Translations under genes and position numbers: made by a program
Shown here: piece by piece, positions 1 through 64,000 of the stretch
Layout: each line of letters begins with the position of its first letter
Position numbering within the stretch: the first letter of the stretch is position 1
The notes under the pieces: generated by a model
Databases searched by the model: none
Seen by the model: only the letters and a program-made list of their open reading frames with translations
What the model was told of the DNA's origin: nothing
DNA from: Prauserella flavalba
GTDB taxonomy: Bacteria; Actinomycetota; Actinomycetes; Mycobacteriales; Pseudonocardiaceae
Assembly (NCBI RefSeq): GCF_003202235.1
Contig: NZ_MASU01000011.1
Coordinates: 124,001-188,000, forward strand
Direction of reading: 5' to 3'
Length of the DNA stretch: 64,000 nt

Positions 1-1376
1 TGGTGATCAGGGCGGGCGGCGGCTCCGCTCGCGACACCCAGTCGGTGCTCGACCAGCTGCTGGCCGGTGCGGGCCCCGACGGTGTCACCTACGCGCGCGC
101 GGTGTCGCTGCTCGGCGTCACCGACGTCGCGCTGATCGACGCGATGGTGGACGCGCTGTCGGCCGACGACCACAAGGCCGTGTTCGGCACAGTGGACCAG
201 CTCGCCGAGGCGGGCCACGACCCGCGCCGATTCGCGACCGACCTGCTCGACCGGCTGCGTGACCTCATCCTGCTGCGCTCGGTGCCCGACGCGGCGAGCG
301 CGGGCATGGTGTCGGCGCCAGAGGAGCAGCTGAACCGGATGGTCGCGCAGGCCGAACGCCTGCAGCCCGGCACGCTCACGCGGTACGCCGAGATCATCCA
401 CAATGGACTCCTCGAGATGCGCGGGGCCACGGCGCCCCGGCTGCTGCTCGAGCTGCTGTGCGCACGGATGCTGCTGCCGGAGGTGGCGGGCGACGAGGCC
501 GCCACGCTTCAGCGGCTCGAACGGCTGGAGCGCCGGTTCACGGCGGGCGGTCCTGCCCCTGCCGCACCCGCTGCCGAGCCCGCGTCCGCCCCGGCGCCGG
601 AGCGGACGTTCGAGCGGCCGTCGCAGCGTGCCGCGGCCCCCGCGGCTCCCGCGAAGAAGGAACCGGAGCCCGCGGCAGCCCCGGCGCCGAAGCCGGCTCC
701 GGCGACGCCCCCACCTTCGCCGCCCGCGCCGCCCGCCGTGGCGGAACCGGTGGCCGAGGCGGCGCCCGTCGCCGGGTCGGAGCCGGGCCAGATCGACGCG
801 GCCGCGCTGCGCCAGTACTGGCCGCAGCTGCTGGCTGCCGTCCGCAAGCTCAGCCGCAGCACGGAGGCCATGCTCACGAATGCCACCGTGCACAGCGTCG
901 AGGGCTCGACCGTGGTGCTCACGCACTCCGCGGAGCCGCTCGCGCGGCGCCTGTCGGAGCCCCGCAACGCCGACTGCATCGCGACGGCGCTCGGTCAGGT
1001 GCTGTCGGGACAGTGGACGGTCCGCTGTGTTCACGCGGGCGCGGTGCAGGCGAGTGCGGCGGCCCCGGCGAGGCAGACGCAGGCCGCGCCCGCCCGCCAG
1101 GCTCCGCCGCAGCCCACCCGGCAGCAGCCGCCGTCGGCCGAGCAGCAACGGTCCTTCCAGCGGCCGTCGGCAACGGAGCCGCCGCGCCGGGCGGTGCCCA
1201 CCACGACCGAGCCGGACATCCCGCTGCCCCCGGAACCCGAGGACGAGGACGACCCCTACCCGGCGGGCCCCGACGCCGGCGGTCCCGCTGCCGCGCCCGC
1301 TCCGGAGCCGGTCGACCCCGAGGCCATCGCCCACAAGCTCCTCTCCGACCACCTCGGCGCCCGTCCGATCGACTGA
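1..1376 (+). CDS. dnaX: DNA polymerase III subunit gamma/tau, C-terminal part (5' end outside window)
   Basis: This is the C-terminal portion of the clamp-loader ATPase that opens and loads the sliding clamp during replication. The reading frame is open to the left edge. The first visible residues (IRAGGGSARDTQSVLDQLL) match the sensor-2 end of the AAA+ domain, followed by the helical collar domain (about residues 25-160 of the visible part). A long Pro/Ala-rich linker follows, then a tau-specific domain (about 265-340) and another low-complexity tail ending in an acidic stretch. The ATPase core with Walker motifs and zinc site lies upstream of the window. It converges on an amidase gene across a palindromic terminator. 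Proximity to ebfC and recR is the usual actinobacterial arrangement. The identification is secure; the GTG at position 3 is an internal codon, not the start. Confidence 0.93.
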   Translation, partial: VIRAGGGSARDTQSVLDQLLAGAGPDGVTYARAVSLLGVTDVALIDAMVDALSADDHKAVFGTVDQLAEAGHDPRRFATDLLDRLRDLILLRSVPDAASAGMVSAPEEQLNRMVAQAERLQPGTLTRYAEIIHNGLLEMRGATAPRLLLELLCARMLLPEVAGDEAATLQRLERLERRFTAGGPAPAAPAAEPASAPAPERTFERPSQRAAAPAAPAKKEPEPAAAPAPKPAPATPPPSPPAPPAVAEPVAEAAPVAGSEPGQIDAAALRQYWPQLLAAVRKLSRSTEAMLTNATVHSVEGSTVVLTHSAEPLARRLSEPRNADCIATALGQVLSGQWTVRCVHAGAVQASAAAPARQTQAAPARQAPPQPTRQQPPSAEQQRSFQRPSATEPPRRAVPTTTEPDIPLPPEPEDEDDPYPAGPDAGGPAAAPAPEPVDPEAIAHKLLSDHLGARPID

Positions 1377-1384
1377 CGCCAACC

Positions 1385-1437
1385 GCAGTGAAGGCCACCT
1401 TCACTGCGTTGAACGCAGGCAAGGTGGCCTTCACTGC
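1385..1437. terminator. Palindromic bidirectional terminator, AAGGCCACCTT family
   Basis: Two 17-base arms (1385-1401 and 1421-1437) are perfect inverted complements. A smaller inner stem CTGCG/CGCAG lies between them. It sits between the convergent dnaX and amidase genes. No T-run follows either side. Closely related palindromes occur at 14565-14605 and 22998-23050, and truncated or degenerate forms near 36738 and 63320. Terminator function is inferred from position and structure. Confidence 0.75.
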
Positions 1438-1460
1438 GGTCGGTCACCGCGGTCGGGCGG

Positions 1461-2258
1461 CTACCTCCGCAGGTACGCCAGGATTCCCGCGCTGATCGCG
1501 TCGGCGTAGCGCTGACGGCCCTCCGGGGTCGACATCGCCGCCGCCTCGCGCGCGTTGCGCATGTTGCCGCATTCGACGAGCACGGCCGGGCGCTCGGAGA
1601 GGTTCAGCCCCGCCAGGTCGTCGCGGCCGGAGAGGCCGCCCTCGCCGATGTAGTCGGCCACCGGGAACTCCGCGGCCATGCTCGCCAGCATCGCGCCTGC
1701 CAGGCGTTGCGCCGGTTCGCCCTGCGCCTCGTTGAGCGGCGGATCCGAGTAGGCGACGTGGAAGCCGCTGCCCTGCGCCGAGGAGCCGTCCGCGTGGATC
1801 GACACCACGGCGTCCGCGAGCGCCTCGTTGCCGATCGCCGCGCGCCGGTCGACGCAGGGGCCGACGCCGTCGTCGCTTTCGCGCGTGTAGACCACGCGCA
1901 CGGCCTGCGCCGCGAGCACGTCGCCCACCCGCCTCGCGACGTCGAGGTTGAACGCGTGCTCGGGGTAGCCCGCGTCGGTGGCGGTGCCGGTGGTGTTGCA
2001 CGGCTTCATCCGCCCGCGTCCTGCCGGTACCTGCCGGTTGATCTCGGCGAGTGCGGTCGCGTTGCCGCCGTTGTGGCCGGGGTCGAGCACCACCACCGGG
2101 GCCTCGGCCTGGCGGGTGGTCGTCGCAGGTGCGGGGGGACGGCTCTGTGAGGTCTCCGGGCCTGCCGAGGGCCGGGGAGACGCGACGGTACCCCCACCGT
2201 CCCCGCAGGCGCTCAGCACCAGGCCCACCACCAGCAGCACGACACCGCGACAACGCAC
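1461..2258 (-). CDS. N-acetylmuramoyl-L-alanine amidase lipoprotein (Amidase_3, Rv3717-like)
   Basis: A zinc hydrolase predicted to cut the bond between N-acetylmuramic acid and the stem-peptide L-alanine in peptidoglycan outside the membrane. Residues 1-18 form a signal peptide ending in a lipobox (LSAC, Cys18), then a low-complexity linker to about residue 50. The Amidase_3 domain shows the expected ligands: His62 in LDPGHNG, Glu100 in the YPEHAFN context, His155 in SIHAD, and the catalytic Glu229 in VLVECGNM. Two cysteines (87 and 135) could form a disulfide. The protein is 265 aa, close to the mycobacterial Rv3717 enzyme, which also lies in the recR/dnaX neighbourhood. The start is GTG. 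Its role is probably wall remodelling or recycling. Family assignment is secure; anchoring as a lipoprotein is predicted from the lipobox only. Confidence 0.9.
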
Positions 2259-2335
2259 GGCTCACACGGTGCCACAGCCGCTGCGACTAGGCTGGAGAGC
2301 ACGTCACGCAAGCTACGAAAGCGGGAATCCGAATC

Positions 2336-2710
2336 ATGGTGCAGCCCGGCGGCGGAATGCCCGACATGCAGCAGATCCTGCAGCAGGCCCAGAAGATGCA
2401 GGAACAGCTGGTCACGGCTCAGCAGGAACTGGCGGCGGCCGAGGTCACCGGCACCTCCGGTGGTGGCCTGGTGACGGCCACGGTCACCGGCGGCATGGAA
2501 CTCAAGAACCTCGTGATCGACCCGAAGATCGTGGATCCCGAGGACACGGAGACCCTCGCGGACCTGGTGGTCGCCGCGGTGCGCGACGCGACCCACAACG
2601 CTCAGCGGCTCACCGAGGAGAAGCTCGGCCCGCTCGCCGGCGGCTTCGGCGGTGGCGGCGGCATGCCCGACCTCGGCGGTCTCGGCAACCTCGGCCTGCC
2701 CGGACAGTAA
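2336..2710 (+). CDS. ebfC: YbaB/EbfC family nucleoid-associated protein
   Basis: A small (124 aa) DNA-binding protein expected to act as a dimer on the nucleoid. It starts [13 protein letters not shown], carries a long amphipathic helix ([21 protein letters not shown]), the conserved beta segment containing [11 protein letters not shown] and a Gly-rich tail. A second, divergent YbaB-like protein occurs at 17197 in a type VII-like context, so this copy is the canonical recR-linked one. It lies 2 bases upstream of the recR start, so the two are almost certainly cotranscribed and translationally coupled. A TAGGCT hexamer at about 2288 is a plausible -10 element, but no good -35 is visible. Confidence 0.92.
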
Positions 2711-2712
2711 CT

Positions 2713-3309
2713 TTGTACGAAGGCGTAGTTCAGGACCTCATCGACGAGCTGGGCCGCCTGCCCGGCATCGGTCCCAAGAGCGCGCAGCGCATCGCCTTCC
2801 ACCTGCTCGCCTGCGATCCCGTCGACATCGGCAGGCTGCAGGACGTGCTGGGCAAGGTCAAGGAAGGCGTGCGGTTCTGCGACGTCTGCGGCAACGTCTC
2901 CGAGGAGGAGCGCTGCCGCATCTGCCGGGACGCCCGGCGCGACCCGGCGCTGATCTGTGTGGTCGAGGAGCCCAAGGACGTACTCGCCGTGGAGCGCACG
3001 CGGGAGTTCCGCGGCCGCTACCACGTGCTCGGCGGCGCGCTCGACCCGCTCTCCGGCATCGGCCCCGACCAGCTCCGCATCAAGGAGCTGCTCGCCAGGA
3101 TCGGTGCGGAGGAGGTGACCGAGGTGATCATCGCGACCGACCCCAACACCGAGGGGGAGGCCACGGCGACCTACCTCGTCCGCATGCTGCGTGACTTCCC
3201 CGGCCTCACCGTCACCCGGCTCGCCTCCGGCCTGCCGATGGGCGGCGACCTGGAGTTCGCCGACGAGCTGACGCTCGGCCGGGCCCTCTCCGGCCGCCGC
3301 GCGCTCTGA
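2713..3309 (+). CDS. recR: Recombination mediator RecR
   Basis: RecR helps load RecA at gaps through the RecF/RecO pathway. The TTG at 2713 gives a 198-aa protein of typical length whose N-terminus ([32 protein letters not shown] region) matches the family helix-hairpin-helix start exactly. Longer upstream extensions in this frame run through ebfC and are not real. A C4 zinc finger is formed by Cys56, Cys59, Cys68 and Cys71. The Toprim domain begins near residue 78 ([11 protein letters not shown]) and includes the [10 protein letters not shown] segment. The C-terminal [21 protein letters not shown] is diagnostic. The gene follows ebfC by 2 bases, the conserved ebfC-recR pair. Confidence 0.95.
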
Positions 3310-3317
3310 CGGCCACC

Positions 3318-3908
3318 GTGCACGACGTCGGGGAGCTGGGGCGGGTCGTCGCGGAGCGGGTGCTGCGCGCCGAGCCGAGGCTCGGCGACGTGCGGGTGCT
3401 CGCGATCGACGGCCCCTCCGGCTCCGGAAAGTCGACCCTCGCCGCGGCCGTTGTCGCCGCCCTGCGCGAGCGCGGCGTGCCGACGGCGCTCGTCAGCACC
3501 GACGACTTCGCCACGTGGGACGACCCGGTTTCGTGGTGGCCACGCCTGCGGGAGGGCGTCCTCGACCGGCTGGCCCTCGGCCTGCCCGGCCACTACCGCC
3601 GCATGGACTGGACCACCGGGCGGCCGGAACCCGGCCCCTTGGTGGACGTGCCCGTGCCGGATGTGCTCGTGCTCGAAGGGGTGTCGGCGGGCCGAGCGTC
3701 GGTGCGGCCGAGGCTGTCGTACCTCTGCTGGGTGGAGGATCCGGATCCCGCGGCCCGCCTCGAACGGGCCGTCGCTCGCGATGGCGAGACGTCCAGACCA
3801 CGCCTGATCGCCTGGCAGCGCTTCGAGTACGGGTGGTTCTCGGCCGACCGCACACAGCCGCACGCCGATGCGTCGGTCGGTCTAACAGGAGCCGACCAAA
3901 GCAGGTAG
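3318..3908 (+). CDS. Uridine kinase-like P-loop protein
   Basis: A 196-aa P-loop NTPase with Walker A GPSGSGKS at residues 32-39, followed by a STDDF segment (about 61-65) and an LVLEG strand characteristic of uridine kinase/AAA_18-type small-molecule kinases. The likely reaction is ATP-dependent phosphorylation of a nucleoside or a related small alcohol, but the substrate cannot be read from the sequence. The GTG start lies 8 bases after the recR stop, so it may belong to the ebfC-recR transcript. It is shorter than true uridine kinases (about 210-230 aa) and lacks an obvious uridine-binding lid, so a kinase-like protein of unknown substrate is the safest description. Confidence 0.8.
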   Translation: MHDVGELGRVVAERVLRAEPRLGDVRVLAIDGPSGSGKSTLAAAVVAALRERGVPTALVSTDDFATWDDPVSWWPRLREGVLDRLALGLPGHYRRMDWTTGRPEPGPLVDVPVPDVLVLEGVSAGRASVRPRLSYLCWVEDPDPAARLERAVARDGETSRPRLIAWQRFEYGWFSADRTQPHADASVGLTGADQSR

Positions 3909-4096
3909 CGCGTAGTCGATCGATCACCCAGCGTGGTGATTTCGCGACTGTTCGGGACTTTTTCACCTTCTGCGTAGCCCGATCGTAACCTCAGGTCCTT
4001 AAGTAACCGGCCTCACACCCGCTAGGGTCAGCGACCATCGCGGACGCGAAATTCGTGCCCGCGAACCGAACTGATGTTTCCTCAAGGGGTGCCAAA

Positions 4097-5779
4097 ATGC
4101 TCCAACTGCGGGTGGCCCGAACGCGACGCACGGCCCTGATCGGGCTGGCAGCCGCGCTCGCGGTGTCCTTGACCGCCTGTGCCGAGTCCGAACGCGAGAG
4201 CGGCGGTGGCCAGGAAGGAGGCACGCTGGTCTTCGGGGCCACCGGAGCCCCGTCGAACTTCGACCCGTTCTACGCGTCCGACGGCGAGACCTTCCGGGTG
4301 ACGCGGCAGCTGTTCGAGAACCTCGTCGGCATCAAGCCCGGTACCGCCGAGCTGGAACCCGAGCTCGCCACCAAATGGGAGTCGAGCCCCGACGGCAAGA
4401 CCTGGACGTTCACCCTTCGCGAGGGCGTGAACTTCCACGACGGCACTCCGTTCAACGCCGACGCCGTGTGCAAGAACTTCGAGCGCATGTACGGCCAGAC
4501 CGGCGCGGGCGCCACCGCGGCTCTCTCCTACTACTGGATCGAGAACTTCGGCGGCTTCAGCGACGGGGCCAACCCCTCGCTCTACAAGTCCTGCTCCGCC
4601 GAGAACCCCACCACCGCCAAGCTGGAGCTGACTCGCTTCACCGCGACGTTCCCGACGATGCTGTCCCAGGACTCCTTCGCCATGCAGAGCCCGAAGGCGA
4701 TGGACGAATTCCAGGCCAACAACGTCAAGGCGCAGGGCGACAGCTTCGTCTTCTCCGAGTACGCACGCCTCCACCCGACGGGCACCGGGCCGTTCAAGTT
4801 CACCTCCTACGACGAGGCGAACGGCACCATCGAGCTCGCCCGCAACGACCAGTACTGGGGCGACAAGGCCAAGCTCAACAAGCTGATCTTCCGGGTGATC
4901 GAGGACGAGACCGCCCGCAAGCAGGCGCTCGAGGCAGGCGACATCGACGGCTACGACTTCCCGGCCCCCGCCGACTGGGACTCGCTGAAGGCCGACGGCT
5001 TCAACCTGCAGATCCGGGACCCGTTCAACATCCTGTACCTGGGCATCACGCAGAAGAACAACCCGGCGCTCAAGAACCTCAAGGTGCGTCAGGCGCTGGC
5101 CTACGCGATCGACCGCGAGAGCCTCGTCAAGTCGGTCATGCCGGAGAACTCCGAGGTCGCGACACAGTTCTACCCGGCGTCGGTCGACGGCTACGCCGAC
5201 GACGTGCAGAAGTACTCCTACGACCCGGAGCGCGCCAAGCAGCTGCTGCGCGAGGCCGGGCAGCCGAACCTCACGGTCGAGCTGTGGTGGCCGAGCCAGG
5301 TCACGCGGCCCTACATGCCGAACCCGCAGGCGATCTTCGGTGCCATCAAGGAGGACCTCGAGGGCGCCGGCATCATCGTGAAGCCGATCAGCAAGCCGTG
5401 GGCCGGCGGGTACCTCGACCAGGTCGAGGTCGCCGACGCGCAGCTGTTCCTGCTCGGCTGGACGGGTGACTACAACTCGCCGGAGAACTTCATCGGCACC
5501 TTCTTCGGCACCACGGAAAACCAGTTCTGGACCTCGGGCTCGCCGTGGGGCCAGCAGCTGGCCACCGCGATCGAGGACGCCGACTCCACAGTGGACGCCG
5601 CCGAGCGCGAGGCGAAGTACCAGCAGATCAACCGAGACCTGATGTCGAAGTACCTCCCGGCGATCCCGCTGTCGCACTCCCCGCCCGCGATCGTCGTCTC
5701 CCCCGAGGTGCAGGGGCTGGTGCCGAGCCCGCTGACCAAGGAAGAGTTCGCTGCGGTCTCGGTCTCGTCACCCGAATAA
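4097..5779 (+). CDS. Peptide/nickel-type ABC importer, substrate-binding lipoprotein (SBP_bac_5)
   Basis: Extracytoplasmic binding protein of the oligopeptide/dipeptide importer encoded by this operon. The ATG at 4097 is chosen because AAGGGG lies 7 bases upstream and it yields a clean lipoprotein signal (RR near residue 10, hydrophobic core, LTAC with Cys28). The mature protein has the family-5 pattern: NFDPFYASDGET, an early LFENLVG, ATKWESSPDGKTWTFTLREGVNFHDG, and later VRQALAYAIDRESLV. Length (560 aa) is typical. The first gene of five, it sits 9 bases before the permease. A TAGGGT hexamer (about 4022) with a weak TTAAGT 18 bases upstream may be the promoter. The ligand (peptide, nickel, glutathione or other) is not determinable here. 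Confidence 0.92.
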   Translation: MLQLRVARTRRTALIGLAAALAVSLTACAESERESGGGQEGGTLVFGATGAPSNFDPFYASDGETFRVTRQLFENLVGIKPGTAELEPELATKWESSPDGKTWTFTLREGVNFHDGTPFNADAVCKNFERMYGQTGAGATAALSYYWIENFGGFSDGANPSLYKSCSAENPTTAKLELTRFTATFPTMLSQDSFAMQSPKAMDEFQANNVKAQGDSFVFSEYARLHPTGTGPFKFTSYDEANGTIELARNDQYWGDKAKLNKLIFRVIEDETARKQALEAGDIDGYDFPAPADWDSLKADGFNLQIRDPFNILYLGITQKNNPALKNLKVRQALAYAIDRESLVKSVMPENSEVATQFYPASVDGYADDVQKYSYDPERAKQLLREAGQPNLTVELWWPSQVTRPYMPNPQAIFGAIKEDLEGAGIIVKPISKPWAGGYLDQVEVADAQLFLLGWTGDYNSPENFIGTFFGTTENQFWTSGSPWGQQLATAIEDADSTVDAAEREAKYQQINRDLMSKYLPAIPLSHSPPAIVVSPEVQGLVPSPLTKEEFAAVSVSSPE

Positions 5780-5788
5780 GCGAGAACC

Positions 5789-6811
5789 GTGCTCCGATAC
5801 ACGATTCGGCGCGTGCTGCAACTCGCACTCGTCGTGGTAGTGCTCTCGGTGCTGATCTTCGGCTGGCTGCGGATGCTCCCGGGAGGGCCGGTCTCGGCCC
5901 TCCTGGGGGACCGCGGCACAGCCGAGAGCCGCGCCGAACTGACCGAGGCCCTCGGGCTGAACGATCCGATCTTCGTCCAGTACTTCGCGTTCCTCGGCCG
6001 GGCGATCACCGGTGACTTCGGTACCTCCACCGGGGTCTCGCCGGGCAAGCCCGCGATGGAACTGTTCCTCGAACGGTTCCCCGCGACCATCGAGCTCAGC
6101 ATCGCGGCGATCCTCATCGCCCTGATCGGTGCGATCCCGCTCGGTTACCTGGCGGCCCGTCGCCGGGGCGGCTGGCTGGACAACGCCGGCGTGGTCGGCT
6201 CGATGATCGGCATCTCGATCCCGATCTTCTTCCTCGCGTTCCTGCTCAAGTACTTCCTGTCGATCAAGCTCGGCTGGCTGCCGACCGGCGGCAGGCAGAG
6301 CCCGGACATCGACGCCACGCGCGTCACCGGGTTCTTCGTGCTCGACGGCCTGCTGACGCGGGAATGGGACGCGGCGTGGGACGCGCTGAAGCATCTGCTG
6401 CTCCCGGCGCTGGCGCTGGCGTCGATCCCGTTCGCGGTGATCTTCCGGATCACCAGGGCCTCGGTGCTCGACGTCATGGACGAGGACTACGTGCGCACGG
6501 CGCGTTCGAAGGGGCTGACCCGGCGGATCATCCGGGACCGGCACATCCTCCGCAACGCGATGCTGCCGGTGGTGACGACGGTCGGTCTGCAGACCGGCGC
6601 GCTGTTGTCGGGTGCCGTGCTCACCGAGACCGTGTTCTCGTGGCAGGGCGTCGGGCAGGCGCTGGCGATCGGGTTCGAGCGCAAGGACTTCCCCGTGCTG
6701 CAGGTGGTGATCATCGCGGCCGCGATGGCCTACGTACTGGTCAACCTCCTGGTCGACCTCTCGTATGCGGTGATCGACCCCCGCATCCGCACGGCGCAGA
6801 AAGTGAGCTAG
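5789..6811 (+). CDS. Peptide-type ABC importer permease, DppB family
   Basis: Inner-membrane permease of the importer. The start is GTG (MLRYTIRRVLQL), giving 340 aa with about six membrane helices: an N-terminal helix, a large external loop containing the LPGGPVSALLG and FGTSTGVSPG segments, and the binding-protein-dependent transport core. The EAA-type cytoplasmic loop that contacts the ATPases is visible near residues 230-260 (YVRTARSKGLTRRIIRDRHILRNA, conserved G and LR spacing). It follows the binding-protein gene by 9 bases and precedes the second permease by 2 bases, so the five genes form one transcript. Confidence 0.92.
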   Translation: MLRYTIRRVLQLALVVVVLSVLIFGWLRMLPGGPVSALLGDRGTAESRAELTEALGLNDPIFVQYFAFLGRAITGDFGTSTGVSPGKPAMELFLERFPATIELSIAAILIALIGAIPLGYLAARRRGGWLDNAGVVGSMIGISIPIFFLAFLLKYFLSIKLGWLPTGGRQSPDIDATRVTGFFVLDGLLTREWDAAWDALKHLLLPALALASIPFAVIFRITRASVLDVMDEDYVRTARSKGLTRRIIRDRHILRNAMLPVVTTVGLQTGALLSGAVLTETVFSWQGVGQALAIGFERKDFPVLQVVIIAAAMAYVLVNLLVDLSYAVIDPRIRTAQKVS

Positions 6812-6813
6812 CT

Positions 6814-7793
6814 ATGACGTCGTCTCGTGCGACGAAGATCGACCGGCTCGCCAGTGTGGCCGCGCGGGGCCCGGAGTACGAGGTCGGTCCCGAGGGCCGG
6901 GGTTCGGAGAACGGCCACGACGCCGGGGTCAGCCTCGCCGCGTCGGCGTGGCGACGGCTGCGGCGCAACCCGGTGTTCATCGTCGGCGCCGTGGTGATCG
7001 GGCTGTTCGTGCTGCTGGCCGTGCTGGCGCCGTTCATCGCGCCGCACGACCCGGCGCTGCGGCTGCTCGAGGACCAGGTCTCCCGGGCCAACAACGAGAT
7101 CCCGCCACCACAGGACGGCTACCCGCTCGGCGGCGACCAGTACGGCCGCGACCTGTTCTCGCGAATGCTGCTCGGCTCGCAGCAGACGCTGCTGGTGGCC
7201 GCGCTGGCGACGGTGATCGGGCTCGGCGGGGGGCTCGTGCTCGGCACGCTGGCCGGTGCGTTCGGCGGCTGGGTCGACTCGGTCGTCATGCGGATCGTGG
7301 ACGTGCTGCTCTCGATCCCGTCGCTGCTGCTGGCGGTGTCGATCGGCGCGCTGTTCGCGGATCAGTCGCAGTTCACGGTGATCCTCGCGGTGGCGATCGT
7401 GCAGATCCCGATCTTCGCGCGGCTGTTGCGCGGAACGATGCTGAGCGTGCGCGAGAGCGATCACGTGCTCGCCGCGAAGGCGCTCGGCGTGAAGAGAAGG
7501 GCCATCGTGTTCCGGCACATCCTGCCGAACTCGCTCGGCCCGGTGATCGTGCAGTCGACGCTCGTGCTCGCCATCGCGGTGCTCGACGCGGCCGCACTGT
7601 CGTTCCTCGGCCTCGGCGCCGCGGACGACTCGACTCCGGAATGGGGCCAGATGCTCGGCAACGCACAGGACTTCTTCGACAGCCAGCCGCACCTCGCGTT
7701 CTGGCCCGCCGGGTGCATCATCGTGGTGGCACTGGGCTTCACGCTCGTCGGCGAGTCGATGCGTGAGGCGCTCGACCCACGGCAGCGGCGGTG

Positions 7794-7794
<1 letters not shown>
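6814..7794 (+). CDS. Peptide-type ABC importer permease, DppC family
   Basis: Second membrane subunit of the same importer. The ATG at 6814 gives 326 aa with a 40-residue hydrophilic N-terminal tail before the OppC N-terminal segment (SAWRRLRRNPVFIVGAVVIG). About six membrane helices follow. The EAA loop is clear (DHVLAAKALGVKRRAIVFRHILPN region, about residues 220-245). The DPALRLL and YPLGGDQYGRD segments after helix 1 are typical for DppC. Its stop codon overlaps the ATG of the ATPase gene by one base, implying coupled translation. Confidence 0.92.
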
Positions 7795-8791
<997 letters not shown>

Positions 8792-8795
<4 letters not shown>

Positions 8796-9847
8796 GCGAC
8801 GCGCTGGTCACGATCGAGGACCTCAAGATCCACTTCCCGATCAAGCGGGGGATCGTGCTCGACCGCACCATCGGCTACGTCTACGCCGTCGACGGCGTGG
8901 ACCTGCGGATCGAACGGGGCGCGACCTACGGCCTCGTCGGCGAGTCAGGGTGCGGCAAGACCACGCTCGGGCGGGGCCTGCTGCGGCTCGTGGAGCCAAC
9001 GGGCGGGCGGGTCGTGTTCGACGGCACCGACCTCTCCACGCTCAAGGGCGAGCAGCTGCGGACCATACGCCGTCGGATGCAGATGGTGTTCCAGGACCCG
9101 CTGTCCAGTTTGGACCCGCGGCAGTCGGTGGAGTCGCTGCTCGTCGAGGGCATGCGCGCACACGGACTCGACAAGGGCAAGCAACAGACCCACCAGCGGC
9201 TCAAGGAGCTGCTCGCCGCGGTGGGCCTGCCCGAGAACGCGCTGCGCAAGTACCCGCACGAGTTCTCCGGCGGGCAGCGCCAGCGCATCGGCATCGCGAG
9301 GGCGCTCGCGGTGGAGCCGGACCTGATCGTGGCCGACGAGCCGGTGTCGGCGCTAGACGTCTCGGTGCAGGCGCAGGTGCTCAACCTGCTGGAGGAACTG
9401 CAGGACGAGTTCGGCCTCACCTACCTCGTGATCGCCCACGACCTCGCGGTGGTGCGGCACATCTCCGACCGGATCGGCGTGATGTACCTCGGCTCGCTGG
9501 TCGAGGAGGCGAGCTCCGACGAGCTGTACCAGGAGCCGCTGCACCCGTACACGAAGGCGTTGCTCTCGGCGATCCCGGTGCCGGACCCGGTGGTGGAGGA
9601 CAACCGCGAGCAGATCCTGCTCGCCGGCGACCTGCCCTCACCCGCCGCGCCGCCGAGTGGGTGCCGGTTCCACACGCGCTGCCCGTGGCGGCAGGAGACG
9701 CTGTGCGACACCGACCGGCCCGCGCTGCGGGAGATCGGCGAGGGCCACCGCGTCGCCTGCCACTACGCGGAGGACATCCTCGCCGGGCGGATCTCGCCGC
9801 ACGAGGTGGAACCCGAGGTGGTGCAGCCCGACATCGTCGTGTCCTGA
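8792..9847 (+). CDS. Peptide-type ABC importer ATPase, DppF family
   Basis: Second ATPase, predicted to form the heterodimeric motor with the DppD-type subunit. The ATG at 8792 sits inside the upstream stop (ATGA). The 351-aa protein has Walker [10 protein letters not shown], signature FSGGQRQR, Walker [13 protein letters not shown] and a C-terminal cysteine segment ([16 protein letters not shown]). Its last 85 bases are overlapped, on the opposite strand, by the end of the EamA transporter gene, so the two transcripts can pair. No terminator is visible between them. Confidence 0.93.
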
Positions 9848-10704
9848 CGCCTGCGGCGGCGTACCGAGCCGAGCAGGACGCCGCCGACCACCACGGCGCT
9901 CGCGACGATCTCGACCACGGTCGGGCGCTCATCGAGCAGCAGGAACGCGAGCGTCAGCCCGACGACGGGCACGAGCATGGAGAACGGCGCGACCGTGCTG
10001 GCCGGGTTGCGGCGCATGAGGGCGCTCCAGATGCCGGAGCCCACTACGGTGCCGAGCACGGCGGTATAGGCCATCCCGGCCAGCGCGGGCAGGTGGAACG
10101 TGCTCAGGCTCTGCCACTGCGCGGCGGGTCCCTCGAAGATCAGCGAAAGACCCCACATGGGCAGCGGCGGCACCACCGACATCCACAGCGTGAAGCGCAG
10201 CGGGTGCTGCGGCTCGGCCTTGCGCAGGCACAGGTTCCCGCAGGCCCAGCTCAGTGCACCGAGCAGGGTGAGCAGCAGCGGCAGGAGCGCGGCGTACTCG
10301 GCGCGCTGCCAGCCGATGGCGCTCATCCCGGCGACGGCGAGCACGATCCCGGCGACCTGCCACGCGGTGAGGCGCTCCCGCAGGAAGACGGCGCTGAGCA
10401 GCACCGTGAACGGCGCCGAAGCCTGGAGCACCAGCGACGCGAGGCCGGTCGGCATACCCGCCTTCATGCCCACGAAGAGGAACGCGAACTGGAGGGTGCC
10501 GAAGCCGATGCCGTAGCCGATCAGCCAGCGCAACTTCACCTTCGGCCACGGTACGAGCAGCATCGTCGGGATCGCGATCACCACGAACCGCAGTGCGCCG
10601 GCGAACAGCGGCGGGAAGTGCGTGAGGGTGGCGTGGATCGCGAGGAAGTTGCAGCCCCAGAGCAGGGCGGTGAACGCGGCGAGAAAGCGGTCACGACCAG
10701 GCAC
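9763..10704 (-). CDS. EamA/DMT family exporter
   Basis: A 313-aa drug/metabolite transporter with ten predicted membrane helices arranged as two EamA repeats (about residues 5-130 and 140-275). Typical motifs are [11 protein letters not shown] at the first helix and [19 protein letters not shown] at the end of the first repeat, mirrored by [18 protein letters not shown] in the second. Such proteins export amino acids, purines or small toxic metabolites; the substrate is unknown. The hydrophilic tail (Ser/Thr/Gly-rich, last 30 residues) is encoded on DNA that is also the 3' end of the ABC ATPase gene, so the ancestral stop may have been lost. The gene is divergent from a LysR regulator with 77 bases between them, which suggests control by that regulator. 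Confidence 0.88.
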
Positions 10705-10781
10705 TCTCCAAGCTTGCGCCTGCTAACAATGAAGGACCAGCGAGTTTGTGTTCAATGACCTTGTAGCTGTGCTTCACTAAG

Positions 10782-11690
10782 GTGGTGGACCTGGGCAGAC
10801 TGCGGACACTGCGGGAGTTCGCCGACCGGGGCAGTGTGACCGCGGCCGCACGCGCGCTGCACTGCACGCCGTCGGCGGTGTCGCAGCAGCTGCGGGCGCT
10901 GCAGGCGGAGGTGGGGCTCGCGCTGACCGAGCCCGCGGGGCGGGGGCTGCGGCTCACCGACGCCGGCAGGGCGCTCGTGGCGAGGGCCGACGAGGTGCTC
11001 TCCGCGCTGGACCGCGCGGAGGCCGAGCTGGACGCCTACCGGCGCTCGCCGAGGGGCCGCGTGCGGCTGGCGATCTTCCCTTCGGCGGGGCTGCTGTTGC
11101 TGCCGGGGCTGCTGCCGCGGTTCGCCGCGCGCGACGGCCTCGACGTGGACGTTCGCGACGTCGACATGACGCCTCCGGAGGTGCCGGGGCTGCTCGCCGA
11201 CCATGACGTGGTGGTGACCCATCGTGACGAGCACGCGCCGCCGTTCGCCGGTGAGCGCATCGACGTGGTGCCGCTGCTGAGGGAGCCCCTCGACGTGGCG
11301 CTGCCGCCGGGGCATCCGCTCGGCGACCGGGCGCACGTCGAGCTGACCGATCTGGCGACGGAGCGGTGGATCAGCGTCGACGTGGGGTTCCCCGTCGACG
11401 ACGTCCTGCTCTCGCTGGCGACGCGAACGGGCGTCCGACCGCGAGTGGCCCACCGCTTCAACGACTTCCGCATCACCGAGGCCCTCGTCGCCTCCGGCCA
11501 CGGCATAGCCCTGTTGCCGAGGTACACGATGGACACCCGCCGGGTGCTGCGCAGGCCCTTGGCGGGGATCCGCGCCGCGCGGGTGGTGGAGGCGGTGTTG
11601 CGAGCGGGCACCCGGCGTCCCGCCGTGACGGCGGTCCTCGACGCCCTGCGCGCCGAAGCCGCCCAGGTGGGAGCCGACCCACCCACCTGA
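10782..11690 (+). CDS. LysR-family transcriptional regulator
   Basis: A 302-aa LysR-type regulator. The winged helix-turn-helix is at residues 1-60 (LRTLREFADRGSVTAAARALHCTPSAVSQQLRALQAEVGL), then a linker helix and a periplasmic-binding-protein-like effector domain from about residue 85. The GTG at 10782 (followed by a second GTG) is used. Its divergent placement next to the EamA exporter is the standard LysR arrangement, so it probably senses a small molecule and controls that exporter and its own gene. The effector is unknown. It ends 1-2 bases before the 21-bp repeat array. Confidence 0.9.
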   Translation: MVDLGRLRTLREFADRGSVTAAARALHCTPSAVSQQLRALQAEVGLALTEPAGRGLRLTDAGRALVARADEVLSALDRAEAELDAYRRSPRGRVRLAIFPSAGLLLLPGLLPRFAARDGLDVDVRDVDMTPPEVPGLLADHDVVVTHRDEHAPPFAGERIDVVPLLREPLDVALPPGHPLGDRAHVELTDLATERWISVDVGFPVDDVLLSLATRTGVRPRVAHRFNDFRITEALVASGHGIALLPRYTMDTRRVLRRPLAGIRAARVVEAVLRAGTRRPAVTAVLDALRAEAAQVGADPPT

Positions 11691-11691
11691 C

Positions 11692-11774
11692 GCGAGTCGT
11701 GCGTTCCCGCTCGCGAGTCGTGCGTTCCCGACGCTGAGTTGTGCGTTCCCGACGCTGAGTTGTGCGTTCCGGAC
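11692..11774. repeat. Left block of 21-bp tandem repeats (4 units)
   Basis: Four consecutive units of 21 bases at 11692-11712, 11713-11733, 11734-11754 and 11755-11774 (the last slightly degenerate). The core GAGTCGTGCGTTCCCG is shared, with GAGTTGTGC variants in units 3 and 4. The block begins immediately after the LysR stop codon. Its core GCGAGTCGTGC is the reverse complement of the core of the right block. Confidence 0.9.
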
Positions 11775-11799
11775 AGGGAAGTCTCCGACCGGAGCGGGG

Positions 11800-11955
11800 G
11801 ACTCGCGTGCCTGAGGGCACGACTCGCGTGCTGGAGCGTACGACTCGCGGCCCTGGGCGTACGACTCGCGCGCCTGAGTGCACGACTCGCGTGCCCGAGT
11901 GCACAACTCGCGTGCTGGAGCGTACGACTCGCGGCCCTGGGCGTACGACTCGCGC
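11800..11955. repeat. Right block of 21-bp tandem repeats (7 full units plus a partial), inverted relative to left block
   Basis: Units start with GACTCGCG (one AACTCGCG) at 11800, 11821, 11842, 11863, 11884, 11905, 11926 and a partial at 11947, with exact 21-base spacing. Units 2-3 and units 6-7 are near-identical pairs, suggesting internal duplication. Because 21 is a multiple of three, heptapeptide-repeat reading frames exist on both strands, but they have no start/RBS context. The two blocks together fill the 322-base gap between the LysR and SDR genes and could fold into a long hairpin if transcribed. Confidence 0.92.
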
Positions 11956-12012
11956 ACAAAGCGGGTCCAACCATGACGGGAACTGACAGGGTTCGGCGGC
12001 ATCGTCGGATGC

Positions 12013-12930
12013 ATGGGTAACGAACTGGCAGGGAAGGTGGCCGTCGTCGCGGGAGGAACCCGCGGGGCGAGCAGGGGGATCGCGATCGAGCTGGGCAGGC
12101 GCGGTGCGTTCGTCTACGTCACGGGGAGGACGTCGGGACAGGAGCGGTCCGAAGTGGACCGGCCGGAGACCATCGAGGGCACCGTCGGGAAGATCGCCGA
12201 CGCGGGCGGCGAAGGGGCCGCCGTGCGGGTGGACCACCTCGACTCAGCGCAGGTCGCCGCGCTCGCCGAGCGCATCGACCGCGAGCACGGCCGGATCGAC
12301 ATCCTGGTGGACGGCATCTGGGGCGGCGACGAGTACATCGGGTGGGGCAAGCCGGTGTGGGAGCTGCCGCTCGACGGCACCCTGCGCATGATCCGCCTCG
12401 GCATCGACGCACACGTGATCACCAGCCACCACCTCCTCCCGCTGGTGATCCGCCGGCCGGGCGGCCTGGTGGTGGAGATGACCGACGGCACGGCGGAGTA
12501 CAACGCCAAGTTCCGGGTGGGCACGTCGCTCGGGTTCTACGTCGCGAAGGCCGCCGCTCACCACGTCGCGCTGGCCGAGGCGCACGAGCTGCGTGAGCAC
12601 GGCTGCACCGCGGTCGCCATGACGCCGGGCTGGTTGCGGTCGGAGGCCATGCTCGAGCACTACGGCGTCACCGAGGAGAACTGGCGGGACGCACTGGTGA
12701 GGGAGCCGCATTTCTGCATCTCCGAGTCGCCCGTCTTCGTCGGCCGGGCGGTCGCCGAGCTGGCCGCCGACCCGGACCGGCACCGTTTCACGGGGCAGAC
12801 GCTCAACAGCGGGCAGCTCGCGAAGATCTACGACGTCGACGACGTCGACGGCAGCAGGCCCGACGCCTGGCGCTACATCGACGAGGTGCAGGACCCCGGC
12901 AAGGCCGCGGACGCCACCAGCTACCGGTGA
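12013..12930 (+). CDS. SDR-family oxidoreductase (DHRS1-like)
   Basis: A 305-aa short-chain dehydrogenase. The Rossmann nucleotide motif is at residues 13-21 (AGGTRGASRG, a TGxxxGxG variant). The active-site YVAK has Tyr176 and Lys179. The usual catalytic Ser region reads VVEMTDGT (about 153-160), so Ser is replaced by Thr or Asp, as in some DHRS1-type members. An extended C-terminal region (HFCISESPVFVGRAVAELA, then LNSGQLAKIYDVDDVDG) is longer than classical SDRs and resembles the DHRS1 group. Substrate is unknown. It overlaps the convergent WYL regulator gene by 10 bases. The start ATG is preceded by no clear RBS. Confidence 0.85.
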   Translation: MGNELAGKVAVVAGGTRGASRGIAIELGRRGAFVYVTGRTSGQERSEVDRPETIEGTVGKIADAGGEGAAVRVDHLDSAQVAALAERIDREHGRIDILVDGIWGGDEYIGWGKPVWELPLDGTLRMIRLGIDAHVITSHHLLPLVIRRPGGLVVEMTDGTAEYNAKFRVGTSLGFYVAKAAAHHVALAEAHELREHGCTAVAMTPGWLRSEAMLEHYGVTEENWRDALVREPHFCISESPVFVGRAVAELAADPDRHRFTGQTLNSGQLAKIYDVDDVDGSRPDAWRYIDEVQDPGKAADATSYR

Positions 12931-13886
12931 CGGTCGGCCATCCGCTGTGCGGCGTCGGCGAACGCCGCCCGCACGGCGGGTGGTTCCAGCACCTCCACCC
13001 CGGTACCGAGGCCGAGCAGCTGCCCGGCCGCGATGTCGCCCTCCTCCAGCGGAAGCTCCACCTCGGTCCAGCCGTCGGCGTCGGGAGGCCCCGCGGCCTC
13101 CAGCGCGGTGAGGGCTACATCGGGCTCGACGCACCGCGGCAGCGCGCGCCGCCCACCCCTGCTCAACCGCACCCGCACGCGTTGCCGCCGCAGCGAACGC
13201 TCGAACTCCGCTGACGACCGCTGCCACCAGCCGGCGAGGTCGAAGTCGGCAGGCCGCTCGAACTTCTCGTCCAGCGGCTCCGACTCGGCCACCCGGCTGA
13301 CGCGGTAGGTGCGGACGGCGTCGCCGACCCTGGCGACGAGGTACCAGACGCCCGCCTTGAGCACGAGGCCGAGCGGGTCCAGCACCCGTTCGATCACCTC
13401 GTCGCCGCGCCGGTAACTGACTCTGGTCCTGCGCTGTTCCCACACGGCCTGCGCGATCGTCGCGAGGTGCTCGGCGTCGTCCTCCTCGCGGAACCAGCCC
13501 GGTGCGTCGAGGTGGAACCGCTGTGCGAGGTGCTGGGCCTGTTCCCGCAGCGGGGCGGGCAGTGTCGCCGACACCTTCGCGTGCGCCGCCGAGACGGCGG
13601 TGCCGAGGCCGAGTTCGGCGAGCGCTCGGGGCACGCCCATCGCGAAGATCGCCGCCGCTTCGCGGGAGGTGAGGCCGTCGAGCCTGGTCCGCCAGCCCTC
13701 GACGAGGCGCACCCCGCCGTAGCGGCCGGGCTCGGTCCACAGCGGAACCCCCGACGCCTGCAGCGTGGCGATGTCGCGGTGCATGGTTCGTTCGGAGACG
13801 CCGAGTGCCTCGGCGAGTTCGGCGACGGTGGCGCTACGCCTGCTCTGCAGGGTGAACAGCAGGGCCACCAGACGTTCCGCGCGCAT
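12921..13886 (-). CDS. YafY-type HTH and WYL-domain transcriptional regulator
   Basis: The N-terminal HTH_11 (MRAERLVALLFTLQSRR, SVSERTMHRDIATLQASGVP pattern) is followed by the WYL domain (about residues 135-205, containing VLDPLGLVLKAGVWYLVARVGDAVRTYRVSR) and a C-terminal WCX-like region. WYL domains bind nucleic-acid or nucleotide-like ligands and often control stress or defence genes. ATG 13886 is preferred because the family begins MRAERL; an ATG four codons upstream (13898) is possible. The start lies inside the 3' end of the DedA gene, so the pair is cotranscribed and probably coupled. It overlaps the SDR gene by 10 bases tail to tail. Confidence 0.87.
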   Translation of the reverse strand: MRAERLVALLFTLQSRRSATVAELAEALGVSERTMHRDIATLQASGVPLWTEPGRYGGVRLVEGWRTRLDGLTSREAAAIFAMGVPRALAELGLGTAVSAAHAKVSATLPAPLREQAQHLAQRFHLDAPGWFREEDDAEHLATIAQAVWEQRRTRVSYRRGDEVIERVLDPLGLVLKAGVWYLVARVGDAVRTYRVSRVAESEPLDEKFERPADFDLAGWWQRSSAEFERSLRRQRVRVRLSRGGRRALPRCVEPDVALTALEAAGPPDADGWTEVELPLEEGDIAAGQLLGLGTGVEVLEPPAVRAAFADAAQRMADRHR

Positions 13887-14442
13887 AGTCCAGATCATGC
13901 CCGGTCCGGCGCCGCCACACCGTGGCGACCAGTGCGGCGAGCACGACGGCGACGCCGAGCGACAGCAGCAGGCTCACGAACGACTCGTCGACCATCGTGC
14001 CGCCGAGGTAGCCGAGCAGGACGGCGTAGGTGGACCAGAGGGTCACGCCGATGAGGGACGCGGCGAGAAACACCGCGCGCGGCCAGCGCAGCGATCCGGC
14101 GAGCAGCGAGCCCGCCGTGCCGCCCGCGGGCAGCCAGCGCGCGATCACGAGCACGGCGACGGGCCGCCGTTCCAGCCGGGTCGTGAGCCAGCGGACGGTC
14201 GCGTCGGCGCTGCGCCGCCTGCGCACGCGGGCCAGCGCGCGCGACCCACCCCGCCTGCCGGTGACGTAGAGCAGGTAGTCGCAGAGCAGGCAGCCCGCGG
14301 AGGCGACGAGGATGATCGGCGCGATCGGACCGTCCTGCGCCGCGGCGACGACGCCCATGCCGATCAGCGTCACCTCGGTCGGGGCCAGCGGCACCGCCGC
14401 GATGACGAACAGCGCGAGCAGCGAGAGCGTCGAGACGTCCAC
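13834..14442 (-). CDS. DedA-family (SNARE-associated) membrane protein
   Basis: A 202-aa integral membrane protein with about five hydrophobic segments. The DedA/VTT-type core is visible: VPLAPTEVTLIGMGVVAA near the start and the conserved cytoplasmic FxRxxPxxR-like motif as VIARWLPAGGTAGSLLAG. DedA proteins are linked to undecaprenyl-phosphate or phospholipid translocation across the membrane. The gene is upstream of, and overlaps, the WYL regulator. Two palindromic elements lie between it and the leuA end. Confidence 0.8.
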   Translation of the reverse strand: MDVSTLSLLALFVIAAVPLAPTEVTLIGMGVVAAAQDGPIAPIILVASAGCLLCDYLLYVTGRRGGSRALARVRRRRSADATVRWLTTRLERRPVAVLVIARWLPAGGTAGSLLAGSLRWPRAVFLAASLIGVTLWSTYAVLLGYLGGTMVDESFVSLLLSLGVAVVLAALVATVWRRRTGHDLDYARGTSGGPAVHPAEQA

Positions 14443-14495
14443 GTACCGCTCAACGCAGGTCAGTCTGAGAACCCCTCAGCGTTGCCTCCAGAGGT

Positions 14496-14544
14496 GAGCA
14501 AGGGAGCTTTACTCCCGCAAAACGAGAGCAAAGCTCCCTTGCTC
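14496..14544. terminator. Palindromic element, GCAAGGGAGCTTT family
   Basis: Arms GAGCAAGGGAGCTTT (14496-14510) and its exact complement (14530-14544) flank a 19-base loop with partial pairing. The same family gives a perfect 24-bp stem at 34100-34152. It lies downstream of leuA (minus strand) and upstream of dedA. Its role as a terminator for leuA is inferred. Confidence 0.65.
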
Positions 14545-14564
14545 CCCTGTTGCCGGATGCACCG

Positions 14565-14605
14565 AAGGCCACCTTTGCTGCGTTGAGCGCAACAAAGGTG
14601 GCCTT
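14565..14605. terminator. Palindromic element, AAGGCCACCTT family
   Basis: Arms AAGGCCACCTTTG (14565-14577) and the exact complement (14593-14605) surround a CTGCGTTGAGCGCAA inner segment. It belongs to the same family as 1385-1437 and 22998-23050 and is 22 bases from the leuA stop codon, so it is the likely primary leuA terminator. Two different families stacked within 110 bases is notable. Confidence 0.7.
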
Positions 14606-14626
14606 GGGGGCCGGTGGCCGAAAAGG

Positions 14627-16492
<1,866 letters not shown>

Positions 16493-16534
16493 TCAGGCCC
16501 CGTCGCGGCAGCGAAGCAGGAGAGCACGTGCCAC
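16493..16534 (-). CDS. Leucine-rich leader peptide of leuA
   Basis: A 13-codon ORF reading MARALLLRCRDGA, with three consecutive leucine codons (CTC CTG CTT), ends 81 bases before the leuA ATG. Its GTG start lies 7 bases after TAAGCT (minus strand, 16547-16542), a TANNNT -10 hexamer, with TTTTCA 18 bases further upstream (16571-16566), so the mRNA probably begins at the leader start codon. Alternatively a longer in-frame GTG at 16552 adds six residues. Leader ORFs with Leu runs before leuA are known in actinobacteria. I infer that it senses charged tRNA-Leu. Confidence 0.75.
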   Translation of the reverse strand: MARALLLRCRDGA

Positions 16535-16663
16535 GTCGGCCAGCTTAACCACGGCGTGATCGCGTTGAAAAGGCGGGGCGAGGCCGAACCGTTATCGCCC
16601 GTCCCCTTCCAGTGGGTTACTGGCGCGTAGCTTTTCGCCGGGAGCCGTGGGAAACTGCGGGGC

Positions 16664-17104
16664 ATGGCTGAGCACGCCGAGAGGAAAGAGCAGGGCAGTG
16701 ACGCCGATGCGACGCAGGCGCTCCCGCCCAGCCCTTCCGTGTCGACCTTCCGCAACTCCGCCGACGAGCAGGAGCCTGCGCCGAAGCGCAAGACGGACTG
16801 GAAGGCGGTCCGCGACCAGGTCGTCGGCCTACTGGCCGGCGTGGTCCGCTGGGTCGGCCTGCTGTTCGCGCTCGTACTCGTCCTGCACGTGATCTTCGTG
16901 ATCGGCGAGGCCAACCCGGACAACGGCATCGTGTCGTGGGTCGCCGACTGGTCCGAGGGACTCTCCCTGGGCTTCAAGGACCTCTTCACGCCAGACGACC
17001 CGAAGCTCGCGGTGCTGGTGAACTACGGCATCGCCGCGATCTTCTGGCTCGTGGTGTCCTCGATCGTGGCCCGCATCATCCGCAGGGTGGGCGGCGCCTC
17101 CTGA
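16664..17104 (+). CDS. Two-helix membrane protein of unknown function
   Basis: A 146-aa protein with a charged, low-complexity N-terminus (about residues 1-48) and two hydrophobic segments, approximately 52-76 (VVGLLAGVVRWVGLLFALVLVLHV) and 118-138 (YGIAAIFWLVVSSIVARII). The segment between them is rich in Asp/Gly and probably faces outside. It is divergent from leuA and upstream of a type VII-like gene set, but 92 bases separate it from the next gene. No known domain is recognised. The coding call rests on strong codon bias and the membrane pattern. Confidence 0.75.
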   Translation: MAEHAERKEQGSDADATQALPPSPSVSTFRNSADEQEPAPKRKTDWKAVRDQVVGLLAGVVRWVGLLFALVLVLHVIFVIGEANPDNGIVSWVADWSEGLSLGFKDLFTPDDPKLAVLVNYGIAAIFWLVVSSIVARIIRRVGGAS

Positions 17105-17196
17105 GTGAAAGGCCGGTCCGAGCCCGCGTGGCTTTGTCATAATCGGGCGGCGCATTCGCCCGAATGACGCCGAGCCGCGCCGCACGGGGGTAATCG

Positions 17197-17697
17197 ATGT
17201 CCGCCCACATGGATCAGCTGATCGCCCAGTTCGAGAGTTTCCGGAGCAAGATCCGGCAGGCGGAGGCCGACTTCGCCGGCGTAGGCGAGATGCAGGAGCG
17301 CATCGCGGAGATCGAGAGCACCGCGACCTCACCGGACGGCACCGTCACCGTGGTCGCCGGCGCCGGCGGGACCGTCACCGACCTGCGGCTCACCCCCGGC
17401 GCCTTGCGGCAGGACGCCGGGCAGCTCTCGGCGACGATCATGAGCACGATGCGCCAGGCGGTCGCGGGTGCCGTCCGGCGGCAGGCCGGCATCGTGGACG
17501 ACGCGTTCGGGGACACGTTCGGCGTCAACACCTCGGAGCAGGTCCGGCAGGCACAGGCCGAGGCGTTCGGAACCCCGGAGGAAGAACCTGCGTCGCAGCA
17601 ACAGTCGCCGCGGCAGGAGCCGCCGTCGACGCGGCGGTCCGGTCCGGCGGACGACGACAACGACGACTACTTCGACCAAGGCTCGATCCTGCGCTGA
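17197..17697 (+). CDS. YbaB/EbfC-like protein of a type VII-associated locus
   Basis: A 166-aa protein whose first about 115 residues show the YbaB/EbfC fold pattern: an N-terminal coiled helix (MDQLIAQFESFRSKIRQAEADF), a beta-rich central part (GTVTVVAGAGGTVTDLRLTPGALR) and a C-terminal helix. An acidic, Gln/Pro-rich tail ends in DDDNDDYFDQGSILR. In actinobacteria such proteins commonly precede WXG100/EspC-like secretion substrates, as here. GGGGG lies upstream of the ATG at 17197. It could bind DNA or act as a chaperone-like partner of the secreted proteins; neither is shown. Confidence 0.8.
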   Translation: MSAHMDQLIAQFESFRSKIRQAEADFAGVGEMQERIAEIESTATSPDGTVTVVAGAGGTVTDLRLTPGALRQDAGQLSATIMSTMRQAVAGAVRRQAGIVDDAFGDTFGVNTSEQVRQAQAEAFGTPEEEPASQQQSPRQEPPSTRRSGPADDDNDDYFDQGSILR

Positions 17698-17720
17698 CCG
17701 ATCCCGACCGAGGGGGCCCG

Positions 17721-18059
17721 ATGCCCGACGGCATACAGACCAACATCGAGGCGATCTCCGCCTACGCCCGGCAGCTCCCGCACTACGAGGGCGAGGCCGA
17801 CAAGTTCGGCAACCTCATCGACGCCGCCGACGTGACCAACGAGGCCTGGGGCGTCATCGGGATCTTCGCCAAGCAGGGCTACACCGACCGCCTCGCCGAG
17901 CTGCGCTCGCTGCTGGACGACATGAAGGACGGCGTGGACGGCTTCATCACCAAGCTGAACAAGGCCGCGGAGATGTACCAGGACGCCGAGGACGCCGGGA
18001 AGATCACCTTCGGCCGGCACCAGGCGCAGATCGACGCGGCGGGAGGGCAGGGCTCGTGA
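17721..18059 (+). CDS. EspC/WXG100-like type VII secretion-associated protein
   Basis: A 112-aa helical protein without a signal peptide, of the length and helix-turn-helix hairpin layout of EspC-type (DUF2580-like) or WXG100 proteins. The first helix covers about residues 5-40 and the second about 55-95, with a short turn containing EAWGVIG. The expected role is co-secretion with, or targeting of, the next protein through an ESX machine. No ESX core genes (eccC, eccD, mycP) are in the window. It overlaps the next gene by 4 bases (GTGA). A GAGGGGG ribosome-binding site precedes the ATG. Confidence 0.75.
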   Translation: MPDGIQTNIEAISAYARQLPHYEGEADKFGNLIDAADVTNEAWGVIGIFAKQGYTDRLAELRSLLDDMKDGVDGFITKLNKAAEMYQDAEDAGKITFGRHQAQIDAAGGQGS

Positions 18060-19192
18060 CCGAACGCGAGAGCATCGCCGACACGCTGAACGTCCAGGCG
18101 TACGACGAGAGCACGGGCGCGAACATCGACCGCGCGGTGGGGCACGTGCCGGTGGTCGGCACCGTCTACGACTCCGGCAAGTCGATCGCCGCGCACGCCC
18201 AGCAGGCGGCACAGGCGGACAACCCGCAGGAGCTGGCCTCCGCGGGAGCGGCGCTCGTCGGCGACGGCGCGGCCTTCGTCGGCGCCGCGGCCGGCGACAT
18301 CGTCACCTTCGCCATGGACCCCATCGGCTGGCTGGTCGGCCACGGGCTCAACATGCTGCTCGAGCTGGTCCAGCCGCTTCAGGACGCGCTGCACCAGGTC
18401 ACCGGCGACGGCCCGGCCATCGGGCACGCGTCCGACAATTTCGTCACCATCGCGCAGGGCTTCGTCGCGCTCGCCGACGACTTCGAGCAGGCGGGCGACA
18501 CCGCGCTGGCCGAGTGGGTGGACGAGGCGGGCAACGCCGCGAAGGAGGCGCTCGGCGACTTCTCCTCCGGCATCCGAGGCATCGGCTCGGCGGCCGGCTC
18601 GGTCGCCGAGGTGCTGCAGATGTGGTCGATGGTCATGCAGGTCATCGAAGAGGTGATCAAGGCGATCATCACCGAGCTCGTGTCGTGGCTGATCACCATC
18701 TGGCTGCCCGCGCTGGCCGCGTCGGTGATCAGCTTCGGCAGCTCGGTCGCCGCCGCGATGACCGCCTCCATCGCCAAGGCCGCCAGCGTGCTCAAGAAGG
18801 TCACCGGCTACCTCGGCAAGTTCGGCAAGCTGCTCGACACCTTCATCGACTTCCTGGCGAAGTACTCGACGAAGGTCATGGAGATGACCAGGAAGTTCCG
18901 CATCGGCCGCTTCGCGGGTGAGTCGAGGTTCGGCCTCGACGTGCTGGAGGACACGGCCGGCGCCGCGCTCACCCCGAGCAACCGGGTGCTCTCCACGATG
19001 TTCGGAACCTCTGTCGGGGCTGGTCCCCTGCTCGCCGGTGCCGGAGCCAAAGCCGGTGTCGCGGCGGGCCGGACGGCCTACGGCGAGGGCACGGAAGACG
19101 TCAGCGTTGGAGGGGACGAGCCGTGGTTCGACAAGAGCGAGATCGGCGGGGATCAGAGCGCGCAGGAGACCCGAGGGAACCTGGACATCTAA
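18056..19192 (+). CDS. Large type VII-type cargo-like protein
   Basis: A 378-aa protein beginning at a GTG that overlaps the upstream stop. It lacks a signal peptide. Residues about 60-110 are hydrophobic/alanine-rich (AALVGDGAAFVGAAAGDIVTFAMDP then GWLVGHGLNMLLELVQPLQDAL), a pattern repeatedly seen in actinobacterial proteins encoded with WXG100 partners. Residues about 195-260 hold further hydrophobic helices (WLITIWLPALAASVISF). The C-terminal about 80 residues carry no toxin domain that I recognise. A secreted effector or membrane-active cargo is plausible. The following gene overlaps its 3' end by 70 bases, as expected for a cargo/partner pair. Confidence 0.7.
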   Translation: MTERESIADTLNVQAYDESTGANIDRAVGHVPVVGTVYDSGKSIAAHAQQAAQADNPQELASAGAALVGDGAAFVGAAAGDIVTFAMDPIGWLVGHGLNMLLELVQPLQDALHQVTGDGPAIGHASDNFVTIAQGFVALADDFEQAGDTALAEWVDEAGNAAKEALGDFSSGIRGIGSAAGSVAEVLQMWSMVMQVIEEVIKAIITELVSWLITIWLPALAASVISFGSSVAAAMTASIAKAASVLKKVTGYLGKFGKLLDTFIDFLAKYSTKVMEMTRKFRIGRFAGESRFGLDVLEDTAGAALTPSNRVLSTMFGTSVGAGPLLAGAGAKAGVAAGRTAYGEGTEDVSVGGDEPWFDKSEIGGDQSAQETRGNLDI

Positions 19193-19881
19193 CCGGCACG
19201 CCGGAGGAGCTGATCGCCCAGACACCCACCGAGGCGAGGCGGGGGGCGGCGGAGAAAATCTTCGCTCACGAGGAGCGGCTCGACGCGAAGCGCGACAGGA
19301 CGCTGGTCCGCCCCGGTTTCCGCGAACGGATCGAGGAGCTGCTTCGCGGGCAGTGGGGTGAGCCGGTGATCGTGCTGCGGCTGAGCGACAACACGCTCGC
19401 GTTCGACGTTCCCGGCAGGCGCCTGGATGGCACGGTCAAGGGCAAGAAGCTGATCCGGCGCTTCTTCTGGAACATCGTGCGCGGCATCGGCACCGCGGTG
19501 GGCTACGTCCTCTACCTGGCGCACAACTCGGCGGGTGGCAAGGCCTCGACCGAGCGCGTCGCGCAGGTGAAGGGTCCCGAGAACGCGATGGTGCTCGACC
19601 TGGTGGACCGGCTCCGCGGGGCGAAGGGACCGTGGCTGGCCTGTTCGCCCTCGTCGCTGGCGATCGTGGACACCGGATCGACCTTCACCGATCCCGCCGA
19701 CGCGCCGCCGCCGCGGATCCTGTGGCAGGCCCGGCGGCCGCAGGCGCCGGAGGTCGACCTCCGTGGGCGGACCATCACCTGGCCCGACGGATCGACGTTC
19801 GAGTTCCCCCTGCACGGTCGCACCGAGGACCGGCACCTCCGGACGTTTCTCGGGCCGCAGGGCACGATCAACTGGACCTAG
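19123..19881 (+). CDS. Hypothetical protein, possible partner/immunity protein of the type VII-like cargo
   Basis: A 252-aa protein. The GTG at 19123 is preferred because GGAGGGG lies 5 bases upstream, inside the cargo gene; this makes a 70-base overlap. The first about 25 residues may be dispensable, since the conserved-looking part starts near TGTPEELIAQTPTEARR. One hydrophobic segment (about residues 95-115, FFWNIVRGIGTAVGYVLYLA) is present. The C-terminal half contains beta-rich segments with Trp/Pro (RILWQARRPQAPEVDLRGRTITWPDGSTFEF). No known domain is recognised. Position immediately behind the cargo gene suggests an associated or immunity function, as inference only. Confidence 0.65.
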   Translation: MVRQERDRRGSERAGDPREPGHLTGTPEELIAQTPTEARRGAAEKIFAHEERLDAKRDRTLVRPGFRERIEELLRGQWGEPVIVLRLSDNTLAFDVPGRRLDGTVKGKKLIRRFFWNIVRGIGTAVGYVLYLAHNSAGGKASTERVAQVKGPENAMVLDLVDRLRGAKGPWLACSPSSLAIVDTGSTFTDPADAPPPRILWQARRPQAPEVDLRGRTITWPDGSTFEFPLHGRTEDRHLRTFLGPQGTINWT

Positions 19882-20471
19882 AACGCGGGGGTGCCCCAGC
19901 TGCCCGTGAAGGCGAAGTCCTCGAGGGGCACGCGTTTGCGCGGGGCGCTCTCCCTGGCGATGTCGCGCTCCTCGCCGAGCACCTCGGGCTCGGCGAGACC
20001 ACCGACGGCGATGGCGACGAGCGGGCGGACGTCGCCGGGCAGCTCGAACTCGCGGCTCACGGCCTCGTGGTCGAAGCCCGCCATCTGGTGCGCGACGAGC
20101 CCCTCGGCCACGGCCTGCAGCACGAGGTTCTCCGCCGAGAGTCCGGCGCCGTACTCGGCGTAGGGGATCTCACCCTTCTCGTTGCGGGTCAGCGCGAGCA
20201 CCACGAGCAGCGCGCCCGCGCGGTGCGCCCAGGACTGGTTGCGGTGCGTGAGCGTGCCGAGGATGCGGTCGTAGGTGTCCTCGCCCCGCCTGCCGACGAG
20301 GAACCTCGCCGGCTGGGTGTTGCCGAACGACGGCGCCCACCGCGCGGCCTCCAGCAGCGCCCGGAGTTGGTCGGCTGTGACATCGGCCATGTCGTCGAGC
20401 GCCCTCGGGCTCCAGCGGCGCGCGATCAGCTCGTGCACCGGGGCGCTCGTCTCGGCTTCCTTGTCACTCAT
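19878..20471 (-). CDS. Nitroreductase-family FMN oxidoreductase
   Basis: A 197-aa NAD(P)H:FMN nitroreductase-like enzyme. The FMN phosphate-binding RRWSPRALDD segment is near residues 18-27, the WAPSFGNTQPARF motif near 44-56 and AENLVLQAVAEGLVAHQMAGFD in the middle, followed by an LVAIAVGGLAEPEVLGEE segment. The physiological electron acceptor is unknown. The ATG at 20471 lies 6 bases after TACAGT (minus strand), a TANNNT hexamer with no ribosome-binding site, so a leaderless transcript is likely. Its 3' end overlaps the preceding convergent gene by 4 bases. Confidence 0.88.
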   Translation of the reverse strand: MSDKEAETSAPVHELIARRWSPRALDDMADVTADQLRALLEAARWAPSFGNTQPARFLVGRRGEDTYDRILGTLTHRNQSWAHRAGALLVVLALTRNEKGEIPYAEYGAGLSAENLVLQAVAEGLVAHQMAGFDHEAVSREFELPGDVRPLVAIAVGGLAEPEVLGEERDIARESAPRKRVPLEDFAFTGSWGTPAF

Positions 20472-20641
20472 GGGCTCACTGTAGGTCAGCGCCGTAGCAC
20501 GCGCGGCGCCCGGCGAGTGGCCGGGGCCACAAAGCGAGATGTCCTCGGTGCACACCCCCGGTACGCTGTCCCGAAGGTATGGAGCGGGCCCTTCGCAACA
20601 GAACCGTGAGGTGTGCTCGCTCCGGCGAGGAGGTTCGGCAA

Positions 20642-21904
20642 GTGGCGCTCGTGGTCCAGAAGTACGGCGGTTCGTCGTTGGAGAGCGCAGACCGGATCAA
20701 GCGCGTTGCCGAGCGGATCGTTGCCACCAAGAAGGCGGGCAACGAGGTCGTGGTGGTGTGCTCGGCGATGGGTGACACCACCGACGAACTGCTCGATCTC
20801 GCGGAACAGGTGAACCCGGTTCCCCCGGAACGCGAGATGGACATGCTGCTCACGGCGGGAGAGCGGATCTCCAACGCGCTTGTCGCGATGGCGATCTCGG
20901 CGCACGGCGCCGAGGCGTGGTCGTTCACCGGTTCGCAGGCGGGTGTCGTCACCACGTCGGTGCACGGCAACGCACGCATCATCGATGTCACGCCCAGTCG
21001 CGTGACGGACGCGCTGGAGCAGGGCTACATCGCACTGGTGGCCGGGTTCCAGGGCGTCTCCCAGGACACCAAGGACATCACCACGCTCGGTCGGGGTGGC
21101 TCGGACACCACCGCGGTGGCGCTCGCCGCCGCGCTGAACGCCGACGTGTGCGAGATCTACTCCGATGTGGACGGTGTGTACACCGCCGACCCGCGGATCG
21201 TGCCGAACGCACGCAAGCTCGACACGGTGCCGTACGAGGAGATGCTCGAGCTCGCCGCGAGCGGCTCGAAGATCCTGCATCTGCGCTCGGTGGAGTACGC
21301 CCGCCGCTACGGCGTGCCGATCCGGGTCCGTTCTTCCTACAGTGACAAGCCGGGCACGACCGTGGCCGGTTCGATTGAGGAGCTCCCCGTGGAACAAGCG
21401 TTGATCACCGGTGTGGCCCACGACCGCTCGGAGGCCAAGATCACGGTCACCGGGGTCCCGGACCACGCGGGTGCGGCGGCGAGGATCTTCCGCACCGTTG
21501 CGGACGCGGAGATCGACATCGACATGGTGCTGCAGAACATCTCCAACACCACCGGCCGCACGGACATCACCTTCACGCTGTCGAAGGCGAACGGCCCGAA
21601 GGCCGTGAGCGAGCTCGAGAAGATCAAGGCGGAGCTGGACTTCTCGGCCGTGCTCTACGACGACCACGTCGGCAAGGTCTCGCTCGTCGGCGCGGGCATG
21701 CGCTCGCACCCCGGTGTCACGGCGACGTTCTGCGAGGCGCTCGCCAAGTCGGGCGTCAACATCGAGATCATCAACACCTCGGAGATCCGGATCTCGGTGT
21801 TGATCAGGGACGCGCAGCTCGACGACGCGGTGCGCGCGATTCACGAGGCATTCGAGCTCGGCGGCGACGAAGAGGCCGTCGTTTACGCAGGGAGTGGACG
21901 CTAG
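20642..21904 (+). CDS. lysC: Aspartate kinase, alpha subunit
   Basis: Phosphorylates aspartate, the entry to lysine, threonine, methionine and diaminopimelate synthesis. The GTG at 20642 with AGGAGG 8 bases upstream gives 420 aa, matching the 421-aa Corynebacterium enzyme. KYGGSS (residues 7-12), the [16 protein letters not shown] motif and DGVYTADPR mark the kinase domain. Two ACT domains (about 265-335 and 345-415; [14 protein letters not shown] and [20 protein letters not shown]) form the Lys/Thr feedback site. The stop is immediately followed by the asd start. An internal start encodes the beta subunit. Confidence 0.96.
21389..21904 (+). CDS. lysC: Aspartate kinase beta subunit (internal start of lysC)
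   Basis: An in-frame GTG at 21389 is preceded by GAGGAG with a 6-base spacer, inside the lysC gene. It would give 171 aa consisting of the two ACT regulatory domains, beginning [17 protein letters not shown]. In Corynebacterium, Bacillus and mycobacteria the regulatory beta subunit (about 172 aa) is made the same way. The alpha2-beta2 assembly confers concerted feedback inhibition. Use of this start is supported by the strong ribosome-binding site but not proven. Confidence 0.8.
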
Positions 21905-22981
21905 ATGACTGCACAGGGCCCCACGCTGGCTCTGGTCGGCGCGACCGGAGCGGTCGGCACTGTCATGATCGACATCATCAACGGGCGCGAGAGCGTGCCG
22001 TGGGGTGAGATCCGGCTGATCGCCTCCGCGCGGTCGGCGGGCAAGAAGATCGTGGTGCGCGGTGAGGAGCTGACGGTCGTCGAGCTGAAGCCCGAGGCGT
22101 TCGACGGCGTCGACGTCGCGATGTTCGACGTGCCCGACGAGGTCTCCGCGGAATGGGCCCCGGTGGCCGCCGCGCGCGGCGCCGTGGCGGTGGACAACTC
22201 CGGCGCGTTCCGCATGGACGACGAGGTGCCGCTCGTGGTGCCCGAGGTCAACGCGGACAAGGTCGCCCAGCGGCCCAAGGGGATCATCGCCAACCCCAAC
22301 TGCACCACGCTGTCGATGATGGCCGCGCTGGGTGCGCTGCACCGCGAGTTCGGGCTCACCGAGCTGGTGGTCGCGTCGTACCAGGCCGCGTCGGGCGCGG
22401 GCCAGGGCGGCATCGACCGGCTCTACGCCGAGCTGGAGGCCGTCGCGGGCAAGGGCCTCGGTTCGAAGGCGGGCGACGTCCGCGCGGCGCTCGAGTCCGC
22501 TGGACTGTCCCTGTCGGACACCCCGTTCGCCGGAACCCCGTTGGCGCTCAACGTGATCCCGTCCGCGGGCTCGTACAAGGGCGACGGCTGGTTCTCCGAG
22601 GAGCTGAAGGTGCGCAACGAGTCGCGCAAAATCCTCGGCATCCCGGACCTGAAGGTGTCGGCGACGTGCGTGCGTGTGCCCGTGGTGACCACGCATTCGC
22701 TGGCGGTGCACGCCACGTTCTCCCGTGAGGTCACCGTCGAGGCCGCGCACAAGGTGTTCGAGCAGCAGCCCTCGATCGTGCTCGTCGACGACCCGGAGAA
22801 GGGCCAGTTCCCGTCGCCCGCCGACGTGGTGGGCGGCGACCCGACCTACGTCGGCCGGGTTCGGCAGGCGCTGGACTTCCCGAACACGCTCGACTTCTTC
22901 GTGTGCGGCGACAACCTGCGCAAGGGTGCCGCCCTGAACACGTACGAGATCGCCGAGGAGCTGGCGCAGACCCTCGCCTGA
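21905..22981 (+). CDS. asd: Aspartate-semialdehyde dehydrogenase
   Basis: Reduces beta-aspartyl phosphate, the product of the adjacent lysC. The 358-aa protein has the NADP-binding GATGAVG (residues 12-18), NSGAFR (98-103), the catalytic cysteine Cys133 in NPNCTT and the [10 protein letters not shown] substrate loop. The C-terminal part includes the conserved [10 protein letters not shown]. The ATG directly follows the lysC stop with no spacing, so they form one operon. A perfect 24-bp-stem palindrome lies 16 bases after its stop. Confidence 0.96.
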
Positions 22982-22997
22982 GCCACCCTCGCCTACT

Positions 22998-23050
22998 GCA
23001 GTGAAGGCCACCTTGCCTGCGTTCAACGCAGGCAAGGTGGCCTTCACTGC
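22998..23050. terminator. Perfect 24-bp stem palindrome, AAGGCCACCTT family
   Basis: Arms 22998-23021 and 23027-23050 are exactly complementary with a TTCAA loop. It lies between the convergent asd and acetamidase-like genes. The outer 17 bases match the element at 1385-1437. It is an inferred bidirectional terminator. Confidence 0.82.
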
Positions 23051-23057
23051 GGTCGGG

Positions 23058-24290
23058 TCATGAGTGGAAGTCGGACTTGCGGATCAGGCCGTGGATGCCG
23101 GTGGTGATGTCGACGACCTGGGATACCTGGAAGTCCGCCGCCGCGCTCAGGTAGGCATAGGCGACCGGCTCCGGCATGCCTCGCTCCTCGGTGAGAAACC
23201 GCAGCGCGCTGCGCACGGCCCGCTTCATGGCGACGTCGAGGCTCGTCTCCTGGCCGTTCTCCGGTCCGTCCGCATCGGACAGTCCGATCGGGATCCAGTG
23301 CTCGGCGTTCTCCGCGAACGGTTCGTCGAACGCGAGTTTCGGTGCCCGCCCGGCCGGCGGGATCGTGGTGAGGCGCACCGTGGCGCGCAGCGAGCCCTCC
23401 ATCGCGGTGAGCGCCACCTCTCCGTCGCCCTGTGCCATGTGCGGGTCGCCGGTGAAGAACATCCCGCCGGCCACGCGCACCGGCAGGTACAGGGTGCTGC
23501 CCACCCGCAGGTCGTTGATGTCGATGTTGCCGCCCGCGTCGGTGGGCGGCACGGAGTTGACCAGTGCCGAGGTGTCGCGAGCCACGCCCATGAGCCCGAG
23601 GAACGGCGCGAGCGGGAACCTCGCCGCACCGCCGGGCAGCACGCCCACGAGGTCGCGGCCCCTACGGGCGACCCCGGTGAACACGCTGATGTTGCCGCCG
23701 GAGTTGAAGTACTTCGCGAGCTCGGGCCTGTCCTTCCACCGCTCCGGGTACTCGCCGGGGAGCGCGCCCTTGCCGTGCCGGTTCGACACCACGCCGTAGG
23801 GCACGCGCAGCTGAAGGTCGAGCACCTCGATCTTCAGCGTGTGCCCCGGCTCGGCGCCGCGCACCGCGATCGGCCCCGTCACGACGTGCGGGCCCGGTCC
23901 GTCGTGCTCGACCTTCGCCGCGACGTCGATCGCGTCGGTGAGCACCTGGGAGGGCCGCATGCCGTGGTCGGTGAAGTACGCCAGCGGGTCCTTGCCCTGG
24001 TCCTCCAGCAGGCCCTCGTGGGAGATCGTGTCGATGGTGAGCACCGAACCCGAGTCCACCACGAGCGCGGGCCGGGTGTCGCGGTTGGGCAGCCTGCCCC
24101 ACGACACGGTGTCTGGCGTCGCGGGTAGGTACCGCCCCCGCGTGCGACCGGTGTGCGGCTGGAGGACGACGGCCCCGCCGAGTTGCCCTGCGAGCGCCGG
24201 TGCTCCCGGCAACGCCGTCGTCGCTGCGACGGCGGTGATGCCCGTCGCGGCCTGCAAGAGCCTCCTGCGTCCGATGCCCGAGATCGTCAT
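23058..24290 (-). CDS. Exported acetamidase/formamidase-family protein (TAT signal)
   Basis: A 410-aa protein of the FmdA_AmdA family, which hydrolyses formamide, acetamide or related amides. Residues 1-35 form a twin-arginine signal (GRRRLLQAATG, hydrophobic core, ALAG). Family motifs include GPIAVRGAEPGHTLKIEVLDL and later FTGDPHMAQGDGEV. Most family members are cytosolic, so TAT export is unusual and implies action on an extracellular substrate. The final about 60 residues follow the family to the end. The ATG at 24290 was chosen because it begins the signal peptide and has an AAAGG upstream. It is 46 bases from the DUF418 gene on the same strand. Confidence 0.85.
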   Translation of the reverse strand: MTISGIGRRRLLQAATGITAVAATTALPGAPALAGQLGGAVVLQPHTGRTRGRYLPATPDTVSWGRLPNRDTRPALVVDSGSVLTIDTISHEGLLEDQGKDPLAYFTDHGMRPSQVLTDAIDVAAKVEHDGPGPHVVTGPIAVRGAEPGHTLKIEVLDLQLRVPYGVVSNRHGKGALPGEYPERWKDRPELAKYFNSGGNISVFTGVARRGRDLVGVLPGGAARFPLAPFLGLMGVARDTSALVNSVPPTDAGGNIDINDLRVGSTLYLPVRVAGGMFFTGDPHMAQGDGEVALTAMEGSLRATVRLTTIPPAGRAPKLAFDEPFAENAEHWIPIGLSDADGPENGQETSLDVAMKRAVRSALRFLTEERGMPEPVAYAYLSAAADFQVSQVVDITTGIHGLIRKSDFHS

Positions 24291-24336
24291 GGCCGGCAAC
24301 CTTTCACCGTGCCGTGACGACGGAATTGCCGCGCGG

Positions 24337-25482
24337 TTAGGGCGCTGTTGCGTCGACGCGCTCGCGGGATCGTTGCGGCGCCTGATAAGCCCAGTGCCAC
24401 ACCTGCTCCAGCGGGCCACGCGAGAACCGGGACAGCCACCACGACGCCAGGAGCAGCAGCAGCGCGCACACGCAGGCGAAGAGCGCGACGATCCACCACG
24501 GGCGGGCGTCGGCGAACGCGGCCGCAAGGCCGAATCCCCAGCCATAGCACAGAATCGAGCACACGAGGTTCTGCCCGACGTAGCATGACAGCGCCGAGCG
24601 CCCCACAGCCGTCAGCCCACACCGCAGCGGTCCGGCCTCCTCCCGCATCCGATGCAACAGCCACGGCACCAGGCCGAGGAGGCCGAACGCGACGAGCGGA
24701 GCCGCGAGGTAGCGGTCGGCCAGGAACCACTCCTGCCCGGCGAACGAGGTGAGCAGGTTCAGCGGGACGCCGATTCCGAGGCCGATCCGCATCAGGCGTA
24801 CCTGCGCCACGCGCCCCGCCGCCGTGAGCGCGCCCGCCCGCCACAGCCGCACCCCGGCCAGGAACAGGACCGTGCTGAGCGGGATCGCGAACAACGCCTC
24901 GGCGCGGTACGCGCCGAACTCGGTGAGCCGGGTGCCCACCTGCTCCCGCCAGCTGTCGGTGCTCGCGGCGGCACCGCCGGAGACCGTCGCGTCGGAGAGC
25001 ACGAGAACCGCCGTGAGCAGGCCGACGACGGTGACGTGCAGTGCGGCCGCCCCGATGAGCCAGCCGCGCTGCACCCGCTCGCTGCGGCCGACGAGAAACG
25101 CCACGAGCACCGACACCACCGCGTAGTACATGAGGACGTCGAACTCGAAGATGAGGACGTAGTGCAGGAGACCCTCGACGAGCAGCAGGGCCGAACGCCA
25201 CAGGTACCAGCCGGGCCAGCGCCTGCCGCGCCGCACGGCGGCGCGGTACTGCAGTTCGAGCCCGATCCCGAACAGCAGCGACAGCAGTGCCAGGAACTTG
25301 CCGTTGGTGAGAAAGCGCAGCACGGTCTCGGCGAACCCGGCGACCGAGTCCGGCGCCGGGGTGGTGAGAAACCCCGCCGCCCCCAGTGGATCGGTGAAGA
25401 TCCAGATGTTTGTGCCCAGTGTGCCGAGTATCGCGATGCCCCGGATCACGTCCAGCGCGGCGACGCGCCTGCTACCTGCCAT
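24337..25482 (-). CDS. DUF418-domain membrane protein
   Basis: A 381-aa polytopic membrane protein. The N-terminal RVAALDVIRGIAILGTLGTNIWIF is the DUF418 signature helix. The C-terminal DUF418 domain includes RCGLTAVGRSALSCYVGQNLV and a Trp-rich end with SRFSRGPLEQVWHW. About ten membrane helices are expected. Function is unknown; relatives are often annotated as membrane acyltransferase-like. ATG 25482 has GGAGGGA 6 bases upstream; upstream in-frame ATGs lack this. The IS110 element begins within about 20-30 bases upstream of the start, so its native promoter may be displaced. Confidence 0.85.
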   Translation of the reverse strand: MAGSRRVAALDVIRGIAILGTLGTNIWIFTDPLGAAGFLTTPAPDSVAGFAETVLRFLTNGKFLALLSLLFGIGLELQYRAAVRRGRRWPGWYLWRSALLLVEGLLHYVLIFEFDVLMYYAVVSVLVAFLVGRSERVQRGWLIGAAALHVTVVGLLTAVLVLSDATVSGGAAASTDSWREQVGTRLTEFGAYRAEALFAIPLSTVLFLAGVRLWRAGALTAAGRVAQVRLMRIGLGIGVPLNLLTSFAGQEWFLADRYLAAPLVAFGLLGLVPWLLHRMREEAGPLRCGLTAVGRSALSCYVGQNLVCSILCYGWGFGLAAAFADARPWWIVALFACVCALLLLLASWWLSRFSRGPLEQVWHWAYQAPQRSRERVDATAP

Positions 25483-25504
25483 GATTCCCTCCATAAGCTT
25501 GTTG

Positions 25505-25690
25505 ATGTTCAGAACGGGATGTTCTGGATGCCCAGGGCGGCGGGGTGTGGCTGATGATTCCTTGCCATTGGGTGGCTTTCGAGGAGTGGCCGCCCCGTCG
25601 TTCTGGACGCTCTGGCCGCTGATTGAGATCTGCGCGTAGTCGCTGTTTATGGAGCTGCTGGCTGGTCGTCCACGGGGTTGAGCTGCGGGA
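25505..25690 (+). ncRNA. Candidate bridge RNA of the IS110 element
   Basis: The non-coding left end can form a short hairpin (CAGAAC 25510-25515 with GTTCTG 25521-25526), then two long-range stems enclosing large loops: GGGCGGC (25535-25541) with GCCGCCC (25589-25595), and TGGACG (25604-25609) with CGTCCA (25667-25672). A 5' hairpin followed by two loops is the layout reported for IS110 bridge RNAs, whose loops pair with target and donor DNA. Only the pairings are seen; the RNA itself is inferred. Confidence 0.45.
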
Positions 25691-25707
25691 AGGGGAGGAC
25701 GGGGCAG

Positions 25708-26919
25708 GTGGCGGTGCGCAAGATGTGGGTCGGGATCGATGTCGGCAAGGGCTTTCATCACGCGTGCGCGGTGGATGAGAACGGCAAGGTGGTGTTTTCG
25801 AGGAAGGTGGCCAACGGCCAGGCCGCGATTGAGCAGCTGATCGCCCGCACCGCTGGCAAGGCGACCGAGGTGGTGTGGGCGGTGGACATGACCTCCGGTG
25901 CCGCGGGCCTGCTGCTGACGCTGCTTTGGGCCACCGGGGCGCCGGTGCTGTATGTGCCGGGCCGCCTGGTCAATCGCATGGCCGGCGCGTTCCCCGGCGA
26001 GGGCAAAACCGACGCCAAAGACGCCAAGACCATCGCCGAAACCGCGCGCCTGCGCGGCGATCTGACCCCGGTGACCAGCCCGGATGAGGTCGTGGCCGAC
26101 CTGAAGGTCCTCACTGCCCGGCGGGAGGATCTGATGGCCGACTGGGTGCGCGGGGTCAACCGGCTGCGCGAGCTGCTCGCCGGGATCTTCCCCGGCCTGG
26201 AACGCGCTTTCGACTACTCGACTCGCTCGGCGCTGATCTTGCTGACTGGCTACTGCACCCCCGCCGCTATCCGCGATGCGGACGCACCCGGTCTGACCCA
26301 CTACCTGCGCGAGAACGGCGCCTGGCCCAAGGCCATTCCGTCCATGGTGGACAAGGCGCTGGCCGCCGCGAACGAGCAAACCGTCGCCCTTCCCGGGGAA
26401 GCCATCACCGCGCCCCTGATCACCAGGCTCGCCGCGCAACTGCTTGAGCTGGATCGAGAGATCAAAGACCTCGACAAACAGATCACCGAGCGCTTCGGCG
26501 AGCACCCGGCCGCCGGGCCGATCACCAGCGTCGACGGGTTCGGCCCCATCCTCGGCGCCCAACTTCTGGCCGACACCGGCGGCGACCTGCGCACGGCGTT
26601 CGGCAACTCCGGACGGTTGGCCGCCTACGCTGGCCTGGCCCCGGTACCCCGCGACTCCGGGCGCGTCCGGGGCAACCTGCACCGCCCCAAGCGCTACCAC
26701 CGCGGCCTGCGCCGCGTGTTCTACCTCGCCGCGCTGTCCGCGATCAAAGTCAAAGACGGCCCCTCCCGCGCCTTCTACCAGAAGAAACGCAGCGAAGGAA
26801 AGATCCACACCCAAGCCCTGATCGCGCTGGCTCGACGCCTGGTCGACCTCATCTGGGCGCTGCTCCGCGACGGCCGCGAGTTCCACAACTCACCACCGCT
26901 CACGGCAAACGCGGCTTGA
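25708..26919 (+). CDS. IS110-family transposase
   Basis: A 403-aa DEDD recombinase. The N-terminal RuvC-like domain starts MWVGIDVGKGFHHACAVD (catalytic Asp) and includes GKTDAKDAKTIAETAR (further acidic residues). The C-terminal Transposase_20 domain holds ITSVDGFGPILGAQLLADTGGDLRTAF and the serine-containing GNSGRLAAYAGLAPVPRDSG followed by GNLHRPKRYHRGLRRVFY. The GTG at 25708 has AAGGGGAGG about 10 bases upstream; TTG 25678 and ATG 25723 are alternatives. No frameshift or stop interrupts it, so the copy appears intact. Confidence 0.92.
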   Translation: MAVRKMWVGIDVGKGFHHACAVDENGKVVFSRKVANGQAAIEQLIARTAGKATEVVWAVDMTSGAAGLLLTLLWATGAPVLYVPGRLVNRMAGAFPGEGKTDAKDAKTIAETARLRGDLTPVTSPDEVVADLKVLTARREDLMADWVRGVNRLRELLAGIFPGLERAFDYSTRSALILLTGYCTPAAIRDADAPGLTHYLRENGAWPKAIPSMVDKALAAANEQTVALPGEAITAPLITRLAAQLLELDREIKDLDKQITERFGEHPAAGPITSVDGFGPILGAQLLADTGGDLRTAFGNSGRLAAYAGLAPVPRDSGRVRGNLHRPKRYHRGLRRVFYLAALSAIKVKDGPSRAFYQKKRSEGKIHTQALIALARRLVDLIWALLRDGREFHNSPPLTANAA

Positions 26920-27032
26920 CACGATCATTGAAACTCCCCGCGACAAAGCTAGGGCCGCGCGGGATCCGCCGGCGTCGTCCCAAAGTCGGACGCCGGGTGG
27001 GCACAAGGGAGGAACCCGGTAGGTTCGGCCGC

Positions 27033-27404
27033 ATGCTGAAAAGGTGCGCGCCGGTCGCGCTGGGACTGTTGCTGCTCACGGGCTGTTCCGAGGTGAACGA
27101 CGCCGTCGACCAGGTGAACTCGGCGACGAGCAAGGCGAGTGCGTGCAGCCGGGCGCTGGGCATCGTCGACCTGAACCCGAACGTCGATCCGCAGGAGGTG
27201 CAGGCGAACGCCGAGGAGAAGGCGAACCAGCTGCGGGACCTGGCCAACCAGGTCGCCGAGCAGGACGTCAAGCAGACGCTCGGCGCGATGGCCGACGGCT
27301 ACCTCGAGCTGGAGCAGCAGAAGTTGGACAACATGAACGCGTTCAACCAGTGGCTGCAACGGAATCTGAACAACCTGGAGCAGCTGCGCCAGGTCTGCCT
27401 GTAA
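27033..27404 (+). CDS. Small lipoprotein of unknown function
   Basis: A 123-aa lipoprotein: MLKRCAPVALGLLLLTGC with lipobox Cys18, followed by an almost wholly helical mature part rich in Glu/Gln/Asn (about residues 40-115), possibly a coiled coil. The ATG at 27033 lies 7 bases after TAGGTT, with no ribosome-binding site, so the mRNA is probably leaderless. The longer upstream frame into the IS is not used. The last 62 bases overlap the 3' end of the convergent MFS gene. No family is recognised. Confidence 0.75.
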   Translation: MLKRCAPVALGLLLLTGCSEVNDAVDQVNSATSKASACSRALGIVDLNPNVDPQEVQANAEEKANQLRDLANQVAEQDVKQTLGAMADGYLELEQQKLDNMNAFNQWLQRNLNNLEQLRQVCL

Positions 27405-28578
27405 CCGAGGGCCGCGCTGGGCGGCGCTGCAGCCACCAGCCCGCGAGGGCGAACAGCAGCCCGCCCAGCCCCGCGGCCACGAATCCCCAGCCCGGCTGGG
27501 AATGATCCATCACGAAGCCCACCACCGGGGAGCCCAGCGCCATCCCGATCCGGGTCGCGGAGTCCTGCAGGCCCATCGCCTCGCCGCGTACCGACACCGG
27601 TGCGAGCCTGCTCACCGACTCGGTCGTCGCGGCCATCGTCGGCGCGCACGCCAGGTTCATCGGCACGAGTGCGAGCGCCAACAGCCACCACGGCTCCGTG
27701 ACGAAGACGACCGGAATCACCAGCACGGCGAGCAGCACCATCAGTGGTAGCTGGGAGAGCGACCTCGGCACCGCGCCGTGGATCAGCCCGCCCGTCAGCG
27801 ACGCCACGCACATCACGGCGATCACCACACCCGTCCAGCTGACCTCGCCGGACTCACGCAGTGCCGCGAGTGCCGCGAGCTCCGTGCCGATGAGCACGAA
27901 CAGCGCGCCCATCGCGATGAGCAGTGTGCCGATCAGCGGCGCCCCGAGCCACGCGCGCATCCTCGGCCGCGTGCCCGGTGCCTCGCCTCGCTCCTCCTCG
28001 GTGCGGATGGGCGGGTTCACCACGTACAGCGCCGCGGCGCACAGCCCGAACACGACGCCGATGCCCATGAGCGCCACCGTCGACGAGAGCTGCGTGCTCA
28101 CCGCGATGCCGAGCGCGGGGCCGATCATGAACGTGGTCTCGAGCGAGATGGTGTCGAGCGAGTAGGCCGCTCGCCGCCGTGGCTCGGGCACGAGCGCGGT
28201 GATCACCTGGCGGGCGATCGAACCCGCCGGCAGCACGAGCGCGCCGGCGGGCAGCGCCACGACGAGGAGCACCGGGTAGGGCAGGTACGGCACGCTCACC
28301 CAGAACGCCGTGGACGCGAGTCCGCACGCGGCGACCACCGGCCGCAGTCCGTGCCGGTCGATCAGCCTGCCGACGAGGGGCGCCGCGAGCGCCGTGCCGG
28401 CCGTGGTCGCCGTGCCGACGAGCCCGGCCGCGCCGTAGCCGTGCCCGAGCTCGCTGACGACGTGGAGCGTCAGCGTGATGCCCATCGCGGTCATCGGCAG
28501 CCGGGCCAGGGCCATCAGCAGGAAGGACGTTCTGGTCCCTGGCAGGCGGAGGACCTCGAGGTACGGCTGCAACGGCAC
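27343..28578 (-). CDS. MFS transporter
   Basis: A 411-aa major-facilitator protein with about twelve membrane helices. The helix 2-3 loop reads GRLIDRHGLRPVV, the MFS motif A (G-x-L-a-D-r-x-G-r-k) variant, and a central charged loop (about residues 195-215, RTEEERGEAPGTRPRMR) separates the halves. The second copy of the loop motif is weak. Substrate is unknown. It starts with GTG and is divergent from the EmrB-type exporter with 112 bases between. Its C-terminal tail overlaps the lipoprotein gene antisense by 62 bases. Confidence 0.88.
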   Translation of the reverse strand: MPLQPYLEVLRLPGTRTSFLLMALARLPMTAMGITLTLHVVSELGHGYGAAGLVGTATTAGTALAAPLVGRLIDRHGLRPVVAACGLASTAFWVSVPYLPYPVLLVVALPAGALVLPAGSIARQVITALVPEPRRRAAYSLDTISLETTFMIGPALGIAVSTQLSSTVALMGIGVVFGLCAAALYVVNPPIRTEEERGEAPGTRPRMRAWLGAPLIGTLLIAMGALFVLIGTELAALAALRESGEVSWTGVVIAVMCVASLTGGLIHGAVPRSLSQLPLMVLLAVLVIPVVFVTEPWWLLALALVPMNLACAPTMAATTESVSRLAPVSVRGEAMGLQDSATRIGMALGSPVVGFVMDHSQPGWGFVAAGLGGLLFALAGWWLQRRPARPSVTGRPGAAAPGCSDSVAATG

Positions 28579-28629
28579 GACGTCCAGACAACCGCAACCT
28601 GGTACGGCCGTGCAACTTCCTTTTCATCG

Positions 28630-28686
28630 TCGCCAGGAGAAAAAACGACAGCTACTATCAAAAGATAGTTACTGTCGAAAGATCGT
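28630..28686 (+). promoter_or_regulatory. Promoter with two tandem 16-bp operators for the exporter/TetR operon
   Basis: A -35-like TCGCCA (28630-28635), 17-base spacer and -10-like TACTAT (28653-28658) precede the exporter start at 28691. Overlapping the -10 is a perfect palindrome ACTATCAAAAGATAGT (28654-28669). One base later ACTGTCGAAAGATCGT (28671-28686) repeats it with 13 of 16 matches. Tandem sites of 17-base period fit cooperative TetR binding. The TetR gene at 30189 is the inferred ligand-responsive repressor. Confidence 0.6.
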
Positions 28687-28690
28687 TGCC

Positions 28691-30208
28691 ATGACTGCTC
28701 CCGACCCGCGCCGCTGGTGGGCGCTCGGTGCGCTGGTGTTCGCGGTGCTCGCGTTCGGGCTGGACGTCACGGTGCTCAACGTCGCCCTGCCGACGCTGGC
28801 CGTGGACCTGCACGCCACGACGAGCGAGCTGCAGTGGTTCGCGAACTCGTACACGCTCGTGCTCGCCGCCGGGCTCCTTCCGGCGGGTCTGCTCGGCGAC
28901 CGGTTCGGGCCCAAACGGCTGCTGGTCGCGGGGCTCGTCGTCTTCGGCGTCGCGTCGGTGGCGTGTGCCTACGCGGGCACGCCCGAGCTGCTGATCGCCG
29001 CGCGAGCCCTGCTCGGAGTCGGCGGTGCCCTGCTGGTGCCGCTCTCGATGTCGGTGCTGACCGTGCTGTTCCCCGGCGAGGAGCGGGCCCGGGCTATCGG
29101 TGTGTGGTCGGCGGCGATCGCGCTCGGCATTCCGCTCGGCCCGGTGGTCGGCGGCTGGCTGCTCGACAACTTCTGGTGGGGTTCCGTCTTCCTGGTCAAC
29201 GTGCCGTTCGTCGTGGTCGGCGTGGTCGCGGTCGCGTTCCTCGTGCCGAACCTGCCGGGCAGGCCGGGCCAGGGCATCGACGTCGTCGGCATCGCGCTCT
29301 CCAGCGCCGGCCTCGTGGCCCTCACCTACGGCCTGACCGAGGCGGGTGAGCGGGGCTGGGGCGCCGCCGTCGCGCTCGTCCCGCTGCTCGGCGGCGGCGT
29401 GCTGCTCGTGGCGTTCGCGCTGTGGCTGCGGCGAGCGGCACACCCGCTGGTCGACCGTGCGCTGTTCCGCTCGCGGGGGTTCACGTGGGGCGCGGTGCTG
29501 GCGACGCTCGCGTCGTTCGCGCTCATGGGCGCGATGTTCGTGCTTCCCCAGTTGTTTCAGGCCGTGAACGGCGCCGGCGCGCTCGGCACCGGGCTGCGGC
29601 TGCTGCCGATCGTCGGCGGCCTGCTGGCCGGCGTGCAGGTGGCGGAGCGGCTGCGCAACCGGTTCGGCGCGAAGGTGGTGGTCGCCACGGGCTTCGCGAT
29701 CATGGCCGTGGGCGGCGTGCTCGGCACCACGACCGGCGCCACCGACGGCTACGGCTTCATCGCGGCCTGGATCACCGTGCTCGGGCTCGGCCTCGGGTTC
29801 GCGCTGCCGCCCGCGATGGACATCGCGATGGGCTCGCTGGACACCGAGCGCAGCGGCGTCGGGTCGGGGCTGCTCCAGGCGATGCGCCAGGTCGGCGGCA
29901 CGCTCGGCGTCGCGGTCCTCGGGACCGTGCTGAACGCGGGCTACACCTCCGCGGTCGACGTCACTGGCCTGCCACCGGCCGCGGCCGACGCCGTGCGCGA
30001 CAGCGCCGCCGCCGGGGTGCAGGCCGCCCGTGACCTGCCGGGCCTGCTTGGCTCCGTGCACGAGGCGTTCGTCACCGGCATGACTGCGACGCTGTGGGTG
30101 AGCGTGGCGTTCGCGGTGGCCGGTGTGGCGCTCACGCTGAGGTTCCTGCCGAGGCGGCCCGAGGATGTCGTGCGGGCAGAATCAGGCCATGACTACGTCG
30201 CCAGCTGA
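28691..30208 (+). CDS. EmrB/QacA-type (DHA2) MFS drug exporter
   Basis: A 505-aa exporter with fourteen predicted membrane helices. Motif D1-like LDVTVLNVALPTLAVDL lies in helix 1, motif A as GLLGDRFGPKRLLVAG after helix 2, and motif C as GIPLGPVVGGWLLDNFWW in helix 5, diagnostic of proton-driven drug antiporters. It probably exports cationic or hydrophobic drugs or a metabolite. It is followed by a TetR regulator gene that overlaps its last 20 bases, so the exporter and its presumed repressor share one transcript. Start ATG 28691; the upstream extension crosses the operator and is excluded. Confidence 0.93.
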   Translation: MTAPDPRRWWALGALVFAVLAFGLDVTVLNVALPTLAVDLHATTSELQWFANSYTLVLAAGLLPAGLLGDRFGPKRLLVAGLVVFGVASVACAYAGTPELLIAARALLGVGGALLVPLSMSVLTVLFPGEERARAIGVWSAAIALGIPLGPVVGGWLLDNFWWGSVFLVNVPFVVVGVVAVAFLVPNLPGRPGQGIDVVGIALSSAGLVALTYGLTEAGERGWGAAVALVPLLGGGVLLVAFALWLRRAAHPLVDRALFRSRGFTWGAVLATLASFALMGAMFVLPQLFQAVNGAGALGTGLRLLPIVGGLLAGVQVAERLRNRFGAKVVVATGFAIMAVGGVLGTTTGATDGYGFIAAWITVLGLGLGFALPPAMDIAMGSLDTERSGVGSGLLQAMRQVGGTLGVAVLGTVLNAGYTSAVDVTGLPPAAADAVRDSAAAGVQAARDLPGLLGSVHEAFVTGMTATLWVSVAFAVAGVALTLRFLPRRPEDVVRAESGHDYVAS

Positions 30209-30788
30209 CAAGCCGGTCGGGCTCAGGGAACGCAAGAAGGCAAGGACGCGCGCGGCGATCCAGGACCACGCGCTCCGGCTGTTCACCGAGCAGGGCTACG
30301 CGGCGACGACCGTCGAGCAGATCGCGGAGGCCGCCGAGGTCTCGCAGAGCACCTTCTTCCGCTACTTCCCGACCAAGGAGGACACGGTGCTCTACGACCG
30401 GCTCGACCCGGTCCTGATCGAGCACTTCCTGAACCAGCCGGCCGACGTGGGACCGGTCGCCGCGATCAGGGCGGCGGTGCACGAGGTCTTCCGTGGTCTC
30501 GACGAGGAGCAGGCCGAGCTGGAGGCGGCGCGGCAGCGGCTCGTGCTCTCGGTGCCCGACCTGCGGGCCAAGCTCTTCGAGCAGTTCACGGAGGGCATGC
30601 GGATGCTGCACGACGCGATTCTGCGGCGGCTCGGGCGTGAGCGTGACGACTTCGCGGTGCGGATGTGGACGGGCGCGCTCACGGGCGTGGTGCTGGCCGC
30701 CTACGTCACGTCCATCGAGGAGGGTGGCGATTTCCTCGAGTACATCGACCGCGGTCTGACCCAGTTCGAGCAGGGCCTGCCGCTGTAG
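30189..30788 (+). CDS. TetR-family repressor
   Basis: A 199-aa regulator. The N-terminal TetR HTH is clear (ARTRAAIQDHALRLFTEQGYAATTVEQIAEAAEVSQSTFFRYFPTKED, residues about 18-63). The C-terminal ligand domain is all-helical, ending in EYIDRGLTQFEQGL. The ATG overlaps the exporter gene by 20 bases. It presumably represses the operon through the tandem ACTATC/GATAGT sites upstream of the exporter and is released by an exported compound. Confidence 0.92.
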   Translation: MTTSPADKPVGLRERKKARTRAAIQDHALRLFTEQGYAATTVEQIAEAAEVSQSTFFRYFPTKEDTVLYDRLDPVLIEHFLNQPADVGPVAAIRAAVHEVFRGLDEEQAELEAARQRLVLSVPDLRAKLFEQFTEGMRMLHDAILRRLGRERDDFAVRMWTGALTGVVLAAYVTSIEEGGDFLEYIDRGLTQFEQGLPL

Positions 30789-31121
30789 GTGAGGGCCGTT
30801 CGTGTGTGTCCGTTAGACCCTCCGTGGTCCACGCGACACGCGCGCACCACGGGGTGATGGGTGAGTGGGGCACCCGAATACGCCCGCATGGATGACCTCT
30901 CGGCGCGAGCGGGTGAGGTGACTGCGGAGCGTGGTTTTCATGCTGATCTTCCGGATGAAGCGCAACAGTTCACGGTTCATCAATTGCGGGCGGACTATCG
31001 CTCAACGAATTCGGCACGTGAGGGTTGGAAACTGTCGTGTCCTCGGATCGGCTGGTGGATCACCAACCCGGTTGGTATCCATGTCCCGTCGGGCTTTCAG
31101 GAGGGCCGGGAGGTTTACGAA
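30789..31121. other. Intergenic region, no gene seen
   Basis: 333 bases between the TetR gene and a secreted-protein gene. Frames through it lack ribosome-binding sites and coding bias, and its base composition is lower in GC than the flanks. It presumably contains the promoter of the secreted protein, but I can point to no convincing -35/-10 pair. GGGAGG (31109-31114) is the ribosome-binding site of the downstream gene. Confidence 0.5.
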
Positions 31122-31661
31122 ATGAAAAACAAATTCGCTCGCGTGGTGGCCGCCGTCGCGACAGGTGCGATGCTCGCGCTGACCACGGCAGGGGTGGCCG
31201 CGGCGAGCAACTCCGGCGGGGGCAAGGGCGCCACGTCGACCGAGGCGGCCGGTGCGCAGGTGCTCGAACTTCGGGACCAGCTCGCCAAGGTGGCCTACTC
31301 CGGGGACGTGCAGGGCACGCAGGACACGCTCGCGGACCTCGATCCGCTGCTCGCCGACCTCGCGGCAGGCCAGATCTACACGATCCAGGCCGACGCGCAG
31401 AATCAGGCCGGCACCGCGAAGTCGCAGAACAGCGAGGTCAGCGAGGTGCTGGCCGACCCGGCCGCCGAGCCGAGGGTCTACACCCAGCAGGTGCCGGGGC
31501 TGCCGCCGCTCCCCGACCCGCTGAGCATGATCAACGGCCTGCTGCAGGGCCTGCTGGACAGCCTGCAGTCGCTGCTGGGCTCGCTGCTCGGGTCGGTTCC
31601 GCCGCTGCCTGCGGTTCCGGCGGTTCCGGAGGTCCCCGGGGTGCCCGTGCCGGTGCCATGA
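31122..31661 (+). CDS. Secreted protein of unknown function with proline-rich tail
   Basis: A 179-aa protein with a Sec signal peptide (residues 1-28: KNKFARVVAAVATGAML, hydrophobic core, ending AGVAAA|S). The mature part is a short helical region (about 35-110) and a C-terminal segment of repeated GLLQGLLDSLQSLLGSLLGS followed by a PPLPAVPAVPEVPGVPVPVP-like tail. The Leu/Gly/Ser repeats resemble small hydrophobic surface or aggregation-prone proteins, but no family is recognised. GGGAGG lies 7 bases before the ATG at 31122; earlier in-frame starts lack an RBS and would bury the signal peptide. A strong hairpin follows 22 bases after the stop. Confidence 0.75.
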   Translation: MKNKFARVVAAVATGAMLALTTAGVAAASNSGGGKGATSTEAAGAQVLELRDQLAKVAYSGDVQGTQDTLADLDPLLADLAAGQIYTIQADAQNQAGTAKSQNSEVSEVLADPAAEPRVYTQQVPGLPPLPDPLSMINGLLQGLLDSLQSLLGSLLGSVPPLPAVPAVPEVPGVPVPVP

Positions 31662-31682
31662 TCCTCATCAAATGAGGGGGAC

Positions 31683-31720
31683 CGGAATCCGGCGTGGAAT
31701 TGCTTCCACGCCGGATTCCG
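31683..31720. terminator. 17-bp stem hairpin between convergent genes
   Basis: Arms 31683-31699 and 31704-31720 are perfect complements with a TTGC loop, between the secreted-protein gene and the alpha/beta hydrolase gene. Only a short TATTTC follows, so termination could be hairpin-dominated, as is common in actinobacteria. It is unrelated in sequence to the two recurrent palindrome families. Confidence 0.75.
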
Positions 31721-31740
31721 CTATTTCGGGGTGAAAACCG

Positions 31741-32799
31741 TCACGGCTTGAGGCTGAGTCCCATTCGCAGCGCGCCCGCCGCTTCCGCCGTCGCCTCGCG
31801 GAATCGCTTGCCGACGCCGAGGAAATTGACGTAACCGTGAATGAGGTCGGCCTGCCTGCTGAGTGCGACGGGCACGCCCGCGGCGGACAGCCTGGCGGCG
31901 TACGCCTCGCCCTCGTCCCGCAGCGGGTCGAACCCGGCGGTCGCGATGTAGGCGGGCGGCAGCCCGGCGAGGTCCTCGGTGAGCATCGGCGAGAGTTTCG
32001 GGTCGGTGCGGTCGACGCCCTCGGGCGCGTAGTGGTCGAGGAACCACGTCATGTGCTCGTCGGTGAGGAAGAAGCCGTCGCCGAACAGCTCACGCGAGCG
32101 GCGGCGCACGCTCGCGTCGAGGCCGGGATAGAGCAGCAGCTGGAACGCGGGCGCCGGGCCTCCGCGCCGGGTGGTGACCTGTGCCGTGACGGCCGAGAGG
32201 TTGCCGCCCGCGCTGTCGCCACCCACCGCGATGCGGTCAGGGTCGGCGCCGAGGTCGGCGGCCCTGGCGTGAGCGAAGTCGAACGCCGTGAGCGCGTCCT
32301 GCTGTGCGGCGGGAAACGGGTGCTCCGGCGCTAGCCGGTACTCCACCGACAGCACGCGCACGCCGGCGTGCTTGGCGAAGAACCGTGCGGTGTTGTCGTG
32401 GCTCGCGCGCGTGCCGATCACCCAGCCGCCGCCGTGGTAGAAGACCAGCAGCCCGGAGCCGGGGGCGAGACCCTCGGGCGTGTAGAGGGTCGCGGGCAGC
32501 TCGCCGTGCTCGGCGGGGATCGAGACGTCGCGCGTGGCGACGGGCTGGATGGGCTTGCCGCTGACGAGGTGGCGTGAGACGTCCAGCGCCGCCCTCGACT
32601 GCTCGACGGTGGCGTCCCTGCTGACCAGCGCCGCTCCGGAGAGCTGCTGCATGCGGAGCAGGAGCTGGGCGTCGAGCGCGAGCTCCTGGCCGTCGAGCCG
32701 GATGGGCCTGCCTGCGGCGGCCCGCCGCAGCGGGCGGGGAAGCGCGTAGAGCAGCTGTGCGACCGCGGCCTGCACCCGGATCTGGAGCGGTATCGCCAT
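31741..32799 (-). CDS. Alpha/beta hydrolase of the hormone-sensitive-lipase family (esterase)
   Basis: A 352-aa carboxylesterase-like enzyme. The HSL oxyanion motif HGGGW (YHGGGWVIG, about residues 119-127) and the nucleophile Ser in GDSAGG (about 193-198) are present. Asp in the DPLRDEG segment (about 291-297) and His in LIHGYVNF (about 319-326) complete the triad. An N-terminal cap of about 75 residues precedes the fold. It probably cleaves small acyl esters. GGGAGG lies 4 bases before the ATG. It is divergent from the FMN-reductase gene. Confidence 0.9.
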   Translation of the reverse strand: MAIPLQIRVQAAVAQLLYALPRPLRRAAAGRPIRLDGQELALDAQLLLRMQQLSGAALVSRDATVEQSRAALDVSRHLVSGKPIQPVATRDVSIPAEHGELPATLYTPEGLAPGSGLLVFYHGGGWVIGTRASHDNTARFFAKHAGVRVLSVEYRLAPEHPFPAAQQDALTAFDFAHARAADLGADPDRIAVGGDSAGGNLSAVTAQVTTRRGGPAPAFQLLLYPGLDASVRRRSRELFGDGFFLTDEHMTWFLDHYAPEGVDRTDPKLSPMLTEDLAGLPPAYIATAGFDPLRDEGEAYAARLSAAGVPVALSRQADLIHGYVNFLGVGKRFREATAEAAGALRMGLSLKP

Positions 32800-32924
32800 T
32801 CTTCCTCCCGTCTGCGATGACGGGACCGAGGCTACTGATCGGTAGCTTGAGGCGCCAGATGTGACCGATGTCCCGGCCCTTCGGGCTGGCCCTCGACCTA
32901 AGTCGAAGGTCTAGCCTCGGAGGC

Positions 32925-33503
32925 GTGACTTCCACGCGTGCGATCAAGGTGCTCGGTATCGGTGGCTCTCTCCGGGATGGCTCCCAGTCCGAACGCGCCT
33001 TACGCATCGCGCTCGCCGGGGCGGAGGAGGCAGGCGCCGAGGTCTCGGCCATCACGGGCAGTGCGCTGTTGCTGCCGTTCTACGACGCGGGCATCGACGA
33101 GCGCGCGCCCGAGGCGTTGCAGCTGGTGGAGGCGGTGCGCGCCGCCGACGGCATCGTCGTGGTGTCGCCCGGCTATCACGGCGCGCTGTCCGGCCTGGTG
33201 AAAAACGCCCTCGACTACGTGGAGGACCTGCGCTCGGACACCCGCCCGTACCTCGACGGCCGTGGCGTTGGTCTCATCGCGGTCGCCTACGGCTGGCAGG
33301 CGGCCGTGACCACGCTCGACCAGCTCCGCACCATCGCCCACGCGCTGCGTGGCTGGCCCACCCCGCTGGGCGGCGCCGTGAACACCGCGGAGGTCAAGTT
33401 CGACGAGGCGGGCGGGGCGTCGGAGGAGAGGGTGGTCGCCAACCTGCGCCTGATCGGGCGGCAAGTCGCCGAGTTCGGCGTGGCCCGGCGCACACTGGGG
33501 TAG
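32925..33503 (+). CDS. NADPH-dependent FMN reductase family protein
   Basis: A 192-aa flavodoxin-like reductase. The FMN-phosphate loop is GIGGSLRDGSQS (about residues 10-21), followed by SPGYHGALSGLVKNALDYVEDL (about 80-101), the signature of the NADPH_dep_FMN_red family. Relatives reduce FMN, quinones, azo dyes or metals. The GTG at 32925 lies 7 bases after TAGCCT (32912-32917), so a leaderless mRNA is likely; GGAGG one base from the GTG is too close to serve as an RBS. An upstream in-frame ATG (32868) would add residues with no family match. Confidence 0.88.
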   Translation: MTSTRAIKVLGIGGSLRDGSQSERALRIALAGAEEAGAEVSAITGSALLLPFYDAGIDERAPEALQLVEAVRAADGIVVVSPGYHGALSGLVKNALDYVEDLRSDTRPYLDGRGVGLIAVAYGWQAAVTTLDQLRTIAHALRGWPTPLGGAVNTAEVKFDEAGGASEERVVANLRLIGRQVAEFGVARRTLG

Positions 33504-33505
33504 GG

Positions 33506-33531
33506 GTTTCGCCCTGACCTGGAACGGGTAA
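33506..33531 (+). promoter_or_regulatory. Stress-sigma-factor-like promoter of dps
   Basis: GTTT (33506-33509) and GGGTAA (33526-33531) are separated by 16 bases, matching the actinobacterial SigF/SigB-type pattern (GTTT, 15-17 bases, GGGTA). It lies 64 bases before the Dps start, giving a leader of about 55 bases. Stress-sigma control of Dps is known in mycobacteria and streptomycetes; here it is inferred from the motif. Confidence 0.6.
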
Positions 33532-33595
33532 GCGTCAGCAGGACGCAGTGCGCCATGTTGACGCTCCCACCACAGTGCGTAGAGAGGACATGAAG

Positions 33596-34075
33596 ATGGC
33601 CAACTCGCCGGTCACGAGCCCGCTCAAAGAGAGCGACAAGGAGCATACGGCGAACGCTCTGCAATCCACTCTGGTCGACCTCATCGACCTTTCGCTGATC
33701 GCCAAGCAGGCGCACTGGAACGTCGTCGGTCAGCACTTCCGCAGCGTGCATCTCCAGCTCGACGAGCTGGTCGACGCCGCGCGCGGGTTCACCGACGACG
33801 TCGCCGAGCGCGCCAACGCGATCGGGGTCTCGCCCAACGGCAAGGCCAGGACCGTGGTCGAGAGCTCGGGGCTGCCCGAGTACCCGGACAACTGGCAGAC
33901 GACCGAGGCCACGATCAACGCGATCGTGGAGGCCCTCGGCAAGATCATCGAGCGCCTGCGGGCGCGCATCGACGAGACCGACAAGAGCGACCTGGTGACC
34001 CAGGACCTGCTGATCGAGATCGCCGCCGAGCTGGAGAAGCAGCACTGGATGTGGCAGGCCCAGCAGGCCTCCTGA
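33596..34075 (+). CDS. Dps-family ferritin-like DNA-protection protein
   Basis: A 159-aa Dps. The ferroxidase ligands occur in the expected order: His in AKQAHWNVVG (about residue 39), then Asp/Glu in HLQLDELVDAARGFTDDVAERANAIG (about 56-81). Dps dodecamers oxidise and store iron and shield DNA during stress. GAGAGGAC suits the ATG at 33596 (8-base spacing) better than the ATG two codons upstream. A perfect 24-bp-stem palindrome separates it from the convergent S9 peptidase. Confidence 0.93.
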   Translation: MANSPVTSPLKESDKEHTANALQSTLVDLIDLSLIAKQAHWNVVGQHFRSVHLQLDELVDAARGFTDDVAERANAIGVSPNGKARTVVESSGLPEYPDNWQTTEATINAIVEALGKIIERLRARIDETDKSDLVTQDLLIEIAAELEKQHWMWQAQQAS

Positions 34076-34099
34076 CCCACCGCGCCGAGCCTACAAACC

Positions 34100-34152
34100 G
34101 GGAGCAAGGGAGCTTTACTACCGGAAAACGGTAGTAAAGCTCCCTTGCTCCC
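34100..34152. terminator. Perfect 24-bp stem palindrome, GCAAGGGAGCTTT family
   Basis: Arms 34100-34123 and 34129-34152 are exact complements with a GAAAA loop between the convergent dps and S9 peptidase genes. The inner 15 bases match the element at 14496-14544. It is the best-preserved member of the second palindrome family and an inferred bidirectional terminator. Confidence 0.82.
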
Positions 34153-34155
34153 TTG

Positions 34156-35985
34156 TCACGTCAGGTTCAGGGCGCGGCGGGCGAAGTCGACCTCGATGGC
34201 GACCTGCTTGATCGTCTCCGCGATCACGAGCGAGCCGTGGCCGGCGTCGTAGCGGTAGAACTCGTACGGCACCTCGCGCGCGGCGAGACGGTCGAGGTAG
34301 TTCTCGATCTGCCGGATCGGGCAGCGCGGGTCGTTGTCGCCCGCCAGCACCAGCACCGGGACGTCGACGTTCTCGATGTAGGTGATCGGCGAGCACTCGT
34401 CGTAGACCGCGGGCACGTCGGTGGGTGACCCGCCGAACAGAGCGCGGTCGAACGCCCGCAGCTGTTCCATCTCGTCCTCGTAGGCGGCCACGTAGTCGGC
34501 CACCGGCACGCCCGCGACGCCCGCTGCCCAGCGTCCCGGCTGCGTTCCGAGCGCGAGCAGCGTGAGGTAGCCGCCCCAGGAGGCGCCCGTCACCACGCAC
34601 TTCGCCGGATCCGACAGTCCACTGCGGACCGCCCAGTCGTGCACCGCGGCGACGTCTTCCAGCTCGGTCAGCCCCGGGCGGCCCTCGATGGCGTCGCGCC
34701 ACGCCGAGCCGTAGCCCGTCGAGCCCCGGTAGTTCACCTCCACCACCGCGAACCCGGCGTCGAGCCACACCGCGCGATAGGCGGAGAACCGGTCCTCGTC
34801 GGCGGCGTGCGGCCCGCCGTGCAGCAGGAACACCGTCGGCTGCGGGCCCTCGCCGGCTGACGGGCGAGAGACGAGCGCGTGGATGCGGCCGCCGGGGCCG
34901 TCGACGAACGCGTCGGTCACGGGCTCCGAACCGGGCGCCTTCTCGCCGGGTGGTTCGAGCAGCACGGTGTCCGAGCCGTCGGTGGCGCGCACCCGCACCA
35001 CGGGCGGCTCCGCCGCGCTCGACCACGAGTACTCGACCGTGCCGTCGGGCCGCACGCCCGCACCGCCGATGCGTCCCGGAGGCGTCTCCACCGCCGTCAG
35101 CTCACCTGAGGCGAGGTCGTAGCGGTGCAGGGAGCTGCGGCCCTCGTGGAAGTGCACGATCAGCAGCGCGCTCGCGTCCGGGTACCAGTCGCCGACGACC
35201 TCGCCGGGCAGCCCCAGGTCGATCTCGTGCTCGGTGCCGGCCTCGACGTCCCAGATCAGGAGCTCCTCGCGGCCGTGCCGTTCGTGCAGCAGGAGCAGCC
35301 GGGTGTCGCCGTGCTTCGGCGAGAACGCCAGCGCGGACAGCCCCTTGCCCTCGCCGTCCCACTTGTCGGCAACGGTGGTGAAGCCGTCGCTCGCGAGCAC
35401 GCGCACGGCGGGATGCCGCGAGTCGCCGTGCTCGGAGTGCGAGATCGCCAGCAACCGCTCGTCCCGGGACAGAGCGGACACGCCGGCGTCGTCCTCGCTG
35501 GTGTAGAAGCGCACCGTCTCGCCGTCGCGGTGGGCGTAGAGGGCGGAGCCGTCGTCGGTCGAGACGCCGACGGCCACCAGCCGGTGACCGATCTCCAGTC
35601 CCGCGGGGTAGCCGTCGGGCACGTCGGCGAGCGCCTTGGCCGCCGCGCCGCTGCCCGCGTACGGCTCCCTGACCCAGGAGCCGAACTCGTCGCCGTCGGT
35701 GTCGTCGAACCACCAGATCCACCGGCCGTCGGGCGAGGTCGTCGCGTGCAGGGTGCCGTTGGGGCGGTCGGTGACCTGGCGGTGGGTGTCCGCCGCGCGG
35801 TCCCACGCGTAGACCTCCCAGACACCGCTCGCGTTCGACACGTACAGGCTGGCGTCCGGGGCGTCGAGGGCCCAGTCGGGCACCGACACCCTCGGCGCCT
35901 TGAACCGCGCGCGCCACCGTTCCTCCGCCACCGGGTCGGTGAAGAGCTTATCGGGGACCTGAGCTGCCGGATGCTGTGTGGTCAC
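34156..35985 (-). CDS. S9-family prolyl-oligopeptidase-like serine peptidase
   Basis: A 609-aa cytosolic peptidase with an N-terminal WD/TolB-like beta-propeller (about residues 40-350) and a C-terminal alpha/beta-hydrolase domain (about 370-609). Catalytic Ser lies in GASWGGYL (about residue 470), Asp in AGDNDPRCP and His in DAGHGSLV (about residue 585). HGGPHAADEDRF supplies the oxyanion hole. It probably trims short or acylated peptides. The start is GTG with no clear RBS. Divergent from the methyltransferase with 35 bases between. A frame-shifted relic of a similar propeller occurs at 47227-47610. Confidence 0.9.
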   Translation of the reverse strand: MTTQHPAAQVPDKLFTDPVAEERWRARFKAPRVSVPDWALDAPDASLYVSNASGVWEVYAWDRAADTHRQVTDRPNGTLHATTSPDGRWIWWFDDTDGDEFGSWVREPYAGSGAAAKALADVPDGYPAGLEIGHRLVAVGVSTDDGSALYAHRDGETVRFYTSEDDAGVSALSRDERLLAISHSEHGDSRHPAVRVLASDGFTTVADKWDGEGKGLSALAFSPKHGDTRLLLLHERHGREELLIWDVEAGTEHEIDLGLPGEVVGDWYPDASALLIVHFHEGRSSLHRYDLASGELTAVETPPGRIGGAGVRPDGTVEYSWSSAAEPPVVRVRATDGSDTVLLEPPGEKAPGSEPVTDAFVDGPGGRIHALVSRPSAGEGPQPTVFLLHGGPHAADEDRFSAYRAVWLDAGFAVVEVNYRGSTGYGSAWRDAIEGRPGLTELEDVAAVHDWAVRSGLSDPAKCVVTGASWGGYLTLLALGTQPGRWAAGVAGVPVADYVAAYEDEMEQLRAFDRALFGGSPTDVPAVYDECSPITYIENVDVPVLVLAGDNDPRCPIRQIENYLDRLAAREVPYEFYRYDAGHGSLVIAETIKQVAIEVDFARRALNLT

Positions 35986-36020
35986 ACGTGAGATCCTGCC
36001 AGGTCCGTACTGTTGTGGGC

Positions 36021-36728
36021 GTGCTGGAGGGTTACGCGGGCTTCGCCCTGCCCAGGCTGGAGCCGGGCATGCGGGTGGTCGACGTCGGCTGCGGGCGTGG
36101 CGCGATCACGCTGAGTCTCGGCACGGCTGCGCATCCGATACACGTGCTCGGCATCGCCGCCGACGTCGCCGAGGTGGCGCTGGCCCGCAAGTCGGCCGAT
36201 CGGGCGCGGGTATCCACAGTGGACTTCGTCGCCGCGCATCCCGGCCGGCTGCCCCTTCCACCATCCTCAGTGGACCTGGTCTTCTCGCATGCGCTGCTCG
36301 AGCACGTGCCGGATCCCCAGGCCGTGCTCGCCGAGTGTGCGCGCGTGCTGCGTCCCGGGGGCACGCTCGCGGTGTCCACTCCGGACTGGAGTAAGGCGAA
36401 GCTGCGGCCGAAGACGGCGAACGTCGACGCGGCGCTGCGTGGACGGCACCTGCTGCACCGCAGGGCGGGTGGCGACCCGTTCGCAGGCAGGCACGTGGCC
36501 GACTGGGTGGCACGCGCCGGTTTCCGCGACGTCCGGGCGAAGGCGCGGTTCCATGCGGGGATCGGCTACCGCGAGCTGGCCGAGCGCGTGGAGGCCGAAC
36601 TGGCCGAGGCCATCCGCGTGCGGCAGGACCAGCAGCTCGCGAGCGCGGCTCGCTCGGCGTGGATGTGGGTCCGCAACGGCAACGGCGAGTTCGCCCAGTG
36701 CTGGATCGAAGTCCTCGCCACCAGGTGA
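36021..36728 (+). CDS. Class I SAM-dependent methyltransferase
   Basis: A 235-aa methyltransferase of the Methyltransf_11/UbiE-like type. Motif I is VVDVGCGRG (about residues 19-27), followed by acidic GIAADVAEVALARKSA, the LPLPPSSVDLVFSHALLEHVPDP motif and VLRPGGTLAVSTPDW. The methyl acceptor is unknown. The GTG at 36021 lies 7 bases after TACTGT (36008-36013), suggesting a leaderless mRNA; the ORF is open further upstream but that part overlaps the S9 gene start. The C-terminal about 80 residues are helical and Trp/Arg-rich. Confidence 0.88.
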   Translation: MLEGYAGFALPRLEPGMRVVDVGCGRGAITLSLGTAAHPIHVLGIAADVAEVALARKSADRARVSTVDFVAAHPGRLPLPPSSVDLVFSHALLEHVPDPQAVLAECARVLRPGGTLAVSTPDWSKAKLRPKTANVDAALRGRHLLHRRAGGDPFAGRHVADWVARAGFRDVRAKARFHAGIGYRELAERVEAELAEAIRVRQDQQLASAARSAWMWVRNGNGEFAQCWIEVLATR

Positions 36729-37300
36729 CCCCACCCGTAGTGAAGGCCACCATGCCTGCACTGGCAGCCGGGCAGACGTGCGCGATGGGTCCGCCGCCGG
36801 ATGGGTCGGTCGCCGGCTACGGCGGTGAGTCGCTGGAGATCGCCAGCATGTGTAGACACATCTCGTCAACACATGGCCGACACTCTTCGTGTCAATCTCG
36901 TAACTCGTCGGTTCTGGAATGGGGCCGCGCTGGGCGGCTTGTGATCGCACGGTCATCCGCATGTTCCAGTTCTCGCGAGGGCCGTGGCTGCGTGCGCGTT
37001 TCGGTTGTTCTCCCGCAGCCAGCGGTTCTCATCGGTGAACCTCACCGATCCGACCGTCACGACCTGCTCGCCCGTCCTCGCCCGCGCCGTTTCAGCTGTC
37101 ACCCGTACTTCGCGGACCAAGGCGTGGCGAACCTTCGCCTGCCGCTGCGCGAGATGTCGGATGCACCAACTGTCGGACCGCGGCACCGATCTGCTCGACG
37201 TTTGTCCCGTTCCCATCCACGACGCCGCACCTCAAGCTGCTAACCAGCTTCGACGTCGCCGGATATGGCGCCCGGGCTTCGCCGCTAACAGGAGGTACTT
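36729..37300. other. Intergenic region with degenerate palindrome family copy
   Basis: 572 bases without a convincing gene. The first part (36738-36775) contains AGTGAAGGCCACC, a decayed half of the AAGGCCACCTT family, without its second arm. A short palindrome TGTGTAGACACA occurs at about 36851. The rest has lower GC and no coding bias; a minus-strand frame (36953-37216) has a peptide-like stretch but no RBS, so it may be a relic. The last bases (CAGGAGG, 37288-37294) are the ribosome-binding site of the next gene. It marks the left boundary of the accessory region. Confidence 0.45.
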
Positions 37301-37558
37301 ATGTCCGCACGCATAGCACCCGCCACCGCCGCTCCTGCGCGCATCGTCGACCTCGTCACCCACGACTCCGTCGAGATTCCCGCGGAGTCGGCGGTGATCG
37401 GGCCGTTCCTGCTCGACACGGATAGCTGGAAGCAGGGCGCGAAGCCGGTCCGGGAGTCCGGCGAACCGAACGCCGCCGGGGAGGTCCGGGTCGCCCGCGG
37501 GGTGGTCGACGGCGTCGAGTACATGCTGACTGTCGATGCGGAGGTGCCCGTCCGATGA
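37301..37558 (+). CDS. Small protein of unknown function, first gene of an exporter/peptidase operon
   Basis: An 85-aa protein with an excellent CAGGAGG ribosome-binding site 6 bases before its ATG and GC-rich third positions. No signal peptide, cysteines or membrane segment is visible. The first 15 residues are Ala/Pro-rich; the rest appears beta-rich (SAVIGPFLLDTDSW, EVRVARGVVDGVEYMLTVDAEV). It overlaps the MFS gene by 4 bases (ATGA). Being translated first and coupled to a transporter, and followed by a zinc peptidase, it might be a precursor or a regulator, but there is no homology basis for either. Confidence 0.75.
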   Translation: MSARIAPATAAPARIVDLVTHDSVEIPAESAVIGPFLLDTDSWKQGAKPVRESGEPNAAGEVRVARGVVDGVEYMLTVDAEVPVR

Positions 37559-38967
37559 GCAACGAGACTGTGGTGAGCGGCCTGCCGGTGGCGCAGGGCC
37601 GCGCACGATCGGTGAGCGTGTTGCTGATCGGCTGTGTGCTCGTCTACGGCCTGCTCGAGGCGATGATCCTGCCCGCATTGTCGCTCATTCAGCAGGGGAT
37701 TGGCGCCACGCCGGCGCAAGCCGGGTGGATCATCTCGGCGATGGCGCTCGCCGGCGGGGTCGCTACCCCGGTCGTCGGCAGGCTTGCCGACGTCCGCGAC
37801 CGGCGGGTCGTCTTCCTCGGCGTCCTCGCGATCGTCTGTGCGGGGATCGCGCTCGCAGGGCTGGCCTCCTCGGTCGCGGTGTTCGCGGTCGGCCAGGGCC
37901 TGCAAGGCGTCGGGATCGGCCTCGTGCCTCTGGCCGTCGGCATCGTCCGCGACACCGAGCCACCCGAGAAGCTGCGGAGGACCAACGGCCTACTCGTCGG
38001 TGGAATGGCCGTCGCCAATGCGGGTGGTGTGCTGCTGGCGGGGCCGATCCTCGCCGTGCTCTCGTACCCGTGGCTGTACTGGATCGCCCTGATGGTGCTT
38101 GTACCACTGATGGTGCTCGCTGTCCTCGTGATGCCGTCCTATCCGCCTGCAGTGCGGGGCAGGGTCGACTGGACAGGCGCCGTCCTGCTGGGCATCGGCC
38201 TGGTCGCGCTCCTGCTGGGCGTCACGTTCGTCGCGTCGACCGGGTGGACGTCGGCTCCCGTGCTCGGACTGGGAGCGGTGGCCGTCGTCGCGCTGGCCGT
38301 GTTCGTCGCCGTCGAGCGGCGGGTCGTGGAACCCCTTGTCGACCTGCGGCTGGGCGGCCGGACGGTGACGATCGTCCACGTGACCGCGTTCGCCGCGGGT
38401 GTGGCCTCCACGGTGCTGATGATCGCTGTCCCGACGATCGTGGCGGCACCGGCAGCGACCGGGTACGGGCTGGGCTCGACTCCGGTCGTCACCGGGCTCA
38501 TCATGTTCCCGCTAGGCGTGCTCGGTGCGATCGTCTCCCCGCTGGCCGGCCGATTGGAGAGGCTGGTGGGGTCGCGCACGGTCATGGTGCTCTCCGGGGT
38601 GCTGTTTCTCGTCGCAGGGCTGGTCATGGTGGCCGGCCGGTCCGATGCTGTCGTGCTGGCCGTCGGCGCTGGCCTGGTCGGCGTGGGGGTGGGCCTCGGC
38701 CTCACCCAGGGTGTCAACATCATCGCGCTCACGCTTCCCGCGGACCGCGTCGCGAGCGTCTCCGGGGTCGCCTACGTCCTGCGTGCGGTGGGCCAAGCGG
38801 TCGGTGCTCAGGTGGCCGCCACCGTCATGGCCCTCGAGTTGACGCCGGGTATGCAGCTGCCGAGCTGGAACGCCATCACCTGGGCGTTCCTCGGAGCGAG
38901 CGCCGTGGGTGCCGTCGTGGCGGCGGCGTCTTTCGGGCTTCCCGCCCGACTGGCCAGTTCACGCTGA
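37555..38967 (+). CDS. MFS transporter, DHA2-like
   Basis: A 470-aa exporter-type MFS protein with about fourteen membrane helices. Motif A is GRLADVRDRRVVFLGV, and a motif C-like segment GGMAVANAGGVLLAGPIL follows in helix 5. It belongs with proton-driven drug/metabolite exporters. The ATG overlaps the upstream stop. The peptidase gene starts 33 bases downstream. An export role for the partner peptide or its cleavage product is possible but unproven. Confidence 0.88.
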   Translation: MSNETVVSGLPVAQGRARSVSVLLIGCVLVYGLLEAMILPALSLIQQGIGATPAQAGWIISAMALAGGVATPVVGRLADVRDRRVVFLGVLAIVCAGIALAGLASSVAVFAVGQGLQGVGIGLVPLAVGIVRDTEPPEKLRRTNGLLVGGMAVANAGGVLLAGPILAVLSYPWLYWIALMVLVPLMVLAVLVMPSYPPAVRGRVDWTGAVLLGIGLVALLLGVTFVASTGWTSAPVLGLGAVAVVALAVFVAVERRVVEPLVDLRLGGRTVTIVHVTAFAAGVASTVLMIAVPTIVAAPAATGYGLGSTPVVTGLIMFPLGVLGAIVSPLAGRLERLVGSRTVMVLSGVLFLVAGLVMVAGRSDAVVLAVGAGLVGVGVGLGLTQGVNIIALTLPADRVASVSGVAYVLRAVGQAVGAQVAATVMALELTPGMQLPSWNAITWAFLGASAVGAVVAAASFGLPARLASSR

Positions 38968-39000
38968 CCCGTGTGCGATTGACCGACAAAGGAGCCGATC

Positions 39001-40689
39001 ATGGCGTTGACCATCCGAGCCCTCGCCGACCGCGTGTGGGACCACGTCCTGCGTACCGAGCCGCACTATGCACTGCGCAACGGGCAACCCGTCGAGCGAC
39101 TGCCGTGCGGGTCGCACGAGGAGACGGAAGAAAGAGTCGCGGTGGGCCGGTCCGTGCGCGAGGCGCTCATCGGGATCGACGTTGCCGCGCTCGAGCAGGA
39201 CGAGCGGAATACAGCCGCTCTGCTCCGCTTCGTCGCCGACGACTGGGCGCGCGCCGACGAGTCATGGTGGTGGCACTTCCCGGTGGCGCCCTACCAGATG
39301 TTCGAGTTCAGCCACACGGCGCCGCAGGCGTTCGACGTGATCACCTTCGCCGACTCGACGGCCGACGTCGAGCGTTTCCATGCCCTTGCCGCAGACCTCG
39401 CGCGACGGGTACGCGTGGCGGAAGCGAAGCTTCGCGCGCAGGCCGAGCGTGGCTGGGGGATACCGCGCGCGGCGTTGCCGGGGTTCGTGTCCACGGTCGA
39501 GGGTATGCGCGTCGCGATGCGACGGTGGCTCACCCTCGACGACTCCCGCCTCGAACCCCTGTCACCGGCCCTGCGGGGCAGGCTGCAGGACGGGCTGCGG
39601 CGGGTTGAGGAGAACGACATACTGCCGGCGGTCGACTCGCTCCTGCGCTACCTCGACGGCACGGGGCGTGACACCGCGGCCAGCGGGGTCGGGCTCGGCC
39701 AGTACCCCGGAGGCGAGCGGGCGTACCGGGAACTGGTGCGTCAGTACGCCTCGTTCGACATCTCGCCGGAGGAGGTGCACGAGCTCGGGCTCGCCCAGGT
39801 CGCCGAGCTGACCGAGCAGATGGCGAAGCTCCGCGCCGAGGTGGGTTTCGACGGCGACGAAGCCGCGTACCGGAGAGTGCTCGAAGCGGACGAGCGGTTC
39901 CACGCACGCGGCGCCGACGACGTCGCCGCGACCTACCGGCGGCACATCGCCGCCATCGAGCCACTGGTCGGGCAGTGGTTCTCGGTACTACCCGAAGCAG
40001 GCTACGAGGTCGAACGCCTCGATCCCGAGCTCGAAGCCGGGCTGTCCTACGGCTACTACGAGCAGCCAGGCCCGACAAAACCCGCCGGCCGCTACCGCTA
40101 CAACGGGTCCGGCCTCGACACGAGGTCCCAGATCGACGCGGCGACCCTGATCTACCACGAACTTGTCCCCGGCCACCATTTCCACCTCGCCCGCCAGGAG
40201 GAAGACGCCGCGCTGCACCCGGTCCGCGGCGTGCTCGCCCCCGAGCTGCTCGGTGCCTACACGGAGGGTTGGGCCGAGTACGCCGCGTCGCTCGGGACGG
40301 AGATGGGCCTCTACACCGACCCATGGGATCGCTACGGCCACTACGTCCACCAGCGTTTCACCGCGCAACGGCTCGTCGTCGACACCGGGCTCAACGCGCT
40401 CGGCTGGTCCCTCGAGGAGGCGGCCAGGTACATGGCGTCGACGACCATGGAGTCGCCGGGGCAGATCCGTACCGAAACGCTGCGCTACTCGACCGACATG
40501 CCCGGTCAGGCGCTCGGCTACCGCCTCGGCTTCCTCAAGTTCTGGGAGCTGCGCAGCCGCGCCGCGGAGGCGCTCGGGCCCGCGTTCGACGTCCGCGACT
40601 TCCACGAGATCGTTCTCGGCGCCGGCGCCCTACCGCTCACCGCCGTCGCCGAGAACGTGGCGAGCTTCGTGGCGGAGCGGACCACCTGA
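39001..40689 (+). CDS. DUF885-family zinc metallopeptidase-like protein
   Basis: A 562-aa DUF885 protein. The zinc motif HELVPGHHFH (about residues 387-396; HExxxGHH variant of the family) and the downstream third ligand in YTEGWAEYAASL (about 420-431) are intact, so it is likely an active metallopeptidase or peptide hydrolase. There is no signal peptide, so it acts in the cytosol. AAAGGAG precedes the ATG. It is third in an operon with an 85-aa protein and an MFS exporter, consistent with cleavage of a peptide before or after transport, or with peptide catabolism. The final 60 bases are overlapped antisense by a small ORF. Confidence 0.88.
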   Translation: MALTIRALADRVWDHVLRTEPHYALRNGQPVERLPCGSHEETEERVAVGRSVREALIGIDVAALEQDERNTAALLRFVADDWARADESWWWHFPVAPYQMFEFSHTAPQAFDVITFADSTADVERFHALAADLARRVRVAEAKLRAQAERGWGIPRAALPGFVSTVEGMRVAMRRWLTLDDSRLEPLSPALRGRLQDGLRRVEENDILPAVDSLLRYLDGTGRDTAASGVGLGQYPGGERAYRELVRQYASFDISPEEVHELGLAQVAELTEQMAKLRAEVGFDGDEAAYRRVLEADERFHARGADDVAATYRRHIAAIEPLVGQWFSVLPEAGYEVERLDPELEAGLSYGYYEQPGPTKPAGRYRYNGSGLDTRSQIDAATLIYHELVPGHHFHLARQEEDAALHPVRGVLAPELLGAYTEGWAEYAASLGTEMGLYTDPWDRYGHYVHQRFTAQRLVVDTGLNALGWSLEEAARYMASTTMESPGQIRTETLRYSTDMPGQALGYRLGFLKFWELRSRAAEALGPAFDVRDFHEIVLGAGALPLTAVAENVASFVAERTT

Positions 40690-40887
40690 AAATGCTTGTC
40701 CGACCCGCGGCACGCCAGCTCGCGTCCATTCGGAAAAGCTCTCCAACAGTGCCCGCACGACCGAAGGCACCGAGGCGTGCACGCCCGGTTCGCCGGGGAT
40801 TCCCGTGACCGGCGGGGTGCTGAGTTCTTGCATCAGCTGCTCGAGCACGTCCGGCAGGTAGCTCTCCGGGAACTCCGTCCGCGTCAT
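40630..40887 (-). CDS. Possible small antisense protein or relic
   Basis: An 85-codon minus-strand frame that begins at an ATG (MTRTEFPESYLPDVLEQLM) and reads through the end of the DUF885 gene. The first about 60 codons have GC-rich third positions and a natural amino-acid mix; the last part is antisense to the peptidase. It is divergent from PucR with about 100 bases between. There is no clear RBS. It may be the remnant of a regulatory gene or a real short gene. No family is recognised. Confidence 0.3.
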   Translation of the reverse strand: MTRTEFPESYLPDVLEQLMQELSTPPVTGIPGEPGVHASVPSVVRALLESFSEWTRAGVPRVGQAFSGGPLRHEARHVLGDGGER

Positions 40888-40987
40888 CTGTCGCACGGCA
40901 GGGGGCAAGACACGACATCTGTCGCTCGCAATTCGGGGGATGCTGATGCATAGTTGATCCACGCCACTACCACGGGAGGTGTGCGCG

Positions 40988-42268
40988 ATGGCCGATGACC
41001 TGCAGGACATCGTCGACAACCTGGCCGAGCGGCTGCAGCGGTCCGTGGCGATCGATGACCCGCACATCCGGTTGCTGGCGGCGAGTCGCCATTTCGGTGA
41101 CGAGGACGCAACGCGAGTGTCGTCGGTGCTCAACCGCTCGGTCGCCCCGCAGCTGTGCGAGCAAATCCTCGCGCAAGGCATTGCGCAGTGGACAACGCCG
41201 GGCCGGGTGATCGTGCCACTGGAGGGCACCCTGCCGCGGCTGTGCATCCCGATCCGCTGCGCCGGGTTGCTACTGGGCTACCTGTGGCTCATCGACCCCG
41301 ACTCCACCCTCGGCGATCGGGAGCAGGACGTTGCCCGGGAAGCGGCCGAGCGCGCCGGTGTGGTTTTGTATCGACAGCTCATCGTGCACGAACGCAGCAG
41401 GGCACGGCATGAGGCGATCCTGCGGGAACTCGTGGCCACCGATCGTGCCATCCGCTCCCAGGCCGTGGACGACCTTCGGGCCGAGCAACTGTTCCCGACC
41501 ACCGGCATGTACTTCCAGGTCCTCGGCATGCAGCACCAAGGGCCAGATGGCGTCGCTGCCCCGCAGACCGTCGCCTTGGAAGCCGCCGTCGAAGACGCTC
41601 AGAGCTGGATGTCGCAGCGCTCGGCAGCGCCCGCCTGCGCCCTGATGGCCACCAACAAGTCTCGAGCATGGTTGATGCTCGCCCAGCCCCAACCGCCGTC
41701 TCGCCGGGAGCTGGACACGATCTGCAGCAGACTCACCGCGCGGTTCGACCGGCTCACCCAGGACGGCGTCCAGCTCGTGCTGGGCATCGGAGGCCTCGCC
41801 CACCGCATCGAGGACATTGTCGAGTCCTATCGCCAGGCCTTCCTCGCGGTGCGCGCGGCACAGCTCGTGCCCTCTATCGGACCAGTGGCCCGTTGGGGCG
41901 CACTCGGTCCCTACCAGCTGTTGCTGAGGATGCCTACCGAGGACCTGCTCGCCGCCGCGCAGGTGCCCGCGCTCGTCGCGCTGGACAAAGAAGACGGTCA
42001 TCGTGGGCTCGTCGCCACGCTGGAGGCGTTCCTCGACAACGCCGGCGACGTCGCCCGTACCGCGCGACTCCTGAATGTCCACCGCGCGACGCTGTACCAC
42101 CGGCTCAAGCGAATCGAACAGCTCACCGGCTGCGAGCTGAGCCAGGGAGACGACCGGTTGACCCTGCACCTGGGATTGAAGCTGCGCGCCCTCGCCGCTG
42201 CCCACCGCCACGAGGCAACACCGACCACGGCCGAAGACAGGCCGACAAGAATTCGCTCGGTATCCTGA
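40988..42268 (+). CDS. PucR/CdaR-type transcriptional regulator
   Basis: A 426-aa regulator with an N-terminal sensory region (GAF-like, about residues 10-120), a GGDEF-like middle segment (about 160-290) and a C-terminal PucR HTH_30 (FLDNAGDVARTARLLNVHRATLYHRLKRIEQLTG, about 345-378). The family controls purine, amino-acid or sugar-acid catabolism. ATG 40988 has GGGAGG 8 bases upstream; GTG 40979 is also in frame. It lies between the peptidase operon and a convergent oxidase gene and may control either or both. A short fragment nearly identical to residues 20-45 occurs at 47104-47187 on the minus strand. Confidence 0.9.
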   Translation: MADDLQDIVDNLAERLQRSVAIDDPHIRLLAASRHFGDEDATRVSSVLNRSVAPQLCEQILAQGIAQWTTPGRVIVPLEGTLPRLCIPIRCAGLLLGYLWLIDPDSTLGDREQDVAREAAERAGVVLYRQLIVHERSRARHEAILRELVATDRAIRSQAVDDLRAEQLFPTTGMYFQVLGMQHQGPDGVAAPQTVALEAAVEDAQSWMSQRSAAPACALMATNKSRAWLMLAQPQPPSRRELDTICSRLTARFDRLTQDGVQLVLGIGGLAHRIEDIVESYRQAFLAVRAAQLVPSIGPVARWGALGPYQLLLRMPTEDLLAAAQVPALVALDKEDGHRGLVATLEAFLDNAGDVARTARLLNVHRATLYHRLKRIEQLTGCELSQGDDRLTLHLGLKLRALAAAHRHEATPTTAEDRPTRIRSVS

Positions 42269-42389
42269 CACCGGGTGTCAACCTCCCGGCAGGAGTTGGG
42301 GCGTGTCTCGTGCACAAAAACACCGCCGGACGCGACACATTCCGCGACGGCTCTCGGAATGCCCGGGGTCCCGTCATCGATAATCGTTC

Positions 42390-43688
42390 TCAGCCGAGGA
42401 CCGTGCCTGAGTTCTCCGCGTTGTAGGGGCGTTTGCGGGAGAACGCGGACAGGTCGATCTCCAGTCCGGTGTGCTCGCCGACGAACCGCGCCGGTCGTTC
42501 ATCATGGTCCACACCGTTCTCGGTCTGCTCGATGATCGTCGTGAGGAACTTGCCGATGACTGGCGCGTTCTTGAACTGGTTGCCGCTGGTGCCCATGGCG
42601 ACGTAGAACCCTTCTAGTTCCGTACGGTCGTAGATGGGTGTCCAGTCGCCGGCGACGTCGTAGACGCCCACGACCCCGCGGGCGCGGTTGGGTATCTCCA
42701 ACTCCGGCAGTCGTCGCGCGGCGCGCGTGACTTGTGCCTCGAACACCGGCATCGTCGGATGCATGGTGACCGCATCCGGGTCATCCACCCACTGCAGGGG
42801 ATCACACTCCGGTTCCGTACCGCCGACCAGCAGGCCCCCTCCGACCTCGCCGCGCAGGTACGTCCCCAGGTCCATGTCCGCGATGGAAATCCCGACCCCA
42901 TCACCGGCGCGGTAACCCGCAGGAGCCGCCACATGCGCGACCTCCTGCCGCAATGGCCGGCAAGCCACCGTGAAATCCGCGCCGACGCCGGCGAGCTTGT
43001 TGATCCGCGACGACCACGGCCCCGCGGCGTTGACCACGACGCCACACGGGATCCTGCTGCCGTCGGCACACGTGACGGCCGTTACCCGGCCGTTGGCCCG
43101 CTCGACTCTGTGCACGGTCGCGTGGAATCGGAACTCGGCACCATGGGCTTTCGCGGCAACGGCCAGATTCTGCGCTGCCAGCGCGGGATCGCTCACGAAA
43201 CCCGCGTCGGGCGTGTAGACCGCGCCCAGTGTGGTCTCAGCGTTGGCCCAAAAACGGTCGTCGTCAATGCGCTTTGGGGGCCAGTACCGGCCGACATCGA
43301 TACCAGGTATCCGCTCCCTCAGATCCGCACTCGTCCACTCCTCGAACGGGACGCCGACCTCCTTGAACAGTGGCAGGTACATCGACCGCGGTGCGGCCGG
43401 GACATCCAGCATCGCCAACCCGCATCGCTCGAACCGGGCAAGGCCCCCGACGTCGCTGCCAAGGTGCTCCGCCCACGACCGCCAGGCGAAGTGCGCCTCC
43501 CACGCCGCTGAGACGCTGGCCAAGGTGGAAAAGTTGAACCGCACCACCGCGCTCGACGCGCCCGTGGAGCCATGTCCCGCGCCTCCGGCCTTGTCGACAA
43601 CCGTCACCCGCCAGCCGCGCCGAGCAAGTTCCAGCGCGATCGACGCGCCGACGACACCCGACCCGATCACCACGACATCCGTGGCCAT
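42390..43688 (-). CDS. FAD-dependent oxidoreductase of the DAO family
   Basis: A 432-aa flavoprotein of the D-amino-acid oxidase/sarcosine oxidase type. The dinucleotide-binding GSGVVGASIALELARRGWRV is at residues 9-28. GSTGASSAVVR (about 41-51) binds FAD and NAAGPWSSRI near residue 215 is typical. The C-terminal VGVYDVAGDWTPIYDRT and MGTSGNQFKNAPVIG close the flavin site. It probably oxidises a secondary or D-amino acid to an imine. ATG 43688 is preceded by GGGAGTGGG; longer upstream frames are not supported. It converges on PucR, separated by 121 bases. Confidence 0.9.
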   Translation of the reverse strand: MATDVVVIGSGVVGASIALELARRGWRVTVVDKAGGAGHGSTGASSAVVRFNFSTLASVSAAWEAHFAWRSWAEHLGSDVGGLARFERCGLAMLDVPAAPRSMYLPLFKEVGVPFEEWTSADLRERIPGIDVGRYWPPKRIDDDRFWANAETTLGAVYTPDAGFVSDPALAAQNLAVAAKAHGAEFRFHATVHRVERANGRVTAVTCADGSRIPCGVVVNAAGPWSSRINKLAGVGADFTVACRPLRQEVAHVAAPAGYRAGDGVGISIADMDLGTYLRGEVGGGLLVGGTEPECDPLQWVDDPDAVTMHPTMPVFEAQVTRAARRLPELEIPNRARGVVGVYDVAGDWTPIYDRTELEGFYVAMGTSGNQFKNAPVIGKFLTTIIEQTENGVDHDERPARFVGEHTGLEIDLSAFSRKRPYNAENSGTVLG

Positions 43689-44003
43689 AGACCCACTCCC
43701 TCGCGTTACAGCATGCGCGACGCGGACAACGCACGATGACACCCATTGTCGAGACGCATGGAGCCACGCAGCATCAAGCGTTTGTCGGACCTCTCTTGGC
43801 CAAACGACGTCATCCGTCGAAGACGTGGACCGACCCTGCGAAAGCGCTGTATCTGATCTGCAGCGCCTGCGGTCAGCCAGCACGACGGAGCGTGGCCCAC
43901 CGGCTCGTGCCGTGTCGGTGCCCGATGGGAGAGCTCTGCGACGTCTTCCTCGGCGTTCTTCCGGCATGCCGACGAGTCCGTCGGTGGACTTCTGCCCCGG
44001 CGC
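43689..44003. other. Intergenic region, no gene seen
   Basis: About 315 bases between the DAO gene start and the promoter of the dehydrogenase leader. Frames on both strands lack RBS and coding bias. It should contain the minus-strand promoter of the DAO gene; none is obvious. Confidence 0.45.
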
Positions 44004-44032
44004 TTGCCGCGTCGTGGGGCTCAAACTATGGT
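44004..44032 (+). promoter_or_regulatory. Promoter of the attenuated dehydrogenase operon
   Basis: TTGCCG (44004-44009), 17 bases, TATGGT (44027-44032): a good -35/-10 pair for the housekeeping sigma factor. The leader ATG lies 6 bases after the -10, so transcription probably begins at its first base. Confidence 0.7.
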
Positions 44033-44038
44033 AGGTCC

Positions 44039-44077
44039 ATGGTCTTCGGTTTGATCATTATGTGCGGCGCAGGCTGA
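44039..44077 (+). CDS. Leader peptide rich in branched-chain/aromatic codons
   Basis: A 12-codon ORF reading MVFGLIIMCGAG: Val, Phe, Leu and two Ile codons fall in the first seven codons, matching substrates of the valine/leucine/phenylalanine dehydrogenase encoded 148 bases downstream. The start is leaderless behind TATGGT. Its last four codons plus stop form the left arm of the first hairpin, so the position of the ribosome decides RNA folding. A regulatory role is inferred. Confidence 0.65.
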   Translation: MVFGLIIMCGAG

Positions 44078-44128
44078 CGGATCACCGCCTGCGCCTACCT
44101 CTCGTGCCATTCGCACGGGAGGTTTTTT
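44066..44128 (+). terminator. Attenuator: leader-overlapping hairpin plus intrinsic terminator
   Basis: Hairpin 1: GGCGCAGGC (44066-44074, inside the leader ORF) with GCCTGCGCC (44087-44095), perfect 9 bp. Hairpin 2: CCTCTCGTGC (44098-44107) with GCACGGGAGG (44113-44122), 10 bp with one wobble, then six T (44123-44128), a textbook intrinsic terminator. T-runs are rare elsewhere in this window. It lies about 97 bases before the dehydrogenase ATG, so most transcripts would stop unless termination is relieved. Confidence 0.75.
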
Positions 44129-44224
44129 GTTGGTCCAGCAACCCGCCCTGCTGAGACGGGGCAGTGTTGTCCGATGCCGCCGGCACCCTTCCGGCGGATC
44201 GTCCACTCCCACAAGGAGCCAAGA

Positions 44225-45322
44225 ATGCCTGGTGTTGTCGAATCCACCGAACATGAACAGGTCGTGTCCTGCCGCGATCAAGCCAGCGGACTGCACGCGA
44301 TCATCGCTATCCATTCCACCGTGCTCGGGCCCGCCCTCGGCGGAACCCGGTTCTACCCGTACGGCTCCGAAGAGGACGCGCTCAGCGACGTTCTCCGGCT
44401 CTCGCGCGCGATGACCCACAAGGCGGCGTGCGCGGGCCTGGATCTGGGTGGCGGCAAGGCGGTCATCATCGGCGATCCTGTCGAGCTGAAGACGGAGCCG
44501 CTGTTGCGTGCCTACGGCAGGTTCGTGGAATCCCTGGCAGGCCGCTATTACACGGCCTGCGACGTCGGCACGTTTCCCGACGACATGGACGTGATCGCCC
44601 GGGAAAGCCGCTTCGTGACAGGCAGGACGCGCGCACACGGCGGTGCAGGCGACTCCTCGGAACTGACCGCGTTCGGCGTCTTCATGGCGATGCGCGCGGC
44701 CGCCGCGCACACCTGGGCAACCCCGTCCTTGCGTGGCAGGCGGGTGGGGGTCGCGGGCGCGGGCAAAGTCGGTCGCAGACTGGTCGAACACCTCCTCGCC
44801 GATGGCGCATCGATCGTCGTAGCCGACGTGGCGAGCGCCGCCGTAGACCAACTCCGCAGCCACCACCCGGAGGTCGAGGCCGAGGACCCGCAGAAACTCC
44901 TCGCCCGAGACCTGGACGTCTACGCGCCCTGCGCACTCGGCGGAGTGCTCAACGACGAGACCGTCCCCGCGCTGCAGGCAGAGATCGTGTGCGGAGGTGC
45001 GAACAACCAGCTTGCCCACGCTGGGATCGCCACGCTACTGCGTGAGTACGGCGTCCTCTACCTGCCGGACTATGTGGTCAACGCCGGAGGACTGATCCAG
45101 GTCGCCGACGAGATCGCCGGCTTCAATGAACAGCGCGCCCGCGCGCGCGCTGAAAAGATCTTCGACACCTGCCAGCGCATCCTCGCCATGGCAACCGACC
45201 ACGACATCTCGCCGGCTCAGGCGGCCGACCACCTCGCCGAACAGCGCATCGCCGACATCGCCCGCCCGCGTGGCAGCTGGAGGCTGGACCAGGCCACCGC
45301 GCCGCGCGAGGTCGCGCCGTGA
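44225..45322 (+). CDS. Valine/leucine-type amino acid dehydrogenase
   Basis: A 365-aa NAD-dependent branched-chain amino acid dehydrogenase that interconverts Val/Leu (or Phe) and the 2-oxo acids. The substrate domain has [18 protein letters not shown] with the catalytic lysines (Lys66 and Lys78) and Asp113 in DVGT. The NAD domain begins [13 protein letters not shown] (about residue 185). Length matches the 364-aa Streptomyces valine dehydrogenase. AAGGAG precedes the ATG at 44225. A leader peptide and intrinsic terminator upstream imply attenuation. The next gene overlaps by 4 bases. Val versus Leu versus Phe preference cannot be set by eye. Confidence 0.9.
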
Positions 45323-45627
45323 CGAGAGTCGACTCCGAGCGCGGCACGACGACGGAGGACGCGTTCGTTCGGCAACGCCTCGGCATGCACGTCGCCGGAT
45401 TCGACGGGGTCCTGCGCGTCATCAGCCTGCTGCACCAACGGCGTTACGCAGTGCGCTCACTCCGCATGGAACCCACCGGTGTCCAGACCTGGATGCTCCA
45501 CCTCGTCGTCGACACCACCCCACCCGATGCAACGACGAACCTGCTCGTCAAAAGACTCAACCGGCTGCCAAGCACGCTCAAAGTCCGCCCCAAGGCAACC
45601 AAGGCGATCAGTTCAATCTGGGACTAG
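45319..45627 (+). CDS. ACT-like small protein coupled to the dehydrogenase
   Basis: A 102-aa protein beginning at a GTG that overlaps the dehydrogenase stop. Residues about 22-90 resemble the ACT fold of acetolactate synthase small subunits ([27 protein letters not shown], then [26 protein letters not shown]). ACT domains bind amino acids, so it may be a feedback or sensor subunit for the dehydrogenase. No catalytic acetolactate synthase gene is nearby. The last bases abut an IS481 relic, so the C-terminus may be affected. Confidence 0.7.
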
Positions 45628-45960
45628 CCGTACCGCCCGGCAGACTGCGTCTGGCCCGGTGCGCGGTGAAGGAACGCCGACCACTGCGCCGAGCACCGGA
45701 GCGCTTCCAGTCCCGGTCTCCACCGCGCAGCGCCGGGCCCGCATCAAAGTCCGGGTGCTGCGCCGGTGGGGCCCGGCGCGGACGGCGTTCTTCCTGGGAT
45801 TGAACCCATCCACGGTGCACCGGGTGCAGGTCCGCTCCGGGCTCGCCTGCTGTGCGGAGCGGCGATCGCGCAGCGACCGGAGCTCTGGCGAGTGGTCGTA
45901 CCGAGAGCGCCGAACCTCGACCCGATCGGTGCGGGCCGCCCCGCGATCGAGGGCTGCCTG
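45624..45960 (+). pseudogene. IS481-family transposase relic (frameshifted, truncated)
   Basis: In one frame GRLRLARCAVKERRPLRRAPERFQ (about 45642-45713) matches the N-terminal HTH of IS481 transposases. After a frameshift, VLRRWGPARTAFFLGLNPSTVHRV (about 45752-45823) matches the second HTH, followed by a decayed DRxxGE segment. The catalytic DDE domain is missing. Two frames and no start codon show it is dead. It marks past insertion beside the ACT gene. Confidence 0.65.
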
Positions 45961-46111
45961 CTGTTCGCAGCGTCGTGGCGTCCTCTCAGACGCTGGGGAG
46001 CGCCGGCGTGTTCCGGTCCGCGTCCGCGTGAAGGCGGGCGGCAAACTTGCGTGCGTGCCAAGGTGGGCAGCGTGGGTCGGCAAAGGAAGCTCGACTAGGG
46101 ACGAGGACGTT

Positions 46112-46513
46112 TCACACCTCGGGGATGCGGCTGTCCACAGTGGCGATCGGTCGTGCGAGTTCGACCACCTCCTGCAGCCTGGCCATCATCGCGGCGTCCC
46201 CCGACACCTGTGCGTCGGGCACGGGTATCTCGCGACCCTCCCGCTCGGCTCGGGCCGAGCGCATCATCGTGGTCCAGTCGACGCTCACCGTGGCATCCGG
46301 CGTGGTCGCCGGGGGTCCCAGCAGGAACCGTGCTCCCGTTGCGGAGATCTCGAAGGTCCAGTACTCCACGCCGCTCGGCGCCCCGTCGAGGCGGTACGTC
46401 AGCGAGTGCGTACCGCCGAAGGCCGCGGCGGCCTTCTTCACTGCCACCGAGTCGGCGAGCAGTCGATTCATCTGCGCGACGTGGTCGGGGGACATGAATT
46501 CTGGGATCTGCAT
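46112..46513 (-). CDS. SCP-2 sterol-transfer-domain protein
   Basis: A 133-aa protein with the SCP2-fold pattern: an N-terminal helix (SPDHVAQMNRLLADSVAVKKAAAAF), beta strands (SLTYRLDGAPSGVEYWTFEISATGARFLLG), the VDWTTMMRSARAERE helix and a C-terminal GDAAMMARLQEVV amphipathic helix. SCP2 proteins bind lipids or acyl-CoA-like ligands. GGAGGAG lies about 9 bases before the ATG. It sits alone among relics; the flanking DNA is decayed but this frame is intact with good codon bias. Confidence 0.75.
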   Translation of the reverse strand: MQIPEFMSPDHVAQMNRLLADSVAVKKAAAAFGGTHSLTYRLDGAPSGVEYWTFEISATGARFLLGPPATTPDATVSVDWTTMMRSARAEREGREIPVPDAQVSGDAAMMARLQEVVELARPIATVDSRIPEV

Positions 46514-46603
46514 GCTCGCTACTCCTCCTCAGGGCTGGGCGTCGATTATCGCCGCCGCGTCACGCTGAGGGGCCCGCCAGTCGTCGAAACCTCGGGATCA
46601 CTC

Positions 46604-46888
46604 ATGCGACTGTTGTTTCGGGGCACCGTAGCGCTGGGCTGCTACACAGGGTTGGCCACGACCATCGTTCCTCCCGTGCTGAACGGACTGCGGGCCTCGC
46701 ATCCCGAACTGACGGTGGACATCTCGGTTGGCGCCGACGACGACCTGCTGCCCGCACTCGATGCGGGCCGCCTGGATGTTGCCAGCCTGTACGGCAGGTT
46801 CTCTCCGGCCGATCTGCGCCGGGAGGTCGCCCACGAGACCGAGGTGATGGCGCTCCTCCCCGCAGACCACCCGCTGGCGGACGAGTAG
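46604..46888 (+). pseudogene. LysR-type regulator relic (effector domain only)
   Basis: A 94-codon frame matching the start of a LysR effector domain (GTVALGCYTGLATTIVPPVLNGLRASHP, then LDAGRLDVASLYGR and MALLPADHPLADE). The DNA-binding domain is absent upstream, where the SCP2 gene lies on the other strand, and a stop ends it after about one third of a domain. It is a truncated remnant. Confidence 0.65.
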
Positions 46889-47103
46889 TCCGTCGCCTCG
46901 ACCACGCTGACGGCCGAGGAACGCCCGATCGCCACCCGTCCACTGCGCCCTCGTACCGGCGTGACCACCGTCGTCGCGGTGACTCCGCCGCACCTCGTGC
47001 TCAACCCGCGAGCGAGCCCGGGCGGCGGTCGACCACGCCGTGTCCGCCCTGCACCGTCCCGCAACGTGATCGGACACTCCGGAAAGGACTGTCCAGGACG
47101 GAC

Positions 47104-47187
47104 GCTTGCAGGTCGCGTCGCCTCGCCGCCCACACCGAAATGGCGACTCGCCGCGCGCAGCCGAATGTGTGGGTTGTCAACAGCGCC
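47104..47187 (-). pseudogene. PucR-type regulator fragment
   Basis: About 28 codons reading GAVDNPHIRLRAASRHFG then ATRPASV, closely similar to residues 18-47 of the intact PucR at 40988 (AIDDPHIRLLAASRHFG, ATRVSSV). About 22 consecutive bases are shared. It is fused in frame to the S9 propeller relic, so it arose by recombination or deletion. No start codon. Confidence 0.65.
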
Positions 47188-47226
47188 CGTCCTCGGCGAA
47201 CGCGCCGTCGGGCTAGAACCAACTCT

Positions 47227-47610
47227 CCCGTAGGCCGTCTCCGTGGAGAACAGCTCGCGCACCTGGCCGGTGGTGACATCGATGATGCCGGCCACCGAGT
47301 CCAGGTGCCGCTGACCGAGATAGCCGAGCTGCTCGTCGTTTATCCACTGCAGACGGGTGACATCCGTCGCCGTCGTGTCGACCGTGGACTGCGACCCGGT
47401 GCTCAACTCAACGATCGTTACATCGCCTGCGACCAGCCACCGGTCGCTGCTGACCGCGTGCACGACCGAGGCGTGCTTCCGTCGGGGGAGCCTGTGGAGA
47501 GGCCGAGCTGCACGTCGCTGCGCAACAGCGCTCGGCTCTCGCCGGTGGCAGCGTTGATAAGCCAGAGCGCCGCGTCGTACCAGGAGTCCTCACTGCCGTG
47601 CTTGATGTAT
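47227..47610 (-). pseudogene. S9-peptidase/TolB-like beta-propeller relic (frameshifted)
   Basis: Minus-strand frames spell propeller repeats: SWYDAALWLINAATGESRAL (about 47600-47540) in one frame, then after a frameshift DRWLVAGDVTIVELSTGSQS (about 47445-47386) and LQWINDEQLGYLGQRHLDS (about 47350-47290). The hydrolase domain is missing. Two frames show it is inactive. It may be the remnant of a second prolyl-oligopeptidase gene. Confidence 0.6.
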
Positions 47611-47673
47611 GCCTATCAGGATGGCTCAGGACCACCGTCATCGATCCGTTCGCGGGCGTGGCGGGTGCACACG

Positions 47674-49119
47674 TCAGTGCCTTCCGTGCATGGAGGACGG
47701 GCAACCCGGCAAGCGCGCACCATGATGGAGAAATCGTTTGTAGTGAACCTCTTCCTCAAGCGGAGCTGGAAGCTCCGCAGTCAACAGCGGCTGCTCCGGG
47801 AGCGCGTCGAGGTTTACCAGTGCACCATCCTTGATGACGGCGTGGATGCTTTGGTAGCTCTTCGCGCCTTGTAGCGGGTCCTCGTCGAGGACCACCATGT
47901 CAGCGATCTTGCCCGCTTCGAGTGTTCCGAGATCGTCGTCGACCTTATAGGCCTGGGCGACGTTGCGAGTTGCCGCATGCAGCAACTCCAGCGGTGACAT
48001 GCCTTTTTCTTCCATGGCTCTCAGCCAGACGAAATGACCTGTTGCCAGCCGCCCCAGGGCTTCGTCTTCGGGCAAGCCGTTCCAGGTGCCTTTGATCATC
48101 GGCTCCTGCAGGATTTCCGGAGCGAAAATGCCACCGTCGTTGGCGAGGAGGATCTTCGCGCCCGAGTCGATGAGATTACGAGTATTCGTATCCGAGGCCT
48201 TCCACATCGTCCATTCGAGGTCCGAACATGATGCCTTCAGGGTTTCCAGGCCATTATTGGTTAATGGGAAGACGACGGCGCCGCAGTTTTCTCGTGCAAA
48301 TAGTTCGAGGGTCTCGTCCGGGATCTCGGTAGGCCCCGTCATGTTGCAATGCTGTACGAGGTCGCAGCCTGCCTCGATCGACATTCTCAAGCCCTCAACC
48401 GATGAACTGTGCGATTGTGCGGTCAACCCGGCGCGATGGGCTTCTTCGACGATGACGCGCTGTGTGCGCTCCGAAAATTGGATGAAGGCGCCGGCTGCGG
48501 TCGCACCATGTTCGTTCGACGCGTATTTGACGAAATCTATACCGCGCTCAATGTACCGACGCACCTCTTCGCCAACCCCCTCGGGGGTCATCCACATCAA
48601 ATGCCGACCGGTATTTTCGACCCATGTCGCGTTCACTCGGTCGACGAAATGAGAGCTCCCAATCTCGGCTATTCTCCCATCGAAATCCCCGGAGAATGGA
48701 CCGTCGAATCCGATTATGTTGCCAGCGCAGCGAATACGGCTGCCCGCGATCTCACCTCGGTCGATCTTGTCGCGAACTGTCATGAGCGCACGCCGCGGCC
48801 CCCAAGTGTCGAAAACTGTCGTCAATCCGCCTTTCAGGGCAACCTGGGCGGCCTCGACAATCAGATCCTCGTAACGCCCTTCATAGCGAACGAGCGTTTC
48901 GAGGAAGATGTTGATGAGGAGATGCACATTGGCGTTCATCAGCCCGGGAATGATGAACTTCCCGCTGAAATCGATGACTTCGGCGTCCGCCGGTACCGGA
49001 AGCTCGTCTGGTTGGCCGATCGCCACGATACGGCCATTATTTGCCAGGACAGCCCGACCGTCGATTCCCTTGTCGGAAACACCGTCGATGATGGTAGCAC
49101 CGGTAAGCAGGAGTGACAT
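47674..49119 (-). CDS. Amidohydrolase-superfamily protein with altered metal motif
   Basis: A 481-aa amidohydrolase (imidazolonepropionase/prolidase-like). The N-terminal beta-sandwich strand LTGATIIDGVSDKGIDGRAVL and GKFIIPGLMNANVHLLIN lead the barrel; the usual HxH ligands read NVH, so the first His is Asn. Downstream, HRAGLTAQSHSSSVEGL, LVQHCNM and the LANDGG segment (Asp ligand) remain, and the C-terminal LGTLEAGKIADMVVLDEDPL is standard. Codon use is much less GC-rich than neighbours, indicating recent acquisition. The substrate is unknown; a related subfamily with this motif may use one metal. The last about 30 residues lie over a relic. Confidence 0.8.
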   Translation of the reverse strand: MSLLLTGATIIDGVSDKGIDGRAVLANNGRIVAIGQPDELPVPADAEVIDFSGKFIIPGLMNANVHLLINIFLETLVRYEGRYEDLIVEAAQVALKGGLTTVFDTWGPRRALMTVRDKIDRGEIAGSRIRCAGNIIGFDGPFSGDFDGRIAEIGSSHFVDRVNATWVENTGRHLMWMTPEGVGEEVRRYIERGIDFVKYASNEHGATAAGAFIQFSERTQRVIVEEAHRAGLTAQSHSSSVEGLRMSIEAGCDLVQHCNMTGPTEIPDETLELFARENCGAVVFPLTNNGLETLKASCSDLEWTMWKASDTNTRNLIDSGAKILLANDGGIFAPEILQEPMIKGTWNGLPEDEALGRLATGHFVWLRAMEEKGMSPLELLHAATRNVAQAYKVDDDLGTLEAGKIADMVVLDEDPLQGAKSYQSIHAVIKDGALVNLDALPEQPLLTAELPAPLEEEVHYKRFLHHGARLPGCPSSMHGRH

Positions 49120-49733
49120 TGTCTTCCCTCATGGGTCGGCTGGCGGATCGCCTCTAGCTATGAAGGCTCATAGTATGACCGCAAGCCCAGATCGGCTACG
49201 TACAGATGTAGCAGGAACGTGGTGGGACGCTCGACAATTGTCGATGTGGCCGTCAGCGACCGCTGCTCGGCTCGAAACCGAGGGTGTCCGGGAGGGCCGA
49301 ATCGATTCGAGGAAATCGGCGGCCCGAAATGGCGACGGAGCCGAACTGACGCGAGATCAGCGAGATCCTCGATCGCCGACGGTTGTTGGCTGCCGGCTCC
49401 TTGGGCGGCAGGGAACGAACCAGCTCCGCCGGACCGGAGCGGGTGGAAGGGGGCGAGCTCGGGCAGGTCGGCTCCGGTCATGATCTGCCGGGCAGGCCGT
49501 CCGGCGTCAGGGGACGGAAGATCAGGTATCAAGGGTGCTCCTCGGCGCTACGGGTCAACCCCGCTGAAGCGGGGGAAGTGCTTCCGGCCCATATTTGTAC
49601 TCGCGCCGGTAGTCCTCGGCGGATGCGGCGAGCATGAGTGCGTCGACGATCTCGTCGATGTAGGGCCTACCTCGGGGGTGCAGGGGCGTGCCCCCGGGCG
49701 GGGTGTGGGGGTTGCAACCCCACAAGGCACAAA
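49120..49733. other. Decayed intergenic region with peptide-like fragment
   Basis: About 615 bases before the tRNA terminator, with lower GC. A minus-strand stretch (about 49670-49560) reads like genuine protein (start YIDEIVDALMLAASAEDYRR, ending at a stop at 49555) but has no start codon, so it is probably the C-terminal end of a lost gene. A further self-complementary stem TGTGGGG...CCCCACA lies at 49704-49724. A single hairpin-like sequence near 49553-49578 resembles one type I-E CRISPR repeat, but no array is present. Confidence 0.5.
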
Positions 49734-49774
49734 GGAAGAGCCCTGCTTGTGCTTTCCACAAGCAGGGCTCTTCC
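49734..49774 (-). terminator. Terminator of the tRNA-Pro gene
   Basis: Arms 49734-49751 and 49757-49774 are exact 18-base complements with a 5-base loop, 10 bases downstream of the tRNA 3' end on the minus strand, followed by TTTGTG. Position and structure support it as the tRNA terminator. Confidence 0.8.
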
Positions 49775-49784
49775 AGATCTTCCG

Positions 49785-49858
49785 TCGGGGTGGCGGGATT
49801 TGAACCCACGACCTCCTCGACCCGAACGAGGCACGCTACCAAGCTGCGCCACACCCCG
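49785..49858 (-). tRNA. tRNA-Pro (CGG anticodon)
   Basis: A 74-base tRNA on the minus strand. The 7-bp acceptor stem is CGGGGTG/CACCCCG with discriminator A. The D arm contains GGCGCAGCTTGGTAGC, the anticodon stem is CCTCG/CGAGG with loop TTCGGGT (anticodon CGG), and the T arm reads GTGGGTTCAAATCCCGC. CCA is not encoded. The accessory region lies on its 3' side, the common integration side for islands. Confidence 0.96.
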
Positions 49859-49887
49859 ATGTACCGCTCACTGGGTCGGAAGACAGT

Positions 49888-50829
49888 CTAGCGGACGTCG
49901 CTGGCGGCTTTTCGGCGGGCTGCCTTCCTCGCCTTCGCGGGTGCTTCGTCGCGCGGGACCAGTGTCAGCAGGCTCGCCTCCGGCGGGCACGCGAAGCGCA
50001 CCGGAGCGTACGGCGACGTGCCCAGGCCCGCCGAGACGTGCAGCCACATGTCGGCGCCCCAGCGAGACGCGCCGCGGGCGCGGGAGCGGTCGAGGTCGCA
50101 GTTGGTCACCAGCGCGCCGTAGCCGGGGATCCGCAGCTGGCCGCCGTGGGTGTGGCCGGCGAGCACGAGGTCGTAGCCGTCGGACGCGAACGGGTCGAGC
50201 ACGCGCGGCTCGGGTGAGTGCGTGATCCCGAGGCGGAGCACGGCGTCCCGATCAGGCCGCCCAGAAATGTCGACATATCGATCTCGATGGAGGTGTGGGT
50301 CGTCCACACCGGCTGCGAAGATCCGCTGCCCCGCGACCGTGATCGTGCGGCGGACGTGGGTCAGGTCGTGCCAGCCGTGCTCAAGGAACGCCGCGCGCAG
50401 GTCGCGCCACGGCAGGTGCCTGCCGTGAATGCGCTTCTTGCGACCTCTCGGCATCAGGTACCTGGCAGGGTTCTTCGGCTTGGGCGCGTAGTAGTCGTTG
50501 CTGCCGAACACGAACACGCCCGGCCGGTCGAGCAAGGGGCCGAACGCGCGCAGCACCGACGGCACCGCCCGCCGGTGGGCGAGGTTGTCGCCCGTGTTGA
50601 CCACCAGGTCGGGCTCCAGCCGGTCGAGCTCGGCGACCCAGCGCTGCTTGGAGACCTGGCTCGGCAGCATGTGCAGGTCGGAGACGTGCAGGATCTTGAT
50701 CGGCCGGGCTCCGCTGGCCAGTACGGGCAGCTCGGCCGTGCGCAGTGTCCAGTGCCGCCGCTCGATGCCGGCGGCGTAACCGAGGGTTGCGGCCCCGAGC
50801 GCCGCTGTACCCGTCACGAGACGTTTCAT
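49888..50829 (-). CDS. Metallophosphoesterase (YkuE/Rv3683-like)
   Basis: A 313-aa calcineurin-like phosphoesterase with an N-terminal hydrophobic/signal-anchor segment. Metal-binding motifs are in order: DLH in HVSDLHML (about residues 48-55), GDN in VNTGDNLAHR, GSND in FVFGSNDYY, and GHTHGGQL (about 224-231). YkuE-type members act at the cell envelope. The neighbour ponA2 on the same strand supports an envelope role. ATG 50829 has AAGG with a 6-base spacer; an ATG two codons upstream is possible. The tail is Lys/Arg/Ala-rich. Confidence 0.9.
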   Translation of the reverse strand: MKRLVTGTAALGAATLGYAAGIERRHWTLRTAELPVLASGARPIKILHVSDLHMLPSQVSKQRWVAELDRLEPDLVVNTGDNLAHRRAVPSVLRAFGPLLDRPGVFVFGSNDYYAPKPKNPARYLMPRGRKKRIHGRHLPWRDLRAAFLEHGWHDLTHVRRTITVAGQRIFAAGVDDPHLHRDRYVDISGRPDRDAVLRLGITHSPEPRVLDPFASDGYDLVLAGHTHGGQLRIPGYGALVTNCDLDRSRARGASRWGADMWLHVSAGLGTSPYAPVRFACPPEASLLTLVPRDEAPAKARKAARRKAASDVR

Positions 50830-50939
50830 TATCATCCTTGAGCGTGCCTGTGTTACCCAGCGTACACGCGTCATGCCGAAAACGTGTTCATCCGTGGGCA
50901 ACGGTTCAGCCGATCGTCGCCGATGCGCTCAGCCAGGAC

Positions 50940-53099
50940 TCAGTTGACCCGCTCGTACTTCGGGTCGGACCGGGGCAGCGGCGGCGCGGGCTGCCCCTCG
51001 AGGATCTTGCTCACGGCCCCGAACCATGTCCTGGCCGGCGTCTTGCCGCCGAACATGTTGCCGCTGTCGCCGTCGACCGCGACCACGTTGCCGGGCCCAC
51101 CGTCCACCAGTCCGCCGTTGGGCAGGTCGGGCCGGAACACCATCCCGGCGCCCGCGATCTGCGGCGTCGCGCCGATGAAGGCGGCGGAGCCGTTGTTCTG
51201 GGTGGTGCCGGTCTTGCCGATCATCGGCCGGTTCCAGCCGACGCCCTGTGCGGCGGCCGCCGCGGTTCCGCCGGGGAGGTCGTCCTTGCTCAGCCCCACC
51301 ACCATCGTGTTGGCGAGCCCCTCCGGCACGGCCTGCTCACAGGGCTCCTCCTTGATCGGCACCGGCTTGCCGCTGCGGTCGGTGATCTCGCCGATCGGCG
51401 TCGGCGGGCACCACACACCGCCGCTCATCAACGTCGCCGCGACGTTGGCCAGTTCCAGACCACTCGTCGGGCTCACGCCGAGCGTGAACGAACCCTTGCC
51501 AGGCGACCGCTCGCTCGGCCCGAAGAACTGGGTCTGGCTGAGCCTGACCTCCTGGCTCTCCGCGTTCGGGTCCGGCGGGCCGCCGGTCGCCGCGTTCGAC
51601 GCCATCGTCTTGCGCAGCCCCAGCTTGCTGGCCATCTCCACGATCGGACCCATGCCGGTCTGTTCCTCGAGGATCACGAAGGCCGTGTTCGGGGAGGTCT
51701 GCAACGCCGTCTGCAGCGACATGCTGCCGCTGTAGCCCTCGCTCGCGTTCACCACGCAGTACCCGCGCGTGTAGGGAGCGATGTAGGGACACGGCGGAGG
51801 GCTGCCGCTGAAGATCTGCGACACGTGCGACGGTGGTGACTGGACGGTGTCGTAGATGCCGACCACTCCGCGTTCCACGGCGGCGGAGGCGGTGAACATC
51901 TTGTAGCTCGACCCCGCGCCGGTCACGTTCGAGATCGCCGAGGGCAGCGCGAACTCCGTCTGCCCCGCCTCCGCGTCGGGCCCGTAGTCGCGGTTGGCCG
52001 CCAGCGCCACCACCTCGTGCCGGTCCTTGCCCGGTTTCACCAGCGACAGCGTGTTGGCGACGTTCTCCTCCATCTTGTCCACCTGCTCCTCGGCCGACTG
52101 CTTGGCGAGGTGGTTGGACCGCGGGTCCATCGTGGTGCGGATGGTGTAGCCGCCCGTGTAGAGCTTTTCCTTGCTCATCCCGTGTTCGAGCAGGTAGTCC
52201 TCGACGTACTGGCAGAAGAAGCCGTGCTCGGGGCCCGCGCCCACGCAGTTGGCGGCCGGCTTGTTCGGCCCGTCGGGGACCACGCCCAACGGCTCGGCCT
52301 TGATGCGCTCGGCGTCCTGCCGCGAGAGCTTGAGGTTCTCCACCATCTTGTCGAGCACGAAGTTGCGCCGCTCCGTCGCGCGCTCCGGGTTGTTCCACGG
52401 GTCGTAGGCGGGCGGGTTGTTGGCCATGCCAGCGAGCAGGGCGCCCTGCGCGACCGTGAGCTTGTCCGGCGTGGTGTTGAAGTACGCGCGCGCCGCGCCG
52501 CCGACCCCGTAGATCTCGCGCGAGAACTCCACGACGTTGAGGTAGCCGGCGAGGATCTGCTCCTTGCTCATCTTCGTCTCGAGCTGGATCGCGATCCTGG
52601 CCTCGTTGAGCTTGCGGGCGATGGTGACCTCCTGCGCCCGCTGCTGGCCGAGCTTGTCGTTCCGGTAGACGACGTTGATGAGGTAGTTCTTCACGTACTG
52701 CTGCGTGAGGGTGGACGCGCCCTGGGTGTCGCCGCCCGAGGTGTTGCTGATCGCCGCGCGGATGGTGCCCTTCCAGTCGACGCCGTGGTGCTCGTAGAAG
52801 CGGCGGTCCTCCACCGAGATCAGCGCCCATTTCATGGCGTCCGAGATCTGGTCGGGGGCGGTGGGAATGCGGTACTGGTCGTACAGCGTCGCGATGGGTT
52901 GGCCTTCCCGGTCGGTAATGGTGCTGACCAGCGGCGGCGGCTCGTCGGCGAGTCCCGAGGACATCGCCTCGACGGTGTCGCTGGCCTGGTTGGACAGCAC
53001 TCCGAGGCCCCCGACGACCGGGAAGAGGATCCCCGCGACCAGCACCCCCGCGAGTAGGCAGAGGCCGAGCATCTTCAGCAGACCGTCCCTCATGCGCAC
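50940..53099 (-). CDS. ponA2: Class A penicillin-binding protein (PonA2 type)
   Basis: A 719-aa bifunctional peptidoglycan synthase. After a membrane anchor (about residues 8-35), the GT51 domain shows EDRRFYEHHGVD (catalytic Glu), TLTQQYVKN and the KMSKEQILAGYLN segment. The transpeptidase domain has an SxxK-type GSSYKMF (usually PGSTFK), SPN (TSPNTAF) and KTGTT. The C-terminus ends at KYERVN, so the PASTA domain of mycobacterial PonA2 is absent. GTG 53099 lies 7 bases after TACCCT (minus strand), implying a leaderless mRNA; ATG 53093 is close. Order with whiB4, the ArsA pair and the phosphoesterase matches Rv3679-Rv3683. Confidence 0.92.
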   Translation of the reverse strand: MRMRDGLLKMLGLCLLAGVLVAGILFPVVGGLGVLSNQASDTVEAMSSGLADEPPPLVSTITDREGQPIATLYDQYRIPTAPDQISDAMKWALISVEDRRFYEHHGVDWKGTIRAAISNTSGGDTQGASTLTQQYVKNYLINVVYRNDKLGQQRAQEVTIARKLNEARIAIQLETKMSKEQILAGYLNVVEFSREIYGVGGAARAYFNTTPDKLTVAQGALLAGMANNPPAYDPWNNPERATERRNFVLDKMVENLKLSRQDAERIKAEPLGVVPDGPNKPAANCVGAGPEHGFFCQYVEDYLLEHGMSKEKLYTGGYTIRTTMDPRSNHLAKQSAEEQVDKMEENVANTLSLVKPGKDRHEVVALAANRDYGPDAEAGQTEFALPSAISNVTGAGSSYKMFTASAAVERGVVGIYDTVQSPPSHVSQIFSGSPPPCPYIAPYTRGYCVVNASEGYSGSMSLQTALQTSPNTAFVILEEQTGMGPIVEMASKLGLRKTMASNAATGGPPDPNAESQEVRLSQTQFFGPSERSPGKGSFTLGVSPTSGLELANVAATLMSGGVWCPPTPIGEITDRSGKPVPIKEEPCEQAVPEGLANTMVVGLSKDDLPGGTAAAAAQGVGWNRPMIGKTGTTQNNGSAAFIGATPQIAGAGMVFRPDLPNGGLVDGGPGNVVAVDGDSGNMFGGKTPARTWFGAVSKILEGQPAPPLPRSDPKYERVN

Positions 53100-53389
53100 C
53101 CATATCAGGGTAGCCACGAGTGGCCTATCTCACCTGATTCGTTCACTGGTCCGAGCGGGTTGCGTTTCGCGGATACCGCATTGACAGGAATGTGACATCT
53201 GGTAACAAAACGCGGTTCGGGGGTTGGCGGACGGAACCAAGGCCCCCTACAGTCCGTCAACATCTCACGAATACGGCGCCTGGGGAGGCGCTACTGGAGG
53301 GACGTGAGCACAGGAGACCTGCTCGCGGGGGGCGAGGTCGAGGAACTTCGCTGCCTGCCTGCGGTCACAACAGGGTAGGAGCTGGGGGT

Positions 53390-53683
53390 ATGGAGACCAA
53401 CCAGTCGGACTGGCGGATCTATGCGTACTGCAGGGACACCGACCCCGACGGCCTGTTCGTCCGGGGCGCGGAGCAGAACCGGGCGAAGCTCGTCTGCATG
53501 GGGTGCCCGGTGCGCACGGAATGCCTGGCCGAGGCGCTGGACAACCGGATCGACTTCGGTGTCTGGGGCGGAATGACCGAACGCGAGCGGCGCGCGCTGC
53601 TGCGCAGGCGGCCCGAGGTGAGCAGCTGGCGTGAGCTGCTGGAGTCCGCGAAGCGCGAGTACGAGCCCGCCGCGGGCGCGTGA
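53390..53683 (+). CDS. whiB4: WhiB-family iron-sulfur regulator (WhiB4-like)
   Basis: A 97-aa WhiB protein: Cys14, Cys36, Cys39 and Cys45 bind a 4Fe-4S cluster, followed by the DFGVWGGMTERERR turn and the basic LLRRRPE DNA-binding tail. WhiB proteins sense oxygen or NO. AGGAG lies 8 bases before the ATG at 53390. Position between ponA2 and the ArsA-like pair is that of mycobacterial whiB4, a regulator of oxidative stress genes. It converges on the ArsA pair, 18 bases apart. Confidence 0.93.
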   Translation: METNQSDWRIYAYCRDTDPDGLFVRGAEQNRAKLVCMGCPVRTECLAEALDNRIDFGVWGGMTERERRALLRRRPEVSSWRELLESAKREYEPAAGA

Positions 53684-53701
53684 CGATCGGCGGGGACCGC
53701 C

Positions 53702-54838
53702 TCAGTTTCCGGCGAGGCGGTCCCCGATGTCCCGTAGCCCGGCGAGGTCGTGCACGTCGCTGGGCAGCGCAGGAACCCGCACGACCGACACCCCGGGGTG
53801 AGCCCGGGTGAAGCGCGCGAGCAGGCGCTTCTCCCGTTCGGCCTGTGCGACACGGTCGGCGTGCAGGCGCAGGACCGCGGTGGCGAGGGGAGCGTTCTTG
53901 CCGCCGCGGTCGAGCGCGTCGGCCGCGGCCAGCGCGTCGACGGCCGAGAGCTCGGCGAGCACCGGATGGGTCCGGTTCGCCACGAGCCCGGCCAGCGGCA
54001 TCGACTCCTCGGACAGCCGCTCCACGAAGTAGCTCGCCTCCCGCAGCGCGTCCGGTTCGGGCGCGGCCACCACCAGGAACGCGGTGCCCTTGGAGCGCAA
54101 CAGCTCCGCCGTCTTGCGGGCCCGCTCGCGGAACCCGCCGAACGTCGTGTCGAACGCCTGCATGAACGCCGACGCGTCGGCGAGCAGCTGCCCGCCGAGG
54201 ATGGTCGACACGGCCTTCGCGAACATCGAGAACCCGGCGCTGACGACCTTGCGCAGGCCCCAGCCGCCCGCCTTGGCCGGACCGGTGAGCAGGCGGATCA
54301 TGCGGCCGTCGAGCGCGGCGGAGAGCCGGGTCGGCGCGTCGAGGAAGTCCAGCGCCGAGCGGCTCGGCGGCGTGTCGACGATGATCAGCTCCCACTCGCC
54401 CGCCGCGGCGAGCTGGCCGAGCTTCTCCATCGCCATGTACTCCTGCGTGCCGGAGAACGATGTGGAGATCGTCTGGTAGAAGCGGTTGGCCAGCAGCTGT
54501 TCGGCGCGCTCCGGCCCGGCGTGACGGCGCACCATGTCATCGAAGGTGCGGCGCATGTCGAGCATCATCGCCCACAGCTCGCCCTTCGGTTCGAAACCGG
54601 CGACCGAGACCTTGCGCGGATGGTTGCCGAGCTCCCGCAGTCCCAGCGCCTGCGCGAGCCTGCGGGCAGGGTCGATCGTCAGCACCACGGTCTGTCTGCC
54701 GCGCTCCGCCGCGCGCAGGGCGAGCGCCGCCGCCGTGGTCGTCTTGCCGACCCCGCCGGAGCCGCAGCACACGATCACGCGCGTCTCGGGGTCGTCGATC
54801 AATGTGTCCACGTCCAGGGTCGAGGTCGGGAAGGTCAT
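53702..54838 (-). CDS. ArsA/Get3-like ATPase (Rv3680-like)
   Basis: A 378-aa ArsA-family ATPase. The deviant Walker A is [14 protein letters not shown] (about residues 27-40). Switch I/II regions include the [16 protein letters not shown] segment and [16 protein letters not shown]. The A-loop and membrane-substrate groove are helical (about 100-270). The ATG overlaps the upstream partner by 4 bases. Its M. tuberculosis counterpart pair has been linked to tolerance of glycerol-derived and nitrosative stress; that function is by family and position only. Confidence 0.9.
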
Positions 54839-55836
54839 CGAACCCCCTGTTCGACCAGTGCCTCGGCGAGCTCGTACAGCGCGGCCACGTCTACGCCGCC
54901 GTTCAGATCGGGCAGCTCCAGCGTAGGCAGGTCGCTCTCGGAGAGCTGCTCGCGTGCGCGTTGCTCGGCCGCGAGCCGGATCGCGTGCTCGACGGTCTCC
55001 TCGACGAGCCCGTCCAAGGTCGACTCGGGCAACTCCAGCCCCGCGGACGCGAGCCCGCTGCGGACGCGGGAGGCGTCGACCCTGCCGTCCGCGGCCGCGG
55101 GCACCGACCGCGCGGGCAGCCTCGGCGGGCGGACCCGGTTGATCAGCACCGCCCCCGGCCGCAGGTCGGCGCCGTCGAGTTCCGCGACCGCGTCGAGGGT
55201 CTCCCGCACCGGCATCTCCTCCAGCAGCGTCACGAGATGCACGGCGGTCTCGCCGGAGTGCAGCAGCCGCACCACGCCCTCGGCCTGCGCGCGGATGGGA
55301 CCGGTCTTGGCCAGGTCGGTGAGGGCCTTGGTGACGTCGAGGAACTTCACCACGCGGCCCGTCGGCGGGGCGTCGACCACGACGGCGTCGTAGGTGTGCC
55401 TTCCGTCGGACTCGGTGCGCCCGACGCACTCCTTGATCTTGCCGGTCAGCAGCACGTCGCGAAGGCCAGGCGCGAGCGTGGTCGCGAACTCGATGGCGCC
55501 CATGCGGCGCAGGGTCCGGCCCGCGAAGCCGAGGTTGTAGAACATCTCGAAGTACTCGAGCAGCGCGGCCTCGACGTCGATGTGCAGGGCCCGCACCTCA
55601 CCGCCGCCGGGCGCGGCGGCGATGCGCTGCTCGGCGTAGGGCAGCGGCTCGGTGTCGAAGACCTGGGCGAAGCCCTGTCTGCCCTCAACCTCGATGAGCA
55701 GCACGCGTCTGCCGTGGCTGGCCAGCGCGAGTCCGAGGGAGGCGGCGAGGGTGGTCTTGCCGGTCCCGCCCTTGCCGGTGACGAAATGGAGCCGGGTCCG
55801 TGCGAGCTCGTCGGTCCAGCCAGCCGGTGTGGTCAC
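54835..55836 (-). CDS. ArsA/Get3-like ATPase (Rv3679-like)
   Basis: A 333-aa partner ATPase. The deviant Walker A reads [18 protein letters not shown] (about residues 20-37), and [16 protein letters not shown] marks switch II. The first gene of the pair, it is shorter than its partner, as Rv3679 is shorter than Rv3680. GTG 55836 lies 6 bases after TACCCT (minus strand), with no RBS, so the operon is probably leaderless. The two proteins presumably form a heteromeric ATPase in the cytosol. Confidence 0.9.
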
Positions 55837-55873
55837 CTACGCAGGGTAAGCCAGGAATCCCGATCACCGCGGC

Positions 55874-56122
55874 TCAGGACGCGAGTGTGAGGACCGTGAC
55901 GACCAGGGCGACGAGCCCGGCGACACCCCAGGCCACGGCACCGGGCAACACGGTGAGCGTGAGCACGCACAGCACGGCCACCGTGGTGAAGGACACGAGA
56001 CCCGCGACGGCGACGGTCGGCGAGCTGTCGGTGCTGTCGCGCACCTTGGCCATGATGATCAGCACGCCTGCCACCCCGGCCACGGCCAGCAGGATCGTCG
56101 CGAGGATGCGCCATGTCTCCAC
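55874..56122 (-). CDS. Small membrane protein of unknown function
   Basis: An 82-aa protein with three hydrophobic stretches (about residues 5-23, 38-58 and 62-82) and a short polar loop (KVRDSTDSSPT). Start GTG (METWRILATILLAV). It lies 37 bases upstream of the ArsA operon and is divergent from the DUF4177 gene. No family recognised; coding call rests on membrane pattern and codon bias. Confidence 0.6.
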   Translation of the reverse strand: METWRILATILLAVAGVAGVLIIMAKVRDSTDSSPTVAVAGLVSFTTVAVLCVLTLTVLPGAVAWGVAGLVALVVTVLTLAS

Positions 56123-56154
56123 GCGCTCAGACGGTACTGGCTAGGGTGTGCCGC

Positions 56155-56316
56155 ATGAGTGCCACGAAGTGGGAGTACGCCACGGTTCCACTGCTGATCC
56201 ACGCGACCAAGCAGATCCTCGACCAGTGGGGCGAGGACGGCTGGGAGCTGGTGACCGTGCTGCCCAACCCCAGCGGCGAGCAGCACGTCGCCTACCTGAA
56301 GCGACCGAAGGGCTGA
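56155..56316 (+). CDS. DUF4177-family small protein
   Basis: A 53-aa protein with the DUF4177 pattern: KWEYATVPLLIH, then the helix ATKQILDQWGEDGWELVTVLP and a final strand VAYLKRPKG. Its role is unknown. It lies 4 bases before ridA, as in mycobacteria (Rv3678A-Rv3678c order). The ATG is 7 bases after TAGGGT (56142-56147) and has no RBS, so the transcript is probably leaderless. Confidence 0.85.
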   Translation: MSATKWEYATVPLLIHATKQILDQWGEDGWELVTVLPNPSGEQHVAYLKRPKG

Positions 56317-56320
56317 GCCC

Positions 56321-56776
56321 GTGAGCTGGAGCGCGAGGCTCGCCGAGCTCGGCATCGAGCTGCCCGGCGTCGCCGCACCGGTCGCCGCCTACATTCCCGC
56401 CATCCGCAGCGGCTCGCTCGTGTTCACGTCGGGTCAGCTGCCGTTCGTCGAGGGCTCGCTCGCCGCGACCGGCAAGGTCGGCGGCGAGGTGAGCCCCGAG
56501 GAAGCCAAGCAGCACGCGCGCACCGCGGTGCTCAACGCGCTCGCGGCCGTGCACGATCTGGTGGGCATCGACTCGGTGGTCCGCGTGGTCAAGGTGACCG
56601 GCTTCGTGGCCTCCAGCGAGGGCTTCACCGGTCAGCCCGCCGTGATCAACGGTGCGTCCGAGCTGCTCGGAGAGGTTTTCGGCGACGAGGGCAGGCACGC
56701 CCGGTCCGCCGTGGGGGTCGCGGAACTGCCGCTCGGAGCCCCAGTCGAAGTCGAGCTGACCGTGGAGGTTTCCTGA
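56321..56776 (+). CDS. RidA-family enamine/imine deaminase
   Basis: A 151-aa RidA/YjgF homologue, which hydrolyses reactive enamines made by PLP enzymes. The sequence contains FTSGQLPF, the [18 protein letters not shown] helix and the C-terminal [24 protein letters not shown] with the conserved Arg/Glu (RSAV...VE). The start is GTG. It directly precedes the next gene with a one-base overlap (TGATG). Confidence 0.92.
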
Positions 56777-57405
56777 TGGACCCCGACATCGAGTACGCGT
56801 GTCACGAGCTGCTGTTGCGGCTGGCGGGGCGCATGCCCGACCAGATGCTGTGGCGGTTCCGGGACTGGCTGGGTGAGGGCGCGATGGGCACGCTCTCGCG
56901 CACGCTCCCGAAGTCTTTGCTTAAGCACAGGATTGACCTCGACCAGGCGGAGTATCGCCTGCTGGTCGCCGGTCTGATCCCGCACGGTGCCGATTGGCAC
57001 CAGGTGAGTTCGACACTTGGGGTAGACGCCTCAGTCGAGAACCGGTACACATTCACGACGGGTGCACCCGATTGGGTGAACACCGTTGATTCGGTGTCCG
57101 TGGTGGTTCACGCAACGCTGCGTGGTCGCCCGGATGTGGGAGAGGTCCGGGAGAGCTGGCGGCACGACCGTGGGTCCGAAGAGGAGGCGAAGCGGATTCT
57201 GCTGGTCACCGCCGTGTCCGGGCTCCCACGACTTACTGGGGAGCTACAGCGGGTCCTCCGGGTCCTCGGCGACGAGGCGCCGAGCGTGGAGGTCCTGCCG
57301 GCGCAGTTCGACGTGCCCGCCTACCACCGGGCGGCGCTCGCGAACTCACGGTTCGTCTGTGTGGGCTCCGTGGACGCCGGTCACCACAGACTCGTACCCG
57401 CGTAA
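56776..57405 (+). CDS. Uncharacterised protein A of a tandem paralogous pair
   Basis: A 209-aa protein with no recognised domain. Residues about 10-75 ([21 protein letters not shown]) and 125-205 ([10 protein letters not shown], then [15 protein letters not shown]) align with the corresponding parts of the next protein in the same order, so the two are paralogues. Its role is unknown. It overlaps ridA by one base and precedes the paralogue by 36 bases. Confidence 0.75.
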
Positions 57406-57441
57406 CGCTCGCTCGGCCAGCGGGCTGGAGGGAGATCGGCG

Positions 57442-58575
57442 ATGGTGGATGTCCACGATGGCCTGCCGAAGGACGGCTTCGCGGTACCGCTGCGACTGCA
57501 CAACGTCCTGCTGGCACTGGCGGGCCGACTGGACGACAGTGCGCTGTCGGAGGCACGTGAGCTCGTCGCTCGTTCACACCTGGACGACGCGGCTGAACTC
57601 GCCGTCGGCGCGCTGATCGCCGGCCGGATCATGGTCCGGCCTGCCGAGCAGCGCGAGCTGGCGCTCGTGCTGGAGATGAGCAGGTCCGACGCCACGCTGG
57701 CCGATCAGCTCACCGTCGGCGACGCCATTCCCGGCTACGCACACCGGTTCAGCCGGGAGAACGAGCCGGAGCGCGGCATCTCCGAGGCGCTCGACCGCAC
57801 CCTGCAGGTGCTGCCGGACCTGCGCTCCGTGCACGCGGTGTGGCGTAACACGCCCGCCGGCAGCGTGCCGGGACCGCTGCCGCAGCGCGTCGTGCTCGTC
57901 GAGATCGGCCCCGAGGCACACCCGCCCGCCGTCGCGTTCCGCGTCGACGACGCGCTGCGCAAGGGCGGCATCCGCTCGGTCGTCGAGGTCACCGGACCCG
58001 GGGCCGAGCGCACCGAGTACCACGAGGCGGCCCTGGCCGCCGCGACGCCGGTGTGGCTGGCCACGGGCCAGTCGGCGGGCGGCTCGGCCTCGTGGAGTGC
58101 GCGCGGGTCGCGCCCGGTCGGCGGCGCCCACACGGTCGCCGAGACCCCCACGCCGCGCGAGCCGTCCCACGCGGCGCCCGACTTCGAGGAGCCTGCCGTA
58201 AAGGTCTCCACCGAGGAGAAGCCCACGGACGAGGCGCCCGGGAAGGAGCCGGAGCCCACTCCGGCCGAGCGGGAGAACCGCGCGGCGGCGACCACGGAGA
58301 TGACCAAGGAGGAGGTCGCGCAGCTGCGCGCCGCGATCGCCGAGGACCCCGAGAAGGGCCGCGCGATCGCCGCCGTGAACCTGCGCTCCGACGAGATCGT
58401 CGAGCTGCCGGAGCTCGATCTCGACGACCCGCAGCTGTCCGACCGCGACCGGCAGCTGCTGCGTGAGCTGCACGCCGAGCTTGCCGAACGCGAGCGAGCG
58501 GAGGCCGCGAAGAGCGCTCAGGGCAGGACGAACGGCAGCGAGCACCGCTGGGCGGACGGTTTCTCCGGCAGTTGA
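57442..58575 (+). CDS. Uncharacterised protein B of a tandem paralogous pair
   Basis: A 377-aa protein. Residues about 15-75 (NVLLALAGRLDDSALSEARELV) and 145-225 (QRVVLVEIG, YHEAALAAATPVWLATG) parallel protein A. The C-terminal about 130 residues are unique: a Pro/Glu/Lys-rich linker, then a helical part (KEEVAQLRAAIAEDPEKGRAI, LSDRDRQLLRELHAELAERE) probably a coiled coil. It lacks a signal peptide. Start ATG with GGAGGGAG upstream. Confidence 0.75.
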   Translation: MVDVHDGLPKDGFAVPLRLHNVLLALAGRLDDSALSEARELVARSHLDDAAELAVGALIAGRIMVRPAEQRELALVLEMSRSDATLADQLTVGDAIPGYAHRFSRENEPERGISEALDRTLQVLPDLRSVHAVWRNTPAGSVPGPLPQRVVLVEIGPEAHPPAVAFRVDDALRKGGIRSVVEVTGPGAERTEYHEAALAAATPVWLATGQSAGGSASWSARGSRPVGGAHTVAETPTPREPSHAAPDFEEPAVKVSTEEKPTDEAPGKEPEPTPAERENRAAATTEMTKEEVAQLRAAIAEDPEKGRAIAAVNLRSDEIVELPELDLDDPQLSDRDRQLLRELHAELAERERAEAAKSAQGRTNGSEHRWADGFSGS

Positions 58576-58591
58576 AGGTATGTTTCGGGGC

Positions 58592-59392
58592 GTGCCAGCG
58601 AACTTTCACGTGCCGAAGCAGTCCGTGTTGTCGTTGCCGACCGAGCCTCCGGAGCAGCCCGTCGTCGCCAAGGACGCGGCGACCGTCCTGCTGCTGCGTG
58701 ACGCCGGTGACGGCGTCGAGGTGTTCCTCCAGCGCCGCGTCACGGCGATGGCCTTCGCGGGCGGGATGACCGTCTTCCCCGGCGGCGGTGTCGACAAGCG
58801 CGACGCCGATGCCTCGGTGAGCTGGGCCGGCCCGCCACCCGCGCGGTGGGCGGAGTGGTTCGGCTGCTCGGAGCCGGTGGCCAGGGCGCTGGTGTGCGCG
58901 GCCGTGCGCGAGACGTTCGAGGAGTCCGGCGTGCTGCTGGCGGGCTCGGGGTCGAGCATCGTCACCGACACCTCGCCGTACGCGGCCGCCCGCGAGCAGC
59001 TCGTGTCGCGGGAGCTGTCGCTGGCCGACTTCCTCGCGGGCGAGGGCCTGACCCTGCGCGCGGACCTGCTGCGGCCGTGGGCGAACTGGGTGACCCCCGA
59101 GCAGGAACCGCGTCGCTACGACGCGCGGTTCTTCCTCGCCGCCCTGCCGGAGGGGCAGCACGCCGACGGCAGGACCACCGAGGCCGAGTCGTCGGGGTGG
59201 AGCAGGCCCGCCGACGCCATCGCCGACGCCGAGGCGGGCCGGAGCACGCTCATGCCGCCCACGTGGTTCCTGCTCGACGAGCTCACCTCGTGCGCGTCGG
59301 TCGCCGAGGCGCTGGCGCAGGAGCGGTCCGTGCGCAAGGTCACGCCGCGGCTCGTGGTGGACGGCGACGTAGTGAGGGTGGAACTGCCATGA
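58592..59392 (+). CDS. NUDIX hydrolase family protein
   Basis: A 266-aa protein with a NUDIX-type box: GGMTVFPGGGVDKRD, then the catalytic-helix-like REETFEESG variant (AVRETFEESGVLL). A C-terminal helical domain includes WANWVTPEQEPRRYDARFFLAALP, typical of the NUDT19/RV3672c-type CoA or dinucleotide diphosphatases. It hydrolyses nucleoside-diphosphate-linked compounds. GTG 58592 lies 7 bases after TATGTT (58579-58584), suggesting a leaderless mRNA. Overlaps the MBL gene by 4 bases. Confidence 0.87.
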   Translation: MPANFHVPKQSVLSLPTEPPEQPVVAKDAATVLLLRDAGDGVEVFLQRRVTAMAFAGGMTVFPGGGVDKRDADASVSWAGPPPARWAEWFGCSEPVARALVCAAVRETFEESGVLLAGSGSSIVTDTSPYAAAREQLVSRELSLADFLAGEGLTLRADLLRPWANWVTPEQEPRRYDARFFLAALPEGQHADGRTTEAESSGWSRPADAIADAEAGRSTLMPPTWFLLDELTSCASVAEALAQERSVRKVTPRLVVDGDVVRVELP

Positions 59393-60165
59393 CTCATCCC
59401 GCGTACGGCGAGCTGCGCGAGGTTTCGCCCGCCGCCTCGGTGCTGTTGGAGAACAACCCCTCGATGATGACGCTCGAGGGCACCAACACGTGGGTGCTGA
59501 GGGCGCCCGGCTCCGATTCGTGCGTGGTGGTGGACCCCGGCTACGAGGACGTCGAGCACCTCGAGCGGATCTCCGCCGTCGAGCCGGTCGAGCTGATCCT
59601 GCTCACCCACCACCACCCCGACCACTCCGAGGGCGCGCCGTGGCTCGCCGAGCGGGTCGGCGCGCCGGTGCGCGCGTTCGAGGCCGGCCTGTGCCTCGGG
59701 GCGGAGCCCATCGCACACGACGACGTCGTGACCGCCGCCGGGCTGGAGATCGGGGTGCTGCACACGCCCGGCCACACCGACGACTCGGTGACGCTGCGGT
59801 TCGACGCGGCCGGGCGCACACACGTGCTCACGGGCGACACGGTGCTCGGCAGGGGCACCACGGTGCTGACCGATCTCGGACACTACCTGCGCACGCTGAA
59901 ACTGCTCTGCGCGCTGCCGGACGGGGCACTGGGCCTGCCCGGTCACGGGCCGGAGCTGGCCGACCTCACGGCCACCGCGCGCGAGTACTCCGCGCACCGG
60001 GAACAGCGGCTCGACCAGGTGCGATCCGCGCTCCGGCGGCTCGGCCCCGAGGCGACGCCGCGGCAGGTCGTGGAGATCGTCTACGCCGACGTCGACCCCT
60101 CGCTGTGGGGTCCGGCGGAGTCCAGCGTGGTGGCTCAGTTGGAGTATCTGAACTCCGAGGGATAG
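59389..60165 (+). CDS. Metallo-beta-lactamase-fold hydrolase (LACTB2/Rv3677c-like)
   Basis: A 258-aa MBL-fold protein. The metal motif is THHHPDHSEG (about residues 66-75), followed by His in HTPGHTDDS, Asp in LTGDTVLG, and His in GLPGHGPEL. A C-terminal winged-helix-like LACTB2 segment (about 200-258) follows. Members hydrolyse RNA or lipid-linked substrates. It is translationally coupled to the NUDIX gene (ATGA). A hairpin-like GGGAT...ATCCC element lies near 60158-60184. Confidence 0.9.
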   Translation: MTHPAYGELREVSPAASVLLENNPSMMTLEGTNTWVLRAPGSDSCVVVDPGYEDVEHLERISAVEPVELILLTHHHPDHSEGAPWLAERVGAPVRAFEAGLCLGAEPIAHDDVVTAAGLEIGVLHTPGHTDDSVTLRFDAAGRTHVLTGDTVLGRGTTVLTDLGHYLRTLKLLCALPDGALGLPGHGPELADLTATAREYSAHREQRLDQVRSALRRLGPEATPRQVVEIVYADVDPSLWGPAESSVVAQLEYLNSEG

Positions 60166-60233
60166 CGCTTTCAGCGCGAATCCCGTTACCGTGGTGGCGT
60201 TTTCATCGACATCCCAATGGAGGGAGGCGCACC

Positions 60234-60332
60234 ATGGTCGAGTCGGGCGAGCTGGAGGTCTGGACCACTCCGGACTTCGAGGAGTACGAGACCCCGATGG
60301 AGGTCACGGCGTACTTCGGCCGTATGGAGTGA
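60234..60332 (+). CDS. pqqA: PQQ precursor peptide PqqA
   Basis: A 32-aa ribosomal precursor of pyrroloquinoline quinone. The Glu-x-x-x-Tyr pair is E23-V-T-A-Y27 in the motif MEVTAYFGRME; these two residues are cross-linked by PqqE and excised to make the cofactor. Trp10 and Phe15 also fit the family. It is slightly longer than most PqqA (23-30 aa). A strong GGAGGGAGG precedes the ATG at 60234. Too short for most ORF callers. It heads the pqq operon and is followed by an 11-bp hairpin. Confidence 0.93.
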   Translation: MVESGELEVWTTPDFEEYETPMEVTAYFGRME

Positions 60333-60342
60333 CGAGTGTTTC

Positions 60343-60387
60343 GGCGTGGCCGATGGGAAAGCGCTTACAGCTTCTGTCGGCCACGCC
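60343..60387 (+). terminator. Hairpin between pqqA and pqqC
   Basis: Arms GGCGTGGCCGA (60343-60353) and TCGGCCACGCC (60377-60387), perfect 11 bp, with a 23-base loop containing AAGCGCTT. It lies 10 bases after the pqqA stop and before the pqqC RBS. It has no T-run, so it may partly terminate or stabilise pqqA mRNA, giving excess precursor as reported in other bacteria. Function is inferred. Confidence 0.6.
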
Positions 60388-60409
60388 CCACCGACCCGGG
60401 AGGACGGCA

Positions 60410-61117
60410 GTGCAGCCGCTGGAGCCGAAGCCACCGATGACCGAGCAGGCCTTCGTCGCCGCGCTCAAGGGACTCTCGCACCGCTACTGGGGCACCCATC
60501 CGTTCCACCACCGGATGCACGCCGGTGAGCTCACCGAGCACGAGCTGCGAGTCTGGGCGGCCAACCGCTGGTACTACCAGCGCATGCTGCCGCAGAAGGA
60601 CGCGGCGATCATCAGCAACTGCCCGCTGCCGGAGATCCGCAGGCAGTGGCTCGACCGCATCGTCTACCACGACGGCCGGGCCGAAGGCGAGGGCGGAGCC
60701 GAGCGCTGGCTGCGGCTGTGCGCGGCGGTGGGCCTGGACCGCGAGGAGGTGCTGGACGAGCGGCACGTCGCGCCGGGAGTGCGGTTCGCGGTCGACACGT
60801 ACGTGACCTTCGCGCGCACCAAGCCGTGGGCCGAGGCCGTCGCCTCCGGGCTCACGGAGATGTTCTCCGGACATCTCATGCGGCGCAGGGTCGGCGACAT
60901 GCTGGCCCGCTACGCGTGGATCCGCAGCGAGGACCTGGCCTACTTCACGAACCGGATCGACGCCGTGAGCGGAGAGGGCGAGGAGACGCTCGCGATCGTC
61001 GTGGCCCACTGCGTCACCCGGGAGCAGCAGGAGGCGGCCGTCGCGGCGCTGTCGTTCAAGTGCGACGTGCTGTGGTCCATGCTCACCGCCATCGAGCACG
61101 CGGCGGCGAAGGAGTGA
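60410..61117 (+). CDS. pqqC: Pyrroloquinoline-quinone synthase PqqC
   Basis: Catalyses the final cyclisation and oxidation to PQQ without a cofactor. The 235-aa helical protein has the PqqC signature: HPFHHRMHAGELTEHELRVWAANRWYYQRMLPQKDAAIISNCP, followed by AVDTYVTFARTKPWAEAVASGLTEMFSGHLM and later CHCVTREQQEAAV-like segments with the catalytic His/Tyr residues. The GTG at 60410 has GGGAGG 6 bases upstream; other starts give non-conserved extensions. It overlaps pqqD by 4 bases. Confidence 0.94.
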   Translation: MQPLEPKPPMTEQAFVAALKGLSHRYWGTHPFHHRMHAGELTEHELRVWAANRWYYQRMLPQKDAAIISNCPLPEIRRQWLDRIVYHDGRAEGEGGAERWLRLCAAVGLDREEVLDERHVAPGVRFAVDTYVTFARTKPWAEAVASGLTEMFSGHLMRRRVGDMLARYAWIRSEDLAYFTNRIDAVSGEGEETLAIVVAHCVTREQQEAAVAALSFKCDVLWSMLTAIEHAAAKE

Positions 61118-61365
61118 CGCCCCGGCTGCGCCGCGGCGTGCGGCTGACCTACGACCGCACCAGGCGGACCCATGTGCTGTTGTTCCCCGAGGGCGTGCTC
61201 GTGCCCAACGCGACCGCGGCCGCCGTACTCGAGCTGTGCGACGGCGAGCGCACGGTGCCCGACATCGCGGCCTCGCTCGGCGAGCGCTACGCGGGCGTGC
61301 GCGAGAGCGACGTCGGCGACGTGCTCGCCAGGCTCGTCGACCGGCAGGTGGTCGAGTGGGCGTGA
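61114..61365 (+). CDS. pqqD: PQQ peptide chaperone PqqD
   Basis: An 83-aa PqqD (RRE-type peptide chaperone) that binds PqqA and presents it to PqqE. The pattern VRLTYDRTRRTHVLLFPEGVLVPNATAAAVLELCDGERTVPDIAASL, with the winged-helix-like fold and the C-terminal DVLARLVDRQVVEW, is diagnostic. The GTG overlaps the pqqC stop and the next GTG overlaps its own stop, so all four downstream genes are coupled. Confidence 0.92.
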   Translation: MTPRLRRGVRLTYDRTRRTHVLLFPEGVLVPNATAAAVLELCDGERTVPDIAASLGERYAGVRESDVGDVLARLVDRQVVEWA

Positions 61366-62441
61366 CCGAGGAGGTGCGGCCGCCGCTGGGCATGCTCGCC
61401 GAGCTGACCCACCGCTGCCCGCTGCACTGTCCGTACTGCTCGAACCCGGTCGAGCTGGTGACCCGCGAGCGGGAACTGGGCACCGAGGAGTGGTGCTCGG
61501 TGCTCGACCAGGCCCGCGACCTCGGCGTGCTGCAGGTGCACCTCTCCGGTGGCGAGCCGCTGGCGAGGCCCGACCTGCCGGAACTGGTCACGCGCGCGTC
61601 CGGCCTCGGCTGCTACGTCAGCCTCGTGACCAGCGGACTCGGGCTCACCGAGGCGCGGCTGGCCGACCTCGTCGACCGCGGGCTCGCACACGTCCAGCTG
61701 TCCGTGCAGGGCGCCGACGCCGCGCGGGCGAACCTCCTCGCGGGTGCGAAGGCCCACGACCACAAACTCACCGCCGCGGCGCTGGTGAAGCGCTTCGAGC
61801 TGCCACTGAGCGTCAACGTGGTGCTGCACCGGGCCAACCACGACCAGCTGGAGGGCATGATCGCCCTCGCCGAGCGGATGGGCGCCGACCGGCTGGAGCT
61901 GGCCAACACCCAGTTCTACGGCTGGGCGCTGCGCAACCGCGACGCGCTCCTGCCCACCAGGGAGCAGCTCGCGGCGGCGGAGCCGGTGGTGCGCGCCGCG
62001 ATGGAGCGGCTCAAGGGCACCATGCAGGTCGTCTACGTGCTGTCCGACTACTACGAGCAGTACCCCAAGCCGTGTATGTCCGGCTGGGGCGCGCAGCAGC
62101 TGACCGTGGCCCCGGACGGCACGGTGCTGCCCTGCCCCGCGGCCACGGCGATCACCACGTTGCCGCTGGAGAACGTGCGCGACCGGCCACTGGCCGAGAT
62201 CTGGTACGACTCCGAGTCGTTCAACGCCTACCGTGGCGAGGACTGGATGCGCGAGCCGTGCCGCACGTGCGAGCGGAGGACCGTCGACTTCGGCGGCTGC
62301 CGCTGCCAGGCGTTCCAGCTCACCGGCGACGCCGCGGCGACCGACCCGGTGTGCCGCCGCTCGCCGGACCGAGGGCTGGTGGACGTGCTGCTGGAGGCTC
62401 CGCGCGGCTCCGGCGAGTTCGTGATGCGAGGTGTGCGGTGA
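61362..62441 (+). CDS. pqqE: Radical SAM enzyme PqqE
   Basis: Makes the Glu-Tyr carbon-carbon cross-link in PqqA. The 359-aa protein has the radical-SAM CxxxCxxC motif at Cys19, Cys23 and Cys26 (CPLHCPYC), a barrel core, and a C-terminal SPASM domain with Cys residues in KPCMSGWG, PDGTVLPCPAA and the CRTCERRTVDFGGCRC cluster for auxiliary Fe-S centres. The start is GTG overlapping the pqqD stop. Confidence 0.95.
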   Translation: MTEEVRPPLGMLAELTHRCPLHCPYCSNPVELVTRERELGTEEWCSVLDQARDLGVLQVHLSGGEPLARPDLPELVTRASGLGCYVSLVTSGLGLTEARLADLVDRGLAHVQLSVQGADAARANLLAGAKAHDHKLTAAALVKRFELPLSVNVVLHRANHDQLEGMIALAERMGADRLELANTQFYGWALRNRDALLPTREQLAAAEPVVRAAMERLKGTMQVVYVLSDYYEQYPKPCMSGWGAQQLTVAPDGTVLPCPAATAITTLPLENVRDRPLAEIWYDSESFNAYRGEDWMREPCRTCERRTVDFGGCRCQAFQLTGDAAATDPVCRRSPDRGLVDVLLEAPRGSGEFVMRGVR

Positions 62442-63316
62442 GGGTGCTCCTGCTGGGCACGGCCGCGGGCGGCGGGGTGCCCCAGTGGAACTGCGCGTGC
62501 GCGAACTGCGAAGCCGTGCGAGCCGGGACCGCACCGGCCCGAACGCAGGACTGCCTCGCGGTGAGCGCTGACGGCCGCACCTGGTACCTGCTCAACGCCT
62601 CGCCCGACATCCGCACGCAGCTGACGTCGTACGCGGCCCTCGCGCCGCTCCCGCCGAGGGAGAGCCCGCTTCGGGGCGTGCTGCTCACCGACGGCGAACT
62701 CGACCACACGCTGGGACTCTTCCAGCTCAAGGAGGCCGCCGGACTGCGGGTGTGGGCTCCGGCCGCGGTGGCGGCGACCGTGCCGGCGCGGGAGATCGCT
62801 GGGCGGTACCACGGCTGGGAGTGGCCTCGCCTTGAGGAAAGGTTCGAGCTCGGCGGCCTGGTGGTCACCGTCTTCCCGGTCAGCGGCAAGCGCCCGAAGT
62901 ACGCCGGAGACTCGGCGCTCGACGGTCCGTGGGTCGTGGCGTACCGGATCGAGGACCCGGCGACCGGCGGCTCGCTCGTCTACGCGCCGTGCGTGGCGCA
63001 GTGGCCGGAGGGCTTCGACGACTTCTGTGCTGGGGCGAGCTGTGTGCTGCTGGACGGCTCCTTCTTCGCGCCGGACGAGATGGCGGGCGCGACTGCCGGG
63101 GACGTCGGCTCCGGTGCCCAGCTCGCGATGGGTCACCTGCCGATGGCCGGTGAGCACGGCAGCCTCGCGCGCATCCGCCGTTCCCGGGACACCCGGTGGC
63201 TCTATACGCACGTGAACAACACGAACCCGGTGCTGAGCCCGGCGTCACCAGAACACGCGGCCCTTCTCGAAGCGGGAGCCGAACTCCCGCCGGACGCCAC
63301 CGAGCTGCTCCTCTAA
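62438..63316 (+). CDS. pqqB: PQQ biosynthesis protein PqqB
   Basis: An MBL-fold iron oxygenase-like protein that hydroxylates the tyrosine-derived part of the PQQ intermediate. The 292-aa sequence has the N-terminal GTAAGGGVPQWNCACANCEA zinc site, NASPDIRTQL, TDGELDHTLGLF (metal-binding Asp/His) and a C-terminal HVNNTNPVL. Its GTG overlaps the pqqE stop. Gene order A-C-D-E-B differs from the common A-B-C-D-E. No pqqF-type protease is present. Confidence 0.93.
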   Translation: MRVLLLGTAAGGGVPQWNCACANCEAVRAGTAPARTQDCLAVSADGRTWYLLNASPDIRTQLTSYAALAPLPPRESPLRGVLLTDGELDHTLGLFQLKEAAGLRVWAPAAVAATVPAREIAGRYHGWEWPRLEERFELGGLVVTVFPVSGKRPKYAGDSALDGPWVVAYRIEDPATGGSLVYAPCVAQWPEGFDDFCAGASCVLLDGSFFAPDEMAGATAGDVGSGAQLAMGHLPMAGEHGSLARIRRSRDTRWLYTHVNNTNPVLSPASPEHAALLEAGAELPPDATELLL

Positions 63317-63319
63317 CAG

Positions 63320-63340
63320 CCCCAAAGGTGGCCTTGGGGG
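63320..63340. terminator. Short palindrome between pqqB and MFS gene
   Basis: CCCCAAAGG-TGG-CCTTGGGG forms an 8-bp stem with one bulge, resembling a truncated AAGGCCACCTT-family element, between the convergent pqqB and MFS genes. Terminator role is inferred. Confidence 0.55.
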
Positions 63341-63349
63341 CAGGCGGGG

Positions 63350-64000
63350 TCAGGCGAGTGCGGGCGCCGCAGGTTCGGCTGGCTGCGGTGGGCGGATGGT
63401 GTGGCGGAGGAGCCAGACCACGGCCGCCAGCGCCAGCGCGCACGCCGCCGCAGTGAGGAACGCGGCGGGCGGGCCGCTGTGCTCCACCAGGTAGCCGCTC
63501 ACGGACTGGCCGAAGGCCAGGCCCAGCGTCACCGCGGTGAGTACCCAGCCGAACGCCTCGGCCGCCGTGCCCTTCGGCGCCACGATCTCGATCGCCGTCG
63601 AGTGGGCGGTCGACTGCGGCGTGATGAGGGCACCGGCGCCGAGCATCGCGAGCGCCAGCGCCCACAGCGTCGTCGGCAGCGCGAGCAGGGCCACCAGCGC
63701 ACCGAACAGGGCGAGCAGCACGGGCAGCCGCAGCCTCATCGGCCGGGGCCACGGGCGCAGGCTGTAGGCGACGCCGAAGCCGACGGAGCTCACCGACCAC
63801 GCCGACAGCAGCAGCCCGCCAAGGGCGACGTGCCCCGCCTCGTCGGCCGCCGCGGGCACCGCGACCTCGACGAACCCGATCACCATGCCGAAGCCCAGCG
63901 CGGCCAGCGCGAGCGTGCGCATGCCGGGGCTCGCGAGCGCGCCGAGCAGGCGCCCGCCGGTGCGCTCCTCCGCGGGACCCCACGCCCGCACCGCCGGGCT
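63350..64000 (-). CDS. MFS transporter, C-terminal part (5' end outside window)
   Basis: At least 213 residues of a major-facilitator protein with about six membrane helices, i.e. the C-terminal half. The start lies beyond the right edge; the frame is open to 64000. ALGFGMVIGFVEVAVPAAADEAG and the FGVAYSLRPWPRPMRLRLPVLLA loop are MFS-like. It converges on pqqB, and its substrate is unknown. It may be unrelated to PQQ. Confidence 0.75.
   Translation of the reverse strand, partial: SPAVRAWGPAEERTGGRLLGALASPGMRTLALAALGFGMVIGFVEVAVPAAADEAGHVALGGLLLSAWSVSSVGFGVAYSLRPWPRPMRLRLPVLLALFGALVALLALPTTLWALALAMLGAGALITPQSTAHSTAIEIVAPKGTAAEAFGWVLTAVTLGLAFGQSVSGYLVEHSGPPAAFLTAAACALALAAVVWLLRHTIRPPQPAEPAAPALA

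Follow-up and report, generated by a model that had tools for sequence, protein, structure and literature searches.

A candidate isoleucine-responsive attenuator of the cimA type upstream of an ELFV dehydrogenase gene in Prauserella flavalba

Described attenuators and the leader of the dehydrogenase operon

The closest described systems are the attenuators of actinobacterial ilvB genes (the Corynebacterium ilvB-II motif, PMC10272879; M. tuberculosis ilvB1, PMC13236596), which, as outlined in sections of these two papers, consist of a short upstream ORF (uORF) with branched-chain codons, a hairpin (P1) overlapping the uORF, and then a terminator (P2), and whose published models include an antiterminator that excludes the terminator. 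According to part of PMC13236596, changing the LVVI leader codons of M. tuberculosis ilvB1 to alanine gave low, dose-independent reporter expression, whereas leader-codon changes in S. coelicolor ilvB were without effect on regulation, as told in a section of PMC1262725. Thus, control by leader codons has been shown in one actinobacterial case and denied in another. The relevant sections of PMC1262725 cover the ilvB, leuA, trp, trpS, cys, and leuS leaders together with ileS T-boxes, and cimA is not mentioned there. In S. lividans, RNA-seq revealed leader peptides of leuA, leuS, ilvB, trpE, trpS, alaS, metN, and thrS that are mostly leaderless, ilvB included, as reported in part of PMC8079986, and cimA and citramalate are both absent from the main text of that paper. 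The enterobacterial trp and thr attenuators are also comparable, as they too have a codon run for the end product and a terminator with a T run. In those systems, one arm of the terminator also belongs to the antiterminator.

The stretch of DNA analyzed here (the window) comprises 64,000 nt of the 8.1-Mb genome of Prauserella flavalba. An initial annotation had proposed that it contains a complete attenuator with a Val/Phe/Leu/Ile leader peptide before an amino acid dehydrogenase gene. As in the ilvB attenuators, the leader has a short uORF with branched-chain codons, a P1 that overlaps it, and a subsequent terminator P2, and it would likewise be leaderless. It differs from the ilvB attenuators in its Ile-centered core, its near-invariant ACCTCTCG terminator arm, and its target, which is either cimA or a dehydrogenase gene, and it differs from the enterobacterial trp and thr attenuators in that its hairpins abut and share no arm. 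The parts of the leader and the genes around it are as follows.

40979-42268, + strand: gene for a PucR/AdeR-type regulator
42393-43688, - strand: gene for an FAD-dependent DAO-type oxidase, the nearest upstream gene, divergent
44004-44009, + strand: -35-like TTGCCG, read from the sequence, weak
44027-44032, + strand: -10-like TATGGT, 17 nt after the -35-like element and 6 nt 5' of the ATG
44039-44077, + strand: putatively leaderless leader ORF of 12 codons, MVFGLIIMCGAG and a stop codon; start, frame, and stop kept in 4/4 orthologues
44054-44059, + strand: codons ATC ATT for the conserved Ile-Ile, part of the invariant GATCATTAT (44053-44061); an Ile run is also present in cimA leaders
44066-44074, + strand: P1 left arm GGCGCAGGC, identical to the last three sense codons; from folding and compensatory changes in the wider family
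44087-44095, + strand: P1 right arm GCCTGCGCC; from folding and covariation
44097-44123, + strand: P2, the intrinsic terminator hairpin (arms 44097-44107 and 44113-44123), beginning 1 nt after P1; from folding and a terminator scan
44123-44128, + strand: terminator T run of six T, the first of them paired, then GTTG; read from the sequence and kept in relatives
44225-45322, + strand: gene for an ELFV (Leu/Val/Phe-type) dehydrogenase of 365 aa, preceded by AAGGAG; Pfam PF02812 (E 4.1e-29) and PF00208 (E 7.5e-19)
45319-45627, + strand: gene for a small ACT-domain protein, sharing 4 nt with the end of the dehydrogenase gene; Pfam ACT_5, 27.4 bits (cut-off 27)

The -35/-10 pair, the 12-codon ORF, the hairpin whose left arm lies over the last ORF codons, and the terminator with six T were all present where the initial annotation had placed them, although the promoter pair has only 8 of 12 consensus matches and a strict sigma-70 scan, which needs 9, called no promoter upstream of the leader ORF. 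TATGGT agrees with the TAnnnT reported for S. lividans in part of PMC8079986. Transcription would start at the ATG itself (44039), in which case there would be no room for a ribosome-binding site. The fold of 44030-44260 (231 nt) beats 200 of 200 shuffles (z -3.03), and a terminator scan of 43700-44300 found two sites compared with 0.4 ± 0.6 in shuffles, with P2 comprising 11 pairs. Above all, the leader is more than a chance arrangement because the ORF, P1, P2, and the T run are kept in three other species. A search of the whole window against Rfam 15 yielded only a tRNA at gathering score and no family match for the leader; 13 loci searched at E≤1 likewise gave no family at threshold on any leader. 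The single sub-threshold overlap with a leader was to the Hrs13 sRNA (L165:1819-1888, 26.3 bits with 52 needed, E 0.023) and is likely a chance match. The leader also forms the end of a 113-aa ORF (43736-44077), which we rejected as a gene because neither Pfam nor NCBIfam gave a match at E≤0.001. From 44039 to 45319, the leader ORF and the dehydrogenase lie in one open frame except for the TGA. A fusion of the two by TGA read-through was rejected as well, since one extra T shifts the frame in P. endophytica and the arrangement is thus not conserved.

The gene behind the leader does encode a protein of the amino acid dehydrogenase type, as both ELFV Pfam domains score above cut-off, while its best NCBIfam match (Trp_DH_ScyB, 354.8 bits) is under the cut-off of 600. 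The ACT-domain protein matches the NCBIfam acetolactate synthase small subunit at E 1.9e-4 with 21.2 bits, the cut-off being 119. An ACT gene follows the dehydrogenase gene in three of the four close orthologues described below (the window, L032, and L033) and is absent there in P. shujinwangii (L034). In H. alba, the ACT gene is directly followed by a near-threshold match to the Rfam sRNA Ms_IGR-7 (L033:2727-2841, - strand, 42.1 bits, gathering score 45). The oxidase and regulator genes beside the operon suggest that amino acid metabolism is encoded nearby.

The leader at orthologous dehydrogenases and before cimA

Close orthologues of the dehydrogenase (E≤1e-155, a limit of our own choosing) were found in 4 of 390 Pseudonocardiaceae genomes, these being the window genome itself, Prauserella endophytica (the nearest named relative in the comparison, with a 90% identical dehydrogenase), Haloechinothrix alba, and P. 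shujinwangii. A comparison of leader ORFs upstream of such orthologues had been proposed initially as a check, and the leader is indeed present 5' of the dehydrogenase gene in all four, where it encodes the peptides MVFGLIIMCGAG (twice), MIFGSIIINGAG, and MSLGLIIIDGAG. Invariant across the four leaders are GATCATTAT, CGGCGCAGGCTGAC, and the terminator left arm, and Gly4 of the peptide is kept via the synonymous codons GGT, GGG, and GGA. Val2, Phe3, and Leu5 vary, whereas Ile-Ile is invariant, and thus the conserved sense of the peptide is isoleucine. From the Val/Phe/Leu/Ile signal originally envisaged, the isoleucine part is therefore retained, while sensing of valine, phenylalanine, or leucine was rejected because those codons are not conserved in the relatives. 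The -35-like element of the relatives reads TTGCCA (L032), TTGCCG (L033), and TTGTTC (L034), and the -10-like TATGGT is unchanged in the first two and TACAGT in the third. In a 50-row tree, the four leader-bearing dehydrogenases form one clade with support of 100/99, the bootstrap being not fully settled, and the other two homologues encoded by the P. flavalba genome (L303 and L304) fall apart from it. Among 100 other dehydrogenase (vdh) loci scanned with the broader covariance model R2 described below, none had a match at E≤1 ahead of the gene; three of these loci (L076, L079, and L094) hold <300 nt of upstream sequence, some places are present twice, and L108-L111 were left out. Three weak matches at these loci (E 0.11 to 0.77) lie inside a gene or 1 kb beyond it.

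A BLAST search of the P. flavalba genome with the leader DNA gave nothing beyond the leader itself at an E better than 0.65; a covariance model was needed to find its relative before cimA. The model R1 was built from the four dehydrogenase leaders only and included no cimA leaders. When run on the 390 Pseudonocardiaceae genomes, R1 had matches in 281 at E≤1 (the best listed from 1e-35 to 9e-8), which is a loose figure, since this threshold permits up to one chance match per genome. For the follow-up, 77 sources were picked for listed hits or because they hold dehydrogenase leaders, with 60 regions taken around listed hits and with L131-L134 (dehydrogenase leaders again), L141, L147, and L148 left out. 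These yielded 77 matches at E 3.7e-9 or better, consisting of the 4 dehydrogenase leaders and 73 leaders before cimA, which amount to 72 distinct places because L139 and L205 are the same place. The distance to cimA was +114 to +212 nt, as located by tblastn with the cimA protein of L143. cimA encodes citramalate synthase, which catalyzes the first step of isoleucine synthesis via citramalate. The cimA gene of P. flavalba itself (G000:C13:339476; TIGR00977, 580.6 bits) has the leader MNTSRVIIIAKRAG followed by a stop codon (R1 E 2.4e-9). The likeness between the dehydrogenase and cimA leaders is accordingly shown by a model that was trained without the latter. With a putative start codon and with exceptions, the common form of the cimA leader is M/V-x4-5-V-I-I-I-(D/G/A)-(E/R)-R-(A/V)-G-stop; in L206, a premature stop codon follows the Ile run, and the window leader has Met at the third Ile position. 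The best R1 score seen outside the training set, 57.4 bits, belongs to L215 (MFYGLLIIGRRAG), which precedes cimA in a different family, compared with 54.5 bits at best among the Pseudonocardiaceae cimA leaders. By eye, a block like TGTGGCA recurs shortly 5' of the cimA leader start (e.g., L211 at about 1295-1321) and is probably the promoter of these leaders, unlike the TATGGT of the dehydrogenase leader.

The second model, R2, was built from 61 leaders (57 of cimA and 4 of the dehydrogenase), and its match on the window leader is consequently not independent. R2 matched 204 of 325 actinobacterial genomes at E≤0.001, representing 91 of 122 genera. Among 66 sources examined with R2, which were hits picked from the class-wide list plus the P. 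flavalba cimA and ilvB loci (the latter included on purpose), 61 leaders were before cimA, three before ilvB (one of them that of P. flavalba), and two before a small ACT-like gene; L217, L218, L224, L225, L227, and L228 were left out of this further scan. We also searched for cimA in 35 genomes, of which 22 had been picked for having no leader hit and 13 for having one. cimA was present in all 13 of the latter, while 17 of the 22 lacked cimA at E≤1e-100, and R2 does find a leader before cimA in the remaining five (72-92 bits). The two leaders before an ACT-like gene (L251:2031-2127 and L253:2031-2125, both - strand) belong to one other family and precede genes of 103-107 aa. Their stop codon directly follows the Ile run, and the same genomes carry the leader at cimA (L252 and L254). 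For L251, support for the ACT assignment is weak, with a below-cut-off match to Pfam ACT_4 (E 0.0037). The ilvB leader of P. flavalba (L112:1216-1326, upstream of ilvB at G000:C13:332140) reads VTPQIGLVLPKRVDA and a stop codon, looks leaderless too, and has its P1 flush against the terminator. It matched R2 with 26 bits (E 6.4e-5) and had no R1 match at E≤1; the ilvB leaders L256 and L282 match both models. In the open-access literature, we found no description of an attenuator in a cimA or valine dehydrogenase leader, which, together with the Rfam 15 results at threshold, agrees with the initial annotation that none is described for the gene family. An earlier description could exist in the subscription literature.

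Hairpin covariation, geometry, and the relation of P1 to the terminator

In the alignment of 61 leaders, 97.9% of the cells of P1 and P2 are paired. Double changes occupy 46 cells, compared with 10.7 ± 2.4 in shuffles, and seven pairs are changed on both sides. Sliding the partner strand abolishes this signal, and RNAalifold recovers both helices unaided. The P2 left arm ACCTCTCG is near-invariant, while its right arm switches between A and G as partners of U. The four dehydrogenase leaders by themselves contain no double changes, being too alike. The distance from the first Ile nucleotide to P1 is 11-14 nt in 131 of 140 leaders (12 nt in the window), even though P1 starts before the stop codon in 108 of them and after it in 32, and the spacer between P1 and P2 is 0 or 1 nt in 130 of the 139 resolved rows (1 nt in the window). 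It should be noted that these counts come from related sequences and from our own helix-picking script. Seven of the 146 rows were unresolved and dropped from the spacer count, whereas for the distance count three ilvB rows were excluded beforehand, three opposite-strand echoes were unresolved, and for L262, L263, and L266 the script seems to have taken a helix other than P1. The Ile-to-P1 distance is about the reach from the ribosomal A site to the leading edge. A 26-nt footprint centered on the codon is used in the pertinent part of PMC13236596. As judged from the aligned leaders, selection maintains the distance between the Ile codons and P1 while the stop codon moves, which is the geometry of a stalled-ribosome sensor. 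Ribosome-mediated attenuation, as initially proposed, is thus well supported at the sequence level by the conserved ORF and Ile codons, the covariation of P1, and the fixed Ile-to-P1 distance.

The description of the attenuator as complete holds for the ORF, the hairpin, and the terminator, but not for the classical overlap of P1 with the terminator, since the two hairpins abut and share no arm. In addition, neither folding nor covariation supported a mutually exclusive antiterminator, of the kind found in the ilvB models, in the four dehydrogenase leaders, the P. flavalba ilvB leader, or the 61-leader alignment, and when the 61 leaders were scanned for mutual information, the 40 highest-ranking pairs gave no third helix. 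For all positions of the ribosome edge, the optimal fold of the four dehydrogenase leaders and the P. flavalba ilvB leader retains the terminator. Loss of the terminator costs the window leader 15.3 kcal/mol with the ribosome at Ile and 11.7 kcal/mol with it at the stop (8.5 vs 6.7 kcal/mol in H. alba and 11.1 kcal/mol at both in P. shujinwangii), and the P. flavalba ilvB leader behaves similarly to that of the window. In the E. coli trp control, this cost is 9.5 kcal/mol and drops to 2.2 once the ribosome is at the Trp codons, while in the E. coli thr control it falls only partially, from 16.3 kcal/mol at the stop to 10.4 at its codons. The measure is not decisive, because thr is a true attenuator.

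In the mechanism that we propose, RNA polymerase would start at the ATG and a ribosome would load on the leaderless end. With plentiful Ile-tRNA, the ribosome would reach the stop codon and its leading edge would cover the P1 left arm, most or all of it in both stop-codon layouts, such that P1 would be blocked, P2 would form, and transcription would end at ~44128. With scarce Ile-tRNA, the ribosome would instead halt on ATC ATT with its leading edge ~12 nt further on, at the foot of P1, whereupon P1 would form and oppose P2, and the dehydrogenase and ACT genes would be transcribed. As a ribosome stalled at Ile would free P1 while one at the stop codon would cover it, P1 would report isoleucine shortage, and before a biosynthetic gene a P1 that signals shortage would have to hinder P2. 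Since P1 and P2 abut without a shared arm, we propose that this hindrance could be steric, with a helix flush against the terminator foot impeding P2 in the polymerase exit channel; our search of the open-access literature found no precedent for such an effect of an abutting helix. The start site, the ribosome stalling, the direction of the response, and the opposition of P1 to P2 are all what we infer from the arrangement of the leader.

Codon-based attenuation could also be correct with a different link between P1 and the terminator, in which the P1 loop and right arm would pair with the terminator 3' arm when the ribosome covers only the P1 left arm. The ilvB-II antiterminator is of this type, as it joins the P1 loop to the right shoulder of the terminator (described in part of PMC10272879), and in the four dehydrogenase leaders the cost of terminator loss is lowest through such pairing with the ribosome edge at nt 35-45 (8.8 kcal/mol in the window, 8.3 in P. 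endophytica, 0.7 in H. alba, and 4.3 in P. shujinwangii). However, in these most favorable settings the ribosome is already beyond the Ile codons, the terminator nevertheless prevails in all four leaders, and the 61 leaders have no covariation for the pairing, and we regard this version as unlikely. Pairing from the other end of the leader, in which its 5' end would mimic the terminator left arm and an untranslated leader would read through, is hardly credible as a general explanation. Complementarity is strong in L179, L180, L184, and L189 (z -2.6 to -4.3) and in L172 (-3.8), and z is below -1 in 25% of 76 leaders, but the mean z over 76 of the 77 leaders is just -0.30 and the window leader has +0.22. 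In L179, L180, L184, and L189, all of which are before cimA in one genus, the 5' end is complementary to the terminator 3' arm over about 10-12 pairs, and this genus may possibly have an extra antiterminator.

The strength of the terminator at every ribosome position would also suit a simple terminator shielding the dehydrogenase gene from transcription that arrives from upstream, with the ORF and Ile codons being incidental. This is very unlikely, given that conservation extends to the ORF, the Ile run, and P1, that P1 covaries, that the Ile-to-P1 distance is maintained though the stop moves, and that the nearest upstream gene, encoding the DAO-type oxidase, is divergent. The initial annotation had further considered either a reversed, tnaC-like logic, in which isoleucine excess would induce a catabolic dehydrogenase, or an enzyme working in the aminating direction. 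The reversed logic has in its favor the general view that the valine dehydrogenases of actinobacteria are catabolic enzymes, but the same leader precedes the biosynthetic gene cimA, there commonly with a V-I-I-I core, and nascent-chain sensing would usually call for a peptide longer than 12 residues. The reversal is accordingly improbable, and ordinary biosynthetic logic with an aminating enzyme is favored because the same element precedes cimA.

Significance for isoleucine synthesis in actinobacteria

Overall, we consider the leader to be a transcription attenuator of the cimA type that responds to isoleucine and precedes an ELFV dehydrogenase gene, a reading to which, judging from sequence comparison, we assign a probability of about 0.72. 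The best reading of its distribution is that the element would have been taken up by one dehydrogenase clade, which probably aminates toward isoleucine. Guilt by association suggests that the enzyme may aminate 3-methyl-2-oxopentanoate to isoleucine, because its gene is under a cimA-type leader and beside an ACT gene. More tentatively, and at somewhat less than even odds, the leaders could represent a class-wide Ile attenuator that is ancestral at cimA, in which P1 antagonizes the abutting P2 by position alone, and that moved to the dehydrogenase-ACT operon and to the ACT-like gene, marking isoleucine synthesis with the dehydrogenase as its aminating last step. The leader predicts that cimA is under isoleucine attenuation in many actinobacteria, and hence one odd leader leads to a regulon, while its presence at the dehydrogenase gives the enzyme a testable role. 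If it is true that P1 blocks the terminator without a shared strand, attenuators would need no competing structures, and searches that demand such structures will have missed some of them.
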